DNA of 64,000 nt from Acidobacteriota bacterium. Lineage in GTDB: Bacteria > Acidobacteriota > Terriglobia > Terriglobales > Acidobacteriaceae. Location of the stretch: contig JABCZL010000015.1 of assembly GCA_013289685.1 (NCBI GenBank), positions 1 through 64,000 of the forward strand, given 5' to 3'. Made by a program: the position numbers and the translations under genes. Shown piece by piece: positions 1-64,000 of the stretch. The notes under the pieces were generated by a model. The model was not told where the DNA came from, searched no databases, and worked only from the letters and a program-made list of their open reading frames with translations. Numbering within the stretch: position 1 is the stretch's first letter; every line of letters starts with the position of its first letter.

Positions 1-64
1 GCACCCGCTGTTCCAGACTGACATAGCTGAACACCCCATCCTGTTGCTGATCGTCTCCGCGCAT
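1..64 (-). CDS. Transposase, N-terminal fragment (runs off the window)
   Basis: Only the first 21 codons are in the window. They begin at an ATG at 64-62 and read MRGDDQQQDGVFSYVSLEQR, continuing beyond position 1. This N-terminus (MRG..QQ..FSY....RV) is typical of a DDE transposase group usually annotated as IS4/IS5 family, whose next residues are normally PxDHPLR. The catalytic domain is not visible, so intactness cannot be judged. The family assignment is from recognition of the N-terminal motif only. Confidence 0.65.
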   Translation of the reverse strand, partial: MRGDDQQQDGVFSYVSLEQRV

Positions 65-135
65 GCCTGCTTTCTTACCCTATTTTCCTGTGCAAGGCAT
101 ATGAGTTTTTCAGCACTCTGTTCAGCCCCTGTCGT
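1..135 (-). mobile_element. Edge of an insertion sequence (IS4/IS5-type)
   Basis: The left edge of the window cuts an insertion sequence transcribed leftward. The 5' end of its transposase is at 1-64. Upstream, at about 102-130, is the stretch TTTTTCAGCACTCTGTTCAG, which resembles the terminal sequence of elements with this kind of transposase. The exact terminus and the target duplication cannot be fixed because only one end is visible. Confidence 0.5.
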
Positions 136-226
136 CGATTGCGCCGCAAAGGCAGCACGGTTGACTACCGGCTTTATAGCCCATGAGGACGCCCGCCATC
201 GAAACAACGATTCTTCGAAGCACTCC

Positions 227-691
227 CTACTCCAGCGGCTCCGGATGCAAACTCAAATCCTTCTCCCCCGCCGCCTTCTTCTCCGCATACCTCTTCATCC
301 ACGCTTCCCAACTCTTCCCAGCCGCCGTATCCCGCCCCGAAAACGCCAGCGCCCCAATCTCCGCATACGACACCGAAATCTTGTCATCCGAATTCTTAGG
401 ATAAATTCTCACCACCGACTCGCGCAGCGAAGCCCCTGTCCGCCGGTCAAATAAATACCCCTCAATCTTCGACCCATCCTTGCGCGTGATAGTCACATCC
501 CCGCGATAATCAAACGCCTTCTCCAAAGCCCCGCGAAGTTCTTCCTCCGTCGCCAACTCCGGAATCCACCCCTCCAGCCGCTCATGCGCCGTCCCCGGCG
601 CCACCTCCAGCGCATCCGGATTCACCCCACCCGCATGCGGCGTGGCCTGCGCCGCCGTGTGATCGACATGCCCGCCTTCTTTACCCGTCAT
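227..691 (-). CDS. Conserved hypothetical protein, 154 aa
   Basis: No family recognised with certainty. The N-terminal 40 residues are His/Gly/Pro-rich and probably disordered. Residues 45-110 (EELRGALEKAFDYRGDVTIT, then KIEGYLFDRR and VRIYP) look like a small beta-rich fold with a short KDG turn. The C-terminus is charged (WEAWMKRYAEKKAAGE). There is no signal peptide or membrane segment. Codon use is like that of the neighbouring genes, and it lies in the same orientation as hpnH. The product is likely a soluble cytoplasmic protein of unknown role. Confidence 0.7.
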   Translation of the reverse strand: MTGKEGGHVDHTAAQATPHAGGVNPDALEVAPGTAHERLEGWIPELATEEELRGALEKAFDYRGDVTITRKDGSKIEGYLFDRRTGASLRESVVRIYPKNSDDKISVSYAEIGALAFSGRDTAAGKSWEAWMKRYAEKKAAGEKDLSLHPEPLE

Positions 692-733
692 AAATTGTTC
701 TCGTGGGAATAAATTCGTGAGTTAAATAAGAAT

Positions 734-796
734 TGTCATCCTGAGCGAAGCGTGAGCGCCTGAAAGGCGCTCACGCACAGTCGAAGGACCCCGTGC
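734..796. repeat. Rep-A palindromic repeat
   Basis: This copy starts with TGTCATCCTGAGCGAAG and ends with TCGAAGGACCCC. Between them is a perfect 11-bp hairpin: 750-760 pairs with 766-776 around the loop TGAAA. It lies in the gap between two leftward genes. Confidence 0.9.
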
Positions 797-819
797 TCCC
801 GGACGCTACCACTGGCACA

Positions 820-1155
820 TCAAGGAGTTTCTACCACTGCTCCCGAAAGCTTTGTCTCCACATCTCTCACCCAGACCTCTGTTCCAGGTGGAACGTCCGC
901 CTTCGTGATCTCCGGGGGTAAGCAGATACCTATTGGGCGCTCATAAACTGGAGGAGCAGGTTGACTATATTTTAGGTGCTCAAACGCCGCCACGTAGGTT
1001 TGCATAACGCAACCGTCCGGAGTTCGAAGCTGAATCTCGTCTTTGATTCGAATCCGCCCGTCCGCTGCTAGGAAATGAAACATGATCACGCATCGATATT
1101 GACGAATAAAGGCGGGAAGCTCGAAGGAATCCTCGACTTTCCCAAGAAGCTTCAC
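820..1155 (-). CDS. EF-Tu domain II-like small protein
   Basis: A protein of about 111 aa. The centre (DGRIRIKDEIQLRTPDGCVMQ, then ICLPPEITKADVPPGTEVWV) matches the pattern of stand-alone proteins resembling the beta-barrel domain II of translational GTPases. There is no G domain, so GTP binding is not expected and the role is unknown. I chose the GTG at 1155-1153 because the longer reading frame (ATG at 1200) would overlap the 3' end of hpnH. The TAG of hpnH ends at 1160, five bases upstream, so the two are probably co-transcribed and translationally coupled. A later ATG start is possible. Confidence 0.6.
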   Translation of the reverse strand: MKLLGKVEDSFELPAFIRQYRCVIMFHFLAADGRIRIKDEIQLRTPDGCVMQTYVAAFEHLKYSQPAPPVYERPIGICLPPEITKADVPPGTEVWVRDVETKLSGAVVETP

Positions 1156-1159
1156 GACC

Positions 1160-2278
1160 CTACACCCGCGTTTCCTGCAGCGTCTCCCCCGCCTCCGCAA
1201 TCTGCACCAGCGGATTCACCGCCGCCACCGGCTCCTCCAACAACCGCACCGCCTCTTCATCGCGATACGCCGGGAACAACGTCCCCTTCACGGTCGCCAG
1301 AAATCCCTCTAGCGAGCTAAATGTAGCATTCACCGCAGAAGCCTCATACCCGCTGTGCACCATGCAATTCGCGCACGCCGGATTCCCCGACTCCGTCCCA
1401 TACTTGCTCCATTCAGTCGTCGCCAGCAACTCCGCGAAAGTCTCCGCGTACCCGTCCTGCAGCAAATAGCACGGCTTCTGCCACCCGAATATGTTGTAAG
1501 TCGGCATGCCCCACGGAGTGCACGGATACGTCCGCTTCCCCATCAAAAATTCCAAAAACAGCGGCGACAAATTAAACTGCCACTCCTTCTTCCGGTTCGA
1601 CAAAATCGCCCGGAACATCCGCCGCGTCCGCGCCCGTCCCAAAAAATGTTTCTGATCCGGCGCCTTGTCATACGAGTACCCGGGCGAGAGCATCATGCCC
1701 TCCACGCCCAGCTCCATCATCTCGTCAAAGAACGCACGCACCGACTTCGGATTCGCCCCGTCAAACAGCGTCGTATTCGTCGTCACCCGGAACCCGCGCT
1801 TCAGCGCCTCGCGCACCGCGTCCACCGCAATGTCGTAACCCCCGTCGCGGCACACCGCCAAATCATGCTCTTCCCGCTGCCCGTCCAGATGCACGCTGAA
1901 CGTTAGATACTTGCTCGGCTTAAACAGATCAATCTTCTCTTTCAACAGCAGCGCATTGGTGCACAGATAAATATATTTCTTGCGCGCCACCAGCCCCTCA
2001 ATGATCCCCCCGATCTGCGGATGCATCAGCGGCTCCCCGCCCGGGATCGACACCATCGGCGCGCCGCACTCCTCCACTGCCCGGAAACACTCCTCCGGCG
2101 TGAGGTCCTTCTTCAAAATGTGCGCCGGATACTGGATCTTCCCGCATCCCGCGCACGCCAAATTGCAGCGGAACAGCGGCTCCAGCATCAGCACCAGCGG
2201 ATACTGCTTCCGCCCCGCGAGCTTCTGCCGAAGCACATAACTCGCCACCGTCCACATCTGTGACACAGGTACAGGCAT
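1160..2278 (-). CDS. hpnH: Adenosyl-hopene transferase HpnH (radical SAM)
   Basis: HpnH attaches the 5'-deoxyadenosyl group to a pentacyclic hopene, the first step in making extended C35 hopanoids at the inner membrane. The radical-SAM cluster motif CNLACAGC (C-x3-C-x2-C) is near residue 38, followed by [11 protein letters not shown], the SAM-binding GGE motif. The C-terminal half has the typical [21 protein letters not shown] segment and a [11 protein letters not shown] motif with extra cysteines. Length (372 aa) is normal for the family. No other hopanoid gene is visible in the window, so the cluster is either dispersed or continues elsewhere. Identification is confident from motifs and overall sequence. 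Confidence 0.95.
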
Positions 2279-2512
2279 GAAATGTAAGAAACTCCTTAGT
2301 GCCTATATTTTATCAGGCCTGCCCGCCAGAGGGTTGTTTATGTGGGGATTTTGACTTCGAAAGAAGTTCGAACCTGGGGCTCCCCAAAACTTTCCTGCAA
2401 CCCCGCCCCCCTCCCCAGCCTCTAAAGGTCATGCTCCTCCGCCCCCACCCCCGTCCCAAAGGACTCTTGTCCCCTCCCCCAAAACCGGATACCCTTATTC
2501 CCAATCATCAGT

Positions 2513-2908
2513 ATGTTTAACCCTCATCCCAACCTTGCCGACGAAGTGAACCGCAGCATCATCCAGTCGGAAATCGAAGGCGGCGTGTTTCTCGATGACC
2601 TGCCACCGTCCACCGTCCTTCAAATCCAGACCATGCACCACTGTTACACCGCCGTGCTTCTCGGCGGCAGCGAAGCGCTGCTCTCCGGCCATCCCGAGTT
2701 CTGTCCTGAGCCTGTGCAGGTCGCCATCGCCGGCTCCACCTGGGGAGGCTCCATGCTCAAGCTCCAGTATGTCGGCCGCGGCATGCATCTCGAATTCCGC
2801 CACCCCGAATACTCCACCCCCATCATCACCTCGCCCATCCAGGAAATTCGTGACTGCCCATTCCGCCCGCTAGAATTAGACTCCCACCCCCACGGCGCCC
2901 ACTCCTAA
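2513..2908 (+). CDS. Conserved hypothetical protein, 131 aa
   Basis: A soluble protein without signal peptide or membrane segment, not assigned to a named family. It contains SIIQSEIEGGVFLDDLPPST near the N-terminus, then TMHHCYTAVLLGGSEALLSG and a C-terminal beta-rich part ending in a Pro/His-rich tail (LDSHPHGAHS). It is divergent from hpnH across a 234-bp gap in which I see no clear promoter. The antisense frame is a shadow. The ATG at 2513 is the only good start. Confidence 0.75.
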   Translation: MFNPHPNLADEVNRSIIQSEIEGGVFLDDLPPSTVLQIQTMHHCYTAVLLGGSEALLSGHPEFCPEPVQVAIAGSTWGGSMLKLQYVGRGMHLEFRHPEYSTPIITSPIQEIRDCPFRPLELDSHPHGAHS

Positions 2909-2936
2909 ATCAAGCTTGTCATTCATAAACTCCACC

Positions 2937-3043
2937 TGTCATCCTGAGCGAAGCGAAGGACCCATGCACTTTGCTTGCAGCGACGGAGCGGCCAGTCCTG
3001 GCGAAGCTCTGTGTTCCTCCGTGCCCTCTGTGGTTAAGCTTTT
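2937..3043. repeat. Rep-A copy followed by Rep-G copy
   Basis: A short Rep-A copy without an inserted hairpin (TGTCATCCTGAGCGAAGCG to ACCCATGCA) is followed at about 3008-3042 by a Rep-G element related to CTCTGTGTTCCTCCGTGCC. Both occupy the gap upstream of the STAS gene. Confidence 0.85.
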
Positions 3044-3122
3044 TGAGTCACCGAACACTCCCATTGACTTGCCCCTCCACACCCACTACCATTCCGGCCA
3101 GCGCCCGATTGCGACCCGAACC

Positions 3123-3482
3123 ATGTCCCTCAAGATCGACACCCGCGAAGTCGCTCACGTCACCATTCTCGACATCCACGGCCGCATCGTCCTCGGCGAA
3201 GAAATCGGTGATCTCCGCGACGCCGTCCGCGCCCTAATCGCCGAGGGCAAAAAGAAGATCATCCTCAACCTCGCCGGCGTCGACTACATCGACAGCTCCG
3301 GCGTCGGAGAACTCGTCGGCAGCTTCACCACCGTCCGCAACGCCGGCGGCGAACTCAAACTCCTCAACCTCACCCAAAAAGTTCACGACGTCCTCTACGT
3401 CACCAAGCTCTACACCGTCTTCGACATCAAAGACGACGAATTCACCGCCGTCCGCTCCTTCGACTACTTCTTCGCGAAATAG
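3123..3482 (+). CDS. STAS-domain anti-sigma factor antagonist
   Basis: A 119-aa single STAS domain, like SpoIIAA/RsbV. These proteins bind an anti-sigma factor kinase and release the sigma factor when unphosphorylated. The phosphorylation-site region reads DYIDSSGVGELVG near residue 58, with the expected Ser. No anti-sigma kinase or phosphatase lies next to it, so the partner is unknown. The frame extends upstream to 2916, but that part reads through Rep-A and Rep-G. The ATG at 3123 (MSLKIDTREV) matches the usual start of the domain. Confidence 0.9.
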   Translation: MSLKIDTREVAHVTILDIHGRIVLGEEIGDLRDAVRALIAEGKKKIILNLAGVDYIDSSGVGELVGSFTTVRNAGGELKLLNLTQKVHDVLYVTKLYTVFDIKDDEFTAVRSFDYFFAK

Positions 3483-3483
3483 C

Positions 3484-3510
3484 TCGTGTGGAGCGGGCAC
3501 TCCTGCCCGC
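3484..3510. repeat. Rep-E short inverted repeat
   Basis: GTGTGGAGCGGGCACTCCTG followed by CCCGC, directly after the stop codon of the STAS gene. This is the GGGCACTCCTGCCC variant of Rep-E, an imperfect palindrome. Confidence 0.75.
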
Positions 3511-3647
3511 TGCCGTTGACTTTGATGTTGAAGTTGCACTGCCCCCCCGAACCGCCCGAGGCACGCCACAAACGTTCCCGATCCGGTTACAATTCCGAAA
3601 GAAATCATGGGCCTCGCAAATTGCGGAGACTAGGAGTCGCGCAGCTC

Positions 3648-4061
3648 ATGGCCAGCAGTTCCGACCACCGCGCCTTACAACAGAAAACCGCCAGAGAATT
3701 AATCTGGACCTCCACGCATTCTTTCCATGGATGGACCTGCTCCCAGTGTGAATGGAATTACCCGCTCCCCACGCTGCTGAACGATCCTGAAGCCAAGACC
3801 GCCTATGACCGCCTGGCAGCGGCCAAATTCCGCGACCACAAATGTGCTGCCCACCTCTCGCGCCTCGGTTCCGCCGACGACGCCGACAGCTTCACCCCCC
3901 GCATCCGCAAACTCGTCACCCAGGGCTTCAAGCCCAAAGACGCCGTCGAGCTCTTCCTCCAGGAAATCGCCCTCGAATACCGCAACCAACCCAAAATCAT
4001 GGACCAGGCCAAAGCCGACGCCGAAGACTTCCTCCGCCGCGTCCGCGCCGGCCTCATCTAA
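3648..4061 (+). CDS. Conserved hypothetical protein with possible zinc site
   Basis: A 137-aa soluble protein starting MASSSDHRAL. The N-terminal third has WTCSQCEW (Cx2C), followed some 40 residues later by DHKCAAHL, so a metal site of the type C-x2-C...C-x2-H is plausible. The C-terminal half is helical and charged (PKIMDQAKADAEDFLRRVRA). No named family is recognised. The frame is open upstream to 3486, but that region contains a Rep-E copy, and the ATG at 3648 gives a natural N-terminus. It is convergent with the S9A peptidase gene, with two repeats between them. Confidence 0.65.
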   Translation: MASSSDHRALQQKTARELIWTSTHSFHGWTCSQCEWNYPLPTLLNDPEAKTAYDRLAAAKFRDHKCAAHLSRLGSADDADSFTPRIRKLVTQGFKPKDAVELFLQEIALEYRNQPKIMDQAKADAEDFLRRVRAGLI

Positions 4062-4082
4062 AGAGGATTCTCAAAACAGCAT

Positions 4083-4230
4083 TGTCATCCTGAGCGAAGC
4101 CGTGACGAAGCGAAGCGGAGTCACGGCGCAGTCGAAGGATCCCTACCCCACACCGTCACGACGGGTCCGAAGAATTCTCTCCCGGGTGCCCCATTTCTCG
4201 CGCGTCCTTTGCGCGAGAAATGGGGATTTT
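4083..4230. repeat. Rep-A and Rep-C copies between convergent genes
   Basis: Rep-A at 4083-4144 has an internal stem: 4100-4106 (CCGTGAC) pairs with 4120-4126. Rep-C at 4181-4230 has a long near-perfect hairpin: CCCCATTTCTCGCGC faces GCGCGAGAAATGGGG around a short loop. Together they fill the space between two convergent genes, where they could also act as transcription stops. Confidence 0.9.
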
Positions 4231-4263
4231 CGACACAGCGAAGCCGAAGAGTTTTCCCGAACC

Positions 4264-6390
4264 CTAATTCTCAATCCCCATCTCCCGCATAATCCACGCA
4301 TAATCAAACGACGCTTCCTTCAACCGGTCATATCTCCCCGACGCCCCTCCATGTCCCGCCGGCTGCAAATTGGTTTTCATAATCAAAATATTGTGATCCG
4401 TTCGCAAAGCCCGCATCTTCGCCACATATTTCGCCGGCTCCCAATACATCACCTGGCTGTCGTTGAACGACGTCTTCACCAGCATGTCCGGATACTTCTT
4501 CGCCTCCACATTGTCATACGGCGAATAAGTCACCATATACTCAAACGCCGCCTTCTCCTTCGGATTCCCCCACTCCTCAAACTCTCCTACCGTCAGCGGC
4601 AGCGATTCATCCAGCATCGTGTTCATCACATCCACAAACGGCACTCCCACCAGCGCCGCCTTAAACAAATCCGGACGCAAATTCAGCACCGCCCCCATCA
4701 GCAGCCCGCCCGCGCTCCGCCCTTCAATCACCAGCCGGTCCTTCGATCCATAACCATGACCCACCAGATATTCCGCGCACGAAATGAAGTCGGTGAACGT
4801 CGTCCGCTTGTTCATCATCCGCCCCGCATCGTGCCACGACTTCCCCATTTCGCCACCGCCGCGAATATGCGCCACCGCGGTCACCACTCCCCGATCGACC
4901 ATGCTGAAAATATTCGAATTAAAAAACATGTCGATCGACACCCCATACGACCCGTACCCATACAAATACAGCGCCTCTTTCCCGTCGAGCTTCGTGCCTT
5001 TCAAATACACCACCGAAATCGGAATCTTCACTCCATCCGCAGCCGGAGCATAAATCTGCTCCACCTGATATTTTGTCCGGTCATACCCTCCCGGCACTTC
5101 CTTCTGCTTCAACAGCGTCGACGTCCCCTTCTCCATGTCATACGCAAACACCGACGCCGGCGTAATCGCCGACTGATATCCATACCTGAACTCCGTCGTG
5201 TCGTACACCCGATTCACATACGAATACGCCGCATACGCCGGCTCCGGAAACTCAATTCGCCGCGACTGCCCGCTCCGCAAATCCGTGACCCGAATCTGCG
5301 GCAGCCCGTTTTCCCGCTCGTACAGCACGTAGTAGTTCTTGAAGAAATCAATGTCGTCGAGCATCACCTTCGGATCCTGCGCCACCACTTCCTTCCAGTT
5401 CCCGCTTCCCGGGTCGCTCACCGGAACTTTCACCATCCGGAAATTCCGCCCCGTATCGTTCACCCGAATATAAAAAGTTTCCCCATTGTGGTCGGGATAA
5501 TATTCCACCCCCTGCTTCCGCGGCTCCATCACCTTAAACTCCGCCGTCGGCTGATCCGCCGGAATGTACCGCGTCTCGCTGGTCGTATGGCTCGCCAGAA
5601 TCAGAAAAATATAAGCGTCACTCCGAGTCCTGCCGGCATACACATCGAAGCGCTCGTCCTTCTCCTCATACACCACCGGATCCTCTCCGCTCACTCCCGC
5701 CGTGTGCCGGTACAGCCGGTACTGCCGCTTCGACACCGCATCTTCCTGCGTATAAAAAATCGTCTTATTATCGTTCGCCCACACCACCGACCCCACCCGC
5801 TCGGCGTGATCCGCCAATGTTTTCCCCGTTCGCAAATCCTTCACCGCCAGCGTGTATTGCCGGAACCCCGTGTTGTCGTACGAATACGCCAGCTGATTCC
5901 CATCCGGACTCACCGCAAACGCCGCCACCGACATGAACGCCTGCCCCTTCGCCATTTCATTGATGTCCAGCAGCACTTCTTCCGGCGCGTCCATGCTGCC
6001 CTTTTTCCGGCACCGGATCCCGTACTGCTTCCCCGCCTCCGTCCGCACGTAATAAAAATAGTCCCCCTCGCGATACGGAACCTCAACGTCAGTCTCCTTG
6101 ATCCGCCCCAGCATCTCGTCATACAACTTCTTCTGAAATCCTTCCGTCGGCTTCATCACCGCATCGGTATAAACGTTCTCCGCCTCCAGATAAGCCCGCA
6201 CCTCCGGATTCGGTTTATCCCGCAGCCAGAAATAGTTGTCCACCATCTTGTGCCCGTTGACCTCGGTCACATGCGGAACCACCTTCGCCACCGGCGGCTT
6301 CGGCAGAGACCCAGTATCCGCCGCCGTCAACACCAAGACCGATGCCAGCACCAACCCGCCCACGTAAATACGACGCAGCCAGCGATTCAT
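4264..6390 (-). CDS. Prolyl oligopeptidase family S9A serine peptidase, exported
   Basis: A 708-aa peptidase of the prolyl oligopeptidase/oligopeptidase B family that cleaves short peptides. An N-terminal beta-propeller (about 60-430) gates a C-terminal alpha/beta hydrolase. The nucleophile is in EGRSAGGLLMGA, the Asp in KTSFNDSQVMYWEP and the His in PAGHGGASGRYD. A signal peptide (MNRWLRRIYVGGLVLASVLV) predicts export. The start at 6390 is supported by CGGAGG about five bases upstream. The longer open frame to 6651 reads through Rep-A and Rep-C. The propeller carries GNQLAYSYDNTGFRQYTL, as in oligopeptidase B, so preference for basic residues is possible but not shown. Confidence 0.93.
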   Translation of the reverse strand: MNRWLRRIYVGGLVLASVLVLTAADTGSLPKPPVAKVVPHVTEVNGHKMVDNYFWLRDKPNPEVRAYLEAENVYTDAVMKPTEGFQKKLYDEMLGRIKETDVEVPYREGDYFYYVRTEAGKQYGIRCRKKGSMDAPEEVLLDINEMAKGQAFMSVAAFAVSPDGNQLAYSYDNTGFRQYTLAVKDLRTGKTLADHAERVGSVVWANDNKTIFYTQEDAVSKRQYRLYRHTAGVSGEDPVVYEEKDERFDVYAGRTRSDAYIFLILASHTTSETRYIPADQPTAEFKVMEPRKQGVEYYPDHNGETFYIRVNDTGRNFRMVKVPVSDPGSGNWKEVVAQDPKVMLDDIDFFKNYYVLYERENGLPQIRVTDLRSGQSRRIEFPEPAYAAYSYVNRVYDTTEFRYGYQSAITPASVFAYDMEKGTSTLLKQKEVPGGYDRTKYQVEQIYAPAADGVKIPISVVYLKGTKLDGKEALYLYGYGSYGVSIDMFFNSNIFSMVDRGVVTAVAHIRGGGEMGKSWHDAGRMMNKRTTFTDFISCAEYLVGHGYGSKDRLVIEGRSAGGLLMGAVLNLRPDLFKAALVGVPFVDVMNTMLDESLPLTVGEFEEWGNPKEKAAFEYMVTYSPYDNVEAKKYPDMLVKTSFNDSQVMYWEPAKYVAKMRALRTDHNILIMKTNLQPAGHGGASGRYDRLKEASFDYAWIMREMGIEN

Positions 6391-6438
6391 GAATCCTCCG
6401 AAAGTGTGAGTTAGAAATAAGTGCCTGGAAAACTCGTC

Positions 6439-6482
6439 CGGGTGCCCCATTTCTCGCGTCCTTTGCGAGAAGTGGGGATTTT
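6439..6482. repeat. Rep-C palindrome
   Basis: GGGTGCCCCATTTCTCGCG is followed by a short loop and CGAGAAGTGGGGATT. The stem is about 13 bp. Confidence 0.85.
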
Positions 6483-6570
6483 GCGTCCGCGTGCTCATCC
6501 GCAGCACTCTTGTTCGACAAGCGCACGATACTCCGACCGAATCCCGCTTTGCAACGTCACAAAAAAGCCA

Positions 6571-6635
6571 TGTCATCCTGAGCGAAGTGGCGGCGCAGCG
6601 AAGCAGCGCCGCCACGCAGTCGAAGGACCCCGTGA
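6571..6635. repeat. Rep-A palindromic repeat
   Basis: The boundary motifs TGTCATCCTGAGCGAAG and CGAAGGACCCCGTG flank a perfect 10-bp stem: 6587-6596 (GTGGCGGCGC) pairs with 6606-6615. Confidence 0.9.
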
Positions 6636-6839
6636 TTCCATCCCTCACCACAGGCCCGTAAAGGGGTTCTCTCCTGATTGACTCTGCTCCCAGGAATCTC
6701 TATGCTCGGCAATGAGCGCGAAGGGCGCCTCCAGTCCGCGGAAAGGGCCGTGCCCACCTTGTTCCACAATTTCGAAGGCCACGAACCTTCTTTCAGCCTG
6801 CCCGAGTGCGGACTCCAGGCGCAGTGAAAGGAGTTTCGT

Positions 6840-8105
6840 ATGTTCCCCAACCCGCACGACGCGCTCCCACTCCCTCCCCGCCCAAATCTCGAACAATATA
6901 AAAAGCTCGCCAAAGACCTACTAAAAGCCAGCCAGTCCCCGGACCCAACCGCCCTCCACACCTGGTGCGCCCGCTGGATCAAAAAAATCTCTGCTGAAAG
7001 AATCGCTGCTGAGAGGTTTGTCATCCCGAGCGAAGGGGCGATGTCGCAAAGCGACACCGCCCCGCAGTCGAGGGACCCTGTGTTCGGTTTCGACACCGTC
7101 GATCAACTGGAGAACTTCGCGCGCCACAAATTGTCGGGGACCGCAACCCTAACCGCAGCCCAATTCGTAATCGCCCGCGCCCAAGGTTTCGAAAGCTGGC
7201 CGAAGCTAGCCAAACATCTAGAAGCCGTGGCCCGCGCGAATTCCCCAGTCAGCCACTTCGAGCAAGCCGCCGACGCCATCGTCACCGGCAATGCCGCGCA
7301 TCTGGAAAAAACGTTGCACGAACATCCCGACTTGATCCGCGCAACGTCCACGCGCCGCCATCAAGCAACTCTGCTCCACTACGTCTCCGCCAATGGCATC
7401 GAAGACTACCGCCAGAAGACCCCCAACAACATCGTCAAGATCGCGAACCTTCTCCTGGGAGCTGGCGCCGAAGTCAACGCAGTAGCCGATGTCTACGGCG
7501 GAAGCACAACGCTCGGTTTGGTCGCGACCAGCATCCATCCCGAACGCGCCGCCGTCCAGGAAGCTCTGCTGCAACTCTTCCTCGATCATGGCGCAACCAT
7601 CGACCCCGCAAACTCCCCAGCCGGACCGCTAATCAACATCTGCCTGGCCAACGGCCGCGTCCAGTCCGCCGAATTCCTGTCCCAGCGCGGCGCAACCCTC
7701 GATCTCGAAGGCGCCGCAGGCCTGGGCCGCCTCGATGTAGTCAAAGATTATTTCGATGAGTCTGGCGCTCTCCATCCGAGTGCGACGCAGACGCAGCTGG
7801 AACGCGCCTTCCTCTGGGCCTCCGAATACGGCCGCAACCCGGTAGTCGATTTCCTCCTGCAACGCGGCGTCAGCCTAGAGACGCAAGCCAACACCGGCCA
7901 AACCGCCCTCCACTGGGCCGTAATCGGCGGACAAGTGGACACAATCAAACTCCTCCTCGACCGAGGAGCGTCCCTGGAAGCCAAGAATGTCCACGGCGGA
8001 ACCCCCCTAGGTCAAGCCCTCTGGTCCGCCACCCATGGCAACCCCAAAATCAACTACGCCCAAATCGCCGACCTACTCAGAAGCCACGGCGCGAAGGAGG
8101 AGTAA
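6840..8105 (+). CDS. Ankyrin-repeat protein
   Basis: A 421-aa soluble protein. The C-terminal two thirds carry ankyrin repeats, for example LLHYVSANG near 180 and GQTALHWAVIGGQVDTIKLL followed by DRGASLEAKNVHGGTPLGQA near 355-395. The N-terminal part (PRPNLEQYKKLAKDLLKA, and later FVIARAQGFESWPKLAKHLE) is a domain often found in front of ankyrins in soil bacteria. The likely role is protein-protein interaction, partner unknown. Residues 61-81 are encoded by a Rep-A copy and probably do not belong to the ancestral protein. AAAGGAG upstream supports the ATG at 6840. Confidence 0.88.
   Translation: MFPNPHDALPLPPRPNLEQYKKLAKDLLKASQSPDPTALHTWCARWIKKISAERIAAERFVIPSEGAMSQSDTAPQSRDPVFGFDTVDQLENFARHKLSGTATLTAAQFVIARAQGFESWPKLAKHLEAVARANSPVSHFEQAADAIVTGNAAHLEKTLHEHPDLIRATSTRRHQATLLHYVSANGIEDYRQKTPNNIVKIANLLLGAGAEVNAVADVYGGSTTLGLVATSIHPERAAVQEALLQLFLDHGATIDPANSPAGPLINICLANGRVQSAEFLSQRGATLDLEGAAGLGRLDVVKDYFDESGALHPSATQTQLERAFLWASEYGRNPVVDFLLQRGVSLETQANTGQTALHWAVIGGQVDTIKLLLDRGASLEAKNVHGGTPLGQALWSATHGNPKINYAQIADLLRSHGAKEE
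7019..7083. repeat. Rep-A copy inside the ankyrin gene
   Basis: TGTCATCCCGAGCGAAG at the left and CAGTCGAGGGACCC at the right identify Rep-A. The centre is a stem with one mismatch: GGGGCGATGTCGC pairs with GCGACACCGCCCC around AAA. It is read in frame as VIPSEGAMSQSDTAPQSRDP. Confidence 0.92.
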
Positions 8106-8169
8106 AGGAAAAAGGGAGGAGGCGTGAAGAAGCCGTAAACGCGGCCCAACCCCGAACGCGGACACAGCC

Positions 8170-8287
8170 GTGGAAGAGCGGCGCTTCAGCGCCGCGTCAA
8201 GCGAGCTGAATCATACGGGCTTCAGCCCCTGTGGTCGTATCTCCGGGTGCCCCGTTTCTCGCGCCCTTTGGCGGGAAGCGGGGATTT
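8170..8287. repeat. Rep-D followed by Rep-C
   Basis: Rep-D (8170-8233) begins GTGGAAGAGCGGCGCTTCAG and ends in CGGGCTTCAGCCCC. Rep-C (8244-8287) is a variant with CCCCGTTTCTCGC and GCGGGAAGCGGGG. Both lie in the 437-bp gap between the convergent ankyrin and parB genes, which holds no gene. Confidence 0.85.
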
Positions 8288-8479
8288 CATCGACGTGATG
8301 CCCGAACCATAACAGTAAATACCCCGTCCCAACCGCTCACAAATTCCCACCGAACACCTCTGCAACCCACCCTCGTCGACCCACCTCCACCCTCAACCGA
8401 CCCGAAAACTACCCCGCTATTCCACACCCGGTGACGATCTTGGTTCCCCTCAAAAGGAAAAGGCGGCCGCCAGGCCGCC

Positions 8480-8540
8480 TCCGAGAGCCAAAAGCCAAGA
8501 GCCGAAAGCCGAAAGCCAAGAGCCGAAAGCCAAAAGCCGA
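8480..8540. repeat. Short tandem repeat AGCCAAAAGCC/GCCGAAAGCC
   Basis: Seven or so degenerate units of 7-8 bp (AAAGCCA, AGAGCCG, AAAGCCG) run directly up to the parB stop codon. Confidence 0.85.
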
Positions 8541-8542
8541 CC

Positions 8543-9811
8543 CTATTTCCTCCCCCGCAACATCTCCACCACCCGCTCATAATCATCCACCGTGTGATAC
8601 TCAATCACAATCTTCCCCTTACCCTTGCGATCCCGGATCCTCACCCGCACCCCCAGCAGCCGCTCCAAATCCAGCTGCGCCGCTCGCACATTCGGATCCA
8701 CCCACCGCGCCCCGCTCTTCTTGCGATCGACCGTCTGCCCCGGCATCCCCGGCACGGGATCAAGCAGCCCCGTCATCCGCATGATCAGCGTCTCCACCTG
8801 ATCGAGCGTCATATGCTTCGCCACAATGTAATCGGCCGTCTTCTGGATCAGGTCCGGATCCTCCAGCTTCAGCAACTCCTTCGCTTCCGAGAATCCAATC
8901 TGCTTGTGCGCCAGCTGCTCCATCACCAGCACCGGCAGCTTCAGCAGCCGCATGTAATTCGACACCGACTCCCGCGACAACCCAACTCGCTCCCCAATTT
9001 GCGCCTGCGTCAGCGAAAATTCCTTGCTCAGCACCCGGAACGCTTCCGCCTGTTCCAGCGCGCTCAAATCCTCCCGCTGCAGGTTTTCGATGATCGTCAT
9101 CTCCGCCGCCTGCTGCAGCGAAACCCGCCGAACCATCGCCGGGATCTGCGTCTTCCCCGCCTTCCTCGAGGCATGCAGCCGCCGCTCGCCGAGAATCAGG
9201 ATGTACCGACCGTCCTCCTCCGACGGACGCACCATGATCGGCTGCACCACCCCGTTCGCCTTGATCGAATCCGCCAGCTCCTCCAGCTTCTCGTCATCGT
9301 CGACATACCGCGTCTGAAACGGATTCTTGTCGATATCCGCAATCGCCAGATTGACCACCAGATTCCCCGGCATCCGCGACTCCGCCTGCGCATAAATCGT
9401 AAGGGTCTCGTTCGAAGGCGGCGGCTCGAATGTGGGGACAGCCGCCCCCGGCTGTCCAGACGAGCGCAGCTCGGCCGCTGCCGGCGCCACCGCATCTTCC
9501 ACCACAGCCTGAATGGTTCCATCAAAAGGAACCCCAGCGGCTGGCGCATGCACGTGTGGCGCGGGCACTCCCGCCCGCATGCCCGAGTCATCACCGTAAT
9601 TCCGCGAGGTAGTGTCATTCGAAATAGCTTTGTCATTCCGAACGAAGTGAGGAACCTGCTGTTTGCCGGGAGTGCCTCCACCCTGACCCGGAGCGCCGCC
9701 CACCGCCCGCGGCCCCGGCAGCAGCGACTCCAGCCCCCGCCCCAAAGCCCGCCGCTTCTCCACCTTCTCTTTCTCCCCCGCCATCTTCTCCGCCGCCACC
9801 GTGTTCGTCAT
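8543..9811 (-). CDS. parB: Chromosome partition protein ParB
   Basis: ParB is the CTP-dependent DNA clamp that loads at parS and works with ParA to segregate origins. The family N-terminus ALGRGLESLLPG is at residues 23-34. The CTPase/nuclease-like domain starts near 155 (IADIDKNPFQTRY) and includes ILGERRLHASRKAG. The parS-recognition helix-turn-helix is LTQAQIGERVGLSRESVSNY near 270-290. The C-terminal dimer domain has VRIRDRKGKGKIVIEYHTVDDYERVVEML. The protein is over 100 residues longer than typical because the linker at about 35-150 is expanded by Rep-A and Rep-E sequences read in frame. It follows parA, with 197 bp between them. Confidence 0.96.
   Translation of the reverse strand: MTNTVAAEKMAGEKEKVEKRRALGRGLESLLPGPRAVGGAPGQGGGTPGKQQVPHFVRNDKAISNDTTSRNYGDDSGMRAGVPAPHVHAPAAGVPFDGTIQAVVEDAVAPAAAELRSSGQPGAAVPTFEPPPSNETLTIYAQAESRMPGNLVVNLAIADIDKNPFQTRYVDDDEKLEELADSIKANGVVQPIMVRPSEEDGRYILILGERRLHASRKAGKTQIPAMVRRVSLQQAAEMTIIENLQREDLSALEQAEAFRVLSKEFSLTQAQIGERVGLSRESVSNYMRLLKLPVLVMEQLAHKQIGFSEAKELLKLEDPDLIQKTADYIVAKHMTLDQVETLIMRMTGLLDPVPGMPGQTVDRKKSGARWVDPNVRAAQLDLERLLGVRVRIRDRKGKGKIVIEYHTVDDYERVVEMLRGRK
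9428..9660. repeat. Rep-E, Rep-E and Rep-A copies inside parB
   Basis: 9428-9456 is GTGGGGACAGCCGCCCCCGG with TGTCC. 9553-9578 is GTGTGGCGCGGGCACTCCCG with CCCGC. 9632-9660 is TGTCATTCCGAACGAAGTG with AGGAACCTGC. All three are also found between genes elsewhere in the window; here they encode part of the ParB linker (for example QVPHFVRNDKA and MRAGVPAPHV). Confidence 0.85.
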
Positions 9812-9839
9812 TCAGTTCCTCTCCCTCATTCTCCGCGTC

Positions 9840-9957
9840 TGTCATCCTGAGGCGCCGCACTCTGGCGCCGAAGGACCTATGCACTCAGCCGGTGCCATTC
9901 TCGCGCAAGCCGGGTGCCCCATTTCTCGCGCGTTCTTTGCGCGAGAAGTGGGGATCT
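9840..9957. repeat. Rep-A and Rep-C between parA and parB
   Basis: 9840-9882 is a short Rep-A with GGCGCCGCACTCTGGCGCC as its centre. 9911-9957 is Rep-C with a 14-bp stem (CCCCATTTCTCGCGC against GCGCGAGAAGTGGGG). Confidence 0.88.
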
Positions 9958-9963
9958 GCTATG

Positions 9964-10008
9964 TATATCGATAACCATCAATCTATAATATCGACGCTCA
10001 TCGATATA
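9964..10008. promoter_or_regulatory. Two 22-bp TATATCGA-type palindromes
   Basis: 9964-9985 (TATATCGATAACC then ATCAATCTA) and 9987-10008 (AATATCGACG, CT, CATCGATATA) are related to each other and to 11868-11889 and 12264-12285 in rsmG. They abut the parA stop codon. They are a possible protein-binding site; no regulator is identified. Confidence 0.5.
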
Positions 10009-10869
10009 TCAAGCGCTCTTGTCCATCTCGTCCGCGGCCTCTCCTCTGTGTTCCTCTGTGCCCTCTGTGGTTAAGTCTTGCCCTGAAGGCTGAGAGCTGA
10101 TAGCCGCCGGCTGCCTCTCAATAATCTCCTTCGCCAGCCGTATGTAACTCTCCGCCCCCTTCGACCGCGGATCGTACTCCAGCGCCGCCTTCCCGTGACT
10201 CGGTGCCTCGGCCAGCCGTATGTTCCGCGGGATCGTCGTCTGGCACAGCGTCTCCCCAAAATAATTCTTCAGCTCAGTCATCACCTGCTGCGCCAGGTTG
10301 GTGCGCTCATCAAACATCGTCAGCACCACGCCCTCGATTCCCAATGAAGGATTCAGCCCCACGCGGATCCGCTCGATCGTATCCAGCAGCTCGCTCACGC
10401 CCTCGAGAGCGAAGTATTCGCCCTGCATCGGGATCAGCACCGCGTCGGCCGCGACCAGAGCATTCAGCGTGAGCAGATCGAGCGCTGGCGGACAATCCAG
10501 CACGATGAACTGAAACCGGTCGCGCAAAGGCGCGAGCGCATCGCGCATGCGATACTCGCGCCCCTCAGCGTCGACGAGCTCGAGGTTAGCGCCGATGAGG
10601 TTCTTGTGGGCAGGAATCAGCCACAGCTGTTCCAGCTCCGTCGTGAGTAGCGCCTCCTCAGCCGAGGCCGCGCCCATCAGCAGATGGTAGGAGCTGATGC
10701 GCTCCGGGTCCTTCACGAACCCCAAGCCGCTGGTGGCGTTCGACTGCGGATCGCAATCGACCAGCAGCGTGTTCACTTCCGCAGCCGCAAACGACGCGGC
10801 TAGGTTGATGGCAGTCGTAGTCTTACCCACGCCGCCCTTCTGATTGGCAACAGCGATAACGCGTCCCAT
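10009..10869 (-). CDS. parA: Chromosome partition ATPase ParA (Soj)
   Basis: ParA is the deviant Walker ATPase that binds nucleoid DNA and moves ParB-parS complexes. The Walker A motif KGGVGKTTTAINLA is near residue 11, DCDPQSNATSGLG follows near 40, and VLDCPPALDLLTLNAL is the Walker B region. ALEYDPRSKGAESYIRLAKEI marks the normal end of the fold. The last 30 or so residues (SQPSGQDLTTEGTEEHRGEA and so on) are translated Rep-H and Rep-G sequence, so the C-terminus is probably an acquired tail. It starts at ATG 10869, preceded by a 743-bp region with four parS-like palindromes. Confidence 0.97.
   Translation of the reverse strand: MGRVIAVANQKGGVGKTTTAINLAASFAAAEVNTLLVDCDPQSNATSGLGFVKDPERISSYHLLMGAASAEEALLTTELEQLWLIPAHKNLIGANLELVDAEGREYRMRDALAPLRDRFQFIVLDCPPALDLLTLNALVAADAVLIPMQGEYFALEGVSELLDTIERIRVGLNPSLGIEGVVLTMFDERTNLAQQVMTELKNYFGETLCQTTIPRNIRLAEAPSHGKAALEYDPRSKGAESYIRLAKEIIERQPAAISSQPSGQDLTTEGTEEHRGEAADEMDKSA
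10035..10112. repeat. Rep-G and Rep-H forming the 3' end of parA
   Basis: CCTCTGTGTTCCTCTGTGCC (Rep-G) is followed by GGCTGAGAGCTGATAGCC (Rep-H). Intergenic relatives occur at about 3010 and 43906. Here they code for the ParA C-terminal tail. Confidence 0.8.
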
Positions 10870-10977
10870 GAGTTGTGAGGAGAACCAGAGCTACTGCGCA
10901 GCATAATCCGCTTCGCATTTCAAATGCAATGACGATCTGCTGTGCACGCGAGTGAATTGTGTGCAAAACAGGTCCAA

Positions 10978-10993
10978 TGTTCCCGCAGGAACA
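10978..10993. promoter_or_regulatory. parS-like site 1
   Basis: TGTTCCCGCAGGAACA, one mismatch from the perfect palindrome TGTTCCTGCAGGAACA. It lies 109 bp upstream of parA. Confidence 0.78.
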
Positions 10994-11040
10994 CTTTCTC
11001 GCATTTTGCATGGCAAAGCGGTCATGCATAAGTGAGGAAG

Positions 11041-11056
11041 TGTTCGTGCAGGAACA
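11041..11056. promoter_or_regulatory. parS-like site 2
   Basis: TGTTCGTGCAGGAACA, one mismatch from the palindrome. Confidence 0.78.
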
Positions 11057-11133
11057 TGATGTCGGTTTCGCCAAAATCCGATCCCCGACCGACGGAGTGT
11101 CTGACGCTTGAGCTCTCCAAGAATAAATCGAGA

Positions 11134-11153
11134 AGTGTTCCTGCAGGAACACT
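11134..11153. promoter_or_regulatory. parS-like site 3 (perfect)
   Basis: AGTGTTCCTGCAGGAACACT, a perfect 20-bp palindrome. The outer TGTT..AACA and the inner C/G at positions 6 and 11 equal those of the classical parS TGTTTCACGTGAAACA, while the core differs. Confidence 0.82.
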
Positions 11154-11221
11154 CCGTTGTGGGGTGTGCCAGATCCAAAGCGGTGCCGGGTTCTGCTGGC
11201 GAGAATTGTGGTTTCTGTAGA

Positions 11222-11241
11222 AGTGTTCCTGCAGGAACACT
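11222..11241. promoter_or_regulatory. parS-like site 4 (perfect)
   Basis: The same perfect 20-bp palindrome as site 3. Centre-to-centre distances along the cluster are 63, 95 and 88 bp. Confidence 0.82.
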
Positions 11242-11304
11242 GTGGAAAACTCACTTGAGACGAGGATCATTGGGGGCGGTGGGTTATGGCTGATTTGGCG
11301 CTGC

Positions 11305-11606
11305 TTCCCACTTTATGCCACGAATATGCTGGGGTTGTTAATCTCATGCTCCGTAGTTGGGCGCATTGTGTGCTTTGTATTCCACTTATTACTTTGTTGG
11401 TTCGTGTCTGTGGCCCCGTAACATACGCGCTGGGAGGTAGCGATCTTGGATTTCGGCTCGGCCAGTTATGATTCAGGAGCTACTTTAGGCCAATTGTGAT
11501 GGGTCGTTCCCACTTTTGCGACCGGAATGCTTGTGCCGAATTTAGACGGACCAACTAACGGGCCTCAGAAGGCATTCTGGTCCCACTTGTTCACTTGGTT
11601 GGTTCG
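11305..11606. repeat. Two degenerate copies offset by 202 bp
   Basis: TTCCCACTTT at 11305 recurs at 11507, and GTTGGTTCG at 11396 recurs at 11598, both exactly 202 bp apart. CCACTT also recurs just before the second motif. The middle parts are not alike. Multiple terminal repeats of an IS21-like element could leave this trace, but no transposase is visible. Confidence 0.4.
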
Positions 11607-11612
11607 GGTCGA

Positions 11613-12461
11613 TCAGTGCGGTATCGCGCGGTGGGCCACGAGCAGGACGCGGGAGCGGGATTGGGGGACTGGGATTGGGGTTGACCATTCGAGGTGGGGA
11701 AGAGTTGAGCGGGCTTGGGCTTCTTGGGCGGCGCTGATCAGCAGGGCTAGGCGGCCGGCGGGGGCGACCAGGGCGGCGGCGGCGGGAAGGATGGCGTCGA
11801 AGCGTTCGACGGCGCGGAGGGTGACTAGGTCGAAGGTGGCGGTTAGGGTTTCGGCGCGGGCGGTTTGTATATTGACGTCCGTCAATGTAAGGGCGCGGGC
11901 GACTTCGCGGAGGAAGGCGGACTTTTTGTGGTTGGACTCGATCAGGGTGAGCGCGAGGTGCGGGGCCCAGAGTTTGATGGGGAGGCCGGGGAATCCGGCG
12001 CCGGAGCCTACGTCGGCTACGGACTCGGGGGCTAAAGCCCCTGTTTCTTTTTGGCTGGTTACGCGGCCCTGAAGGGCCGCTCTTCCACTGGGGCCGACGT
12101 GGCTGGGGTCGACGTGGCCTGCGGGGTAGCGGTGGCTGGAGCTGGTGTGGCTGGCGGGGTAGAGGTGGCGGGCGGCGAAGAGGCTCTCGCCGAAGTGGCG
12201 GGTGACGATGTCTTCGGGGTCGCGGATGGCGGTGAGGTTGATGCGGGCGTTCCAGCGGAGGAGTATATCGATGTACGTCGATATACTCTGGAGTTGCGCG
12301 GAGGAGAGGACAGCAGCAGGTTCCTCACCGGCGTTCGCCGGTTCGGAATGACAAGGGGCGGGGGGTTTGGAAGGTGCGGGAGCGCTCTCGGAATGATCGG
12401 CGGCGGCGATGGGTGCGCGGAGGAAGGGGTCGAGCAACTCGGCGATGTGGGCGGTGTTCAT
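11613..12461 (-). CDS. rsmG: 16S rRNA m7G527 methyltransferase RsmG (GidB)
   Basis: RsmG methylates G527 of 16S rRNA with SAM. Conserved parts are YIDILLRWNARINLTAIRDP, the SAM site VADVGSGAGFPGLPIKLWAP, then ESNHKKSAFLREVARAL and FDLVTLRAVERFD. The usual length is about 210 aa, and here it is 282. The excess lies in a Pro/Ala-rich N-terminal stretch that includes a Rep-A copy (CHSEPANAGEEPA) and in about 45 residues just before VADVGSGAGFPG that include a Rep-D copy (SGRAALQGRV). I chose ATG 12461 (MNTAHIAELL); the longer frame to 12527 adds nothing conserved. Position next to parAB is the usual arrangement near oriC. Confidence 0.92.
   Translation of the reverse strand: MNTAHIAELLDPFLRAPIAAADHSESAPAPSKPPAPCHSEPANAGEEPAAVLSSAQLQSISTYIDILLRWNARINLTAIRDPEDIVTRHFGESLFAARHLYPASHTSSSHRYPAGHVDPSHVGPSGRAALQGRVTSQKETGALAPESVADVGSGAGFPGLPIKLWAPHLALTLIESNHKKSAFLREVARALTLTDVNIQTARAETLTATFDLVTLRAVERFDAILPAAAALVAPAGRLALLISAAQEAQARSTLPHLEWSTPIPVPQSRSRVLLVAHRAIPH
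11868..11889. promoter_or_regulatory. TATATTGACG palindrome inside rsmG
   Basis: Arms TATATTGACG and CGTCAATGTA around TC; one mismatch between the arms. It is related to the palindrome at 12261-12288 and the pair at 9964-10008. It encodes the normal RsmG segment DVNIQ. Confidence 0.45.
12027..12089. repeat. Rep-D copy inside rsmG
   Basis: GGGGCTAAAGCCCC is followed 25 bp later by GGCCCTGAAGGGCC and CGCTCTTCCAC. It is translated in frame on the minus strand. Confidence 0.88.
12261..12288. promoter_or_regulatory. 28-bp palindrome inside rsmG
   Basis: Perfect 11-bp arms GAGTATATCGA and TCGATATACTC around TGTACG. It encodes STYIDILL, a conserved part of RsmG, so it is either a DNA-binding site embedded in coding sequence or chance. 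Confidence 0.5.
12318..12353. repeat. Rep-A copy inside rsmG
   Basis: CAGGTTCCTCACC, a small stem CCGGCG/CGCCGG and GGAATGACA. It is translated in frame as CHSEPANAGEEPA. Confidence 0.85.
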
Positions 12462-12608
12462 AGGGAGTAACGAGAGAATTGTAGATGGATTGTGGGATAC
12501 TTGGGGGAGCGGATGCTCTCGGGGCACTGTGGGCTTGGGGTGCCGAAACGGGAACGGGATTCAAGAAAGCTGGAGTCGCGGGAGCCGGATGTGGCATCCA
12601 ATTCTGAT

Positions 12609-12812
12609 ATGAAGCGGACGAGCGGGGAAATTTTCGACGAGAAGTACAGAGTGGTTACGGTGGAAAGCCAGTGCCTGGTGATTCGGGGCGTGCGAAGTGG
12701 CAAGGTGCTGACCATCGTGAATCCGAACCCGGAGACTCCGCTGACGCCTGCCGATTATCCGCCGGGAAAGCTCATTGCGTTGACCGATCCTTCGCTTGCG
12801 CCTTTGAATTAA
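12609..12812 (+). CDS. Small conserved hypothetical protein, 67 aa
   Basis: The protein reads MKRTSGEIFDEKYRVVTVES, then CLVIRGVRSGKVLTI and ends PGKLIALTDPSLAPLN. It looks like a compact beta-rich domain of unknown function. I believe similar short proteins occur in other acidobacteria, but no name is known to me. The open frame begins at 12492; the ATG at 12609 gives the conserved-looking N-terminus, although the ribosome site is weak. It is divergent from rsmG. Confidence 0.65.
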   Translation: MKRTSGEIFDEKYRVVTVESQCLVIRGVRSGKVLTIVNPNPETPLTPADYPPGKLIALTDPSLAPLN

Positions 12813-12838
12813 GGCGTGCTTCCGGGGGTATTGTTCCT

Positions 12839-13233
12839 GGGGCTGAAGCCCGTTAATTTTTTTTGGGCGGTTTACGCGGCGCTGAAGCGCCGCTCTTCCA
12901 CGTTATCTGCCCGCTCTTCCGCGATAGGTGCGCGCCCTTCCACACACCTACGCTCTTTCACGTCATCTATCCGCTCTTCTTGGTTGGTCTGGATTCCTGA
13001 TTCACACCAAGAACGCGAGGTCCCTCCACTACGCCGTCGCTTACGCTCCGGCTTCGGTCGGGATGACAAGTTTGTTCGCGATTCCGCGGCTTCGGTTGAC
13101 AGTTTCTGCGCGATTCCGGCGGCTTCGCCTGGCGGGGATAGCTGAGGCGGCTGTCGCTCCATCTGTTGGGTGGTCCTCCCAACTGGTTCATTTGCTGTTG
13201 GCAGTTGGCGGACAGGAGTGTCCGCCCCACATT
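12839..13233. repeat. Repeat-filled gap: Rep-D, CCGCTCTTCC array, Rep-A, Rep-E
   Basis: 12839-12901 is Rep-D. 12895-12990 has five or six degenerate CGCTCTTCCACG units that look like amplified Rep-D ends. 13018-13069 is Rep-A in reverse orientation. 13204-13233 is Rep-E (GGACAGGAGTGTCCGCC). I see no gene in 12813-13251. Confidence 0.85.
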
Positions 13234-13251
13234 ACTTCTTCCACATTACAT

Positions 13252-15933
13252 TTACTTCTTCAAGGTGGCAGGCCAATTGGTGAGCAGGGTGATGGAGGTG
13301 GATTTGGTGTGGTCGGCGGTGAGGACTACGAAGCGCTGGCCGTCGGCGCTGACGTCGTAACTGGGAGCGGCGAAGTTCGGCAGATCGAGTTGAAAGAGCG
13401 GCCGGATGTCATTCACACGAAAGTTCGCCTGCTTGCCGATCGCCCCCACCATCAGCCGGTTTCCCATGGTGGCGAAGAAGAATTCGCCGTTGCGGCCGAA
13501 GCGAGGGAGGTAAGCGCCCGTGGTGGAAACCTGATACTTGGCTCCGTTGGAGAGAAAGGGGATGACATAGACTTCGGGCCGGCCAGTTTCGTAGGAAAAG
13601 TAGGTGATCGAGCGGCTGTCGTGAGAGAACAGGCCGTCATACGCACTCACGGACATGGTGGAGATGGCTGGTGGACGAAACGGTTTCCGATCGCCGGCCA
13701 GCGGCAAAATCCAAACTGACCATATCCCTTCTTTCGATTCCTGATCGAAGGCAATATATTTCCCGTCTGGAGACCAGTCCACCGCCTGGACCCTCACATA
13801 AGCGTCATCGGTTTTTGTATAGAGAGTCTCTTCGGGTTGACTGCCGTCGAGAGTTCGGCGCCGGATTGAGGCTTTGCCATTCTCAATGACGCTGTAGGCT
13901 AATTCCTTTCCGTCCGGCGACCAGTGCGGCCAGAAGTCGTCCGGCCCGAAGGTGATGCGAGTGGGCTGCCCACCCGCAACCGGGTAAACCCAAACGTCTC
14001 GCTTTTCGGTTCGCGGATCCTTCACTGAGGCGGCGATGAACTTGCCGTCGGGCGAGAATGTCGGCTCATAATATTCCGCAAGTGGGCCGGGAGTGGCGAT
14101 TACATTTCCGCTGCGGTCAAACACCTTCAACTCCGATTGTGCGGAGGTTTCGTGGTAAGCGAGCACGCCATTAGCCGACACGGAGAAATTTGTGGCTTCG
14201 CCCAGGGTTTGAGGATCGCCCGAGAGCTTGAAGGTGTTTGGGCTTAAGGTCTGGGCCAGGATGCGATTGTCGTGGACAAACAATAAGTGACCGGACGCGA
14301 ATCGCGGGAGGTAACCGGATGCGATCGTAGTTCCGTCCTGGCCCGAACGATCGAGCGAGGCCATCTTGATTTGGCTGGAGCCATTCGACAAGGTTGTGGA
14401 GTAGAGGAAATGTTTGCCATCCAAGAAGAAAGAGGGTCGGCGGTGGCCAAGTTCGTTTTGGTCGACCTTCGAGACCGGCGACGCTTCTCCGCCGGCTGCG
14501 GACACGCGGTAGATCGGGCCGAAGAACTGCTTGCAGAAGAGAATGGTGCCATCAACACTCCAGTCACCACAATAGCTCTCGGCCTGATCGGCGAGAGTTT
14601 GCGGTTCGCCTCCGGAGAGGCTGATCTTCTTTAGTTTTCGATCGGCGATGAAGCCGAGGTAATGACCGTCGGGCGACCAGAAGGGAGTGGAGGCGTCTTC
14701 CGTGCCGGGCAACATCGTGGCCTGCTGGGCGTCGAGCGGGCGCAGCCAAAGGTTAGTGCTGCCTTTTTCGTCGACGGCGGTGAAAGCCAGAGTCATGCCG
14801 TCCGGCGAGACGACGACCGGGCCGGCGTCGAAACCCGAGGGGCGGAACGCGGTCCCGCGCGGGGGTGGAATGTAGGCGCGCACCGAAGGCGCGGAAGCGT
14901 TACCACGTTGCGAGAAATAGAAAACGGCGGCCGCGGCGACGAGCAGAAGAGCGGCGGCGGCCAACAGGGTGCGAGGGGCGATCGTCGTTGAGGATTGAAC
15001 TTTGGTTGTTGCGGCGGTTGTTGCGGCGGTTGTTGCTGCGGGTGGCGGCGATTGCGCAATCCCTTTCAGCTGCAGGCGAACATCGTGGGCCGACTGGAAA
15101 CGCTCTTCGCGGTCCTTTGCCAGGCAGGCTGTTACGAGATAGTCGAAGGCCGGCGGGGTTGAGGGTTTGCTGGCGCCGATGGGTGCGGGATCTTTTTCCA
15201 GAATGGCGGAGGCTACGCTGATCTGACTCTTGCCTTCGAAGGCACGCTTGCCCATGGCCATTTCGTAGAGGACGGCGCCGAAGGCGAAGATGTCGGAGCG
15301 GGCATCTGCCTCTTTCCCTTCGATTTGTTCGGGAGACATGTACTGGATGGTGCCGACGACACTACCGGCCACGGTGAGCGGGCTGACGGGAGTGGGGCCG
15401 GACATGGTGCGGGCGGCGGATAGAAGCGGAGCTGATCCCGAGCCGGCCGCGCCGAGTGTGGCCGGCTTGGCCAGGCCGAAATCCATCAGCTTGGTTCCTG
15501 CCTTGGTCAGCATGATGTTGCCGGGTTTGAGGTCGCGGTGCACGATGCCGGCGCGGTGCGCGATCTCTAAAGCTTCGGCGACTTCCATGCCTATTTTCAG
15601 AAGTTCGGAGAACGGCAAGGCGCCTCGGCGCAGGCGATCGGCGAGAGTTTCGCCGTCGAGGAACTCCATGACCAGGAAGTCGGTGCCGTCTTGCGAGCCG
15701 ACGTCGTAAAGATGGCAGATGTGTGGGTGATTCAGAGAGGAGACGGTGCGGGCTTCGCGCTCGAAGCGGTGCTTGAATTCGGGACTGGCGGAAAGATGCG
15801 TGGGGAGAATCTTGATGGCGACGGTGCGGTCGAGGCGCGTGTCATTGGCGCGGTAGACTTCGCCCATGCCGCCGGCGCCGAGCGGGGATTGAATTTCGTA
15901 GGGGCCGAGTCTTGTGCCAGAGGGCAGGGGCAT
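13252..15933 (-). CDS. Ser/Thr protein kinase with PD40 beta-propeller sensor domain
   Basis: An 893-aa transmembrane kinase of the type abundant in acidobacteria. The kinase domain covers 10-275: [11 protein letters not shown] glycine loop, VAIKIL lysine, [11 protein letters not shown] catalytic loop, DFGLAK. A Thr/Pro linker leads to one membrane helix ([20 protein letters not shown], about 328-347). The C-terminal 540 residues are WD40-like/TolB PD40 repeats ([44 protein letters not shown]), presumably outside the membrane. Substrate and signal are unknown. The ATG at 15933 ([14 protein letters not shown]) is the standard start for the family. Confidence 0.95.
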
Positions 15934-16075
15934 GGGTGCGGGTCATTATAGCGTGGGCGAGCTTGCGGATTTGAGCATCTTGCTTCTGCCGCGCTGCGCG
16001 CTGGCGGGACAGCCGAGACTGCTGTCGCTACATCTTTTTGGTGGCCTTCCGGCGGTTCATTTGCTGTCGGCGGTT

Positions 16076-16102
16076 GGCGGACAGGAGTGTCCGCCCCACA
16101 TA
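16076..16102. repeat. Rep-E palindrome
   Basis: GGCGGACAGGAGTGTCCGCC followed by CCACATA, identical in core to 13204-13233. It lies just upstream of a promoter. Confidence 0.85.
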
Positions 16103-16110
16103 GTTGGGGC

Positions 16111-16139
16111 TTGACAAAGGGCGGAATATTCTGTATATT
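16111..16139 (+). promoter_or_regulatory. Sigma-70-type promoter for the GbsR/MarR gene
   Basis: TTGACA at 16111-16116, exactly 17 bp, then TATATT at 16134-16139. This is a near-consensus promoter 24 bp upstream of the ATG. Confidence 0.82.
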
Positions 16140-16153
16140 CAGTTTGTACTGAA
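16129..16153. promoter_or_regulatory. Operator-like inverted repeats over the -10 region
   Basis: TTCTGT at 16129 begins a partial match to the palindrome at 16709. TTCAGT (16138-16143) and ACTGAA (16148-16153) form a perfect 6-bp-arm inverted repeat over and just after the -10 box, a good place for autorepression. Confidence 0.55.
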
Positions 16154-16162
16154 AGAAACATT

Positions 16163-16687
16163 ATGGCGGAACTGACGGGCGTGCAGAAGCAGTACATCCT
16201 TCACTGGGGGGAGATGGGGACGCGGTGGGGGATCAACCGGACGGTGGCGCAGATTCACGCGCTGCTGTACTTGTCGCCGCGAGCGATTCCGGCGGAGGAG
16301 ATTGCCGAGACGCTGAGCGTGGCGCGGTCGAATGTGAGCACGTCGATCCGGGAACTCGAAACCTGGGGGATCGTGCGCGCGGTGCATGTGCTGGGCGACC
16401 GGCGCGAGCATTATGAGTCGATGAAAGATGTGTGGGAGATGTTCCGGCTGGTGATCGAGCAGAGGAAGCGGCGGGAGATTGACCCCACGCGGGAGATTTT
16501 GCGGCAGTGCCTGACGGATCTCGATCCTAAGGAGCTGGGAGCGGACTACACGCGGGAGCGGCTGGCTGCGATGGCGGGATTTTTTGAGGCGGTGACGGAA
16601 TTGTACGACCAGATGAAGCGGTTGCCGACTGGCACGGTGCGGAAATTGTTGCGCATGGGGACGAAGGTGCGGAAGAAGGCGGGGTGA
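16163..16687 (+). CDS. GbsR/MarR-family transcriptional regulator
   Basis: A 174-aa winged-helix repressor. The DNA-binding part is IPAEEIAETLSVARSNVSTS and IRELETWGIVRAV (about 45-80), followed by the wing LGDRREHYESM, and a helical C-terminal dimer part. GbsR-like proteins often control osmolyte or membrane-related genes; the ligand here is unknown. It lies directly in front of a co-oriented SDR gene and two membrane genes, with a palindrome before the SDR gene, so it probably controls these genes and itself. Confidence 0.88.
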   Translation: MAELTGVQKQYILHWGEMGTRWGINRTVAQIHALLYLSPRAIPAEEIAETLSVARSNVSTSIRELETWGIVRAVHVLGDRREHYESMKDVWEMFRLVIEQRKRREIDPTREILRQCLTDLDPKELGADYTRERLAAMAGFFEAVTELYDQMKRLPTGTVRKLLRMGTKVRKKAG

Positions 16688-16708
16688 CCCCCTTTTTTGG
16701 CGCCTTCG

Positions 16709-16724
16709 TTCTGTGTATACAGAA
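16709..16724. promoter_or_regulatory. Putative operator TTCTGT-N4-ACAGAA
   Basis: A perfect inverted repeat (TTCTGTGTATACAGAA) lies 24 bp before the SDR start codon. GTGTC-T-GACAC follows at 16725-16735. The left half recurs at 16129 in the regulator's own promoter. Confidence 0.6.
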
Positions 16725-16747
16725 GTGTCTGACACGGGAGGCCAACG

Positions 16748-17647
16748 ATGGGTGCGACAGTTGTCATCACCGGGGCGTTCAGCTACACGGGGAAGTATGC
16801 GACGCGGCTTTTGCTTGCGCGCGGATATGAAGTGCGTACGCTCACGAGCCATCCCCCGGCAAGTTGCGGGAGCGTTTCGGTTTTTCCCTACAATTTCGAA
16901 CGGCCGGAGGAATTACGCCGCAGTCTGGAGGGCGCGTCGGTTCTGATCAACACCTATTGGGCGCGCTTTCCGCGCGGAAACGCGAGCTTCGAAACCGCGG
17001 TGCGAAACTCGCGCACGCTGATCAAGGCTGCGAAGGATGCCGGGGTCGGGCGGATCGTGCATGTCAGCATTGCCAATCCTTCTCTTGAGTCTCCGCTGGG
17101 TTACTACAAAGGAAAAGCCGAGGTCGAGCAGGCCGTGATCGCTTCGGGGCTCTCGTACGCGATCTTGCGGCCGACGGTTATCTTCGGGGCGGAAGACATC
17201 CTCATCAACAATATTGCGTGGTTTGTGCGGAATTTTCCGGTGTTTGGGATTCCGGGAGATGGGCAGTACGGGATTCGTCCGATATACGTTGAAGATATGG
17301 CTCGTTTGCTGGTGGACGCGGCGAAGCAGGCGGGGAATTCGGTGATCGATGCGGTTGGACCTGAAACATTCAGCTTTGAAGAGTTGGTACGGCTGGTTGC
17401 GGAGCGGGTGGGACGGCGGGTTCGGCTGATTCATTTGCCGGCGGCGCTGGCGTATGTGTCGACGCTGGTGACTGGGTGGATGGTGGGCGATGTCGTTCTT
17501 ACGTGGGAGGAATATCAGGAGCTCATGAGTAACCTGCTGGCGCCGAGTGGGGATGCTTCTGGTGCGAGTCGCTTGAGCGCATGGATTGGCGCGAATCGCG
17601 AGAGTGTCGGGAGAAAATATGCGTCTGAGGTCGGACGGCATTTTTGA
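16748..17647 (+). CDS. NmrA-like NAD(P)-binding atypical SDR protein
   Basis: A 299-aa protein. The Rossmann motif VVITGAFSYTGKYATRLLL at the N-terminus is close to the atypical-SDR form GxxGxxG. Later segments, VHVSIANPS, YYKGKAEVEQAVIASGLSYA and ILRPTVIFG, are typical of the NmrA/complex-I-NDUFA9-like subgroup. KGKAEVE replaces the classical YxxxK site with a partial form, so it may be a reductase or a redox-sensing protein. It may form an operon with the following two membrane-protein genes under the GbsR-like regulator. Confidence 0.87.
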   Translation: MGATVVITGAFSYTGKYATRLLLARGYEVRTLTSHPPASCGSVSVFPYNFERPEELRRSLEGASVLINTYWARFPRGNASFETAVRNSRTLIKAAKDAGVGRIVHVSIANPSLESPLGYYKGKAEVEQAVIASGLSYAILRPTVIFGAEDILINNIAWFVRNFPVFGIPGDGQYGIRPIYVEDMARLLVDAAKQAGNSVIDAVGPETFSFEELVRLVAERVGRRVRLIHLPAALAYVSTLVTGWMVGDVVLTWEEYQELMSNLLAPSGDASGASRLSAWIGANRESVGRKYASEVGRHF

Positions 17648-17663
17648 GCCAGCGCGGAACGCA

Positions 17664-17710
17664 AGGTCCCTCCACTGCGCTCGCGGTCGCTCGCTTTGGT
17701 CGGGATGACA
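17664..17710. repeat. Rep-A (reverse orientation)
   Basis: AAGGTCCCTCCACTGCG to GGTCGGGATGACA, with an inner CGCTCGCGGTCGCTCGC. It directly follows the SDR stop codon. Confidence 0.85.
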
Positions 17711-17728
17711 GAGTGGGATGGAGGCATT

Positions 17729-18142
17729 ATGAGCACGGTGTGGATGATTCGGGCGATCTGGGGAGCGGGGGCGGTGCATGTGGGGATCATGGCGGCGAAT
17801 GTGCCGCTGCCGGGGCGGCTGCGGGTGCGGGAGCGGCTGGCGGGAGTTCCGAAGTTCGTGCGGCAGATTTTCTACGTGCATTGGGTCTACATCGTGATCG
17901 TGCTGGGGATGTTTGCAACGCTGTGTTTCGGGTTTGCGGCGGAGCTGGCGGGGGCGAGTGCGCTGGGACGGTTTCTGAGTGGATTCATGGCGGGGTTCTG
18001 GCTGCTGCGCATTGTGCTGCAGATTTTTTATTACGATCGCGAGATTCGGCGGGCGAACTGGGGTCTGGATTTGATGTATATCGGGTCGCTGGTGGTGCTG
18101 GTGGGGATTTTTGGGATGGCGGTGGTGAGGCCGGTGGGGTGA
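17729..18142 (+). CDS. Small integral membrane protein
   Basis: A 137-aa protein with about four hydrophobic helices: MSTVWMIRAIWGAGAVHVGI, VHWVYIVIVLGMFATLCFGF, GFMAGFWLLRIVLQIFYY and LDLMYIGSLVVLVGIFGMAV. No family name is recognised. The ATG at 17729 is chosen because GGAGG sits six bases upstream; the longer frame to 17696 reads Rep-A. It is likely co-transcribed with the SDR and YndJ-like genes. Confidence 0.8.
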   Translation: MSTVWMIRAIWGAGAVHVGIMAANVPLPGRLRVRERLAGVPKFVRQIFYVHWVYIVIVLGMFATLCFGFAAELAGASALGRFLSGFMAGFWLLRIVLQIFYYDREIRRANWGLDLMYIGSLVVLVGIFGMAVVRPVG

Positions 18143-18150
18143 GGGAAGTC

Positions 18151-18196
18151 AAAGTCCCCGCTTCTCGCACAGAACGCGAGAACGGTGGGCACCCTG
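18151..18196. repeat. Rep-C (reverse orientation)
   Basis: AAAGTCCCCGCTTCTCGC, ACAGAAC, GCGAGAACGGTGGGCACCC. The arms are less perfect than in other copies. Confidence 0.8.
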
Positions 18197-18203
18197 GGGG
18201 GAA

Positions 18204-19307
18204 ATGAGGGGAATGATGACGACGACATTGGAGCGGCTCAAGGGAAAGCAGGTTCCTCCCTTCGGTCGGATTGACAACGGTTATGTTGGGCGGGATGACA
18301 AGCGGTATTCGTGGTTCGGGCCCGAGGTCGAGCGGCGTCAGAACGACAAGGCGCGTGTATGGGCGGCGACTTGTGCTACTGGGGGAGCGGCGGTTTGGGC
18401 GGGGATGGCGGTGCTGGCGCGGGTGGGAATAGCGCGGATGGGAGCGATTGAGTTGCTGTTTCTGTTGGGGCCACTGGTGATTGTTCCGCTGGGGATGGAG
18501 TTGGGGCGCGAGATGGGCGGAGACGGACGGTTGGAGGAGATCGCCCGGCGGTTGCAGCCTTTGGGCGCGGCGCTGGCGGTTGGGGCGATGTGGTTTGGTC
18601 CGGGACGGAGGGCTGGGTTATTCGCTGTGGGGTGGTTGGTGGTTTGTGGGCTCGTGGCGGGGACTGGGCTTGTCGGACTGGTGCGGGCGCTGAAGGGAGA
18701 CACGGACAGGAGTGTCCGCGCCACACTCAGCATCGCACGAATCGATCTGGCGGTGGGTGGGGCCTGGCTGGTGGCGTCGCGGTTGGGGATGCGGCCGATG
18801 GGAATTCAGGAGCCGATCGGATTGCTGACGGCTGTGCACTTTCACTTCGCTGGATTTGCTACGGCGATGATCGCTGCGGCGACGCTAGAGTTCTGCGAAA
18901 GGCGCGGGGAACAGCGGTGGCTCAGGCGGTTGGTGCTGCTGGTGGCCGGGCTGCCGATCGTGGTGGCGGTGGGGTTTGTGATTTCTCCGGTGCTGAAGAT
19001 GGGGGCGGCGGTTCTTTTTTCAGCGAGCGTCGCGGGGCTGGCAATCGCGGTGCGCGCGTGCGGGAGGAAGGCGGAAGAACCTACGGCGCGGATTCTGCTG
19101 CAAGTGGCCGCGGGCGCGATTTTTGCGGGGATGGTGCTTTCGGGAGCCTATGCGATTGCCGATTACGTGGGAAGCGATATGTTGACGATCCCGCAGATGG
19201 CGAGAACGCACGGCATCCTGAACGCGGTTGGATTCTGCCTCATGGGGTTGCTGGGATGGCTGGTGGAGGGGAGCAGCCGCCAGTTACCAGTACCCAGCCG
19301 CCAGTAA
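18204..19307 (+). CDS. YndJ-like multi-pass membrane protein
   Basis: A 367-aa protein with about nine hydrophobic helices. FLLGPLVIVPLGMEL, LTAVHFHFAGFATAMI and MARTHGILNAVGFCLMGLLGW are hallmarks of the YndJ family. The function is not established; in other genomes it can accompany SDR and DUF4166 proteins. Two stretches derive from repeats: QVPPFGRIDNGYVGRDDK (18249-18300, Rep-A) and DRSVRATL (18704-18724, Rep-E). Three closely spaced ATG codons (18204, 18213, 18216) are possible starts. Confidence 0.82.
   Translation: MRGMMTTTLERLKGKQVPPFGRIDNGYVGRDDKRYSWFGPEVERRQNDKARVWAATCATGGAAVWAGMAVLARVGIARMGAIELLFLLGPLVIVPLGMELGREMGGDGRLEEIARRLQPLGAALAVGAMWFGPGRRAGLFAVGWLVVCGLVAGTGLVGLVRALKGDTDRSVRATLSIARIDLAVGGAWLVASRLGMRPMGIQEPIGLLTAVHFHFAGFATAMIAAATLEFCERRGEQRWLRRLVLLVAGLPIVVAVGFVISPVLKMGAAVLFSASVAGLAIAVRACGRKAEEPTARILLQVAAGAIFAGMVLSGAYAIADYVGSDMLTIPQMARTHGILNAVGFCLMGLLGWLVEGSSRQLPVPSRQ
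18249..18300. repeat. Rep-A copy inside the yndJ-like gene
   Basis: CAGGTTCCTCCCTTCGGTCG at the left and GGGCGGGATGACA at the right. It is read in frame near the N-terminus, before the first membrane helix. Confidence 0.82.
18704..18724. repeat. Rep-E fragment inside the yndJ-like gene
   Basis: GGACAGGAGTGTCCGCGCC is read in frame as DRSVRAT, between two membrane helices. Confidence 0.7.
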
Positions 19308-19407
19308 CCGAGGTGCAGGGGTTTTCGACGGGAGTGTTGCGGGAACCTGTACACTAACTGGAAACTGAGAGCAAACAATTGCCGGGCACGATTCCGGCTT
19401 GGTTTCC

Positions 19408-22400
19408 ATGACGCAGGAAAAGACGCAACGGAACGAACCAGCGGGAGCCGGCCAGGTTTCCACAAACTTCGGGACGCGGGGCTCAGGTGCGGAGTCTGGG
19501 GTGGCGGATTCGTCGGCGCATTCCTCGTCCTCATCGGTGATATCTCCCGATCCTTCCAGTGAAAGCGTTCTCAACAGAGAGCTGCGCCGGCTGAACCGGG
19601 CGTTGCACGCGCTGAGTGCGTGCAATCAGGCGCTGGCGCAGGCTGCCAGCGAGCAGGAGTTGCTCGACCAGATCTGCGACATCATCGTGCGGGTGGGTGG
19701 ATACCGGATGGCGGGCATCGCCTACGCGGAACAGGACGAAGAGAAAACGGTACGGCCGATGGCGCATGCGGGCCACGGCAGCGACTATTTCAATACCATC
19801 CGGCTGAACTGGTCCGATACTCCTGAAGGTCGCGGTCCGGTGGGCACTGCGATCCGGGGGAACCAGATTCGAGTCATCGCCGACACGGCTCACGATCCGA
19901 CGTTTGCACCCTGGCGCGAAGCCGCATTGCAGCGGGGATATGCGGCAGTGATCGCGCTGCCGCTGCGGGTCGCGGGCTCCGCTTTCGGCGTGCTGGCGAT
20001 TTATTCGGAGCAGGTGGGTTCGTTCGAGAGCTCGGAAGTGGAACTGCTCACCGAGGTGGGGAACAACCTGGCTTATGGGATCACGGCGATTCGTTCGCAG
20101 GACGAGAGCCGGCGGGCGACGGCCGCACTGAAGGAAGCCGAGGCGAAATACCGCCAGTTGGTGGAGCAGGTTCCGGCGATTTCATATGTGGCGGAAGCCG
20201 GAGTGCATGGCCGCTTTCTTTATCTCAGCCCGCAGGTGAGTTCGATTCTCGGTTACCGGCCGGAGGACTGCCTGTCTGATCCGGACTTCTGGTGGAGCCA
20301 CCTGAACCCGGATGACCATCCGGTAGCGCTGCTGGAGGACACTTGGGAGGAAGGGCGTCCATTTCAGGTGGAATACCGCATGCGCAGGCAGGATGGCCGC
20401 GAGGTGTGGCTGCGCGACGAGGCAGTGATTGTGCGCGACCCGCAAACGGGGAAAAGGCTGACGCGCGGCATGCTGATCGACATCACCGAGCGGAAACTTG
20501 CCGACGAGGCGCTGCGGCGCAGCGAAGAAAACTATCGGATGTTCGTGGCGCAAAGCTCGGAAGGAATTTTCCGGCAGGACTTTGACGCTCCACTGGCGAT
20601 TGACCTGCCTGAGGATGAGCTGGTTCACCATATTCTTCACGATTCGTACATGGCGGAATGCAACCAGGCGATGGCTCGCATGTATGGAGTGGCTTCTCCG
20701 GCAGAGTTTCTGGGAAAGCGGCTGACGGAATTGCTGGCGGTGGATGAGCCCCATAACGTTGAATTAACGCGCGAATACATTCGGAATGGATTCCGGTTGC
20801 TGGAGCGGGAATCACACGAAATGGACATGAACGGGATCCCCAGAGTGTTCCTGTCCAGCATGTTTGGCATTGTGGAAAAGGGGAAGCTGTTAAGGACGTG
20901 GGGAATTCAGCGAGACATTACCGAACGCCTGAAGGCGGAGGAGGCTCGTCAGACAGCAGAGGACGCGCTGCGGGAGAGCGAGGAGCGCTACCGGACGTTC
21001 GTGGAACAAAGCGAGGAAGGAATATTCCGGATGGAATACGACCCGCCGGTTCCGTGTGACCTGCCGATCGCGGAGCAACTGGCGATAGGCCTGAAGAACG
21101 GGTACATGGCGGAATGCAACGACGCGATGGCGAAAATGTACGGGCGGGAGTCTTCGAAGGAATTGATGGGGAAACCGCTGACCGACTTTCTGGTCCTGCA
21201 TGATCCGGTGACGCGGGAGTTTATGGAGAACTTCGTCCGCAGCGGTTACCGGACGACCGACCAGGAGTCGCGGGAGGTGGACGCCCAGGGGCAGAAAAAG
21301 ATTTTTCGCAACACTATGATGGGGACGGTGATCGACGGACACTGGGTGCGGACGTGGGGCATTTCCCGGGACGTAACCGCGCGCATGCACCTGGAGGAAC
21401 AGCTCAGAAACGCACAGCAACTGGAGGCGATTGGGCGGCTGGCGGGAGGCGTGGCGCATGACTTCAACAATATTCTGAGCATCATCATGGGGCACGGTGA
21501 GTTATTGCTGGCGAGCGCGGGAGGGGACGACCGCGTGCGCAACGGGCTGGAGCAGATTCAGCGGGCGGCGGACCGGGCGGCATCGCTGACCCAGCAACTG
21601 CTGGCCTTCAGCCGGAAGCAGGTGCTGCAACCGAAGATTCTGGATCTGAATGAGGCGGTAGCCGACGTGCAAAAGATGCTGGCGCGGGTGATTGGCGAAG
21701 ATATTGAGCTGATCGCTAGCCTGCATCCGTCGCTGGTGCCGGTGAAGGCCGATCCGGGCCAGGTGGAACAGGTGTTGATGAACCTGGCGGTCAATGCGCG
21801 GGATGCGATGCCGCACGGCGGCAAACTCATGATGGAAACCTGCAACGTGGAGCCGGATGAGCGAATGACGCGCGATCTCGAACTGGCTCCGGGCCGGTAC
21901 GTCATGCTGCGAGTGACCGACTCCGGACATGGGATGAATGCGGGAACGCTCTCCCATATCTTCGAACCATTTTTTACGACCAAGCCGATGGGCAAGGGCA
22001 CGGGACTTGGGCTGGCGACGGTCTACGGAATTGTGAAGCAGAGCGGTGGCGCCATCGAGGTGGAGAGTGAAGTGGACCGCGGGACTACGTTCCGAATTTA
22101 CCTGCCGGCAGTGGAGGGCGCCACGCGCAAGTCGCCGGAGCCGAGGGCGGGCGAGAAAGTGGCGGGAGGGACGGAGACGATTCTGATCGCCGAAGATGAG
22201 CCGGATCTGCGCGAACTGGCGCGTATTTTTCTGGAGGGATACGGCTACAAGGTACTGGAAGCGGCGAGCGCCGAGCAGGCGATCCAGACGGCCGCCCTGT
22301 TTGCCGGGCCCATCGATCTGTTGCTGACCGATGTCATTATGCCGGGCGTGAGCGGAGCCCAACTGGCGGACAGCATCCTGAGCCAGCGTCCGCAAACCCG

Positions 22401-22542
22401 CATTGTCTACATGACCGGATACACCGACGATATGGTGGTGCAGCACAAAGTGCTGGAGCCCGGGGTGAAGGTGTTGCAGAAACCGTTTGGAAAAGTGGAC
22501 CTGGCGTTGAAGGTGCGCTCGACGCTGGATGAGCAGCGGTAA
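19408..22542 (+). CDS. Hybrid sensor histidine kinase (GAF-PAS-PAS-PAS-HisKA-HATPase-REC)
   Basis: A 1044-aa soluble hybrid kinase. Order: disordered Ser-rich N-terminus (1-45), GAF (about 60-235), PAS/PAC (245-370), two further PAS domains that are recent duplicates of each other (375-515 and 530-665; both contain YMAECN.AMA.MYG), HisKA with GGVAHDFNNILS (His near 680), HATPase (NLAVNARDAMPHGGK, DSGHGMN, GKGTGLGLATVYG), and a C-terminal receiver (ILIAEDEPDLRELAR, phospho-Asp in LLLTDVIMPG, Lys in LQKPFGK). No membrane helix, so it senses a cytoplasmic signal. No partner regulator is adjacent. The ATG at 19408 is preferred over the TTG at 19399. Confidence 0.95.
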   Translation: MTQEKTQRNEPAGAGQVSTNFGTRGSGAESGVADSSAHSSSSSVISPDPSSESVLNRELRRLNRALHALSACNQALAQAASEQELLDQICDIIVRVGGYRMAGIAYAEQDEEKTVRPMAHAGHGSDYFNTIRLNWSDTPEGRGPVGTAIRGNQIRVIADTAHDPTFAPWREAALQRGYAAVIALPLRVAGSAFGVLAIYSEQVGSFESSEVELLTEVGNNLAYGITAIRSQDESRRATAALKEAEAKYRQLVEQVPAISYVAEAGVHGRFLYLSPQVSSILGYRPEDCLSDPDFWWSHLNPDDHPVALLEDTWEEGRPFQVEYRMRRQDGREVWLRDEAVIVRDPQTGKRLTRGMLIDITERKLADEALRRSEENYRMFVAQSSEGIFRQDFDAPLAIDLPEDELVHHILHDSYMAECNQAMARMYGVASPAEFLGKRLTELLAVDEPHNVELTREYIRNGFRLLERESHEMDMNGIPRVFLSSMFGIVEKGKLLRTWGIQRDITERLKAEEARQTAEDALRESEERYRTFVEQSEEGIFRMEYDPPVPCDLPIAEQLAIGLKNGYMAECNDAMAKMYGRESSKELMGKPLTDFLVLHDPVTREFMENFVRSGYRTTDQESREVDAQGQKKIFRNTMMGTVIDGHWVRTWGISRDVTARMHLEEQLRNAQQLEAIGRLAGGVAHDFNNILSIIMGHGELLLASAGGDDRVRNGLEQIQRAADRAASLTQQLLAFSRKQVLQPKILDLNEAVADVQKMLARVIGEDIELIASLHPSLVPVKADPGQVEQVLMNLAVNARDAMPHGGKLMMETCNVEPDERMTRDLELAPGRYVMLRVTDSGHGMNAGTLSHIFEPFFTTKPMGKGTGLGLATVYGIVKQSGGAIEVESEVDRGTTFRIYLPAVEGATRKSPEPRAGEKVAGGTETILIAEDEPDLRELARIFLEGYGYKVLEAASAEQAIQTAALFAGPIDLLLTDVIMPGVSGAQLADSILSQRPQTRIVYMTGYTDDMVVQHKVLEPGVKVLQKPFGKVDLALKVRSTLDEQR

Positions 22543-22626
22543 AATTCAGAAGCATTCACCACCCTTCCTGCGTCAGGGCAAGCACCGGACACAGAGGAAT
22601 CACGGGAGAAACGAGATTATTAGCTT

Positions 22627-23382
22627 ATGACGAAGTTGCAGGACGGCGGCGGGATTGCGGACGAGGCGAGGGCGGCGGCGGGCGCGAAAATCTGGGTGAC
22701 GCTGAAAGGGTTGCCCCTGACGATTCGATTGGAGTGGCCGTTCCATCCGTCGACGTCGGGAGCGGATTTTTACGTGCTGCATGGGGACATCCGGCTGGAG
22801 GGATCGGAAGGATTGCACGCGCCGGTGGCGGTGAATCTTTCGCAGACGGTGCGCGAGGTGATGCCGTCGATGGAGCCGAAGGATGCGGAGGCTCCGGTGA
22901 TTAACGCGCTGCGCAAGGAAGTCGACCGGCGGCAGATTGAGTTCTTGAAGTCGGGGAAATTGCTGCCGGTGCCGTTTTCGAGTCGCCATTACGATTTCAA
23001 GCGGGGGCAGTGGGTGTTTGGCAAGGCCAGCGATGAGGCCATGGCGGAGTTCATTGAGAGGAAGGTGTACTGGGAGACGAGGCTATCGGCTGATTCCGCT
23101 TCAGAGTCAAAGTCCCCACCCTCTCGCACAGAACGCGAGAAGGGTGGGGCACCCGGGCGGGTGTGGATTGGGGATCCGGCGGAGGCGCAGTATGTGCAGA
23201 CGACGCCGGCGCATTTGATGGAGATTGCGGCGCGGCTGGTGGCGGCGGAGGGGCTGCTGCGGATCAAGGGGGAATGGGCGGAGGCTACTCCGGGGCTGAT
23301 GGGCCAGGCGGAACGATTCGAGAATGCGCGGCGGCAGGCGGTGGAAGAGTTGGAGAAGAAGCACGCGTTTGAGAGAGCGTAG
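22627..23382 (+). CDS. Conserved hypothetical protein, 251 aa
   Basis: A soluble protein not assigned to a named family. The N-terminal part IWVTLKGLPLTIRLEWPFHP and GADFYVLHGDIRLEGSEGLH is beta-rich. LRKEVDRRQIEFLKSGKLLPVP, then SRHYDFKRGQWVFG follows. Residues 160-178 (ESKSPPSRTEREKGGAPG) are encoded by a Rep-C copy and look foreign. The C-terminus AERFENARRQAVEELEKKHA is helical. It starts 84 bp after the hybrid kinase, so co-transcription is possible. Confidence 0.72.
   Translation: MTKLQDGGGIADEARAAAGAKIWVTLKGLPLTIRLEWPFHPSTSGADFYVLHGDIRLEGSEGLHAPVAVNLSQTVREVMPSMEPKDAEAPVINALRKEVDRRQIEFLKSGKLLPVPFSSRHYDFKRGQWVFGKASDEAMAEFIERKVYWETRLSADSASESKSPPSRTEREKGGAPGRVWIGDPAEAQYVQTTPAHLMEIAARLVAAEGLLRIKGEWAEATPGLMGQAERFENARRQAVEELEKKHAFERA
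23108..23158. repeat. Rep-C copy inside a coding gene
   Basis: AAAGTCCCCACCCTCTCGC, ACAGAAC, GCGAGAAGGGTGGGGCACCC. The palindrome has a 13-bp stem and is read through in frame as SPPSRTEREKGGAPG. Confidence 0.9.
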
Positions 23383-23394
23383 GCGAGTTCTTCG

Positions 23395-23507
23395 CCGCGG
23401 ATTTGCGCGGATCAACGCGGATAAATCTTTCTTGGATTATTTCTCAGGGGCTAAAGTCCCGAATTCCTTTATGTTTTGACGCGGCCCTGAAAGGCCGCTC
23501 TTCCACG
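23395..23507. repeat. Rep-F and Rep-D copies
   Basis: 23395-23427 has GCGGAT units (Rep-F). 23445-23507 is Rep-D (GGGGCTAAAGTCCC, then GGCCCTGAAAGGCCGCTC). They lie after the stop codon of the 251-aa gene. Confidence 0.82.
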
Positions 23508-23666
23508 TTCTGACAGGGCTGGGCTTCGGCGTTTCGACACATTTTCCTGCAACGAGGTTGTTGAGTGAGTGCATCGAAGGGAGTGTAGCGGGTTGCCGGG
23601 TAGGGCAGAGTAGCGGCGACGTTTTGAGAGCTGTGGGCAGCGTGGGGCCGCGAAGAGCGCGGAAGG

Positions 23667-24554
23667 GTGAGGGGTGTGGGAACGGGACGTTACGGACGCG
23701 GGCTCTCGATTGGTCTGCGGCTGATTGTTTTGGCGATTGTTTTGGCGACCGCTGGCGGGAGTGCGCGGGCGCAGGACGAACCCAGTCCGCCGCCTGCCGC
23801 GCAGCCAGCGAATCCCCAGCCGGAGCCGTCTTCCAAGGATGAGAAACCCGCACAGGAAAAGAAAGATGAAGGTTCGAATCCTGCACAGCAAGCCGCAGAA
23901 AAAACGAAAGACGTGACCCTGGGGGCGGCTCAAGCCACAAAAAACGCGGGGGAGGCCGCGCTGGTCAAGGCGCGCGATTGGGAGAGCGGCTGGTTCGCCG
24001 GCGTATATGTTGAAAGGGGCCGGCCGCTAGTTTCGATGACCGCGCAGCAGCGGCGCGAGATTTATCTGCAACAGACGCTGACGACGCCGGGGCCGTATTT
24101 GAAGCGCATGTTCGCGGCGAGCTTTGACCAGATGCGCGGAGTGCCCTGGCAGTGGGACGACGGCTGGGCGGGATATGCGGAGCGGTTTGCGTCGCGCGAA
24201 GGACAATTTATTGCGGCCAACAGCCTGGCGGCGCTGGGCAACGCGGCGCTGCGATACGAACCGCGCTACGATCAATGCCGGTGCCGGGGCTTCTGGCCCA
24301 GGACGCGGCACGCCATCATGCGAAACTTTGTAACCTACAATCAAAGCGAGCGTGAACTGCGCCCGCAGTGGGGGTTGTACGGCGGATCGTTTGGTGGGGG
24401 AATGATTTCGACCGCGTGGAAGCCGCATCCGCGAAACGTTTTCGCAGAAGGAGGCCGAGCTGCGGCGGAGCAAGGCGGGTTCGGCGCGCTGTTGAATTTG
24501 TTTATTGAATTCTCGACCGACATCAACCGCAAGATGGGGGCGAAGAGGCGGTAA
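23667..24554 (+). CDS. Exported hypothetical protein, Pro/Lys-rich N-terminus
   Basis: A 295-aa protein. The signal peptide (GLSIGLRLIVLAIVLATAGG, cut near SARA-QDE) is followed by a disordered Pro/Glu/Lys stretch (about 35-80), then KTKDVTLGAAQATKNAGEAA. The folded part starts near WFAGVYVERG and contains GYAERFASREGQFIAANSLA and a CRCRGFWPRTRHA segment. The C-terminal RNVFAEGGRAAAEQGGFGAL may be membrane-active. No family name is recognised. GTG at 23667 is the likely start, with another GTG three codons later. Confidence 0.72.
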   Translation: MRGVGTGRYGRGLSIGLRLIVLAIVLATAGGSARAQDEPSPPPAAQPANPQPEPSSKDEKPAQEKKDEGSNPAQQAAEKTKDVTLGAAQATKNAGEAALVKARDWESGWFAGVYVERGRPLVSMTAQQRREIYLQQTLTTPGPYLKRMFAASFDQMRGVPWQWDDGWAGYAERFASREGQFIAANSLAALGNAALRYEPRYDQCRCRGFWPRTRHAIMRNFVTYNQSERELRPQWGLYGGSFGGGMISTAWKPHPRNVFAEGGRAAAEQGGFGALLNLFIEFSTDINRKMGAKRR

Positions 24555-24597
24555 GAATTTCCCCGGTCTCCCGCAGTTGAGTTTTCCTGATTTTCAC

Positions 24598-25011
24598 TCA
24601 CACCGACGGCTTCCGCACGATCTGTGCGACCACACTCCCGAGAGTCAGGAGCGACATCAGGGAGATGATCCCGAGCGAAATTACGCAATAGATACACCAG
24701 ACACCGAGGGTGTTGGCTTCGATGTTGGCGAGGTAAAGCGAATAGGTGAGTCCGGCGAAGGTGGGAACGAGCAACAATCGGTAGGAGCGCAGGAATGCGA
24801 GCGCGCCCATGAGAATGTATCCGGCAATGCCGAGGGCGGCGACCGGAATTCCGAAGCGCACGACGGCGAAGGGGCTGTGGTTGACTACGCCGCAATCCCA
24901 GTGCTCATTGATGCTGCAGGGAGAATCGCCGTAGGTGCGGTAGTGTTCGCGCAGGGCGAGAGATGAAACGATCACGCCAAGTATGGCTAAAATCAGAAGC
25001 AGATATTTCAT
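24598..25011 (-). CDS. Vitamin K epoxide reductase (VKOR) family membrane protein
   Basis: A 137-aa, four-helix membrane thiol oxidoreductase. Bacterial VKORs reoxidise a periplasmic DsbA-like partner, passing electrons to quinone. The active-site CIYC (C-x2-C) is near residue 113, and the loop cysteines are in SPCSINEHWDCGVVNHSPFA, with the usual Ser/Asn/His surroundings. No fused or adjacent thioredoxin-fold partner is present, unlike many VKOR genes. The start MKYLLLILAI begins directly with a membrane helix. Confidence 0.9.
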   Translation of the reverse strand: MKYLLLILAILGVIVSSLALREHYRTYGDSPCSINEHWDCGVVNHSPFAVVRFGIPVAALGIAGYILMGALAFLRSYRLLLVPTFAGLTYSLYLANIEANTLGVWCIYCVISLGIISLMSLLTLGSVVAQIVRKPSV

Positions 25012-25166
25012 GCAATTCCTTCTTTATGATTCTTTTGGGCGAATGTGAACGAGTTTCTTCAAGCAGACCGCGGAACAACCTGTGTTGGGCGCAAAAAACC
25101 ACCTGAGGCGCTGAAGCACACCTATATTTTATGTCGGAGTGGCCTTTCCAATTCGGACGAACCGCG

Positions 25167-26324
25167 CTAGAGAGAGGCGGTCAACTTTCGCAAGCTCCAG
25201 TGGCCCACGAATTTACGGTCTGCAACATCGGGATGCTTGTAACCTCCGAAGGTGAATTCATGGACAACTGCATCCTTGATAAGGATGACGTGGCCGCCGC
25301 TCCAGGCGTAATAGGAGCCAGTGGGATGGTCCTCAAAGAAGCTATGCACCGCCGCCTCATTTGCGTTGTCGAGGTCGCAGGCACAGGCCACGCTCTTGCC
25401 AACCAAATACGCGGCAAGGTCCCCTCCGTTGCCGCCCATGGCCCCGGAGTTTCCGCTGATTCCCAGCACGGCGCCGGCGAAGGTCGTGCAGTCGAAGCCT
25501 CGCCGTGAATTGTCGATCTCGAATCCATCCCCATAATAAAAATAATACTTGCCATCGATGGCAGGAATGTAAGCGATGGCACCGCCTCCACTACCGTCAT
25601 CCGCACCCGTGTAGTTCAGGGTAGGCGCGTCATCCTCACCGAGCTTATCGTCCCCCAGATGATCGCTCAGGTCGCCGCTGTAGGGCTGTACGGGGCAATC
25701 GATGATTTGCACGTTGGACACTGAAACGACCATTCCATCGCGCTCGACGAGCAGGGCGGCGCGTGCTTTGGTTGCCCACAATTCCTGATCGTCAAAGATT
25801 TTGAGCAAGCCTTTCAGTTTTTCAAAGTTCAACAGATCACTGTGGTTTTTCGCCCGATCGGTTAAATCCAGGCAATTGTCTTCGTTATCCTGCGGCAGCC
25901 GGCCACCGGCGGAAACGGGAGGCGGGGTCGCATCGACGTGCAACAACAGGGAGTAGCCGTCAGGTGGCAAATCGCCGGTATAGCGGAGGTGATAGCCACC
26001 GGCAGAAATGCCGCTCTGCATCGGTTTGCGGGTGATAGCGTGAAGTTGGAGCGGATGGGCTACTCGGTTCAGTCGATGCAAGGTCGTCCCGCCCGGGTCG
26101 ACCCGGCCATCGGAAGAGCCACCCCAAAAATCCTGAAACGATGTGATCGCCTGCACCACATCGTCGGGGCATTTGGTCGGGGTCTTCGAAGGAGTTGGCG
26201 TCGCCACTGCGGCATTGGGCGTTTTATAAACTCCAACCGCAGCGAGAAGGTTCTGAATCTTGGTCAGATCCATTGGAGAGCTGTTCACGCCTTTTCCCAC
26301 GGATCCTGAAATACTGACGTTCAT
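25167..26324 (-). CDS. Putative cysteine amidase with peptidoglycan-binding-like N-terminus
   Basis: A 385-aa protein without a signal peptide. Residues 1-90 (ISGSVGKGVNSSPMDLTKIQ, later VVQAITSFQDFWGG and DGRVDPGGTTLHRLN) resemble the peptidoglycan-binding-like adaptor found in type VI effectors and lysozyme-like proteins. The C-terminal part has the signature of a papain-like amidase: Cys in RRGFDCTTFAGAVLG, His in SGGHVILIKDAVVHEF. The middle is unassigned. A secreted or injected cell-wall hydrolase is a reasonable inference, but no secretion gene or immunity gene is adjacent. GAGGAGA six bases upstream supports ATG 26324. Confidence 0.7.
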   Translation of the reverse strand: MNVSISGSVGKGVNSSPMDLTKIQNLLAAVGVYKTPNAAVATPTPSKTPTKCPDDVVQAITSFQDFWGGSSDGRVDPGGTTLHRLNRVAHPLQLHAITRKPMQSGISAGGYHLRYTGDLPPDGYSLLLHVDATPPPVSAGGRLPQDNEDNCLDLTDRAKNHSDLLNFEKLKGLLKIFDDQELWATKARAALLVERDGMVVSVSNVQIIDCPVQPYSGDLSDHLGDDKLGEDDAPTLNYTGADDGSGGGAIAYIPAIDGKYYFYYGDGFEIDNSRRGFDCTTFAGAVLGISGNSGAMGGNGGDLAAYLVGKSVACACDLDNANEAAVHSFFEDHPTGSYYAWSGGHVILIKDAVVHEFTFGGYKHPDVADRKFVGHWSLRKLTASL

Positions 26325-26443
26325 GGGTCATCTCCTCATGCCACAAGATGCGTATCCCGGGACCTCCTTTTCGGCCCTAAAAAACGGGCCCTATTGTACA
26401 CCTGTTTCGGGGATTGGCGGTGAGAAAGGGTTTTGGCACCGAT

Positions 26444-27460
26444 CTAGGTTGGATTGGCGGCAAGCTTTTCAACTGCAGTCCCCCGACTTTGGCGGGCGAT
26501 CCCGTACCGTGCGGTGCGAAAATGCCGTTGCGCCCTTGTGACAGCGCCGGGCTGGCCTTTGGAAGAGTGCGCGGCGGCGACGTCATTTATTAAATCTGAA
26601 ACCTGCCAGTCGCTGCCGTGATACCACTTGATGATTCTGCCGTCGGGGCCGATGACGGCGGTGCTGAGGTTGTGGGTGATGAGTCCGGCTTCGGGCTTTA
26701 CCGTGAGCGCGAAGAAGGCGGCGATTTTGGGTAGGTCTGCGGCACTGGGGACGGCGAATTCCCAGCGGGTGAACAGCGCCGGATCGTTGGTGTGGGCCAC
26801 GGAGAATCCGTAGTCGCGGAGAACTTTGGGCGTGTCGTGCTCGGGGTCGAAGCTGATGCTCAACAAATGAGCCCGAGACAGCGACGGATTGGTGCCGAGC
26901 TGTTTGTAGATTTCCGCGAAGTTGCTGGTCACGCGTGGGCAGAAGTCGGGGAAGGGACAGCGGGTGTAGATGAAGGTGACCAGCAGGACTTTGTCGCCAT
27001 AGTGCTTCAGGGAAATGTGCTTGCCGCTTTGATTGGTGAAAGAAAAGTCCGGGACACTCTCTCCGGGGGTGGGAATGTGCAGCGAGTTTGCGGCTGGGGT
27101 GGGATCGATGTGCTTGAGGACTTTCACATTTTCTAGCCAGTAGTCGGGCGGCACCTCGGAATCCGCATCGCGCAGGAGCACAACCTCGGCGGAAATGGAA
27201 TCGCCGGGGGTGAGTTGATTCAGCGTGGCTGCGGGTTTGACCTTGTAGGTCATGGCCATGGCGTCCATGAAACCGAGGATGGCGTCGCCGTCGATTAGAG
27301 CGGACCCGGCTTGTGTGTCGATGGAAACGACGCGGCCGGTGAAGGGATAGCGTTTCGCAACCGGTGTTTTTGCGCGATTGCAGGATGGGAACAGGAACGC
27401 GCCGGTAAGGACGAGAGCGACTAGAAAAATACGATGGCTGTGATTGTGCACGCTGTACAC
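26444..27460 (-). CDS. SCO1/SenC copper chaperone with N-terminal CusF-like domain
   Basis: A 338-aa exported protein, probably a lipoprotein (LVLTGAFLFPSCNRA, lipobox-like Cys near 27). Residues 40-120 (RYPFTGRVVSIDTQAGSALI, FMDAMAMTYKVKP) form a CusF-like copper-binding domain with Met residues. Residues 130-300 are the thioredoxin-like SCO domain, with the copper cysteines in TRCPFPDFCPRVTS and the distal His in AGLITHNLSTAVIGPDGRI. SCO proteins deliver copper to cytochrome oxidase. The last 35 residues are basic and unrelated. Other likely copper genes are 1.4-6 kb to the right. Confidence 0.9.
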   Translation of the reverse strand: MYSVHNHSHRIFLVALVLTGAFLFPSCNRAKTPVAKRYPFTGRVVSIDTQAGSALIDGDAILGFMDAMAMTYKVKPAATLNQLTPGDSISAEVVLLRDADSEVPPDYWLENVKVLKHIDPTPAANSLHIPTPGESVPDFSFTNQSGKHISLKHYGDKVLLVTFIYTRCPFPDFCPRVTSNFAEIYKQLGTNPSLSRAHLLSISFDPEHDTPKVLRDYGFSVAHTNDPALFTRWEFAVPSAADLPKIAAFFALTVKPEAGLITHNLSTAVIGPDGRIIKWYHGSDWQVSDLINDVAAAHSSKGQPGAVTRAQRHFRTARYGIARQSRGTAVEKLAANPT

Positions 27461-27544
27461 ACTTTAACTCCGAGGGGGAGTGTGGTGCCACGAGCGTTGT
27501 TTGGAATACGAGTTTTGTGACATCCTCAGGGGTTATGGAGTCTT

Positions 27545-27645
27545 TAACCGCAGAGGACGCGGAGAAGAGCCGCAGAGGACGCAGAGAAGAACACGGCAAT
27601 CGTTTTTCTCTGCTGCCTCTGCGGCTTGTCTTTGCACGCGGATAA
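27545..27645. repeat. Rep-G cluster with a 19-nt inverted repeat
   Basis: GCAGAGGACGC units occur twice. 27569-27587 (GCCGCAGAGG, ACG, CAGAGA) pairs with 27607-27625 (TCTCTG, CTG, CCTCTGCGGC), giving a hairpin with a 19-nt loop upstream of the cNMP/DUF1003 gene. Confidence 0.85.
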
Positions 27646-27687
27646 AGGCTTTTCTAGCGGTTCAGATTTCACACGGCGAGGTCTCCG

Positions 27688-28527
27688 ATGGCATGCAATC
27701 CTGAGGTATTGAAGCACGTTCCACTTTTTGCGCTGCTCGATGAAGAAGAGACGGCGGTGCTGGCGGGGCAGGTGCGGCTGAAAACGTTCGCGCCGCGGCA
27801 GCGCATTTACAAGATCGGCGACGCTGGCGGGCAGGCGTATGTCGTGGTGTCGGGCCGGGTGCGGGTCGCGACTGTCGACCAGGACCAGCAGGAAGTCGTG
27901 GTCGACGAACCCTCGCACGGAGAGTTTTTCGGATTTGCGTCGATGCTGGAGCAGACTCCGCATCAGACCGAAGCGGCGGCGATCGACGAGGCGGTATGCC
28001 TGGAGGTCGATCAGAAAGATATTGCGGTGCTGTTGCAGCGCAAGCCGCTGGCCGGGATGGATATGCTCCGGGTGCTGGGAAGGCAATTTCACGCTTCGCA
28101 GCAACTGGTGCGGCTGCGGGCGAACCGGCATCCCAATGACGTGATTGAGAAGGATGCGACCTACGGCGAGCGCATTGCCGATATCGTCGCGGGCTTTGGC
28201 GGATCGTGGACGTTCATCATTCTGTTTGGCGTCACTCTGGCGATTTACATGACGGCCGACGCGAAATTGGGCAGCAGGGCCTGGGATCCGTATCCGTATA
28301 TTTTGTTGAACCTGTTTCTGAATATGCTGGCGGCGCTGCAGGCGCCGATCATCATGATGAGCCAGAACCGGCAGGACACGAAGGACCGGCTGCGCGGCGA
28401 ATTGGATTACGACGTCAACCGGCGGTCCGCGGCTGAGATTCAGGGGCTGGCACGGAAGCTGAATCTGCTGGGAGAGAAGATTGGGGATGTCGAGGATATG
28501 CTGAGGGAGAAGTTGGCGCGCGGGTGA
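27688..28527 (+). CDS. Cyclic-nucleotide-binding domain fused to DUF1003 membrane domain
   Basis: A 279-aa protein. Residues 1-130 form a cyclic-nucleotide-binding jelly roll (VPLFALLDEEETAVLAGQVR, AYVVVSGRVRVATVD, HGEFFGFASMLEQTPH in the phosphate-binding position). Residues 150-230 are DUF1003 with two membrane helices (SWTFIILFGVTLAIYM, PYILLNLFLNMLAALQAPII, then MMSQNRQDTKDRLR). The end is coiled-coil. The domain pairing suggests a ligand-gated membrane protein of unknown transport function. GAGGTCTCC upstream supports the ATG. Confidence 0.88.
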   Translation: MACNPEVLKHVPLFALLDEEETAVLAGQVRLKTFAPRQRIYKIGDAGGQAYVVVSGRVRVATVDQDQQEVVVDEPSHGEFFGFASMLEQTPHQTEAAAIDEAVCLEVDQKDIAVLLQRKPLAGMDMLRVLGRQFHASQQLVRLRANRHPNDVIEKDATYGERIADIVAGFGGSWTFIILFGVTLAIYMTADAKLGSRAWDPYPYILLNLFLNMLAALQAPIIMMSQNRQDTKDRLRGELDYDVNRRSAAEIQGLARKLNLLGEKIGDVEDMLREKLARG

Positions 28528-28614
28528 GCGAGGTTGAGTTTGGGAAGGTTGGTGATCAAGAGCAAGCGGCGACCTTGAGGCGCTAAAGCGCGGCACCTCA
28601 TTTTCAGACTTAAC

Positions 28615-28782
28615 GGCACGACTGGAAGAGGTTGCGGAAAAACACGGCCTATCAAGGAACAAGCGACCACGGGGGCTGAAGCCCGAATCCATTTCCGTCC
28701 AGGAACGCGGCCCTAAAGGGGCCGCTCTTCCACGGTGGAGCACGCGTTTGTAGTTCTTCCGCAACCTCTGGAAGTCGTGCCC
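28615..28782. repeat. Inverted-repeat-bounded element around a Rep-D copy
   Basis: AGAGGTTGCGGAA at 28627-28639 is matched by TTCCGCAACCTCT at 28757-28769. Outside these, GGCACGACT at 28615 matches AGTCGTGCC at 28773. A Rep-D copy lies between (28671-28733). The whole 168-bp unit looks like a miniature element in the 376-bp gap before the multicopper oxidase. Confidence 0.6.
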
Positions 28783-28903
28783 TTCCCAAAACCGGGGCGA
28801 GCTGGAATTCTTCTTCGGCCTGCCAAAGAGTTCCATCAGGCTATAGGAATTCGATATATTTCTGTGAGCCGCAAGTCAGCGGACTGTGGGAACCCTGAGG
28901 ATC

Positions 28904-30409
28904 ATGTCTCGCTACCCCTCGACTCGCCGGACGTTTCTGAAGGCGGCCGCCGCAACTGCGGGCGTGAGTCTGCTGGCTCCGCCTGGACTCTTGAGCCGGT
29001 CGATGGTGGCTGGTGCGGGCGCAACGACACAGAACGACGGGCCCGCTGATTACACGCTCACGATTGCGACCACGCCCATCGAACTGGCGCCGAATCGAAT
29101 TATTTCCGTGGCTACTTATAACGGCCAGTTCCCCGGACCGCTGCTTCGGTTGAAGGAAGGCCAGCGGGTCACCGTCGACGTCCGCAATGACACCGATACG
29201 CCGGAGCAACTGCACTGGCACGGGCAGTTTGTTTCTAGTGACGTGGACGGAGCTGCGGAAGAGGGCTCGCCGTTTATCCCGCCGCACGGCAACCGCAGAA
29301 TTTCTTTTGTGGCGCAGCCCGCGGGTTTGCGCTTCTATCACACGCACGTGCGGGCGGGGGCCAATCTGGCCGCGGGCCAGTACAGCGGGCTGGTTGGGCC
29401 GGTTTACATCGAGCCGAAGCAGCACGCCGGGAATTACGATCGCGAAGTTTTTCTTACGCTGAAAGAGTTTCAGCCTACGCTGAGTCGCGGCGGGGATATG
29501 GCGATGGACTTCTTGTCGCCGGCGTGGGTGGTTGCCCCACTCAAGGATGCCGGCGAGAGCGAGATGAAGGCGTCGCTCGCCAAGGGGATGCCGCACGGGT
29601 ACGAGGTTGGCTATGACTCCTTCACCATCAATGGGAAGATGCTGGGCCATGGCGAGCCAGTGCGGGTTAAAGCGGGCGAGCGCGTGTTGTTTCACATTCT
29701 GAATGGCTCGGCCACGGAGATTCGCAGCCTCGCGCTTCCGGGCCACAGCTTCAACGTGATTGCGATGGATGGGAATCTGTTGCCGAAGCCGGTTCGCGTG
29801 CCAGGACTGTGGCTGGGAACTGCGGAGCGAATTTCAGCGATCGTGGAAATGAATCATCCGGGGGTGTGGGTGATGGGCGATCTTGCCGATGATGATCGTC
29901 ACCACGGCATGGGCATTGTGATTGAGTACGCGGGATATAAGGGCAAGGCGCAGTGGCTTCCGCCGAAGCCGTTCAAGTGGAACTACGCGCACTTCGGGAA
30001 TGCTGCGGCTGCATCTGCGCAGCCGGACGAAGTGTTCGACATGCTGTTCGAAAAACAGAATGCGGCGCTCGACGGCTTCAATCAGTGGACCATCAACGGC
30101 GTGGCGTATCCCCGGGAGCAGATGACGGCTGCGCCGGCCTTCCATCTACATGAGGGCAGGCGGTATCGCATTCGCATGCGCAATGCGAGCGATGATATTC
30201 ACCCGATTCATCTGCACCGGCACAGCTTCGAGTTGACGCGGATCGCGGGGCAGGTGACATCCGGCGTGATGAAGGATGTCGTGATGGTGGGCGGATACCA
30301 GGAGGTTGAGATCGACTTCGTGGCTAACAATCCCGGCCTCACTTTGTTTCATTGCCACCAGCAGCTGCACATGGACTTCGGATTTATGGCGCTGTTCGAT
30401 TACGTTTAG
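28904..30409 (+). CDS. Multicopper oxidase, Tat-exported
   Basis: A 501-aa three-cupredoxin oxidase (laccase/CueO-like). A twin-arginine signal (STRRTFLKAAAATAGVSLLA) predicts folded export. Copper ligands: HWHGQF, HTHVRAG, then HPIHLHRHSFEL and HCHQQLHMDFGFM (type 1/type 3 cluster with axial Met). There is no Met-rich CueO insert. The likely substrates are cuprous ion or phenolics. The start at 28904 (MSRYPSTRRTFLK) fits the Tat motif and has GAGG upstream; the open frame begins earlier at 28886. A CusF-SCO fusion and a TonB receptor nearby suggest a copper context. Confidence 0.94.
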   Translation: MSRYPSTRRTFLKAAAATAGVSLLAPPGLLSRSMVAGAGATTQNDGPADYTLTIATTPIELAPNRIISVATYNGQFPGPLLRLKEGQRVTVDVRNDTDTPEQLHWHGQFVSSDVDGAAEEGSPFIPPHGNRRISFVAQPAGLRFYHTHVRAGANLAAGQYSGLVGPVYIEPKQHAGNYDREVFLTLKEFQPTLSRGGDMAMDFLSPAWVVAPLKDAGESEMKASLAKGMPHGYEVGYDSFTINGKMLGHGEPVRVKAGERVLFHILNGSATEIRSLALPGHSFNVIAMDGNLLPKPVRVPGLWLGTAERISAIVEMNHPGVWVMGDLADDDRHHGMGIVIEYAGYKGKAQWLPPKPFKWNYAHFGNAAAASAQPDEVFDMLFEKQNAALDGFNQWTINGVAYPREQMTAAPAFHLHEGRRYRIRMRNASDDIHPIHLHRHSFELTRIAGQVTSGVMKDVVMVGGYQEVEIDFVANNPGLTLFHCHQQLHMDFGFMALFDYV

Positions 30410-30444
30410 GAAAGCTCGGATCAAGTATCGTAAGAGAAAACGCA

Positions 30445-30504
30445 AGGTCCCTCGACTCCGCAGAATTGCCGAAGAACGGCAATTTTGCTCCGCTCGGGAT
30501 GACA
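30445..30504. repeat. Rep-A (reverse) with an AATTGCCG hairpin
   Basis: AAGGTCCCTCGACTCCG to GGGATGACA. The inner AATTGCCG (30464-30471) pairs with CGGCAATT (30477-30484), followed by TT, so this copy could also work as a terminator for the oxidase. Confidence 0.82.
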
Positions 30505-30541
30505 AAGTAGGGGAGCCCCGACTTAAGAGTCGATATTCGCG

Positions 30542-30763
30542 ATGAAGAAGAATGCCTTACGCGCTGTGGTCGAGATGGGTTTCATCGTCTTCCTGTTTTA
30601 TGCCAATTTGCTGATGGGAGAATTTGAGCGGTCGGGCATGGGGCAGAAGAGAGGTCTGGCGTGGGCCATCGAAGATGTTCTTACCCGCGCCAATTTTGAA
30701 ATTGCCATGATTGCGGCGTTCATCGGGTATGTGTTTTTTGAGTTTTTGCGGAAGAGATTCTAG
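30542..30763 (+). CDS. Small two-helix membrane protein, 73 aa
   Basis: Residues 8-27 (VVEMGFIVFLFYANLLMGEF) and 53-70 (FEIAMIAAFIGYVFFEFL) are membrane helices, separated by a charged loop and closed by RKRF. No family is recognised. It follows the multicopper oxidase by 132 bp, separated by Rep-A, and converges on the TonB receptor gene. Confidence 0.72.
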   Translation: MKKNALRAVVEMGFIVFLFYANLLMGEFERSGMGQKRGLAWAIEDVLTRANFEIAMIAAFIGYVFFEFLRKRF

Positions 30764-30855
30764 AGGGATACGGATTTGAGTGCTGGCCCGACGGGCGAAT
30801 GCGTCCGTCCCCACATGATCCATTTCGGTCCACACATGCTGTCCCTCAGTACTTC

Positions 30856-33141
30856 TTAGTAGTGAAAGTGGTACCGAAACTCGGCATAAATTTGCCGCGG
30901 TTCATTCCAGTGGAATCCACCGAAAGTAAGGCTGTTATCAAGCTCTAAGCGGCGGTTCGTCACATTGATCGCCGATACAGAAAGCGAATACTTCTCCAGG
31001 AAGGTTTTCCCGATTGAAATGTCAAACGTGGTGTGCTCCGGCAGGTAATCGCCGGGATAAGGGCTTCCGGGGAAGAAATTGTGAAATCCCGATCCGTAAT
31101 AGACGTTGGTCGAGGCATAAGCGTGAAACGGAAGCGTTGCGTTGAACCCCAGGTTCAACGTGTTTCTCTGATCGTGGTCAACCGGTCCAAATCCCGGAGG
31201 CGGATATGCTGGACATATCGGCATCGTGATAGGACAGATCAAGCCTCCGGTAATGGGCGACGTTGCCTGGGCAAATTGATTCGCGTAGGCAAGATGAAGC
31301 TGGCCGCGATGCCAGAGATTCGGAGAGCGCAGGGTAAGTTCCCAGCCCTGAATCTGGGCGTAGGACCATGTAATGGGCCAGAAGATATTCGATTCGCCGA
31401 TGTTGTTGTGATCGAGCCAATTGTGGGCGCGGGTTTCAAAGTTGTCGGCGTCAAGGGTCCAGCCCTTGAGCGGAATGGTGACACCGAACTGCCACTCGAT
31501 GTCGCGCTCACCTTGTAGAGTGGCAAACCCAAAGCCCTGGTTGGCCGCTTCTTGCCGCAATTGGCTGGTGGCCGTCGAAATGGGCGGAGCCTGGTAGAAG
31601 TAGCCGTAGAAACCACGGAAGACCCAATTTAACCGCGGAATTTTTATCGCGGCGCCGAGGCGTGGATCAGTCGCGTGCTCCGTAGCAGTCGCGCTGAATA
31701 CCGTTTCGCGCAGACCCGCGATCAAGGTCAGCCAGGGCGTGACTTTGAATTTGTCGTTGATGAAGAAGGCGGCCACGCCTCCGTTAACCCCAGTCGAAGA
31801 AGGGGAGACGTTGGGCGTGCCGTCGGTGTGATCGTTGAAAAAGTAATTGTACTGATGCTGACCGAATCCGAAGACTCCGGCCTGGATATCGTTTCGCTTG
31901 AAGTTGGCGTTCAGCGCGGCCTGCGCTCCGCCGTACTGGGCAGTCTGAGTAACGGTTGAGATGACCGGAGTGTCGTTGGCGCCTCCTTGGTAGTCGGCGC
32001 CGTTGTAGTGATAGAAGGGCGAAACGGTGAGCAGCGTGTTTGGATCGAAGGTGTGAACCCACGAGAACGTCGCAAAACCATCCGGCTCACGCTCGCCATC
32101 CCGCAACCCATTGCTCGGAGAATTCCCCCCGTTGTGCAACTGCTGATTTCCGATTGAGTTGGGATTGGGGTCGATGGGGATCTGGTAATAATCCTGCCTC
32201 AGGGAACCGACCACGCGAAACTGATTTTTCGGATCGGAGTTGAAGATGAATGACGCGAATCCTCCGTATCCATTCGCGGCGTCGTGGACAACCTGGGAGA
32301 TCGGGGGCTGAAGGCCGAAATTGCTGCGGTTGCCGTTCAGGCTAGCGTAGTAGGCGGAGCGGGCCGTGTGCGCTCCACAACTGATCTGATTGTCGGTTTG
32401 ATAGAAATTTCCCACCGCGATCACCAGGTCGCATTCGCGATCGCGCTCAAAGCCAGTTCGCGGCACGACGTTGAAGATTCCATATGTGCGGTCGCCGTAG
32501 TCGGCGTCGTAACTGCCTCGCTGTACTTCCAAATAGTCAATGTCTTTGGGATTGATCTGTGGTCCTAGATTGTTGGCGATGTTGGTGTTAGGGATGGGAA
32601 CGCCGTCAATCAGCCACTCGACCTGATGTCCGCCTCGCATATGAAGCATGTCGTGCGTTACATATGCGGCGGGTACGTAGTCAGTGATCATCTCCATGCC
32701 GTTGGTGCGGTCGGCACCGGGAGTTTGCTGAATATCAATGCGGTTTAGCGTCGTCGTCGGCGTGACGGTTTCGGTAGTTGCTTCGACGGGAGTTTCCGAG
32801 ACTTCAACGCGCTCCCTCGCGCCCGCGACCGTCAACTGAAAATGCAGGATCGGACTGGTGTCCGACTGAACCACCACAACCTGTTGGGTCTGCTGAAAGC
32901 CTCTTGACCAGACCGTGACCGTGTAGGTCCCGAGGGGCACGGAACTGAAGTCGAATTCTCCGCGGTCGTTGGAGTCGTGGGATTGCATCCAGTCCGAGTT
33001 TTGCGCCTTCAGCATGACCATGGCCCCTTGCACGGGGCGATGCTGCGGATCGTGGATGACTCCGCGGACCGAGCCGAAGATTGTGGCGAAAGCGGACAGA
33101 GTGAGGCAGGCTACGAACAGCGGGATGCGGAACAGGCGCAT
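30856..33141 (-). CDS. TonB-dependent receptor with carboxypeptidase-like N-terminal domain
   Basis: A 761-aa outer-membrane receptor. Signal peptide (LFRIPLFVACLTLSAFATIF), then a carboxypeptidase-regulatory-like beta domain (SVRGVIHDPQHRPVQGAMVM, about 25-110), a plug (GADRTNGMEMITDYVPAAYV, YLEVQRGSYDADYGDRTYGI) and a 22-strand-type barrel ending YAEFRYHFHY, a typical outer-membrane terminal aromatic. A plug segment THDMLHMRGGH is His/Met-rich and might bind a metal. The Cys/His-rich exported protein encoded 110 bp upstream on the same strand supports a metal, perhaps copper, substrate. That is inference. Confidence 0.92.
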   Translation of the reverse strand: MRLFRIPLFVACLTLSAFATIFGSVRGVIHDPQHRPVQGAMVMLKAQNSDWMQSHDSNDRGEFDFSSVPLGTYTVTVWSRGFQQTQQVVVVQSDTSPILHFQLTVAGARERVEVSETPVEATTETVTPTTTLNRIDIQQTPGADRTNGMEMITDYVPAAYVTHDMLHMRGGHQVEWLIDGVPIPNTNIANNLGPQINPKDIDYLEVQRGSYDADYGDRTYGIFNVVPRTGFERDRECDLVIAVGNFYQTDNQISCGAHTARSAYYASLNGNRSNFGLQPPISQVVHDAANGYGGFASFIFNSDPKNQFRVVGSLRQDYYQIPIDPNPNSIGNQQLHNGGNSPSNGLRDGEREPDGFATFSWVHTFDPNTLLTVSPFYHYNGADYQGGANDTPVISTVTQTAQYGGAQAALNANFKRNDIQAGVFGFGQHQYNYFFNDHTDGTPNVSPSSTGVNGGVAAFFINDKFKVTPWLTLIAGLRETVFSATATEHATDPRLGAAIKIPRLNWVFRGFYGYFYQAPPISTATSQLRQEAANQGFGFATLQGERDIEWQFGVTIPLKGWTLDADNFETRAHNWLDHNNIGESNIFWPITWSYAQIQGWELTLRSPNLWHRGQLHLAYANQFAQATSPITGGLICPITMPICPAYPPPGFGPVDHDQRNTLNLGFNATLPFHAYASTNVYYGSGFHNFFPGSPYPGDYLPEHTTFDISIGKTFLEKYSLSVSAINVTNRRLELDNSLTFGGFHWNEPRQIYAEFRYHFHY

Positions 33142-33185
33142 AAAAGTCTCCGGTCAATCGTTAGACGGCCGCAAGAGGCAGCCGG

Positions 33186-33225
33186 GCTTCGCCTGGCGGA
33201 CAGCCGAGGGCGGCTGTCCCTACGT
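33186..33225. repeat. Rep-E variant
   Basis: GGCGGACAGCCGAGGGCGGC with TGTCC, a palindrome found also at 49955 and 52887, between the TonB receptor and its upstream gene. Confidence 0.82.
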
Positions 33226-33251
33226 AAGGCGCGTTCAAAATGCGATATCGA

Positions 33252-33614
33252 TCAGGCTAGGGAGACTTGCGGTGGGGCGCGGGTGGATTGGGATGCGGAA
33301 CGTTCGGTGGCGGGAGCGCTTGTCTGCGGTTCGGTGATGCGACTGTCAACGACAGGCGCGCCGGCCGACGCCAATGATGTCTGCGGATGCGCGCACTGGG
33401 ATGTGGTCACGGCGCGGCAGCAGTCGTGGTTGCAGCAGGCGGTACTGCCGACTGAGCGGTGGTCTGCTTCCGAGCTTGCGGTCCCGTGGCACTGGTGGAC
33501 TGACTTGCGTAGACAGCAAGCATGCGGAGGCGCAGCCGTGGCGGCTAACGCCAGGGGAACAAAAGTTCCGACCAGCGCGAACAACAGCAGAAATCTGGCG
33601 GTCCAACGGTGCAT
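33252..33614 (-). CDS. Cys/His-rich exported protein, putative metal binder
   Basis: A 120-aa protein with a clear signal peptide (WTARFLLLFALVGTFVPLAL, cut after ALA). The mature part has dense metal-ligand motifs: PHACCLRKSVHQCH and, 20 residues on, ACCNHDCCR and CAHPQ. The C-terminal 40 residues are Ser/Thr/Pro-rich and probably disordered. It lies immediately upstream of the TonB receptor in the same direction and is likely co-transcribed. A periplasmic copper- or zinc-binding role is inferred from composition and context; no named family is recognised. Confidence 0.75.
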   Translation of the reverse strand: MHRWTARFLLLFALVGTFVPLALAATAAPPHACCLRKSVHQCHGTASSEADHRSVGSTACCNHDCCRAVTTSQCAHPQTSLASAGAPVVDSRITEPQTSAPATERSASQSTRAPPQVSLA

Positions 33615-33704
33615 AACTGCCGTGAATTAGAACCCCGAAGTGATGCCAGCATAGAACAGAATTCGCAACGGGCGCAAGGAGAGTGGGATTTGGTGTCGTC
33701 CCCA

Positions 33705-33815
33705 AAACCCCCACTTCTCGCAAAGGACGCGAGAAATGGGGCACCCGGCTTTTGGCACAGTAGGCGAGAGTGGTGGCACCCGGCAGACGGGCAGGAGTGC
33801 CCGCCCCACATATTC
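33705..33815. repeat. Rep-C and Rep-E copies
   Basis: 33705-33749 is Rep-C (CCCACTTCTCGC, AAAGGAC, GCGAGAAATGGGGCACCC). 33787-33815 is Rep-E (GGGCAGGAGTGCCCGCCCC), adjoining the stop codon of the DUF962 gene. Confidence 0.85.
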
Positions 33816-34116
33816 AGGCTTTGCCGTTGATTTTGGCCCACCACCAGCGGACGCCGACGAAGAGGAATCGCCAGTCGTGGAAGAATTCCGGCGCCTTGCC
33901 TTCGAAGGCGTGGCCGATGAATTGGAGGATCCATCCGATCACGAATAGTCCCAGCGCGTAGGGCCACAGGCGATGGAGGAAAAGGCTGGCGAGAAGAACG
34001 GCGACCGAAACCAGAATCGTAGGAATGCCGAGGGTGTGGCAGATGCGATTGATGGGGTGTTGGTGGCTGCTGGAGTATTGCGCGATCCACTGTTGACTGG
34101 TGCGGTTGCCTAGCAT
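33814..34116 (-). CDS. DUF962 / Mpo1-like membrane protein
   Basis: A 100-aa protein of the YGL010w/Mpo1-like group. SSSHQHPINRICHTLGIPTI at the N-terminus and FIGHAFEGKAPEFFHD near residue 65 supply the conserved His residues. Two membrane helices (ILVSVAVLLASLFL and LWPYALGLFVIGWILQ). Yeast Mpo1 is an iron-dependent dioxygenase of 2-hydroxy fatty acids; whether this short bacterial form has that activity is unknown. A Rep-E copy touches its 3' end. Confidence 0.85.
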   Translation of the reverse strand: MLGNRTSQQWIAQYSSSHQHPINRICHTLGIPTILVSVAVLLASLFLHRLWPYALGLFVIGWILQFIGHAFEGKAPEFFHDWRFLFVGVRWWWAKINGKA

Positions 34117-34187
34117 GGCGTCGCAATGATACTACGGGTTGTCGGGGGGATGGGACGTCAAAATCTCCACGTCAAAATCTCCACCCG

Positions 34188-34237
34188 AAGGTCCCTCCAC
34201 CGCGCCGTCGCTTCGCTCCGGCTCGGTCGGGATGACA
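34188..34237. repeat. Rep-A (reverse orientation)
   Basis: AAGGTCCCTCCACCGCG to GGTCGGGATGACA, with the inner CCGTCGCTTCGCTCCGG. It lies upstream of the EF-G gene. Confidence 0.85.
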
Positions 34238-34427
34238 GGGAAATGAGAATGTATCTTTGAAGATCGCACTCGAAAATCGCGCTCCGGTTGAGGCTTCGGC
34301 TGCCGCGTGGTAGCATCCTTAGTTTTGGCAGGCGGGGTTAATGGAATGGTCGGGCTGGCCCGAGGTTCCTGTCCTTTAAATCTCTTCATGAGCCGTTTCC
34401 TTCCCACGCCTGCCGGAGGAGCCCAAC

Positions 34428-36542
34428 TTGAAAGTCTATTCGGGAGCAAACATCAGGAATGTCGCGATGGTGGGACACGGGCACGCGGGCAAGACTTCGC
34501 TGGTGTCGGCCATGCTGTACACGGCGGGCGCGACCCCGCGGCTGGGGCGCGTGGACGACGGCTCGGCGACGACCGACTACGACGAAGAAGAAATCGCGCG
34601 GAAGATGTCGATCTCGACCGGAGCGGCCGTAGTCGAGTGGGGGACTTCCTCTGGAACGACCAAGATTAATATTCTCGATACGCCGGGGTTCAGCATGTTC
34701 GTCCACGAGGCCAAGATGGTGCTGCCCGTGGTGGACGCGGCGATTGTGGTGGTCGATGGCGTTGCGGGCGTGGAAGTCGTGACCCAGCGCGTGTGGAATT
34801 ACTGCGAAGAGTACAAAACGCCGCGGCTGATCGTGGTGAACCGCATGGATCGTGACCGCGCCAATGCAGAGCGCGTGCTGGAATCGCTGATCAACGCCTT
34901 TGGGCGCGACGTGATTCCGATTGAGCTGCCCATTGGCAGCGAGAAGAGTTTGACCGGCGTAGTCGATCTGGTGCGCATGAAGGCCTACACCTACGAGCTG
35001 GGTGGGAACGGCAAGGGCAAAGAGACGGAGATTCCCGACAACATGCGGGCGCAGGTGCAGGAAGCCCACGAGATGCTGGTGGAGTTGGTGGCCGAGGGCG
35101 ACGACAAACTGATGGAAAAGTTCTTTGAGGCGGGAACGCTCGGAGAAGAGGATCTGATTCCGGCGCTGCACAACGCGATCCGCGAAGACAAAATTTTTCC
35201 CGTCATCTTCAGTTCCGGGCTGGGCAACATTGGCGCGGACCGCGTGATGGATTTTATTGTTGACTACACGCCCGCGCCGTCGGAACACGAATGGGTGCAG
35301 GGCGAAGCGGGAGGAAATGGCGACGCTCCCAAGCGGCATGAATCGGACGCGGAGCCGGTTTCGTTGTATGTGTTCCGGACGGTGTCGGATGCGTTTGCGG
35401 GGCGGATTTCGTACTTCAAAGTTTTCTCCGGTGTGCTGAAGAACGATGCGGCTTTGCAAAACTTTGGCCGCGGCGGGCAGGAGAAGTTCGCGCATATCCA
35501 GGCCATGCAGGGAAAGACGGCGATTCCGGTGCCCGAGTTGCATGCCGGCGACATTGGCGCGGTGGCGAAACTGAAAGACACGCTCACCGGCGACACGCTC
35601 GGTGACAAGTCGGCGCCCATTCAGTATCCGCGGGTGAAACTGCCGGAGCCGGCGATTACGTTTGCCATTGAACCCAAGAGCCGCGCCGATGAAGACAAGC
35701 TGGGGCCGGGCATCCACAAACTGATGGAGGAGGATGCGATGCTGCGTTTCTTCCGTGATCCCCAGACGAAAGAATTTCTCATCGCGGGCACGGGCCAGCA
35801 GCATATCGAAGTGATTGTTTCGAAGCTGAAGAAGCGTTATCACACCGAAGTTGTTTTGAAGGCGCCGAAAGTGCCGTACCGCGAGACCATCCGCGGCAAG
35901 GCCGACGTGCAGGGACGCCACAAGAAACAGACTGGCGGCCACGGCCAGTACGGCGACTGCAAGATTCGGGTGGAACCGCTGCCGCGCGGCGGCGAGTTCG
36001 AGTTTGTGAACGATATTTTTGGCGGCGCGATTCCGAAGAACTACATTCCCCCGGTGGAAAAAGGAATTCGCGACGCGGCCGCGCGCGGTTATCTCGCCGG
36101 ATTCCCCATGGTAGATTTTCGCGTCGTGCTCTACGACGGGTCGTATCACGATGTAGATTCGAACGATTTGTCATTCCAGATGGCGGGCCGCATTGCGTTC
36201 AAAAAAGCGATGGAAGTCGCCAAGCCTACACTGCTCGAGCCCATCATGGCGGTCGAAATCACGGTGCCCGACGATTTTGCGGGCTCGATCATGGGCGACC
36301 TGAACAGCCGCCGCGGCCGCATCCAGGGCATGGACAACAAGGGCGGCAACACCGTGGTGAAAGCCGAAGTGCCTATGTCGGAGATGCTGACCTATGGCGT
36401 GGAGCTGACGTCAATGACGCAGGGCCGCGGCAGCTTCAACATGGAAATGCATCACTACGATGTGGTGCCGGGGCAGTTGCAGGAAAAGATTATTGAGAAG
36501 GCGAAGGCGGAGCGGGGCGAGGTGAAGGAGGAGGAGGAATAA
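34428..36542 (+). CDS. fusA: Elongation factor G (EF-G2-like variant)
   Basis: A 704-aa translocation GTPase with all five EF-G domains. G1 is GHGHAGKTSL, G3 DTPGFSMFV and G4 NRMDRD. The switch I region (RVDDGSATTDYDEEEIARKM) lacks the usual HxxGEVHxG pattern, as in the EF-G2 subgroup, so it may be a paralogue rather than the main factor. Domain IV has TGGHGQYGDCKIRVEPLPRG. The C-terminus is acidic (VKEEEE). It starts at TTG 34428 with GGAGGA seven bases upstream; no ATG fits. It is not in a str operon, which also points to a paralogue. Confidence 0.93.
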   Translation: MKVYSGANIRNVAMVGHGHAGKTSLVSAMLYTAGATPRLGRVDDGSATTDYDEEEIARKMSISTGAAVVEWGTSSGTTKINILDTPGFSMFVHEAKMVLPVVDAAIVVVDGVAGVEVVTQRVWNYCEEYKTPRLIVVNRMDRDRANAERVLESLINAFGRDVIPIELPIGSEKSLTGVVDLVRMKAYTYELGGNGKGKETEIPDNMRAQVQEAHEMLVELVAEGDDKLMEKFFEAGTLGEEDLIPALHNAIREDKIFPVIFSSGLGNIGADRVMDFIVDYTPAPSEHEWVQGEAGGNGDAPKRHESDAEPVSLYVFRTVSDAFAGRISYFKVFSGVLKNDAALQNFGRGGQEKFAHIQAMQGKTAIPVPELHAGDIGAVAKLKDTLTGDTLGDKSAPIQYPRVKLPEPAITFAIEPKSRADEDKLGPGIHKLMEEDAMLRFFRDPQTKEFLIAGTGQQHIEVIVSKLKKRYHTEVVLKAPKVPYRETIRGKADVQGRHKKQTGGHGQYGDCKIRVEPLPRGGEFEFVNDIFGGAIPKNYIPPVEKGIRDAAARGYLAGFPMVDFRVVLYDGSYHDVDSNDLSFQMAGRIAFKKAMEVAKPTLLEPIMAVEITVPDDFAGSIMGDLNSRRGRIQGMDNKGGNTVVKAEVPMSEMLTYGVELTSMTQGRGSFNMEMHHYDVVPGQLQEKIIEKAKAERGEVKEEEE

Positions 36543-36678
36543 GGGCAGTTTTGAATATGGCAAAGGTCGGAGTGACGCGAATCCTTGTCGGCATGTCTCT
36601 GCTGGTGAGTTTGGCCGCGGAGCGGAATAGGCTGCTCCGGGAGAACGCCTTCCAGCGATTGAGGAGTGATTTGCCGAT

Positions 36679-36737
36679 AGGGATCCTTCGACTGCGCATG
36701 AACGCCTTTCAGGCGCTCATGCTTCGCTCAGGATGAC
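36679..36737. repeat. Rep-A (reverse) with a GCGCATGA hairpin
   Basis: AGGGATCCTTCGACTGC to GCTTCGCTCAGGATGACA. The centre GCATGAACGCC pairs with GGCGCTCATGC. It lies between EF-G and the MBL-fold gene. Confidence 0.88.
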
Positions 36738-36757
36738 AAAGTGAAGGGGAGCTCAGA

Positions 36758-37492
36758 ATGAGAATTCTTGTGACTGCTGTGTACTCTGTTGTTATTTTTA
36801 TCTTCGCGGTGGCCGCGTTCTCCGGGGCCCAAACGCAAACGTTCTCCACCTCGGCTGGGCCGGTTAAGATCACCCCGCTTAATCATGCCAGTACGCTGAT
36901 CGAGGCGGGCGGGAAGACGATTTATCTTGATCCGGCCAAGCCCGTGAAGTTCGCGGGACTTCCCAAAGCGGACCTCATTCTGATCACCGACATTCACGGG
37001 GACCACATGGACTCTGATTCGATCAAAGAGGTCAGCAAGGCGGACACGGAGATTTTCGCCGCGCCCGCGGTCGTGCAGACAGTTACCACCGGCAAGCCGA
37101 TCGCCAACGGGGAGACGAAGACGTGGCAGGGGTGGACTATTGAGGCGATTCCGGCCTACAACTTGAAGCGCGGCCCGGCTGAAGGAAAACTGTTTCACGA
37201 CAAGGGACGGGGTAATGGATACGTTCTCACCTATGGCGGCAAACGGTTTTATTTCTCTGGCGACACCGAGGGCGTGCCGGAGATGCGGGCGCTCAAGAAC
37301 ATCGACGTGGCGTTTGTGTGCATGAATCTGCCTTACACCATGCCGCCGGAAGAGGCTGCGGACGCGGTGAAGGCGTTCCATCCGAAGATTGCGATTCCGT
37401 ATCACTACCGCGGGTCGGATCTCACGGTGTTTCAGAAAGGACTGGAAGGGACCGGGATTGAGGTGCGGCTGCTGGAGTGGTATCCGAAGTAG
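36758..37492 (+). CDS. Exported metallo-beta-lactamase-fold hydrolase (UlaG/UPF0173-like)
   Basis: A 244-aa protein. Signal peptide (ILVTAVYSVVIFIFAVAAFS), then the MBL fold: LNHASTLIEAGGKTIYLDPA, the metal motif TDIHGDHMD (HxxDH), YFSGDTEGVPEM and a final IAIPYHYRG His. This subgroup (UPF0173/UlaG-like) hydrolyses phosphodiesters or lactones; the substrate here is unknown. GGGGAGC nine bases upstream of the ATG fits a ribosome site. Confidence 0.88.
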   Translation: MRILVTAVYSVVIFIFAVAAFSGAQTQTFSTSAGPVKITPLNHASTLIEAGGKTIYLDPAKPVKFAGLPKADLILITDIHGDHMDSDSIKEVSKADTEIFAAPAVVQTVTTGKPIANGETKTWQGWTIEAIPAYNLKRGPAEGKLFHDKGRGNGYVLTYGGKRFYFSGDTEGVPEMRALKNIDVAFVCMNLPYTMPPEEAADAVKAFHPKIAIPYHYRGSDLTVFQKGLEGTGIEVRLLEWYPK

Positions 37493-37574
37493 AGTCAAGC
37501 TGCGCTCGACCCTTCGGCTGCGCTCGGCGCAAGCTAGCCAGGGGCGGCTGTCTCTACATAAGCCTGCGATCTCC

Positions 37575-37763
37575 TTACGACTTGAAAATCTCCTCTACCG
37601 GCTTGCGAAATAGCTTTCCGATCCTGAAGGCTAGGGGCAGGCTTGGGTCGTATTTTTCCGTTTCGATGGCGTTGACTGTTTGGCGCGAGACGCCTAGCTT
37701 TTCGGCTAGGTCGGCTTGGGTCCAGTTCAGCTGGCCGCGAAGATCGCGCACGCTGTTCTTCAC
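37575..37763 (-). CDS. Small helix-turn-helix (XRE/YozG-like) regulator, 62 aa
   Basis: A single HTH domain: RDLRGQLNWTQADLAEKLGV then SRQTVNAIETEKYDPSLPLA, ending FRKPVEEIFKS. This short Cro/C1-type family usually pairs with a membrane protein gene, as here. The start is a GTG at 37763-37761 that overlaps the TGA of the upstream membrane gene (GTGA), so the two are translationally coupled. The short length and the GTG start make it easy to miss. Confidence 0.85.
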   Translation of the reverse strand: MKNSVRDLRGQLNWTQADLAEKLGVSRQTVNAIETEKYDPSLPLAFRIGKLFRKPVEEIFKS

Positions 37764-38140
37764 TGGTACCTCCGCTTGGCGATGGCGAGGCCCAAACCCC
37801 ACAGCAGGATTAGGAGAGGAGCGACGAAGCTTACGTCGAATCTGGGCAAGCCGGCGTTCTGCTGAAATGCCCAGGTGAGCGTGATGAGGCAGGTGGCCAG
37901 GAAGCTGAAGGCGACGGCTTCCAATTGGATACGCCGCTCCAGTTCGTCGAGCCCGCGAAACATTCGCATGAAGCCCAGCATGGCGAAGATCGAAGGGATG
38001 ATGGGTAGGAATGCGATGCAATAGCCCAGGGGCCGGTGCTCGTGGCCCCGCAACATCCACATCGAGATCGGAACGATGGCCGTGTAGGCGGCCATGGAGG
38101 TGATGGATATTTTGAGGTAGCGTTTGCCGGTGGCGTCCAT
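37760..38140 (-). CDS. Membrane protein coupled to the HTH regulator
   Basis: A 126-aa protein with four membrane helices (SITSMAAYTAIVPISMWML, LGYCIAFLPIIPSIFAMLGF, AVAFSFLATCLITLTWAF, VSFVAPLLILLWGLGLAIAK) and a central acidic motif RGLDELERRIQLEA between helices two and three. HTH/membrane pairs of this type are common, and the membrane protein may modulate the regulator; that is inference. ATG 38140 is chosen because CGGAG lies about eight bases upstream. Confidence 0.82.
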   Translation of the reverse strand: MDATGKRYLKISITSMAAYTAIVPISMWMLRGHEHRPLGYCIAFLPIIPSIFAMLGFMRMFRGLDELERRIQLEAVAFSFLATCLITLTWAFQQNAGLPRFDVSFVAPLLILLWGLGLAIAKRRYQ

Positions 38141-38272
38141 TAAGATTCTCCGAGTCAAGCATGCTTGACATCTGGAATGTAAGGCACGCTTGACATCCGT
38201 GTCAAGGGGATTTTTCGGGCCAGGCGGGAGTTTGGATGGTGGGGCGTCACAGCCCCTTCAAGTCCGCTCTGT

Positions 38273-38324
38273 CGAAAATCCCCACTTCTCGCGCAAAGAA
38301 CGCGCGAGAAATGGGGCACCCGGA
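38273..38324. repeat. Rep-C (reverse), with 14-bp stem
   Basis: AAAATCCCCACTTCTCGCGC, AAAGAAC, GCGCGAGAAATGGGGCACCC. It lies in the 333-bp gap 38141-38473, which has no gene. Confidence 0.9.
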
Positions 38325-38412
38325 TTTTCATCGCCTTCGGGGCCAAAGGCTCATGCGCACTCAGGGCATGGCTTGGGCGGCTGCCCCTACATGATTGTTG
38401 CTGGAGAAAGGA

Positions 38413-38444
38413 ATCGGGACCGATTCTGAGAAACCGGTCCCGAT
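38413..38444 (-). terminator. Rho-independent terminator of the phosphoesterase gene
   Basis: The 10-bp stem ATCGGGACCG (38413-38422) and CGGTCCCGAT (38435-38444) surrounds a 12-nt loop. On the minus strand it is followed by TTCCTTTCTCC. It lies 30 bp beyond the stop codon. Confidence 0.7.
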
Positions 38445-38473
38445 GCAAGGCTTGGTGCGAATCGACCCGCAGC

Positions 38474-39724
38474 TTACGGCTCGCCGAACAGGTCGGTCAT
38501 GGCCGCTGTGCTGGCGTCGCAGGCGTGGTTCAGGCAGGGTAGGCCGAGGCCGCCTTCGATGGAGCGCAGCAGAGAGAAGTGGGTATAGAACTGTCCGCTC
38601 TGCACCTGATGGAAGCCGTAGTTGGTGTCGACGATGGTGACGACCTGATTGATGATGGGTTGGACGGCGTAGTCGTTCTCATCCCAAACCACGACGATTG
38701 CGGCGTGGCCGTGCTCCCATACGGGAGACTGGTGAATCGCGGTGACGATTTTCTGGACTACCTGGTCGCCCAGCTGAATCAGCGCGGGGTTCAGGCCAGC
38801 CTGGCCGCCGTTGTCGTTAGGATCGAATCCGCAGAAGGCGGTTCCGTTGCTGCGTCCGTGCTGGTCGTTGCACTGGTTGGGCACGATGTAGGAAAAATTG
38901 GGCACTTTGCCGGAAGCGAGATCACCCCACAGGCCCGTCAGGCCGTCGAAGCCGGACATCTGGGCGTAGCTGAGCAGCGGGTTTGTGCCCTGCTGAATCT
39001 CCCGGAAATAAACGAATGGGTTGTGCTTGGCTGCGTAGAGCTGGACGATTTCGCCGGACGACAGCGGCGGGTTCAGCTGCGGGTTGATCTTGGAGAAGTT
39101 GGTAAGGTTGGTAAAGTTTCCGTCGCTGTAATTCACCAGGTTCGGGCCGGTCATGGGCAGGTTTTCCTGATACGTCTTCCAGGTCTTGCCGGCGGCCACG
39201 AGCTGGTCGGCAATGGTGATTCCGAGGGTGGTGGAAACCGCCGGGTACCAGGTTTTGCCGTCGATATTAATTTCGCAGGGAGGTCCGGTGACCTCGTTGG
39301 TGCAGTCGAGGATCGGAGTCTCGGCATCGGTTCCGCTGCCATGGATGGGGCAAATGGCCGGGCTCGCCGGGCTGTCGGTGTTTACAGTTCCGGTGGAGAG
39401 GTTGGTTGCGCAGGCGCCATTGTGCCAGTCCGAGGCGTTGTCGCTATGGACGCCAAAGTTCGATCCGCCCACGGTCTCAAGGTAGTTGGTCAGGCTGGGA
39501 TGAGCGACGGCGAAGTAGTTCGTCGAGAGATTGGCGGAGCGGGCGTACTTGTTGATCCACGGGGCGTTGGGGTTGTTGAGGATTTCTCGATAGCCGTGGT
39601 TTTCCATCATGATCACGAAAACGTGGTCGAGATGGGGAATGCCTTTGGGGACGGCGCCTTCCTGCGCCACCAAGGTACCAGTGAGTGCGGTCAAAAGGGC
39701 CAGAGCGAGGGTGGTTTTCTTCAT
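38474..39724 (-). CDS. Exported phosphoesterase (PF04185-type acid phosphatase/phospholipase C family)
   Basis: A 416-aa protein with a signal peptide (MKKTTLALALLTALTGTLVA). The metal-site start HVFVIMMENHGYREIL contains the ENHxY motif of this family, followed by YFAVAHPSLTNYLETVGGSN with the putative catalytic residue. Later VVVWDENDYAVQP and FYTHFSLLRSIEGGLGLP supply the conserved Asp, Glu and His. It probably releases phosphate or splits phospholipids outside the cytoplasm. It has its own terminator and is likely monocistronic. Confidence 0.88.
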   Translation of the reverse strand: MKKTTLALALLTALTGTLVAQEGAVPKGIPHLDHVFVIMMENHGYREILNNPNAPWINKYARSANLSTNYFAVAHPSLTNYLETVGGSNFGVHSDNASDWHNGACATNLSTGTVNTDSPASPAICPIHGSGTDAETPILDCTNEVTGPPCEINIDGKTWYPAVSTTLGITIADQLVAAGKTWKTYQENLPMTGPNLVNYSDGNFTNLTNFSKINPQLNPPLSSGEIVQLYAAKHNPFVYFREIQQGTNPLLSYAQMSGFDGLTGLWGDLASGKVPNFSYIVPNQCNDQHGRSNGTAFCGFDPNDNGGQAGLNPALIQLGDQVVQKIVTAIHQSPVWEHGHAAIVVVWDENDYAVQPIINQVVTIVDTNYGFHQVQSGQFYTHFSLLRSIEGGLGLPCLNHACDASTAAMTDLFGEP

Positions 39725-39946
39725 GTGTTGTCTCCTAAATTTTCGGATGGGACTTGCTTTGGTCTCGGAGCTCGAGTTCCGGGCATTTTCAAATCGTGCC
39801 AGGAGGATGAGATCCAGCAGGGATCAACCAGACACCCTAGTGGGAATTTGTTACGGGGCGGTAACAGCGGGATTAAGATTCCGTGAATTCCGAGGAATCA
39901 GTCGGCGGATTGCGCGGCTTCGCATTTCGTTCTACCATCCGAACCA

Positions 39947-40999
39947 GTGGCTACGGCGAAAAACAATCCCAACCTGAACGCCAACCGCGAGCGCCTGGTG
40001 TCGGCAGCGCCGGTGGAAGACGATTCCTCGTTTGAACTCAAGCTGCGGCCGCAGCGGTTGGCGGAGTTCATCGGGCAGAAAAAGGTCAAAGAGAACCTGG
40101 CGGTGGCGATCGAGGCGGCGCGTTCGCGCGGCGAGGCCATGGACCACGTGCTGCTCTACGGTCCTCCAGGGCTGGGCAAGACGACGTTGGCCAACATTAT
40201 TGCCAACGAGTTGGGAGTGCACTTTCAGCCGACGGCGGCGCCGCTGCTGCAGATCAAGGGCGATCTGACTGCGATCATCACCAACATGCAGGACAAGCAG
40301 GTGCTGTTCATCGACGAGATTCACCGGTTGCAGCCGGTGCTCGAGGAGTTGCTTTATTCGGCGCTGGAAGATTACAAGCTCGACATCATTATCGGGCAGG
40401 GGCCGTCGGCGCGCACGCACACGCTGGAAGTAAAGCCGTTTACCTTCGTGGGCGCAACGACGCGGGCGGGACTGATTTCTGCGCCGTTGCGGTCGCGCTT
40501 CGGCATCGTACTGCGGCTGGAGTTTTACACGCCTGCGGACTTGCAGGTGATTGTGGAGCGGTCGGCGGAAATCCTCGGCGTTGAAGTGGATGACGCGGGC
40601 GCGAAAGAAATCGCGGGCCGTTCCCGGGGCACACCGAGAATTGCGAATCGTCTGCTGCGGCGCGTGCGGGACTACGCGCAGGTGCGCGGCGCGGGCAAGA
40701 TCGACGAGCCTACGGCGAAGGCGGCGCTCGAGATGCTGGAGGTCGATCGGTATGGATTTGACGAAGTCGACCGGCGTCTGCTGCTGACCATCATCGAGAA
40801 ATATCAGGGCGGTCCGGTGGGAGTGAACACCCTGGCCGCGGTGCTGGCCGAAGAGCCGGACGCGATCGAGGAGATTTACGAGCCCTTCCTGATGCAGGCT
40901 GGGTTTCTGAATCGCACTCCGCGCGGACGCGTTGCCACGCAGCTGGCGTATGAGTACTTTGGGATTCGGCCCAATCGAAGCCAGAGTTCGTTGTTCTAG
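39947..40999 (+). CDS. ruvB: Holliday junction helicase RuvB
   Basis: A 350-aa AAA+ motor that drives branch migration with RuvA. Walker A is [17 protein letters not shown], Walker [11 protein letters not shown], sensor [21 protein letters not shown] and the C-terminal winged helix has [17 protein letters not shown]. The start is GTG 39947 (MATAKNNPN); no nearer ATG exists. RuvA and RuvC are not adjacent. Confidence 0.97.
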
Positions 41000-41035
41000 C
41001 TGGTTGTTCTAGAAGGAAGCGAAGGATGTGCCCCC

Positions 41036-41230
41036 ATGAAGCGGATGCAGCAACTTACGGCGATCATCGAACGCGACGGCGACGAGTACGTCGGCCTTTG
41101 TCCCGAACTCGATATCGCGAGCCAGGGCGACACCATCGAGAGCGCCCGCGCTAACTTGCAGGAGGCCGTCGAGCTTTTCTTCGAGACAGCCGATCCGAGC
41201 GAAATCGAACGACGGCGGCGCTCCGAGTAA
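41036..41230 (+). CDS. HicB-like antitoxin-fold protein, without HicA
   Basis: A 64-aa partial RNase-H-like fold as in HicB: QLTAIIERDGDEYVGLCPEL, DIASQGDTIESARANLQEAV, ELFFE. The usual HicA mRNA interferase is missing on both sides: ruvB lies 36 bp upstream and the next gene starts about 140 bp downstream. It has no clear DNA-binding domain after the HicB fold (the tail is SEIERRRRSE). It may be a solitary HicB with another role or a remnant. Confidence 0.8.
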   Translation: MKRMQQLTAIIERDGDEYVGLCPELDIASQGDTIESARANLQEAVELFFETADPSEIERRRRSE

Positions 41231-41372
41231 GAGTTCTAGACGTATCCCGTTCGGCAAACCTTACAAACATTATTTTGCTGTTTTGTCTGGACGTCGATGG
41301 TGTATCTTGCTCGATTCCGGCTTGGAGCGAGCGAGGGCGTTCTTGCGTTGGCGACGGGATCCGGGTCTGAGG

Positions 41373-43895
41373 GTGCGGCGGAGGTTGGTGACTGCGGTGG
41401 CTGTGGTGCTGGCCGCGACGGCGGCGTGTCCCCGCAGTGCTGCTCAGAATGCCGTCCCTTCGCAAGCTGCGGCTGCCCGCACGCAACCCGCGTCCCCCGC
41501 GTCCCCCGCGTTAGGTGCGCCCGCTTTGACGATTCCGCGGTTGCAGCGGCCTCCGGCTCTGGAAGATTTTCTCGGCATGCAGGCGCAGGGAGAAATCGCG
41601 GGGCAAATGGCGAAGGTCACCGGTTTTACGCAACGCAATCCCCACGATGGAGAAGCTGTTTCCCAGCCCACCGACGCCTACCTGGGCTACGACCAGAAAA
41701 ACCTCTATGTGGTCTTCGTTTGCTTCGACGATCCGCGGAAGGTGCGCGCCCGCATGTCGCGCCGCGAAGACATCTACGACGACGATCAGGTTGAAATCAT
41801 GCTCGACACGTTTCACGACCGCCGGCGGGCCTACGCCTTTCAGACCACGCCGCTGGCCGTACAATGGGACGCCATCTGGACCGAGGCGTCGCGGGCCGAG
41901 GTGAGTGGAAATTTTGACACCTCGTTTGACACGGTGTGGAATTCGCAGGGCAAAGTGACGAGCCAGGGTTTCGTCGTATGGATGGCAATTCCGTTCAAGA
42001 GCCTGCGGTTTCCGTCGACGAAGCAGCAGGAGTGGGGAATCATTCTGTATCGCGGGATCCATCGCCTGAATGAAGATTCCTTCTGGCCGCAAATTTCGCG
42101 AAGGATCCAGGGCCGGCTGGGCCAGGCGGCGACTCTGTACGGCCTGGAAGGAATTTCGCCGGGGCACAGCATTGACCTGATTCCTTACGGCCTGCTGCGC
42201 GGGTTTCGGGCGCTCGACACGCGCGATCCAGCGAATCCCTATTTTCAGCATGCCGAGGTGCAGGGCCAGCCGGGCATCGACGCGAAGTTCGTGATCCATG
42301 ATCATTTCGTCGTCGACATGACCGCGAACCCGGATTTCAGCCAGGTTGAGTCTGAGGATCCGCTAATCACGGTCAACCAGCGCTATGCCGTTTATTTTCC
42401 GGAAAAGCGCCCGTTCTTTCTGGAGAACGAAGATTTTTTCCGCACGCCGATGGACTTGCTGTTTACGCGCAGCATCGCCGATCCTTCGGCGGGAATCCGC
42501 CTGACCGGAAAAGATGGGCCGTACTCGGTCGGCCTGCTCGCGGCCGACGACCGCAGCCCCGGGCTCGCCGTGCCTGATTACAGCCCGTACTCCGGCATCC
42601 GTTCCTATTTCACGATCGCGCGCGTGAGCCGCGACATTTTCCGGCAGTCCAGCGTGGGCGCCATGTATACCGACTGGGAGTGTCCGGCCACGGGCGAATT
42701 CAATCGCATTGGCGGCGTCGACACGCACTTGACACTCAACTCTACCTGGACGCTCGAAGGCCAGGCGGTGGTTACTTCCAGTAACCTGAACTTGAACTGC
42801 GAAGCGAACCTCTACCCGTTCAGTTCCGGCAACGCCGGCCACGGCAGTTACTCCGCCGGTCCGGCCGAGACACTGCAGCTGCAGCGCCAAGGATTGCACT
42901 TCGGATACGAGGGGACTTACAGCGACATCACTCCCGGGTTCGTTACGGTTCCTGGGTTCATCAACCGCGTCGACATTCGCGAAACGAAGCAGGAAGTGCG
43001 TTATCGCTTTCGTCCCAAGAAGGGCTGGATCGTCGCCTGGGGGCCGTCGCTCAATGTGCGCTACGACTTCGACCACACCGGCTTGCGCCTCGACACCGAC
43101 TACGCTCCCTACTTCGTGATTCAAGGACGCGGGCAGACTGTTCTGTTTCTGAGGCCCTACCAGGAAACGCGGGAGCGGCTGCGTCCGCAGGATTTTTGTT
43201 TCTACGGATACATGGTGTACTGCGCCCCGACGAGCCTTGGTAATCAGGACTATCACCAACAGGACTATCATCAGCACACCAGCGGTGCCACGTTCCAGAC
43301 CGGATATTTCAAAATGGCGACGCTCGCGGCGAGTTACTACTGGGGCGATGCGGTGAATTTTGTTGCGTCGCCAGACGTGCCCCCGGCCCCACTCACGCCC
43401 TACAACCAGCCGTTCGTGGCGCGGGAGGACACGGCCGCGGCGTCCTTGATTCTTCGCCCGATGAAGCCGCTGAAGATTGAGAATACTTATCTGTTCGAAC
43501 GGCTGCGTGCGACGGATAGTGCCTACCTGTTTGAGCGGGCGCAATTTCCCGGCGCGGGCCACGGAATTTTCAACGATCACATTCTGCGCAGCAAGTGGAA
43601 CTGGCAGTTCACGCCGCAGCTTTCGATGCGGGTCATCCTGCAATACAACTCGCTGCTGGCTGGGACTCCGGGCGTGGGATCTCCCTATACGTACTTGCCG
43701 ACCCAGAAGCAGTTCAACGCCGACTTCCTCGTGACCTACCTCGTGCATCCCGGTACCGCGATCTACCTCGGCTACAACAGCGACCTGCAGAACCTGGACG
43801 TGGTCCCGGGGGTGGGCGTGTTCCAAACGCCGAGAGGGTACATCAACGACAGCCGCCAGTTTTTCGTGAAGGTCAGCTATTTGTTTCGATTTTGA
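41373..43895 (+). CDS. DUF5916 outer-membrane protein with CBM9-like N-terminus
   Basis: About 840 aa. Signal peptide (RRRLVTAVAVVLAATAACPR), Ala-rich linker, a CBM9-like beta-sandwich (about 70-240: AYLGYDQKNLYVVFVCFDDP, VEIMLDTFHDRRRAYAF), then DUF5916 with GQPGIDAKFVIHDHFVVDMT, PDFSQVESED and YFPEKRPFFLENEDFF. The C-terminus alternates like a beta-barrel and ends FVKVSYLFRF, an outer-membrane insertion signal. The substrate is unknown; carbohydrate is suggested by the CBM9 part. The frame is open to a TTG at 41283; GTG 41373 gives a proper signal peptide. Confidence 0.85.
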   Translation: MRRRLVTAVAVVLAATAACPRSAAQNAVPSQAAAARTQPASPASPALGAPALTIPRLQRPPALEDFLGMQAQGEIAGQMAKVTGFTQRNPHDGEAVSQPTDAYLGYDQKNLYVVFVCFDDPRKVRARMSRREDIYDDDQVEIMLDTFHDRRRAYAFQTTPLAVQWDAIWTEASRAEVSGNFDTSFDTVWNSQGKVTSQGFVVWMAIPFKSLRFPSTKQQEWGIILYRGIHRLNEDSFWPQISRRIQGRLGQAATLYGLEGISPGHSIDLIPYGLLRGFRALDTRDPANPYFQHAEVQGQPGIDAKFVIHDHFVVDMTANPDFSQVESEDPLITVNQRYAVYFPEKRPFFLENEDFFRTPMDLLFTRSIADPSAGIRLTGKDGPYSVGLLAADDRSPGLAVPDYSPYSGIRSYFTIARVSRDIFRQSSVGAMYTDWECPATGEFNRIGGVDTHLTLNSTWTLEGQAVVTSSNLNLNCEANLYPFSSGNAGHGSYSAGPAETLQLQRQGLHFGYEGTYSDITPGFVTVPGFINRVDIRETKQEVRYRFRPKKGWIVAWGPSLNVRYDFDHTGLRLDTDYAPYFVIQGRGQTVLFLRPYQETRERLRPQDFCFYGYMVYCAPTSLGNQDYHQQDYHQHTSGATFQTGYFKMATLAASYYWGDAVNFVASPDVPPAPLTPYNQPFVAREDTAAASLILRPMKPLKIENTYLFERLRATDSAYLFERAQFPGAGHGIFNDHILRSKWNWQFTPQLSMRVILQYNSLLAGTPGVGSPYTYLPTQKQFNADFLVTYLVHPGTAIYLGYNSDLQNLDVVPGVGVFQTPRGYINDSRQFFVKVSYLFRF

Positions 43896-43905
43896 AGGAA
43901 GTTGT

Positions 43906-43985
43906 CAGCTTTCAGCTGTCAGCCCGGAAACATCTGATTCGGTTGTCTTTGCTGATAGCTGACAGTCTGATGGCTGAGAGCTGCG
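43906..43985. repeat. Rep-H: TCAGCTTTCAGCTGTCAGC and reverse copies
   Basis: Degenerate GTCAGCTTTCAGC units at 43907 and GCTGATAGCTGACAG at 43952 face each other across about 30 bp; GATGGCTGAGAGCTG follows. They lie between the DUF5916 gene and rpmE. Confidence 0.82.
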
Positions 43986-44063
43986 CAGCATTGCCGAATC
44001 CTGTGGATATCCGGTAGAATCTAATGATTCGAATCGAGTTTAGGAAGTAGGGGTAAGCCTATT

Positions 44064-44282
44064 ATGAAAGCAGCTATTCATCCGGCGTATAACGAAGTGC
44101 GCGTGCATTGCGCGTGCGGCAATACATTTATGACGCGCTCGACCCATAAGGGCGACATCGGCGTAGAAATTTGCTCGGCGTGCCATCCGTTCTTTACCGG
44201 CAAGCAGAAGCTGATGGACACCGCCGGCCGCGTGGAGCGCTTCCGGCGTAAGTACGCGAAGGCAGAGCCGGCGAAGAAGTAA
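44064..44282 (+). CDS. rpmE: 50S ribosomal protein L31 (zinc-binding form)
   Basis: A 72-aa L31 of the C+ type. VHCACGNTF and [10 protein letters not shown] supply the zinc ligands, and [20 protein letters not shown] then [10 protein letters not shown] is the conserved end. Ribosome site GAAGTAGGGG upstream of ATG 44064. A terminator follows at 44332. Confidence 0.97.
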
Positions 44283-44287
44283 CTTTT

Positions 44288-44321
44288 CGCCACGGATTTA
44301 CACGGATTCGCACGGATAGAT
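44288..44321. repeat. Rep-F: CACGGAT units
   Basis: CCACGGATTTACACGGAT followed by TCGCACGGAT, directly after rpmE. Confidence 0.85.
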
Positions 44322-44331
44322 CGGAAAATTG

Positions 44332-44360
44332 AGCCCTCGCTGCGGCGGGGGCTTTGTTTT
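44332..44360 (+). terminator. Rho-independent terminator of rpmE
   Basis: A 9-bp stem (AGCCCTCGC against GCGGGGGCT, one G-T pair) with loop TGCG, followed by TTGTTTT. Confidence 0.85.
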
Positions 44361-44383
44361 GCGCCCGCAGGTAGAATAGGCAA

Positions 44384-45715
44384 GTGAAGAAGTTCTGGGA
44401 CAACTCGTGTGGGGTCGACGCATGTGGCGCGGGCGCCCCTTCGGCAAGCTCAGGGCGGGCTCCCGCCCGCGAACTGCCGGTAACCGAGCCGAGGTCCCTG
44501 AAGCCCGTCCCCGCAAGCCTGACGATCGGCGGCGTCACCATTTCTCCCGCGACCGTGCTCGCGCCTATGGCCGGTGTTACGGACACGGTGTTCCGGCGAT
44601 TCATCCGCAACCTCGGAGGATGTGGGCTGATTATGACCGAGTTCACCTCGGCGGACGGCGTGCTTCGCAAGAAGGATCAGAAGGCCAAGCGTTATCTGCA
44701 TTTCTATGAAGACGAGCACCCGATTTCGGCGCAGCTTTTTGGAAGCGATCCGTGGGTAATGGCCGAGGCCGCGCGCATGGTTGAGGGACTGGGCTTCGAC
44801 CTGGTCGACCTCAACCTGGGATGCCCCGCGAAAAAGGTCGTCAAGTGCAACGGAGGCTCGGGCCTGCTGCGCGATCTGCCGGCGATCGGGAAGATTTTCG
44901 AGGCGGTGCGCGGCGCCGTGAAGATTCCCTTCACCGTGAAATTCCGCGCGGGATGGAACGACGAAGAAATCGTCTGCGTGGAACTGGCCCGCATGGCGGA
45001 GTCCTGCGGGCTGGCAGCGGTTGCGCTGCACGCCCGCACCCGCGAGATGGGCTACAGCGGGAATGCCCGCTGGGAGTGGATCGCCGCCATCAAAGATGCG
45101 GTGAAGATTCCCGTGATCGGCAACGGCGACATTCGCAGCCCCGAAGACGCGTGCGCCATGGTCGCGCAGACCGGATGCGACGCGGTGATGATCGGGCGCA
45201 CTGCGCCGTCGAACCCGTGGATTTTCCGGCAGATTGAACAGTACTGCGCGGCGTTGAGAGACGCCGGGGAGAATCTGAATGGGGAAGGGCATGACTTCAG
45301 TCGTGCCGTAAACGCGGAACCGGCTTTAGCCGCTGGGGGCCGCTTCTCTGTTCGCAACGGCGCACCCTCAGGGGCTAAAGCCCTGGACTTTCTAGCGCCC
45401 AGCGGCATGGCTGAAGCCATGCCCTTCCCATCCTTGCCTGCGTCGACAGTCGCATTTCGAAAAAGGCTCTATGAGGAGCCCACCGAGGGCGACCGCTACC
45501 AGATGATTCGCACCTATTTCCAGATGCTGATCGAGGAAGAGCTCCCCGATGCCGTCGGCAAAATGAAGCAGTTCGCGTCGTGGTTCACGCACGGAGTCCC
45601 GGGCGGCGCAGGACTGCGCAAGGCCATCTACGAATCCAAGAGCGCGCCGGAAATACTGATACGTGTCGAAGACTTCTTCGAGCGTCGGCTGGTTATTGGT
45701 GCTATAACTCTCTAG
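44384..45715 (+). CDS. dusB: tRNA-dihydrouridine synthase (DusB-like) with repeat insertions
   Basis: An FMN enzyme that reduces uridines in the tRNA D-loop. TIM-barrel motifs: LAPMAGVTDTVFRRFIR, MTEFTSADG, DLNLGCPAKKVVKCNGGSGL with the catalytic Cys, then ALHARTREMGYSGNARW, IGNGDIRSPEDA and VMIGRTAPSNPWIF. At 443 aa it is about 90 residues longer than usual. The N-terminal 45 residues (DACGAGAPSASSGRAPAREL) read Rep-E-like sequence, and some 60 residues (about 45276-45465) between the barrel and EEPTEGDRYQMIRTYFQM read a composite Rep-D cluster. The start is GTG 44384. Confidence 0.92.
   Translation: MKKFWDNSCGVDACGAGAPSASSGRAPARELPVTEPRSLKPVPASLTIGGVTISPATVLAPMAGVTDTVFRRFIRNLGGCGLIMTEFTSADGVLRKKDQKAKRYLHFYEDEHPISAQLFGSDPWVMAEAARMVEGLGFDLVDLNLGCPAKKVVKCNGGSGLLRDLPAIGKIFEAVRGAVKIPFTVKFRAGWNDEEIVCVELARMAESCGLAAVALHARTREMGYSGNARWEWIAAIKDAVKIPVIGNGDIRSPEDACAMVAQTGCDAVMIGRTAPSNPWIFRQIEQYCAALRDAGENLNGEGHDFSRAVNAEPALAAGGRFSVRNGAPSGAKALDFLAPSGMAEAMPFPSLPASTVAFRKRLYEEPTEGDRYQMIRTYFQMLIEEELPDAVGKMKQFASWFTHGVPGGAGLRKAIYESKSAPEILIRVEDFFERRLVIGAITL
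44418..44475. repeat. Rep-E-like sequence inside dusB
   Basis: GCATGTGGCGCGGGCGCCCC followed by CAGGGCGGGCTCCCGCCCGC. It is related to the GTGTGGCGCGGGCACTCCCG repeat of parB and encodes the N-terminal extension. Confidence 0.6.
45283..45435. repeat. Composite Rep-D cluster inside dusB
   Basis: Three inverted repeats in a row: GGCATGACTTCAGTCGTGCC (45288), CAGGGGCTAAAGCCCTG (45369) and GGCATGGCTGAAGCCATGCC (45404, followed by CTTCCC). All are read through in frame without a stop codon. Confidence 0.88.
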
Positions 45716-45745
45716 CGTAGGATTGGCGTAGTGGGTGGACCTGCT

Positions 45746-46117
45746 ATGAAGTTGGTCGAGCGAGAATACAACTTTCTGGAGCTCGTTAACTGCGGCCTCA
45801 TAGTCGTTGGCTTCTGGGCAGCAGGTAAGGTCCATCATGTTTGGCTGTTAAGTGCCTTCATGTTCATTGTCTTCCTCCTTTGCAACTACAGGGTTGTTTC
45901 TCGCGATGACGCCAGTGCCAATCCACTTGCCGCCAAGGCGCGCAAGCGGCTTTATCACTCGGTGTCGTTCTGGTGGCTCGTCGTGCTGGGTGCCTATTTT
46001 GTCTACGTGTTCGTGAACACAGGCTGGGTTTTCTGGTTTCTGCTGCTCTCCGGCGTACTCGGGGGCGGTATTGCTGCGTTGCTGCGGCGAAACCGTGGGT
46101 CCTCAACAACCGCCTAG
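45746..46117 (+). CDS. Small membrane protein, 123 aa
   Basis: MKLVEREYNFLELVNCGLIV is followed by about four hydrophobic helices (VVGFWAAGKV, WLLSAFMFIVFLLCNYRVV, SFWWLVVLGAYFVYVFVN, WVFWFLLLSGVLGGGIAALL) and a basic end. No family is recognised. It starts 30 bp after dusB. GTG 45731 is an alternative start, but GGTGGA before ATG 45746 fits better. It is convergent with the next gene with only 17 bp between the ends. Confidence 0.75.
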   Translation: MKLVEREYNFLELVNCGLIVVGFWAAGKVHHVWLLSAFMFIVFLLCNYRVVSRDDASANPLAAKARKRLYHSVSFWWLVVLGAYFVYVFVNTGWVFWFLLLSGVLGGGIAALLRRNRGSSTTA

Positions 46118-46134
46118 ACGTCAGCGAGAAGAGC

Positions 46135-46605
46135 TTAGGACTTATCCTTCGAGCCGCCCGGTGGCGCGGCAACTTTCTTAACCTCCACCGGTCCGCCGTC
46201 GTCTCCCGCGGTCCACGTGCCGACTAACCTGTCGTCGGTAAGGCGCATGGAAATGGTGCCGGGGCCGCCGGCGTCGAACTCGATGGTGACGTTTTCTCCC
46301 TGATGGGAACCGCCGGTGATGGGAAAATCCCCGTGCGAGGAGTTGATGGTGCCAGAGAGCGCGCCTTCCTTTTCGGTGAGATCGAAGGCGACGGTGATGA
46401 CTTCGTCCGCTTTGTTCTTGGCCGTGCCTTCGTAGCGGCCCGTCAACGCGGTCTTGGCGGGCGCGCTCTTGTCTTTTTCTTTATCTTTATCCTTGTCCTG
46501 CTGGGCTTGTGCCGCGCAACCCAGAGCCAGCATCAGGCAGACGAGGAACCACCGTTCCGCCGCGAATAAGGCCTTAGCAATTTTTTTCTGGGACATTCGA
46601 TTCAT
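46135..46605 (-). CDS. Exported beta-rich hypothetical protein, 156 aa
   Basis: A signal peptide (RWFLVCLMLALGCAAQAQ) is followed by a Lys/Asp-rich linker (DKDKDKEKDKSAP) and a small beta-barrel-like domain: TGRYEGTAKNKADEVITVAF, LTEKEGALSGTINSSHGDFP, DRLVGTWTAGDDGG. The pattern resembles lipocalin-like acidobacterial proteins of unknown function. Its ATG overlaps the TGA of the MBL gene upstream (ATGA), so they are translationally coupled. Confidence 0.78.
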   Translation of the reverse strand: MNRMSQKKIAKALFAAERWFLVCLMLALGCAAQAQQDKDKDKEKDKSAPAKTALTGRYEGTAKNKADEVITVAFDLTEKEGALSGTINSSHGDFPITGGSHQGENVTIEFDAGGPGTISMRLTDDRLVGTWTAGDDGGPVEVKKVAAPPGGSKDKS

Positions 46606-47543
46606 ACTCCCTTCGCCACCATTTTTCCCGACTCATCCTTCTCTATGTACGCCCACGGCGTCTTTGGATCGTGGGTGAAGACCGTCACCCACTTCTGCGG
46701 GATCGCCTGAGCATAATACCGCTTCTTGCTCTCGATCGTCTGTAGCGGATACAGGTCGAAGCCCATGCCCCAGGTGATGTCGATGTGGGCGGTCGTGGGA
46801 ATCAGGTCGGAGATGTAGCAGGCGATCGTGCCCTCAGGGACTAAAGGCCGCCCGTTTTTCTCGCTTGTCGGCACGGCTGAAGCCGTGCCCTTCCCGGTTG
46901 TGCCGCCGCCGGGGTGTCCGTTGACGATCACCGCTTGCATGTGCGCGGTGTGTCCGGGAAAGGTCTGCACCGAAATACCCGGAACAATTTCTTCTTCCCC
47001 ATTGCCCTTCAGCAGGGTCATCTGCCCGCTCTCGACCAACGGATCGTAGTTCTCCGAGATGAAGCTGATGGAATCGCGTTCGCTGGGATGGCGCGCGTAC
47101 TGCCACTCGCCTTCGGGGGCGTAGTATTTGGCGCGCGGAAACGTGGGAACGATTTTTCCATGTGTATCGCGCAGCGTGTTCCATCCGCAGTGGTCGAAGT
47201 GCAGATGCGTGTTGATGACGATATCGACGTCCTCGGGCGCAATGCCGCCTGCCGCGAGATTGTCGAGCAGCTGCGCCGGCTGGCCGTAGAACTTGATCAT
47301 GCGATCGGAGAGTTTGTTGCCCATGCCGGTCTCGACCAGCACGATCTGCTTGCCGGTGCGCAGATTCTCCGTGCGAATAAGCAGCGAGTTCAGTCCGGTG
47401 GTGACGTAATTCTTATCGTCGGCTGCGACCTTGCGCGACCACATCACTTTCGGCACGACGCCGAAAAACGCGCCGCCGTCGAGCGGATAAGTGCCGTCAG
47501 AAAAAACGCTGAGTTCGAAGTCGCCGAGCGTGAGCCGGTGCAT
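46602..47543 (-). CDS. MBL-fold metallo-hydrolase with repeat insertion
   Basis: A 313-aa metallo-beta-lactamase-fold enzyme, like quorum-quenching or glyoxalase-type hydrolases. Motifs: VLVETGMGNKL, VINTHLHFDHCGWNT (HxHxDH), FPGHTAHMQAVIV (His) and CYISDLIPTTAHIDITWGMG (Asp and His). Cytoplasmic. About 30 residues after VIVNGHP (GGGTTGKGTASAVPTSEKNG and so on) come from a Rep-D copy in a surface loop. ATG 47543 (MHRLTLGDFELSVFSDG) is the natural start; the open frame to 47699 reads Rep-A and Rep-C pieces. It is coupled to the downstream exported protein. Confidence 0.88.
   Translation of the reverse strand: MHRLTLGDFELSVFSDGTYPLDGGAFFGVVPKVMWSRKVAADDKNYVTTGLNSLLIRTENLRTGKQIVLVETGMGNKLSDRMIKFYGQPAQLLDNLAAGGIAPEDVDIVINTHLHFDHCGWNTLRDTHGKIVPTFPRAKYYAPEGEWQYARHPSERDSISFISENYDPLVESGQMTLLKGNGEEEIVPGISVQTFPGHTAHMQAVIVNGHPGGGTTGKGTASAVPTSEKNGRPLVPEGTIACYISDLIPTTAHIDITWGMGFDLYPLQTIESKKRYYAQAIPQKWVTVFTHDPKTPWAYIEKDESGKMVAKGV
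46828..46905. repeat. Rep-D copy inside the MBL gene
   Basis: CAGGGACTAAAGGCCGCCCG and later GGCACGGCTGAAGCCGTGCC followed by CTTCCC. The second palindrome has 9-bp arms. It is read in frame. Confidence 0.85.
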
Positions 47544-47612
47544 AGAGCTAGTGTGCCACAGGGCTGTCCCACTTCTCGCGAGGGGGCTGCATTCAGGTTG
47601 CGAGGACCCAGT

Positions 47613-47658
47613 TGCATAGGTCCTTCGGCCCGCAAAAGACGCGGGCCTCAGGATGACA
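47613..47658. repeat. Rep-A (reverse orientation)
   Basis: TGCATAGGTCCTTCGG, a small stem GCCCGC/GCGGGC, then CTCAGGATGACA. It lies in the 221-bp divergent gap. Confidence 0.82.
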
Positions 47659-47764
47659 GGGCGCCATGGGTGAGTTGGCGGCCCTGAACCTTCCCGCATT
47701 CTTGGCGCATCTAATGTTTATCAGTTCATTACTACCAGAAGATAATTGCTAACGGAGAAATGCC

Positions 47765-48463
47765 ATGATTCAGATTCGTGCGGGCCAGGAGCGTGGAGGC
47801 GGAAACCACGGCTGGCTCAAAACTCATCACACTTTCAGCTTCGGTGATTATTGGGATCCGAAGTGGATGGGATTCCGCTCGCTGCGCGTCATCAACGAAG
47901 ACTGGGTCGCGCCTAACACCGGCTTCCCCACGCACCCGCATCGCGACATGGAAATTATCACCTACGTTCTCGAAGGCAAGCTGGAGCACAAAGACAGCCT
48001 GGGAACCGGTTCGGTGATTCTGCCTGGCGATGGGCAGCGGATGACCGCGGGCAGCGGCATTCGCCACAGCGAGTTTAATCCGTCGACGACCGACGCGGTG
48101 CATCTGCTGCAGATCTGGATTCAGCCGGAGAAGGCAGCGCTGCCGCCGAGCTACGAGCAGAAGTCGTTTCCCGAGGTGGAGAAGAATGGGAAGTTGCGGC
48201 TGATCGCGTCGCGCGAGGCGAGCGAGGGATCGGTGAAGATCAATCAGGACGCGAAGCTCTACGTCTCGCTGCTCAAGTCCGGTGAAGAAGTCGGGCACGA
48301 GTTCGCCGCTGGACGCCATGGCTGGCTGCAGGTAGCTCGTGGCGCAGTCGAGGTGAACGGAAAGGCGCTCGCGCAAGGCGACGGAGCGGCGATCAGCGAC
48401 GAGAAGAACGTCAGCATCAAAGGCACTGACGACGCGGAAGTGCTGCTCTTCGATCTGGCATAA
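47765..48463 (+). CDS. Pirin family protein (bicupin, quercetinase-like)
   Basis: A 232-aa bicupin, close to YhhW. Metal ligands are in the N-terminal cupin: PTHPHRDMEIITYVLEGKLE (two His), then AGSGIRHSEFNP (His, Glu). The second cupin (HEFAAGRHGWLQVARGAVEV) is degenerate. YhhW-type pirins oxidise quercetin in vitro; the physiological substrate is unknown. Ribosome site CGGAGA upstream of ATG 47765. Confidence 0.92.
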   Translation: MIQIRAGQERGGGNHGWLKTHHTFSFGDYWDPKWMGFRSLRVINEDWVAPNTGFPTHPHRDMEIITYVLEGKLEHKDSLGTGSVILPGDGQRMTAGSGIRHSEFNPSTTDAVHLLQIWIQPEKAALPPSYEQKSFPEVEKNGKLRLIASREASEGSVKINQDAKLYVSLLKSGEEVGHEFAAGRHGWLQVARGAVEVNGKALAQGDGAAISDEKNVSIKGTDDAEVLLFDLA

Positions 48464-48472
48464 ATCAACCTC

Positions 48473-48545
48473 TTGGCCACGGATTTGCACGGATCAACAC
48501 GGATAATTCTCAAGCAGGGTTATCCGTGGAAATCCGCGAGATCCA
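48473..48545. repeat. Rep-F inverted pair, left of the 138-aa gene
   Basis: GGCCACGGATTTGCACGGAT and, facing it, TTATCCGTGGAAATCCGCG. The two halves are imperfect reverse complements. Confidence 0.85.
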
Positions 48546-48571
48546 TGGCTTGGTTTTGCTAGTCTCTTCCC

Positions 48572-48988
48572 ATGCAGCGGCCCGCTGGCGTTACTGTCAT
48601 TTCCGCGCTCTTCTTCTTGGCCGCGATTTATCTTTGGATCATCGCGCTCGTGAAGTTGCTCGCGCCGGAGGCGATTTCGCTCATGAGCGGAGCGCAGTTC
48701 ATGTATGGACTGGAATTGGCCGGACCTTACATGGCTCTGCTGGTCGGAGCCGCCTACGCGCTCGTCGCATGGGGATTGTTCCGTCTGCACAACTGGGCGC
48801 GCTGGGCCGCGATGGTGGTCATGGTGCTCGGAGTGGCAGCGCTGGTGCCGACGATCTCAATGGCCGACATCGGCGGTCCCATTTTATGGTACGGATTGCA
48901 GATCGCATTGCGCGTCGCGGTTGGCTGGTATCTGGCGCAGGCGCCCGCAGTCGTGGAAGCGTTCGCCGCCAAAGGCCAAGAACGCTAG
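48572..48988 (+). CDS. Small four-helix membrane protein
   Basis: A 138-aa protein: GVTVISALFFLAAIYLWIIA, GPYMALLVGAAYALVAWGLF, WARWAAMVVMVLGVAALVPT and WYGLQIALRVAVGWYLAQAP. The loop RLHNWARW between helices two and three is a motif of several uncharacterised membrane families (DUF2127/DUF4149-like); assignment is uncertain. It is bracketed on both sides by inverted Rep-F pairs. Confidence 0.78.
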   Translation: MQRPAGVTVISALFFLAAIYLWIIALVKLLAPEAISLMSGAQFMYGLELAGPYMALLVGAAYALVAWGLFRLHNWARWAAMVVMVLGVAALVPTISMADIGGPILWYGLQIALRVAVGWYLAQAPAVVEAFAAKGQER

Positions 48989-49071
48989 CCACGGATCTGC
49001 ACGGATTCCCACGGATCAATTTTTAGGTTCTTGGTCTATCCGTGGAAATCCGCGTGATCCGTGGCTAAGGT
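48986..49071. repeat. Rep-F inverted pair, right of the 138-aa gene
   Basis: GCCACGGATCTGCACGGAT and, facing it, CTATCCGTGGAAATCCGCG then TGATCCGTGGCT. It mirrors the pair at 48473-48545. Confidence 0.87.
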
Positions 49072-49072
49072 T

Positions 49073-49843
49073 TTATTCTTCGTGCAGTTCGCGAATCCAG
49101 ATGTTGCGGTAGCGCACGGGATCGCCGTGATCCTGCAGGGCAAGGGGGAGCTTGTCAGGCCCCGGTTTGTAGGGAGGACGCTCGCCGTGGGCGGTCGGGC
49201 CGGTCAGCTCGACGTTGTCCTGCACGAGCACTCCGTTGTGCAGCACTGTGACGCGCGCCGGTCGTGTGAGCTTGCCATCTTTGAAGTGCGGACGGTGAAA
49301 GATGATGTCGTACGTCTGCCACTGCGCCGGAGGACGCGCGGCGTTCACCTGCGGCGGATATTGTCCGTACTCCGCGGCCGCCTGGCCGTCGGCGTACGTC
49401 TTGTTCTGGTACGAGTCGAGTACTTGAGTCTCATACAGGCCCATCAGGAAGACGCCGCTGTTGCCGCGTTCCTGGCTCTCTCCCACTCCTGGAGAGGGCT
49501 CGGCGAACTCCACGTGCAGCTGGCAATCTCCGAAAGAATCGCGCGTGGCAATGTAGCCAGTCTTCGGTGCGACCTCCATGTAGCCGTTCTCAACCTTCCA
49601 TTTCGCGGGCCCGCCGCCTTCGGCGCTGACCCAGTGCGAGAGATCCTTGCCGTCAAAGAGCACCACGGCGTCGGACGGAGCGCGCCCGGGCGTTTCCTGT
49701 GTGCTCGAGGTTCCGGGATCGATGACTGGCGGCACCGGACGATTCGGGTCATGAATCTTCCACTTCATCGGAGCTTGGGCAGTGGAGAGTTGGGCGAGCG
49801 AAATCAGAAGGACTGCGGTGAGTGACGAGAATGTTCGGGTCAT
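49073..49843 (-). CDS. DUF1080 (3-keto-disaccharide hydrolase-like) exported protein
   Basis: A 256-aa protein with a signal peptide (TFSSLTAVLLISLAQLSTAQ). The DUF1080 sandwich starts at VVLFDGKDLSHWVSAEGG, followed by KWKVENGYMEVAPKTGYIAT, FGDCQLHVEFAEP and NSGVFLMGLYETQVLDSYQN. PLALQDHGDPVRYRNIWIRE closes the domain. Members act on 3-keto sugars or glucans outside the cytoplasm. ATG 49843 begins the signal peptide; the frame further upstream is not supported. Confidence 0.9.
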   Translation of the reverse strand: MTRTFSSLTAVLLISLAQLSTAQAPMKWKIHDPNRPVPPVIDPGTSSTQETPGRAPSDAVVLFDGKDLSHWVSAEGGGPAKWKVENGYMEVAPKTGYIATRDSFGDCQLHVEFAEPSPGVGESQERGNSGVFLMGLYETQVLDSYQNKTYADGQAAAEYGQYPPQVNAARPPAQWQTYDIIFHRPHFKDGKLTRPARVTVLHNGVLVQDNVELTGPTAHGERPPYKPGPDKLPLALQDHGDPVRYRNIWIRELHEE

Positions 49844-49881
49844 GTGCGGCGCCTCGCGCGCCGGAGAACATGATACCGAAC

Positions 49882-49990
49882 TTTGCCACGGATCAACACG
49901 GATTCTCACGGATCAAAGCCAGTTGCAGGTAATTTGATTCACAACGCGAGCTTCGCTCGGCGGGACAGCCGAGGGCGGCTGTCCCCACAC
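49882..49990. repeat. Rep-F and Rep-E copies
   Basis: 49882-49918 has GCCACGGATCAACACGGAT and CTCACGGAT. 49955-49990 is Rep-E (CGGGACAGCCGAGGGCGGC, TGTCC). Confidence 0.85.
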
Positions 49991-50006
49991 TGGACTTCGT
50001 TGACTG

Positions 50007-52649
50007 TCACTGCTTTGCTTTTGCCGGCTGCTTCTCGCCCACGCGCGGGCTGACTTCGAACGTCATCTTGCCCGCTTTTTTGTCGGCGCCGACGATCACG
50101 TGATCGCCGTGCAGCACCTCGCCGTCGAGGATCTTCAGGGCCAGCGGATCCTGCACCAGCTTTTGGATCGAGCGCTTCAGAGGGCGCGCACCGAAGTTCG
50201 GGTCGTAGCCCTGGGTGAAGAGAAGTTCCTTCGCTGCGTCCGTCAGTTCGAGCGAAATCTTGCGGTCGGCGAGCAGGCGGCGAACGTCTTCCAGGCGCAA
50301 GTCGACGATTCGCACGAGCTGTTCCTTGCCCAGCGGGCGGAATATGATGATGTCGTCGACGCGGTTCAGGAACTCGGGCTTGAAGTGCGCGTGCAGAGCC
50401 GTCAGGACCTGCTTCGAGGCCTCCTCGAACTGCTGCTCGGAGCGAGGGCTCTCGGCCTGCAAGAACGACGAGCCGATGTTCGACGTCATGATCAGGATCG
50501 TGTTCTTGAAATCGACGACGCGGCCTTTGCCATCGGTGAGGCGGCCATCGTCCATCATCTGCAGCAGAACGTTGAAGACGTCGGGATGCGCTTTTTCGAT
50601 TTCGTCGAAGAGCACGACGGCATAGGGGCGGCGGCGGACCTGCTCGGTGAGCTGGCCGCCTTCCTCGTAGCCGACGTAGCCCGGCGGTGCGCCGATCAGG
50701 CGCGCGACCGAGTGCTTCTCCATGTATTCGGACATATCAATGCGGAGCATGGCGTGCTCGTCGTCGAACAGGAATTCAGCGAGGGCGCGCGCAAGTTCGG
50801 TCTTGCCAACGCCGGTTGGGCCTAAGAAGATGAACGAGCCAATGGGACGCTTGGGATCGCTGAGTCCCGCGCGGGAGCGGCGAATCGCATTGGCCACGCG
50901 CTCGAGAGCCGCGTCCTGGCCGACGACGCGCAGGCGCAGGCGCTCTTCCATGGTCACCAGTTTTTTAACTTCGCCTTCGAGCATCTTTGAAACTGGGATT
51001 CCGGTCCACTTGGAGACGATGCGCGCGACGTCTTCCTCGTCGACTTCCTCCTTGAGCATGCGCTTGCCGCCCTGGTTTTCCATTTGTTTGCTGAGCTTGG
51101 CGAGTTCCTGCTCCGCTTGCGGAATGAGCCCAAATCGAATTTCGGCGACGCGCTCGTTATTGCCCTTGCGCAATTCGGTCTGCTCTTCGGCTTTCAGCTT
51201 TTCGATCTGCTCTTTGAGGGCGCGAACGCGGGCGATGAGATCCTTTTCTTTTTTCCAGTTCGCCTTGAGCGTGTTGGATTTCTCGCGAATTTCCGCGAGC
51301 TCTTTCTCGATAACCCCTAAACGCTCCTTCGAGTTTGCATCGTCTTCCTTCTTCAGCGCCTGCTTTTCGATTTCCAGCTGCGTGGCTTTGCGGTCGAGTT
51401 GATCGATGTCTGTAGGCAAGGAATCGATCTGGATGCGCAGCGAAGACGCGGCTTCATCGATCAGGTCGATGGCCTTGTCGGGCAGAAAGCGGTCGCTGAT
51501 GTAGCGGTGCGAGAGGGTGGCCGCGGCGACAATGGCCGAGTCTTTGATGCGCACGCCATGATGCACTTCGTACTTTTCCTTCAAGCCGCGGAGGATCGAG
51601 ATGGTGTCTTCCACGTTGGGCTCGCCGACGAAGACGATCTGGAAGCGACGTTCAAGGGCAGTGTCTTTTTCGATGTACTTGCGGTATTCGTTCAGCGTGG
51701 TGGCGCCGACGGCGCGCAGTTCTCCGCGGGCGAGCGCGGGCTTCAGCATGTTGGAGGCGTCGATCGCGCCTTCGGCGGCTCCGGCGCCGACCAGGGTGTG
51801 CAGTTCGTCGATGAAGAGAATGATCTGGCCCTGCGAGTCTTCGATTTCTTTGAGGACGGCTTTGAGGCGGTCTTCGAACTCGCCACGATATTTTGCGCCG
51901 GCCAGCATGGCTCCGAGATCGAGCCCAACCACGCGCTTGTCCTTGAGAGCTTCGGGCACGTCGCCGGAAATGATTCGTTGGGCGAGGCCTTCGACGATGG
52001 CGGTTTTGCCGACGCCGGGCTCGCCGATGAGCACGGGATTATTTTTGGTGCGGCGCGAGAGAACCTGGACTACGCGGCGGATTTCTTCATCGCGTCCGAT
52101 GACGGGATCGAGCTTGCCGCGGCGGGCCTGCTCGGTGAGGTCGCGGGCGTATTTGTCCAGCGCCTGGAACTTTGCTTCGGGATTCTGGTCGGTAACTTTT
52201 TGCGAACCGCGGACGACTGCGAGGGCTTTCAAGATGGCTTCGTTGGTTGCGCCGTGGCGGGCGAGGATCTGCTGGCCAGGGTCGCGCTTGAGCTGCGTGA
52301 TCGCGAGCAGCAGGTGCTCGGTGGAAACGTATTCGTCCTTGAAGTTGGAGGCTTCTTTAAATGCCTGCTCGAGCAGCTTGTTAACTTCGTTGGAGAGCGT
52401 GACCTGGGCGGATTCTCCGGAGACCTTGGGGAGCTTTTCGAGCTCTTTGTAGACTTCGGCCAGGACGGCTTGCGGGCCGATGCCGATTTTTTCGAGCACG
52501 GGCGGGACGATGCCTTCCTTGTCCTCGAGCAGCGCGGCGAGCAGGTGGATCGGGCGCAGCTCGGGATTGCCGTGCTCGGAGGCGAGCTGGTTCGCGCGCT
52601 GGACGGCTTCCTGCGCTTTGACGGTGAATTTATCCCAACGGATGGGCAT
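50007..52649 (-). CDS. clpB: Chaperone ClpB (disaggregase)
   Basis: An 880-aa Hsp104/ClpB ATPase that unfolds aggregates with DnaK and Hsp20. Clp-N repeats (1-145), NBD1 with Walker [14 protein letters not shown] and Walker [16 protein letters not shown], a coiled-coil M domain (about 410-530, [20 protein letters not shown]), NBD2 with [18 protein letters not shown] and [20 protein letters not shown]. The C-terminus is basic and Lys-rich. Length and order are standard. hsp20 lies just upstream in the same direction, though a 295-bp repeat-rich gap separates them. Confidence 0.98.
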
Positions 52650-52671
52650 GGACGTTCCTCTACTTTCGTTT

Positions 52672-52755
52672 TGTCATTCTGAGCGAAGCGAAGAACCTAT
52701 GCAATATGTGGGACGAGAAAAATTACACTGGTCCTTCGCTTTGCTCAGGATGACA
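52672..52755. repeat. Two oppositely facing Rep-A copies
   Basis: TGTCATTCTGAGCGAAGCG (52672) and, 58 bp on, CCTTCGCTTTGCTCAGGATG (52732, ending ACA at 52755) form a large inverted pair with AATATGTGGGACGAGAAAAA between. They lie upstream of clpB. Confidence 0.85.
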
Positions 52756-52814
52756 CGAATATTTCTTCCACAAAAAGTTGGGAGGCGGTCACGTGTGCCG
52801 CCTCCCATGGACTT

Positions 52815-52932
52815 CAGGGGCTAAAAAGCCCTCATCGATTCTTGCCTCTTTTCGCTGCGCTAAAGCGCCGCTCTTCCACGAAGCCTGCCGGGCTTCGCCC
52901 GGCCGGACAGCCGAGGGCGGCTGTCCCAACAT
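52815..52932. repeat. Rep-D and Rep-E copies
   Basis: 52815-52880: CAGGGGCTAAAAAGCCCT and GCGCTAAAGCGCCGCTCTTC. 52887-52932: GGCCGGACAGCCGAGGGCGG, CTGTCC. They fill the space to the hsp20 stop codon. Confidence 0.85.
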
Positions 52933-52944
52933 GAGCAACTCCGA

Positions 52945-53436
52945 TTACGCGGCTTTGCTTGGGCCCTTCGCTTCGATGGACTTCTCGCTGCCGATGTTGA
53001 CCTTGATCTGTTTCGGCTTGGCTTCGGCCTTTTTGGGAAGCGCGATCTTCAGCACGCCTTTGTCGTAGGTGGCCGAGACGTTCTCGGTGTCTACGGTCTG
53101 GGGCAGGGTGAAGGTGCGGGTGAAGCTGCCGTATTGGCGCTCCACGCGGCGGTAGTTCTCTTCTTTCTCTTCCTTCTCGATCTTGCGCTCGCCGTGCACG
53201 GTGAGGGTGTTGTTTTCCACGCGGACGTCGATGTCTTTCTCGTCGATTCCGGGCACTTCGATCTTCAGGGTGACCTTGTGCTCGTCTTCGTAGACGTCGA
53301 CGGCAGGGGCAAAGCTGGAAGTGGTCAGAGACTCGTCGCGGTCTGCGGCGCTGTAGGAATCGCGGAACACACGGTTGATGCGGTCCTGCAGGGTGGCAAA
53401 CTCACGGAACGGCTCCCAACGGGTTAGAACGGTCAT
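52945..53436 (-). CDS. Small heat-shock protein Hsp20 (alpha-crystallin)
   Basis: A 163-aa holdase. N-terminal WEPFREFATLQDRINRVF, alpha-crystallin domain about 45-140 (FAPAVDVYEDEHKVTLKIEV, PGIDEKDIDVRVENNTLTVH, GSFTRTFTLPQTVDTENVSA) and the signature GVLKIALPKKAEAKP. It binds unfolded proteins and hands them to ClpB/DnaK. The start at 53436 has AGGAGG seven bases upstream. Its own promoter is at 53499-53527. Confidence 0.96.
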   Translation of the reverse strand: MTVLTRWEPFREFATLQDRINRVFRDSYSAADRDESLTTSSFAPAVDVYEDEHKVTLKIEVPGIDEKDIDVRVENNTLTVHGERKIEKEEKEENYRRVERQYGSFTRTFTLPQTVDTENVSATYDKGVLKIALPKKAEAKPKQIKVNIGSEKSIEAKGPSKAA

Positions 53437-53498
53437 GGCTAAATCCTCCTTCAGAATTTGGTGGTTCAAAGCATTAGACGCTACATTAGCGCAAAAGA

Positions 53499-53527
53499 AG
53501 CATACAATATGAGTGTCGCACTATCAA
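53499..53527 (-). promoter_or_regulatory. Promoter of hsp20
   Basis: On the minus strand: TTGATA (53527-53522), 17 bp, TATGCT (53504-53499). The spacer contains AGTG-TCG-CACT, and CGCTA-ATG-TAGCG lies in the leader (53492-53480). No CIRCE element is seen. Confidence 0.6.
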
Positions 53528-53542
53528 GCATAAAAAGAACAG

Positions 53543-53595
53543 CAGGTTCCCTCCACTGCGCCGTCGCTTTCGCTCCGGCTTCGGTCGGGATGACA
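53543..53595. repeat. Rep-A (reverse orientation)
   Basis: CAGGTTCCCTCCACTGCGCC to CGGTCGGGATGACAA, with the inner CGCTTTCGCTCCGGCTTCGG. Confidence 0.87.
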
Positions 53596-53615
53596 ATGCA
53601 TTTAATGTATTATTT

Positions 53616-54854
53616 TCAATGGCTTACGGTCGCGATGACGCATTTCAAGTACGACGTTTCAGGGACATTGAGCAGAATGGGGTGGTCTTTGGCCTGTCCA
53701 CGGACCTCGAGAAGGCGGAGCGTGCGGTGGGCGTCCAGGGCGGCCGAGGCCAGCATTTCGAGGAAGTTGGACTGGCTGACGTGGTAGGAGCAGGAACAGG
53801 TGACAAGGATTCCGGCGGGGCGGAGCATTTTCAGGGCGCGAAGGTTGAGTTCCTTGTAGCCGCGGAGGGCGGCGTCGAGGTCGCGCTTGCTTTTGGCGAA
53901 GGCAGGCGGGTCGAGAACGATGGTGTCGTAACGTCGGGCTTCGTATGTGTGAGCTGAGGACGAATAGTCCTTGAGCAGGTCGAAGGCGTTGGCTTCGATC
54001 CATTCGATCTCTTTTGCCTTCAGAAGCGCGTCGTTCAGGGCTGCGTTCTGGTCGGCGACTTCGAGGGCGGGGCGGGAGCTGTCGACTCCAGTGACTTGGG
54101 CGCAATGCGGGGCGAGGTGAAGGGCAAAGCCTCCCTGATAGCAGAAGACGTCGAGCGCTTCACCCTTGGCATAGCGGGCGGCGGCGGCGTAGTTCTCTCG
54201 CTGGTCGAGGAAGGCTCCGGTCTTCTGACCTTCGAGCGCGTCGAAGCGGAACTGGACGGAATTCATGGTGAAGGTGGTGGCGAACTTTTGGCCTTGCAGC
54301 AGACCCGACGCGCGAGGCGGCAGGGTTTCGAGTTCACGGACGCGCGGGTCGACGCGTTCGACGATGGAAGCCGGGTGGAGGAGGGCGGTCAGTTCGGCCA
54401 GGATCGATTGGCGCACGTGGTCGGCGTCCATGGCCTGAGTAAGGATTTGGATCGAAAGAATGTCGGCGTACCGATCGACGATCAGGCCGGGGAGGAAATC
54501 TGCTTCGCTGAAGATGACGCGGTAGGCGTCGGTGTCTATTACCAGAGGCGCGCGATAGGCGATGGCTTCGGCAATGCGATGGCGAAGCAGAGCGGGAAGA
54601 TCCGTGACGGGCTCGTGGGAGGGTGTATCACGCGAGATCATGCGGATCGCGATCTGCGAAGAGCTGGAGTAGAGGGCGAAGCCGAGGGGCTTGCCGCGGT
54701 GGTCGGTGACGCGGACCAGGGAGCCGGGTAGGACGGAGTCGGCGGTAACGATGTCGGAGCGGTAAACCCAGACGTGGCCGTCTTTCAGGCGGGCCGCGCC
54801 GCGGGGGGAGACCTTGACCGTTGGAAGACTCGCGGAGGCTGGCTCTTTGGGCAT
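53616..54854 (-). CDS. rlmI: Class I rRNA methyltransferase, RlmI-like
   Basis: A 412-aa SAM-dependent methyltransferase, similar to RlmI (m5C1962 of 23S rRNA). PUA domain at the N-terminus (VKVSPRGAARLKDGHVWVYR), a central EEHEED-type part (ADFLPGLIVDRYADILSIQI), then the SAM site ALDVFCYQGGFALHLAPHC and TGVDSSRPALEVADQNAALN. The catalytic segment is DTIVLDPPAFAKSKRDLDAA and the Cys pair VTCSCSYHVS. The exact rRNA position is inferred from the family. Confidence 0.9.
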   Translation of the reverse strand: MPKEPASASLPTVKVSPRGAARLKDGHVWVYRSDIVTADSVLPGSLVRVTDHRGKPLGFALYSSSSQIAIRMISRDTPSHEPVTDLPALLRHRIAEAIAYRAPLVIDTDAYRVIFSEADFLPGLIVDRYADILSIQILTQAMDADHVRQSILAELTALLHPASIVERVDPRVRELETLPPRASGLLQGQKFATTFTMNSVQFRFDALEGQKTGAFLDQRENYAAAARYAKGEALDVFCYQGGFALHLAPHCAQVTGVDSSRPALEVADQNAALNDALLKAKEIEWIEANAFDLLKDYSSSAHTYEARRYDTIVLDPPAFAKSKRDLDAALRGYKELNLRALKMLRPAGILVTCSCSYHVSQSNFLEMLASAALDAHRTLRLLEVRGQAKDHPILLNVPETSYLKCVIATVSH

Positions 54855-54899
54855 GCTGCCATCTTAAACGTATGAGGCACTCGTGCTGCAGGCAGGGTC

Positions 54900-54960
54900 G
54901 AGCTGGCGCTCGACGACCGGGCCAAGGGGCCCGGTCCTCCCAGGGGCCCGGTCCTACACA
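54900..54960. repeat. GGGGCCCGGTCCT repeat pair
   Basis: GACCGGGCCAAGGGGCCCGG, TCCTCCC, AGGGGCCCGGTCCTACA: two tandem half-copies of a palindrome in the style of Rep-E. Confidence 0.75.
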
Positions 54961-55018
54961 AACAAACCTACGACAACAAAACCAGGCGGACGAATGCGTT
55001 CACCGCTACGTGGGATGC

Positions 55019-56146
55019 CTAGCTGGCGGCTTGTTCGGTGGGGGCGACGGGAGCTTGCGGCTTGACGTGGGAGCCGGTGGCGGCTTCGTGGCGGGCCAGG
55101 TCGAGGTCGGCCCGGAGCGTGTCTAGGGCGACCATGGGGAGCTCGGTGCCGAAGGCGTCGAGTTCGTTTTCGGTCCAGCCGCCGTTCAGGCGCATGGCGC
55201 CGGTGATGTCCTCGGGGAAGGCCTGGCGATAGTCGCCTTCGCGGATCAGGATGTCGCCGATGAGTCGTCCGGTGTGCACGTCGTAAACGCGGCGGCTGGA
55301 TTGGCCGCGGGCCGTGGTCAGGCAGAGGAACACCTCGCCGATGCCGTTGAATTCCGCGCGGTAGTACCAGGCTTGAGGGGCGTCGATCTTGGGATGATGG
55401 CGTTTGGCTCGCGTGGTTGAAGGTTTCAGATCCGCCATCTCTTCGGCGGGATTGAAGTAAAGAATGCGCTGGCAAGAATCGCAGACGATGGTCTGGGTGC
55501 CGGAGCGGACTTCGTTGTACGTCTGCGGCCTGAGCATGACGCGGCAGGCCATGCATTTCTGATCGCGGACTTCGGAGAGGCCGCTGCCGCGAAACTTGGA
55601 GACGCGCTCGTAATGGCGGAGCAGGTCTTCGTTGACGCCGGTGCGAATCTGATCGCGCTTGGCGCGCCACTCGGCGAGTAGCTTTTCGTCTTTGGCGGTA
55701 AGCTGGCGGGCTTCTTCTTTTTCTTTCTCGATCTCGGCGGTTTCGGCCTTGAGCTCGGCTTGCGCGGCTTTGACTTCTTTGTCGCGGGCGTCGGCGTTCA
55801 CCATCAGCTCGAGAATCTTGTCTTCGTTGGCGGCGATTTCTTTTTCGGCGAACTGGATCTCGTGCAGCAGGGCCTTGTACTGGTCGTTCGTCTTTACGTC
55901 GAGCGACTGGTCGCGATATTTGGAAATTTTGCCGCGGAGGTCGCTGATAGCGGTGTCGTACTTGCGGCGGGCGGCTTCGTCGGCCTTGACGGAGGCTTGC
56001 GCCTTGTCGAGTTGGGCCTTGGTGCCTGCCAGTTTCTGCTCGATCACGGCGACGCGCTTAGGAAACTCTGCAACTTCATCCTGCAGACGGCGGATTTCCT
56101 TGTCGGTGTCTTGCAGTTTCAGCAGGTTTTCTATGTCAGGAAGCAT
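55019..56146 (-). CDS. Coiled-coil protein with C4 zinc ribbon and C-terminal extension
   Basis: A 375-aa protein. Residues 1-170 are a long coiled coil (DIENLLKLQDTDKEIRRLQD, LHEIQFAEKEIAANEDKILE) as in the zf-C4 'CT398-like' family. A zinc ribbon follows near 200-240: KCMACRVMLRPQTYNEV and IVCDSCQRILYFNP (two Cx2C). The C-terminal part, about 130 residues (QAWYYRAEFNGIGEVFLCLT, GDILIREGDYRQAFPEDITG), is unrelated and acidobacterial. The homologue from Helicobacter (HP0958) is a zinc-ribbon protein linked to flagella and RNA binding; the role here is unknown. ATG 56146 is preferred to the longer frame. Confidence 0.85.
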   Translation of the reverse strand: MLPDIENLLKLQDTDKEIRRLQDEVAEFPKRVAVIEQKLAGTKAQLDKAQASVKADEAARRKYDTAISDLRGKISKYRDQSLDVKTNDQYKALLHEIQFAEKEIAANEDKILELMVNADARDKEVKAAQAELKAETAEIEKEKEEARQLTAKDEKLLAEWRAKRDQIRTGVNEDLLRHYERVSKFRGSGLSEVRDQKCMACRVMLRPQTYNEVRSGTQTIVCDSCQRILYFNPAEEMADLKPSTTRAKRHHPKIDAPQAWYYRAEFNGIGEVFLCLTTARGQSSRRVYDVHTGRLIGDILIREGDYRQAFPEDITGAMRLNGGWTENELDAFGTELPMVALDTLRADLDLARHEAATGSHVKPQAPVAPTEQAAS

Positions 56147-56416
56147 TGAATATGTATTGATTCTAGCACGCGTTGGGGGGGCATTTCTGGGCTGGTGCGA
56201 GTAGTGTCCGGAAACGCGCTCAACCCCAGAGATTACTCGCTTGGCGAGGTTTTCCTGGCGCATGATATCGTGTCGTCGTCGAAGGTTGTGGCGGGGAAGA
56301 AAGTTCCGCAAGCAACCTTCATCGAAGATACTTTTTTCGAGCACAGGCGTCGAAGAGATTGTGACTCCCTTGCGAGAGCGCGCCCCAGAAGCGCTCCCGC
56401 GCCCTGGAGCAAAATC

Positions 56417-57646
56417 ATGAGCGCCACCCTAACTTCCGCTCCGCTTGCAGTCAACGCTGCGCCGAAATCCCGGATCGCATCCATCGATCTGATTCGCGGT
56501 GCGGTGATGATCCTGATGGCGATCGATCACGTCAGGGTCTATTCGGGTCTTCCTGCGGGAGGCCCCACAGCGGGAATCTTTTTCACTCGCTGGATCACCC
56601 ATTTCTGCGCGCCCGCATTTATCTTCCTGGCCGGGACCAGTATATTTCTCTACGGTCGAAAGCACTCGGACGTGTCGCGGTACCTTCTGATCCGCGGCGC
56701 GTGGCTGATTTTCCTCGAACTTACGTTTCTGCGGGTGGCCTGGACCTTCAATTTCGATTTCCTGCATTACGAGATGGCAGGCGTGATCTGGGTCATTGGG
56801 TGCTGCATGATCCTGATGGCCGGATTGGTGAAACTACCGGCGCCTGTAATCGGCACGCTCGGTGTGGTCATCATTGCGGCCCACAACCTGATGGATTCAC
56901 ACATGGGCAGACTGCTCGATGGCCTCGACCAGAACCGGCTCTCCGGTCTCTGGAAGATTTTCTATGTTGGATTTTTCGCCGGGCCAGTTCAGATTGGTCC
57001 GCATGGGCCGAACCTGATCGTGCTTTATTCAATCATTCCGTGGATCGCCGTGATGGCGGCAGGTTATGGGTTCGGGAAGATCCTGACTCTGGAGCTTGCG
57101 CAAAGAAGGCGTCTGTGCCTGACGATCGGACTCCTGGCCGTGGGCCTTTTCCTGGTGCTGCGGGGATTCAACTTATATGGAGATCCGCGTCCGTGGCATG
57201 CCGCCGGGCAGGGACGGAACGGTGCGCCCGCGATGCCGTCGCTGTTTTCGTTCCTGAACACCACGAAGTACCCGGCGTCGCTCTCCTTCCTGCTCATGAC
57301 ACTGGGCCCCATCATCACGCTGATCCCCTTGGTCGAGAACCTCGGCGGCGCTCTCGCCCGCCGAATCATCCTTTTCGGACGTGTGCCGTTTTTCTTCTAT
57401 ATGCTTCACATTCCCTTGATCCACTTCCTCGCACTGATCGTGTCCAAAGTTCGGCTGGGCTTCGTCAGCCCGTGGCTTTTCACCAACCATCCCATGGGCA
57501 ATCCGGAGCCGCCGGAGGGTTACGTCTGGAGTCTGCCGCCTCTTTACCTGATATGGGGGATCACCATCGTGTTGCTCTATTTCGCGTGCCGGTGGTTTGC
57601 CGCGCTCAAGGCAAGGAGAAACGACTGGTGGCTTCAATACCTGTAA
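56417..57646 (+). CDS. DUF1624-type multi-pass membrane protein
   Basis: A 409-aa integral membrane protein of the heparan-alpha-glucosaminide N-acetyltransferase-like (DUF1624) group. SRIASIDLIRGAVMILMAID is the signature start, followed by HVRVYSG and about nine more hydrophobic helices. HAAGQGRNGAPAMPSLFSFL and ILFGRVPFFFYMLHIPLIHF are conserved segments with the likely His site. Related proteins transfer acetyl groups across membranes to sugars; no substrate can be named here. Divergent from the zinc-ribbon gene. Confidence 0.9.
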   Translation: MSATLTSAPLAVNAAPKSRIASIDLIRGAVMILMAIDHVRVYSGLPAGGPTAGIFFTRWITHFCAPAFIFLAGTSIFLYGRKHSDVSRYLLIRGAWLIFLELTFLRVAWTFNFDFLHYEMAGVIWVIGCCMILMAGLVKLPAPVIGTLGVVIIAAHNLMDSHMGRLLDGLDQNRLSGLWKIFYVGFFAGPVQIGPHGPNLIVLYSIIPWIAVMAAGYGFGKILTLELAQRRRLCLTIGLLAVGLFLVLRGFNLYGDPRPWHAAGQGRNGAPAMPSLFSFLNTTKYPASLSFLLMTLGPIITLIPLVENLGGALARRIILFGRVPFFFYMLHIPLIHFLALIVSKVRLGFVSPWLFTNHPMGNPEPPEGYVWSLPPLYLIWGITIVLLYFACRWFAALKARRNDWWLQYL

Positions 57647-57775
57647 CAGCCTGCCCTTAAGCGGCGACCACTAGCCGCACCTGCCTTAGTGGCGCCGAGC
57701 CGAGGCGGGTCGGTGTACACTCTTTCCTTCGCCCTTGATGCATCTGCAGTCACTACTTTTCTGTGAGGTCGCTTC

Positions 57776-60016
57776 GTGAAAAGACAGATTTCTTTTATTG
57801 CTTGCTTTGCCGTGCTCGCACTCTTCTTCGCTGCCATTTCTGTCGCGCCGAGTGCGGCGCAGACTTCTCCGACGAAGCCTCTGACCATTGAAACCATCTA
57901 TCAGCCCGGCGGATTGGGCGGGCGCGGCCTTGAGAGTGCGGAGTGGAGTCCTGACGGCACCAAGCTCACGTATGTGCAGCGCGACGAAAAGGGAGAGAAT
58001 GGTGAGCTGTGGTACGTGGATGCGTCCACGGGCGAGAAGAAGATGCTGGTGAGCGCGGCGAAGCTGGCGTCGCTCGATCCGGACGTGAATAAAGTGAAGA
58101 ACGAGCGGGAGAAGGAGCGGCGGACGCGGTATCGCGTGGCGGCATATTTGTGGGCGCCGGATTCGAAGCATTTGATTTTCGATTCGCAGGGGCAGCTGTG
58201 GCTCTACGACTTGGGCACGGAGACCGCGGTGCAGTTTACTTCTGCGGGCGATCCCAGCGGAGATCCGAAGTTTTCGCCCGACGGCGCGCACGTGGCCTAC
58301 GTGCGCAAGCACAATCTGTATGTTCGTCCGGTGAGCGGCAAGGATGAAAAGGCGCTGACGAAGGATACCGGCGAGAATCTGTTCAACGGCGATATCGACT
58401 GGGTCTACGCGGAAGAGCTGGGCGTGCGCAGCAATTATTTCTGGTCGCCCGATAGCAAAGAGATCGTGTTTCTGCACATGGACGAGACCAAGGTGCCGAT
58501 CTATCCGATCACCGACTGGATGCCGACGCACCCCAACGTGGAGAACGAGAAGTATCCCAAAGTGGGCGATCCGAATCCGGTTGTGAAGCTGGGCGTGGTG
58601 GATGCGGACAAGGGCAAGGTGCGCTGGATTTCGCTGACCAGCGACGAGGAGTCGTATGTCCCGCGATTCGGCTGGGTGAAAGAAGGAGTGATTTGGGCTA
58701 CGCTGGTGAACCGGGCGCAAGACAAGATGCAGTTGTTCTTTATCGACGCGAAGACCGGCAAGTCGAGAGTGGTGTTCACTGAAACAACGCCCGATTCATG
58801 GATGGATTTCGAAAACACTGAGATTCCCTTCCTGAAGACCAGCGGCGGTTTTCTCTGGCGGAGCTGGCGCGACGGCAACACGCACATCTATCACTACAGC
58901 TTTGACAAGCAGAACCCGATGGCGGCCGATGCGAAGCTGGAAGGGCAATTGGAGAAGGGCGATTACGAAGTGCTGGGAATTGAGGGCGTGGACGAGGCCG
59001 CGGGCACAGTGTTTTTCGCGGCGAATAAAGACGATCCGCGGCAACGGCATATTTTTTCGGTGCAGCTGGATGGCTCGGGGTTCAAGGCGCTGACCTCGGA
59101 AGAGGGAATGCACGCTGGAAATTTCAGCGACGACGGTAAGCACTATACCCACATGTATTTTGGGCCCGAGAAGTCGCCGAGCATTTCGCTGTGCGCGGTG
59201 GGAGGATCGTGCAACCCGGTGTGGGCGGCGCGCGATGCCGTTGCCGAGTATGGGCTGCGCGCACCGAAGTATCTGGAGTTCAAAGCGGACGATGGGACGG
59301 TGCTTTACGGACGGTTGCTGCTGCCCCCGGATGCCGCGGCCAGCGGAAAGATTCCGCTGATCATTCATATCTACGGTGGGCCGGCGGGGCAGATGGTGAC
59401 GAAGTCGACGCCCGATCCCTTTGACGAGATTCTGGCGCGGAAGGGCTTTGCGATTTTCGCGGTGGATAATCGCGGAACGCCGGGGCGGGATCGCAAATTC
59501 CAGACCGCGATCCGGCATGAATTTGGGGCGGTGGAGTTGAAGGATCAGCTCACCGCGCTGGATCAGCTATTGGTGCAGTATCCGCAGCTCGATAAAGATC
59601 GCATCGCGATCTGGGGATGGTCGAATGGCGGATCGATGACGCTGTATGCGATGACGCATTCCGACCGCTTCCGCGCCGGCGTGGCTGTGGCTCCAGTGAC
59701 CGATGCGCGTAACTACGATTCCATCTACATGGAGCGCTACTTTGGACTGCTGACAGACGACAAGGCGGGATATGAACAGTCTGATGTGGCGACGGCCGCG
59801 GACAAGCTGCACGGGGCGCTGCTACTGGTCCACGGCACGAGCGACGACAACGTGCATTTTCAGAACAGCATTCAGATGATTGATGCGCTGATCAAGGCAG
59901 GCAAGCAGTTCCGGCTGATGATCTATCCCAACAAGACGCACAGCATTGCGGGGAATGACGCGAAGGTGCATCTGTACACGATGATTGTGGATCACTTTGA
60001 GCGGGAACTGAAGTAG
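57776..60016 (+). CDS. Exported dipeptidyl peptidase IV (S9B)
   Basis: A 746-aa exopeptidase. Signal peptide (QISFIACFAVLALFFAAISV), DPP-IV N-terminal propeller (about 40-490; TGENLFNGDIDWVYAEELGV contains the EE motif that binds the substrate N-terminus) and hydrolase domain. The nucleophile is IWGWSNGGSMTLYAM, where N replaces the usual Y of GWSYGG. The Asp is in VHGTSDDNVHFQNS and the His in YPNKTHSIAG. Removes Xaa-Pro or Xaa-Ala dipeptides. The start is GTG 57776, with TGAGGT upstream. Confidence 0.94.
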   Translation: MKRQISFIACFAVLALFFAAISVAPSAAQTSPTKPLTIETIYQPGGLGGRGLESAEWSPDGTKLTYVQRDEKGENGELWYVDASTGEKKMLVSAAKLASLDPDVNKVKNEREKERRTRYRVAAYLWAPDSKHLIFDSQGQLWLYDLGTETAVQFTSAGDPSGDPKFSPDGAHVAYVRKHNLYVRPVSGKDEKALTKDTGENLFNGDIDWVYAEELGVRSNYFWSPDSKEIVFLHMDETKVPIYPITDWMPTHPNVENEKYPKVGDPNPVVKLGVVDADKGKVRWISLTSDEESYVPRFGWVKEGVIWATLVNRAQDKMQLFFIDAKTGKSRVVFTETTPDSWMDFENTEIPFLKTSGGFLWRSWRDGNTHIYHYSFDKQNPMAADAKLEGQLEKGDYEVLGIEGVDEAAGTVFFAANKDDPRQRHIFSVQLDGSGFKALTSEEGMHAGNFSDDGKHYTHMYFGPEKSPSISLCAVGGSCNPVWAARDAVAEYGLRAPKYLEFKADDGTVLYGRLLLPPDAAASGKIPLIIHIYGGPAGQMVTKSTPDPFDEILARKGFAIFAVDNRGTPGRDRKFQTAIRHEFGAVELKDQLTALDQLLVQYPQLDKDRIAIWGWSNGGSMTLYAMTHSDRFRAGVAVAPVTDARNYDSIYMERYFGLLTDDKAGYEQSDVATAADKLHGALLLVHGTSDDNVHFQNSIQMIDALIKAGKQFRLMIYPNKTHSIAGNDAKVHLYTMIVDHFERELK

Positions 60017-60017
60017 G

Positions 60018-60062
60018 GCAGTTGCCAGTTGCCAGTGGCCGGTAGCCAGTTGCCAGTGAAAA
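60018..60062. repeat. Rep-H tandem repeat GCCAGTTGCCAGT
   Basis: Four or five units of GCCAGTT(G) run directly after the DPP-IV stop codon. Relatives are at about 19278-19315. Confidence 0.8.
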
Positions 60063-60090
60063 CGGGTGGGGCTCGGCGGACTACGCCGCT

Positions 60091-60480
60091 TTATTTGTGC
60101 CTGCCGGAACCTTTGCGCGGACCTTCCTTGGTAGGACTGCTCTCTTTGGTCGAACTGTCTTTCGAGGAGCTTTCCTTCGACGCGCTGTCTTTCGACGAAG
60201 AATCTTTCGAGCCGCTATCCGACTTTGGTTTCTCGTCCTTCTTTTCTTTATCCTTGTCTTTCGACCCGGAATCGCCGCCCGAGGAGCCCGGCGAAGAAGA
60301 CTTCTTCGCGTAGTCGGTGACGTACCAGCCGGAGCCTTTGAACTGGACAGCGGGGGCGGAGATCATCTGCTCGACCTGGCCGCCACATTCGGGGCACTTT
60401 TTGACCATCTTGGCGGAATACAACTGGATTTTTTCGAAGCGGTGGCCGCACTTCTTGCATTCGTATTCGTAAAGGGGCAT
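60091..60480 (-). CDS. FmdB-type zinc ribbon protein with low-complexity tail
   Basis: A 129-aa protein. The FmdB zinc ribbon MPLYEYECKKCGHRFEKIQ and KKCPECGGQVEQMISAPA (two Cx2C) is standard and is followed by FKGSGWYVTDYAKKSS. The rest is a Ser/Lys/Asp-rich tail (DKDKEKKDEKPKSDSGSKDS). The function of the family is unclear; a transcriptional regulatory role has been suggested. Convergent with DPP-IV. Confidence 0.92.
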   Translation of the reverse strand: MPLYEYECKKCGHRFEKIQLYSAKMVKKCPECGGQVEQMISAPAVQFKGSGWYVTDYAKKSSSPGSSGGDSGSKDKDKEKKDEKPKSDSGSKDSSSKDSASKESSSKDSSTKESSPTKEGPRKGSGRHK

Positions 60481-61104
60481 GAGTGTGAGACGGTTGTGAG
60501 GACAACTGCGTCATGTTGATTCTAGGGGCGGCCGTTGGGCGCCGTCAATTTTGGTAGCGGGGATATACCGTGAGGGAAAAATTGTCGACCCCCTTGGGCG
60601 CCCCGGAGCCCCCGGTTTTGGCCGTCATCGGGGTGGAGCGTACGCGCAGCGTAGCGGGCGTCAAGCTCTACAATTTCGGAGTCAGGTTTGAGGCGAGTAG
60701 GCGCGCTGGAGCTGCTACATTATCGAGGTCAAGAATGTAATTCGCCCCTGGTGAGTGGCCATCCCCCGCGCTTCGCTTTGGAACATTTCCGCCGTAATCG
60801 CCCAAATCAAAGCGGATCCCAGGAGGCGGAGAGCGGGCGAACGCGAGCGTCATCGTTGGGCGTTGGCGCTGGAGCGCGGGAGAACGGCGCCGCCTACCCC
60901 CACCCCCCGGGGAGGAAGAGACCCGCGATGGTGAATTCCGCCCTGGGATTTCGAGGGCAAATTCTCGAATCGCGATACCCCCTCGACCCTCTCGGCTCCC
61001 TGTTGGTGGCGTGCGTGAACGTGAGGCGGGGAAAACGGAGCGTGGGGGCACTCCAACCACGCTAGCAGGCCGCTCGCAACGTCCTTTCAAAAGGTGCCCG
61101 CCTT
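60481..61104. other. Gene-less 624-bp region
   Basis: Open frames on both strands are of biased composition and do not look like proteins. The region begins with the left arm of the long inverted repeat (60560-60594), and GCTCTACAATTTCGGA at 60665-60680 recurs in the right flank (62674-62689). GAGAGCGGGCGAACGC near 60831 also has a relative near 62718. Confidence 0.65.
60560..60594. repeat. Left arm of a 2.3-kb-spaced inverted repeat
   Basis: GGGGATATACCGTGAGGGAA continuing to GTCGACCCCC. It is the reverse complement of 62807-62841 at 33 of 35 positions by my count. Confidence 0.85.
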
Positions 61105-62340
61105 TTACGGCGTCACTTCAAACACAACGCCGTTGTTCGAGATGCCGCCTGAGCTTAGCGAACCATAGACGTTCCCTTGTCCATCTACGACCACAGGCGA
61201 GAGGGATGGATAATAGCCGTCACCGCTGCTTGGCATAAATCGATGGAGGATTCTCTCGTTCCAGGTGCCACTGGAGCTCGGAACCAACTCAAACACTGTC
61301 CCGTAGTGAGCACCTCCCTGATTGGTCGTGCCATAGATCTTGCCGGAGTTACTCAGCGTCACTCCAGCATCTGGGTAAATTCCATCGTGGGGTCCGGCGA
61401 AGTTATGCAGGATCTTCTCCGTCCAGGTTCCATTCGAACCGGGTACGAACTCGATGACGCTCCAGGTCGAAGTGCCAAAAACGTTGCCTGAGCGATCGAT
61501 GGCCATCGGGCCACCGTAACCATATGAGCCATCGGCGCCGCCTTTATAAATGTGCAGGATCTTGTCGTTCCAGCTTCCCGTGGCTCTCCGCACCAACTCG
61601 AAAGCAACTCCGTACTCATCAGACCCGCCGCTCGCCATCCCGAAGACGTCGCCCACGGAGTCAACTGCTAGCATTCCCCCGTAGGGGGCGATGCCGTCAG
61701 ACCCTCCCGAAAAAGTGTGCAAGACTTTCTCAGTCCAAGTTCCATTAGGTCCACTTTCGAGCTCAAACACACCGCCGAATGTGGAATTGCCATCGGATAA
61801 GACTGCGGAGCCGAGATAGCCGTATAGGTTGCTTCCGCTGTCAATCGTCAGGCCGGACTCAAACGTCACGATGTCTGTTCCTCCAGTGAAACTGTAGATG
61901 ATCTTCTCGGACCACATTCCGTTCGATCCCGGCGAAAGCTCGAAAATTCCACCGGCGCCGTTGGTCCCACCCAGCGGTGCCATCCCATACAGGTTTCCCT
62001 TCGCATCAAAGACGAGATTTGAGGTCGGCAAGGCAACGTCTGAGGTGGAGAAAGTGAACGAGTAGAGCAGGGTCTTCGTCCATGCGCCCCCGCCCGGGCT
62101 CAATTCGAAAACCGTTCCGCCGCCGTTCGCGCCCCCACTTTCCGTTACCCCATAAAGGTTCCCCTTTGTGTCGAGAACGACCCCGCCCTGAGGGCTCGTT
62201 CCATCGGTGCTCCCAGTGAAGCTATAAATGATTTTTTCGGTCTGACCTTTCGCCTGCGGCGTCGACAGCGTTAATGCGACGATCATCGCAGTGACAAACG
62301 AAAAGATGAACCTGTGGATACTCTGTTGCATGATATTCAC
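61105..62340 (-). CDS. GloVer-repeat secreted protein
   Basis: A 411-aa exported protein. Signal peptide (HRFIFSFVTAMIVALTLSTP), then about seven repeats of some 50 residues with the core GNLYGVTESGG...GGTVFEL, e.g. GNLYGMAPLGGTNGAGGIFE, GKIYGTTNQGGAHYGTVFEL. These are the choice-of-anchor 'GloVer' tandem repeats, probably a beta-propeller on the cell surface. Some repeats are degenerate (one has WSVIEFVPGSNGTW). The binding partner is unknown. It is the only gene inside the long inverted repeat pair. Confidence 0.9.
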   Translation of the reverse strand: MNIMQQSIHRFIFSFVTAMIVALTLSTPQAKGQTEKIIYSFTGSTDGTSPQGGVVLDTKGNLYGVTESGGANGGGTVFELSPGGGAWTKTLLYSFTFSTSDVALPTSNLVFDAKGNLYGMAPLGGTNGAGGIFELSPGSNGMWSEKIIYSFTGGTDIVTFESGLTIDSGSNLYGYLGSAVLSDGNSTFGGVFELESGPNGTWTEKVLHTFSGGSDGIAPYGGMLAVDSVGDVFGMASGGSDEYGVAFELVRRATGSWNDKILHIYKGGADGSYGYGGPMAIDRSGNVFGTSTWSVIEFVPGSNGTWTEKILHNFAGPHDGIYPDAGVTLSNSGKIYGTTNQGGAHYGTVFELVPSSSGTWNERILHRFMPSSGDGYYPSLSPVVVDGQGNVYGSLSSGGISNNGVVFEVTP

Positions 62341-62862
62341 TCCGGAAATACCAAGGTAGGGAAAAGCGGAACGCCACGGAGTCTATCAGAAAAATGCGAG
62401 AAGAAGTAGTGTGCTGAATTCGTACCGCACTTCTTTAGATCAGTCTCTAAAATGCAGAAAGGGCGTTCACCCACGTGAGGCTCTCGGCCTTTACGAAACA
62501 CGCCGGAAAAAGTGTCCCAGCGTAACAAAAAAGTAAACAGGTGTTTAACGAAGTAGCACAACGCTGTTACCCCTCCCATCGCCGTAACATTTGACAAAAT
62601 TCGAAGCCCTCGATCTTGAGGATATATATCGTGACGCGATATGTTATTGGGCGCGGAGGGCGCGAGAGATTGGGCTCTACAATTTCGGACTGAGTTTGCG
62701 GGCTAAATAGCTAAGAGGGAGAGCGAGCGAACGCCCACGCGCGCGGGCGGCCAGGTCGACCACGGCACTCCAGGCTCACATCCTCAACTTAATCGCTAGA
62801 CATTTGGGGGGGCGACAATTTTTCCCTCCCGGTATATCCCCGTCAATTTTGGGAGGGGTGAT
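62341..62862. other. 522-bp gap with repeat remnants
   Basis: No gene is seen. 62626-62642 contains ATATCG-TGACG-CGATAT, a cousin of the rsmG palindromes with a different spacer. GCTCTACAATTTCGGA is at 62674-62689. The right arm of the long inverted repeat is at 62807-62841. Confidence 0.6.
62807..62841. repeat. Right arm of the 2.3-kb-spaced inverted repeat
   Basis: GGGGGGCGACAATTTTTCCC continuing to GGTATATCCCC; inverted copy of 60560-60594. Confidence 0.85.
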
Positions 62863-63429
62863 CTATCTGGCGTCCGGCCCTTGCCGCAGCCTTGCGCTGG
62901 CAGGGTTACATCCTGGGCAAGGATCGTTCTTGACGTAACGATAGAAGCGAGGTTGTCCCCGGCCGATCCAATAGGGAGCGTGGTAGTCGTCAATTCCCGG
63001 GCCCGCGCTCTTGAAGCTGAAAAAAACGTGGCGGGACGGCCGGACGACGATTCCAGCATGCCCGTGCCACACGATCAGATCGCCGGGCTGGGGGCGGGTG
63101 ACGCGTTGAAAGCCTTCGACCCCGGCGTAGAGATCGTCGGAGTCCGCGTAGGCATAGGGGAATCCCGCGCGTTCGTAAATGGCGTGAACCAGGTGAGAGC
63201 AGTCGTGCTCAGAGTATCGAGGCACCTTAGAATCGAGCGCCGCGGAAATCACGCCCATACCATCGTCTGGAGTCAGGGTGCGATTCGCTTTTCGCGAGGG
63301 GTTCCCACTCGCGCTCGGCCCCGTGTTGTTGGAAGTCTCAGCTAGGCGAGGGGCCTGCTGCGCGGAGCAGACACCTAGAGCAAGCCCACAAAGCAGGGTC
63401 GCGATCATGGGTTTTCCCGGAGTCCGCAT
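62863..63429 (-). CDS. Exported NlpC/P60 (C40) cell-wall hydrolase
   Basis: A 188-aa protein with a signal peptide (MIATLLCGLALGVCSAQQ) and an NlpC/P60 domain. The nucleophile is in YSEHDCSHLVHAIYERAGFP, and the His in GDLIVWHGHAGIVVRPS, the normal spacing for D-Glu-mDAP or D,L-endopeptidases. The tail NDPCPGCNP has two extra cysteines. No SH3 domain. ATG 63429 (MRTPGKPMIATLL) gives the natural signal peptide; the frame is open further upstream. Confidence 0.87.
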   Translation of the reverse strand: MRTPGKPMIATLLCGLALGVCSAQQAPRLAETSNNTGPSASGNPSRKANRTLTPDDGMGVISAALDSKVPRYSEHDCSHLVHAIYERAGFPYAYADSDDLYAGVEGFQRVTRPQPGDLIVWHGHAGIVVRPSRHVFFSFKSAGPGIDDYHAPYWIGRGQPRFYRYVKNDPCPGCNPASARLRQGPDAR

Positions 63430-63636
63430 GGTCCACAGTTTGATGCAGAATTCGCCTTGTGGGGAGGTTACGGATGTGCAGGGACCAGATCGCGCGAAGC
63501 AGAGCGCCGGCCGGGCTGGCATGTCATCCCAGGAAGCGTTTCGGGGCGTAGCGGGTTTCAACGATGGCGATCCAATCGCGTCGCCGAGATATTGTTGCCA
63601 ATCGACGCGCCAGTGTTGACAATTGGAGGGCCTAAC

Positions 63637-64000
63637 ATGTTAGCTCCCTTAAACCACTTCGCTTTGTACGTCGCCACCAACAGCGACTTCATCCCCGCCT
63701 TCCCGGTCGGAATTATTGCCTGCATCGTCTGCAACATGCGAAAGAGGGGCGAATTCGGCGGGTGGCTGCTCTTTTTCTATTGGCAACTTTTCTCGGGCGC
63801 GATGTTGAGCGTTTTTCTCTTTCTTAAGAATTTCCAGACGTACGTGCCAGAGAATTTCGCCACCCATGCTCCTATACATCATTGGTTCATGATCACGGCT
63901 ATTGCGACAATCGTAATTCTCGCGCTTCAAGTGGCAGTGGGCACCATGCTCATCGTCGTCCGAAGCTGGGACATGCTGCAGTTCCTGCGAATCCTGTTGG
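63637..64000 (+). CDS. Membrane protein, 5' part (runs off the window)
   Basis: An ATG at 63637 with GGAGGG eight bases upstream opens a frame that continues to the end without a stop (121 codons). Hydrophobic segments: FIPAFPVGIIACIVCNM, WLLFFYWQLFSGAMLSVFLF and MITAIATIVILALQVAVGTM, with the loop NFATHAPIHHWF. About three helices are visible; no family is recognised. Confidence 0.75.
   Translation, partial: MLAPLNHFALYVATNSDFIPAFPVGIIACIVCNMRKRGEFGGWLLFFYWQLFSGAMLSVFLFLKNFQTYVPENFATHAPIHHWFMITAIATIVILALQVAVGTMLIVVRSWDMLQFLRILL

Follow-up and report, generated by a model that had tools for sequence, protein, structure and literature searches.

The window analysed here is a 64,000-nucleotide stretch of contig C15 of the genome of a soil acidobacterium (6.85 Mb, 48 contigs, 98.9% complete), whose nearest named relatives are Candidatus Sulfotelmatobacter and Acidobacteriaceae MAG records. 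Its minus strand carries rsmG (11613–12461), then parA (10009–10869), then parB (8543–9811), and the GC skew switches sign there. The rsmG gene, encoding the 16S rRNA G527 methyltransferase, is a single open frame of 282 residues whose ATG aligns with the start in many relatives. The product scores 128 bits against Pfam GidB, in two stretches of the same open frame, and 126.7 bits against NCBIfam TIGR00138, where the equivalog cut-off is 99.5. The coordinates and frame that the first-pass annotation had given for an enlarged RsmG are correct. In a GidB search of the whole genome this was the sole place matched, with no internal stop, and a second intact rsmG, which that annotation had set against its own reading, was not found. 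E. coli RsmG (1jsx) has 207 residues and the short relative L065 has 202, so the enlargement amounts to 75 to 80 residues. The features of the gene and its repeat copies, with loop coordinates derived from the translation, are as follows.

11613–12461, minus strand: rsmG, 16S rRNA G527 methyltransferase of 282 residues with two enlarged loops (TIGR00138, Pfam GidB)
12285–12422, minus strand: N loop, residues 14–59, between LLDPF and ISTYIDI (AlphaFold2 pLDDT 58–76, blocks 21–50)
12314–12355, minus strand: Rep-A copy in the N loop, in-frame reading CHSEPANAGEEPA (iterated nhmmer model)
12018–12176, minus strand: MID loop, residues 96–148, between HFGESLF and ADVGSG (pLDDT 43–62, blocks 101–140)
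12028–12088, minus strand: Rep-D copy in the MID loop, in-frame reading GRAALQGRV...GALAPE (iterated nhmmer model)
11988–12014, minus strand: SAM-binding motif DVGSGAGFP, residues 150–158 (coordinates via translation)
9630–9661, plus strand: Rep-A copy in the parB linker, antisense to parB (iterated nhmmer model)

The Rep-D copy ends a few residues ahead of VADVGSGAGFPG and the Rep-A copy lies in the N-terminal domain of RsmG, both where the first-pass annotation had placed them. That annotation had also ascribed about 70 extra residues to the two repeats. The size holds but the origin does not, since the recognisable repeat amounts to ~14 (Rep-A) and ~20 (Rep-D) residues, or ~34 of the ~75 extra. 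The remainder of residues 14–59 and 96–148 is other sequence, mostly rich in proline, serine, alanine and histidine, part of which looks by eye like local duplication.

Rep-A and Rep-D across the genome

Both families were followed with iterated nhmmer models in a sample of 61 stretches (1,209,504 bases of the genome), four of which had been picked for Y1 transposase genes. By our own, crude gene models, 31 of the 38 Rep-D copies in the sample are intergenic, 5 lie inside gene models and 2 overlap them. Similarly, 15 of the 17 Rep-A copies are intergenic and the other 2 lie inside gene models, namely the rsmG and parB of the window. A general preference of repeats for genes has been rejected, as repeated 15-mers make up 1.78% of the intergenic bases sampled and 0.10% of the coding ones. 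By eye, repeat-like peptides are seen in the ParB linker of many relatives. Within the window, a repeat copy of the TGTCATCC family lies at 7005–7079, inside the gene model 6840–8105.

Elsewhere in the same genome, two Rep-D copies lie in a gene scoring as TilS (L151:8985–10838), another in a gene scoring as RlmN, between its two Pfam domains (L142:12310–13533), and another in a MutY-like gene (L117:9438–10568), whose TIGR01084 score of 278.2 bits is just under the cut-off of 286.5. In this respect Rep-D resembles the intragenic GTAG/CGTC REPs of bacteria such as O. terrae, Thauera and R. conorii. According to the paper describing these, REP-encoded residues occur inside ORFs, many of which are DNA synthesis or repair genes and some RNA-modifying genes (PMC3733652). 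Unlike those REPs, the modelled Rep-D and Rep-A consensus sequences show neither a GTAG nor a CGTC tag by eye, and because the GTAG tag is absent from the modelled stretch, Rep-D has not been filed as a GTAG REP. An Rfam search of the window at gathering scores gave zero matches, so that neither the repeats nor the dyads described below match a curated RNA family at this threshold.

The genome contains four matches to Y1 transposases, and one of them, on contig C26, is a REP-associated tyrosine transposase (RAYT) with 114.4 bits against NF047646 (cut-off 80). At L106 the NF047646 gene (2890–3363) is bracketed by inverted Rep-D copies at 2874–2938 and 3508–3446, the former overlapping the 3′ end of the RAYT gene. 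As a whole, L106:2874–3508 has the form of a compact RAYT unit with inverted Rep-D ends. Inverted flanks were found at 4/4 Y1 genes compared with 0/300 random places, which were unmatched for gene context, and the flanks of the Y1 gene at L104 additionally contain a direct repeat. The RAYT bracketed by Rep-D is likely to be the mover of Rep-D. A Rep-A bracket was sought around all four Y1 genes of the genome and was not found, nor was a transposase beside Rep-A. For K. versatilis, T. saanensis and other Acidobacteria, RAYT/TIRYT elements have been described whose Y1 genes stand between terminal inverted repeats, and some of these repeats belong to dispersed families (PMC3733652). The inverted flanks at all four Y1 genes agree with that description. 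On the other hand, rsmG and in-frame copies in Acidobacteria are not mentioned in the available parts of PMC3733652.

The two loops in relatives

The loops were compared in 49 rsmG frames, comprising the window and 48 hand-chosen relatives. Identical copies were excluded, as were two fragments (L028 and L070) and the split gene L071. The loops were cut by motif patterns, which leaves the N value absent in 5 rows and the MID value in 4, and their DNA was compared with the 1.21 Mb sample of the window genome, in which the genome's own rsmG had been masked (E <= 0.01). Of 45 MID loops 24 matched elsewhere in the sample, and of 44 N loops 16 did so, the window included (21/45 and 28/44 being without a match). 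By comparison, control pieces of the core matched in 0/41, 2/45 and 1/42 cases (3/128 overall), and the difference between loop and core is significant by Fisher's test with relatedness ignored (5e-14 for MID, 2e-8 for N). The loop matches of L052_N, L064_N, L074_MID and L049_MID are weak, with E values of 0.002–0.009. MID loops are 14–115 residues long (median 38) and N loops 10–61 (median 16). Since 41 of the 45 MID loops, that of the window included, have at least 24 residues in open frames, an enlarged loop is the rule among the compared relatives. In more distant rows the MID loop, cut slightly differently, measures 10–18 residues in 15 of the 16 that have a value and 50 in the remaining one, L025.

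Dispersed repeats are places where assemblies break, and L031–L074 are titled as MAGs, so a misassembly or consensus error could in principle have joined repeats into rsmG. This explanation is extremely improbable, given that the inserts are in frame across the 49 frames compared, and that the window, L032 and L073, which are separate assemblies, have Rep-D at the same place and in the same frame. It is also at odds with the rarity of matches to core pieces and with the adjoining ParA, whose first 246 residues keep the same length in 39 of 44 rows, window included (ParA taken at >45% identity). The exceptions are L049 (239), L071 (249) and the short L052, L031 and L074.

The loops were labelled by peptide pattern, independently of the DNA matches, the D and H patterns having a common tail. 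Nine labels (D, H, V, S, C, R, T, W and Q) were used for MID loops and two (A and T) for N loops, besides which many were entered as "short" or "other". The MID loops of L017, L036, L039 and L041 have no DNA match. In a supported six-row clade that includes the window (98/89), the MID labels are D (three rows), S, V and T, the last of these in L017, labelled from its peptide alone. Parsimony requires at least 26 label changes for MID and 15 for N over 45 rows, and these counts are rough because 19 of the 42 tree branches are open and the labels are peptide-based. The tree omits L054, L059, L066 and L067 of the 49 rows because their loop values are missing.

In-frame insertion of repeats into conserved genes is already known for REPs and RPEs. 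According to PMC2229807, which cites Ogata 2000 and work on gmk, RPEs are short palindromic repeats that lie in frame within conserved proteins and are apparently tolerated. The insertions in rsmG are of the same kind, being in-frame repeats within a conserved protein gene, and are likened to RPEs in how they behave, not as members of that family. They differ in occurring in other organisms, in that several families alternate in two loops of one gene, and in that one family has a RAYT in the genome. In PMC3733652, recB of two Xanthomonas species carries different REPs at about the same place, and the family swapping described here is more extensive than the recB case as set out there. What is new is the succession of one family after another in two fixed loops of a single gene. 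Among open-access records, mostly titles and the beginnings of abstracts, no paper was found on dispersed repeats lying within rsmG or on altered parS sites in Acidobacteria.

Some repeat copies are closely similar between relatives. Over its 39 bases the Rep-A copy of the window is identical to that of L019 (39/39), whereas no more than 58 of the 89 four-fold core sites agree. The Rep-D copies of the window and L073 have identical arms (27/27 and 14/14) around a middle that agrees at 12 of 18 positions, and the head agrees at 25 of 27 with that of L032. One explanation is that the loops have been co-opted, in which case useful repeat peptides or mRNA hairpins (in contact with the ribosome or a partner, or in translation control) would persist and stay similar. 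However, relatives carry different repeat families, which implies that no particular loop peptide is needed, and L031, the nearest relative, differs from the Rep-A of the window at 4 of 39 positions by eye. The identity could stem from a recent insertion at that position, from gene conversion or from constraint, and as the first two account for it equally well, we regard co-option as unlikely.

Function of the enlarged RsmG

The evidence on function comes from conservation, substitution rates and structure prediction. Over 47 aligned rows, among them the window and 6 from outside Acidobacteria, 19 columns are invariant, and the window RsmG retains the SAM motif and the residues invariant among relatives. 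The dN/dS of the core, obtained by our division of the printed NG86 values, is 0.25–0.37 in 8/8 pairs with the window and 0.17–0.22 in 4 pairs of relatives. The AlphaFold2 model of the window RsmG, made from the 47-row alignment, has a mean pLDDT of 85.9. Core blocks reach 91–97, the last block 76 and the loop blocks 43–76, and stretches 108–113 and 122–136 are below 50. The model of L065 (202 residues) has a mean pLDDT of 94.8 and, compared by the order of its helices and strands, resembles that of the window. With Foldseek, the first nine PDB matches are RsmG/GidB structures, with TM-scores by query length of 0.49–0.59. The protein thus shares its fold, motifs and equivalog score with the known RsmG/GidB methyltransferases and differs in having loops lengthened to 46 and 53 residues.

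The first-pass annotation had offered two readings, one in which the enzyme is functional and shows extreme tolerance, and one in which it is non-functional, G527 methylation is lost and low-level streptomycin resistance results. The second corresponds to a decaying rsmG whose activity was abolished by the insertions. The insert does adjoin the SAM motif, and loss of rsmG is tolerated in other bacteria with modest, low-level streptomycin resistance, according to PMC10521367. Streptomycin resistance, rsmG and an insertion sequence are the subject of a Deinococcus paper (PMC9456066). In L071 (2437–3296) the rsmG reading is broken into two frames within the loop region, and a further, N-terminal piece of rsmG (L028) is present in genome G013. 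Either decay or assembly error may account for these two cases. In the window, however, the sole GidB match of the genome is an open frame with the invariant residues present and a core under purifying selection (dN/dS 0.25–0.37). In addition, the loops are modelled outside the confident core, and long MID loops prevail among the relatives. Decay is therefore very unlikely, and the non-functional reading is not upheld. As to the functional reading, conservation, dN/dS, structure prediction and the other repeats in the loops of relatives speak for function itself, but the tolerance is confined to two loops and does not extend to the whole enzyme.

Judging from sequence and predicted structure, the rsmG of the window is most probably functional. 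As relatives hold different repeats in both loops, it is very likely that the enzyme remains active, with the loops as tolerated landing pads for repeats. With in-frame loop insertions tolerated and the core kept, G527 methylation is probably retained. We propose, with a probability of roughly 0.85, that the enzyme works and that in-frame pieces of dispersed palindromic repeats are tolerated in its two least constrained surface loops. One of these loops would lie between helices 1 and 2, and the other would link the helical domain to the first strand of the methyltransferase fold. Rep-D would have arrived by transposition through the RAYT whose gene is bracketed by inverted Rep-D copies, and Rep-A by some mechanism with no named mover. 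Selection would purge out-of-frame and core insertions but spare in-frame ones in the loops, where one repeat family would later give way to another through further insertions, deletions and possibly gene conversion.

Some 48 relatives thereby form a natural series in which one well-studied enzyme carries different dispersed repeats at two fixed places. As a result, the rules of tolerance (which loop, which frame, what length and what speed of replacement) become measurable. Repeat-derived peptides in annotated proteins need not indicate pseudogenes.

Candidate DNA sites in the rsmG–parA–parB region

Apart from the repeats, the region contains two kinds of short palindromic site.

12264–12285, no strand assigned: 22-bp dyad TATATCGATGTACGTCGATATA, overlapping the ISTYIDI codons (pattern search, synonymous conservation)
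11868–11889, no strand assigned: 22-bp dyad TATATTGACGTCCGTCAATGTA, overlapping the LTLTDVNI codons (pattern search, synonymous conservation)
9964–9985 and 9987–10008, no strand assigned: two weaker dyad copies with 2 mismatches each at the parA–parB junction (pattern search)
10977–10994, 11040–11057, 11135–11152 and 11223–11240: parS-like palindromes GTGTTCC-NNNN-GGAACAC, in which other bases take the place of the usual ACGT centre

In the whole genome, the pattern TAYATYGAYGKNCRTCRATRTA at <=2 mismatches occurs only at the two places in rsmG and the two at the parA–parB junction, with 0 for the reversed control. Synonymous conservation over 45 rsmG rows points to the same places, as the top ten of 118 seven-codon windows all overlap one or other dyad (TLTDVNI 0.96 and ISTYIDI 0.83, against a mean of 0.216 and s.d. 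of 0.205). The dyad is present at <=1 mismatch in 14 of 21 genomes of the genus, 12 of which have at least one match on the rsmG contig, as placed by the rsmG search. The remaining two are G017, in which no rsmG was found, and G150, which lay outside that search. In G007 rsmG is present and no dyad was found at <=1 mismatch. Places off the rsmG contig at <=1 mismatch occur in 7/21 genomes of the genus, so in relatives the motif extends beyond the par region. In 6 of these 7 the same sequence lies within a methylmalonyl-CoA-mutase-like frame, named by eye. A class-wide draw gave the dyad at <=2 mismatches in 12 of 121 genomes, with exact copies in G000 and G013 only, both of the genus.

The dyads show the features that would be expected of a protein-binding DNA site inside a gene. 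If they are such sites, rsmG in this genus may be dual-purpose, encoding the methyltransferase and holding putative DNA sites for an origin or partition protein, with repeats tolerated only in the loops outside these sites. We consider the chances of this evenly balanced.

In many outer relatives the rsmG–parA interval contains a classic parS (TGTTTCACGTGAAACA or TGTTCCACGTGGAACA). The clade of the window, and L065 from outside it, have instead GTGTTCC-NNNN-GGAACAC-like sites with other centres. In the window genome RTGTTCCNNNNGGAACAY occurs at 13 places at <=1 mismatch, 9 of them exact, and the reversed control gave 1. The change of centre is accompanied by a change in ParB. The residue at the H of a GHAR-like motif is E or D in 14/14 rows with a non-ACGT centre and in 1/22 rows with the ACGT centre (L046), in a comparison of related rows from which 13 of 49 were dropped because the motif or the site was missing. 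The ParB G residue discussed in the literature is presumably the G of GHAR. Together, these patterns suggest an apparent shift in ParB/parS specificity, with the GTGTTCCNNNNGGAACAC sites as putative ParB targets. With regard to chromosome segregation, the dyads and the parS shift are good reasons to study the origin region of this genus. The tail of ParA carries a repeat-like LTTEGTEEHRGE, which resembles the reverse strand of the repeat labelled S.
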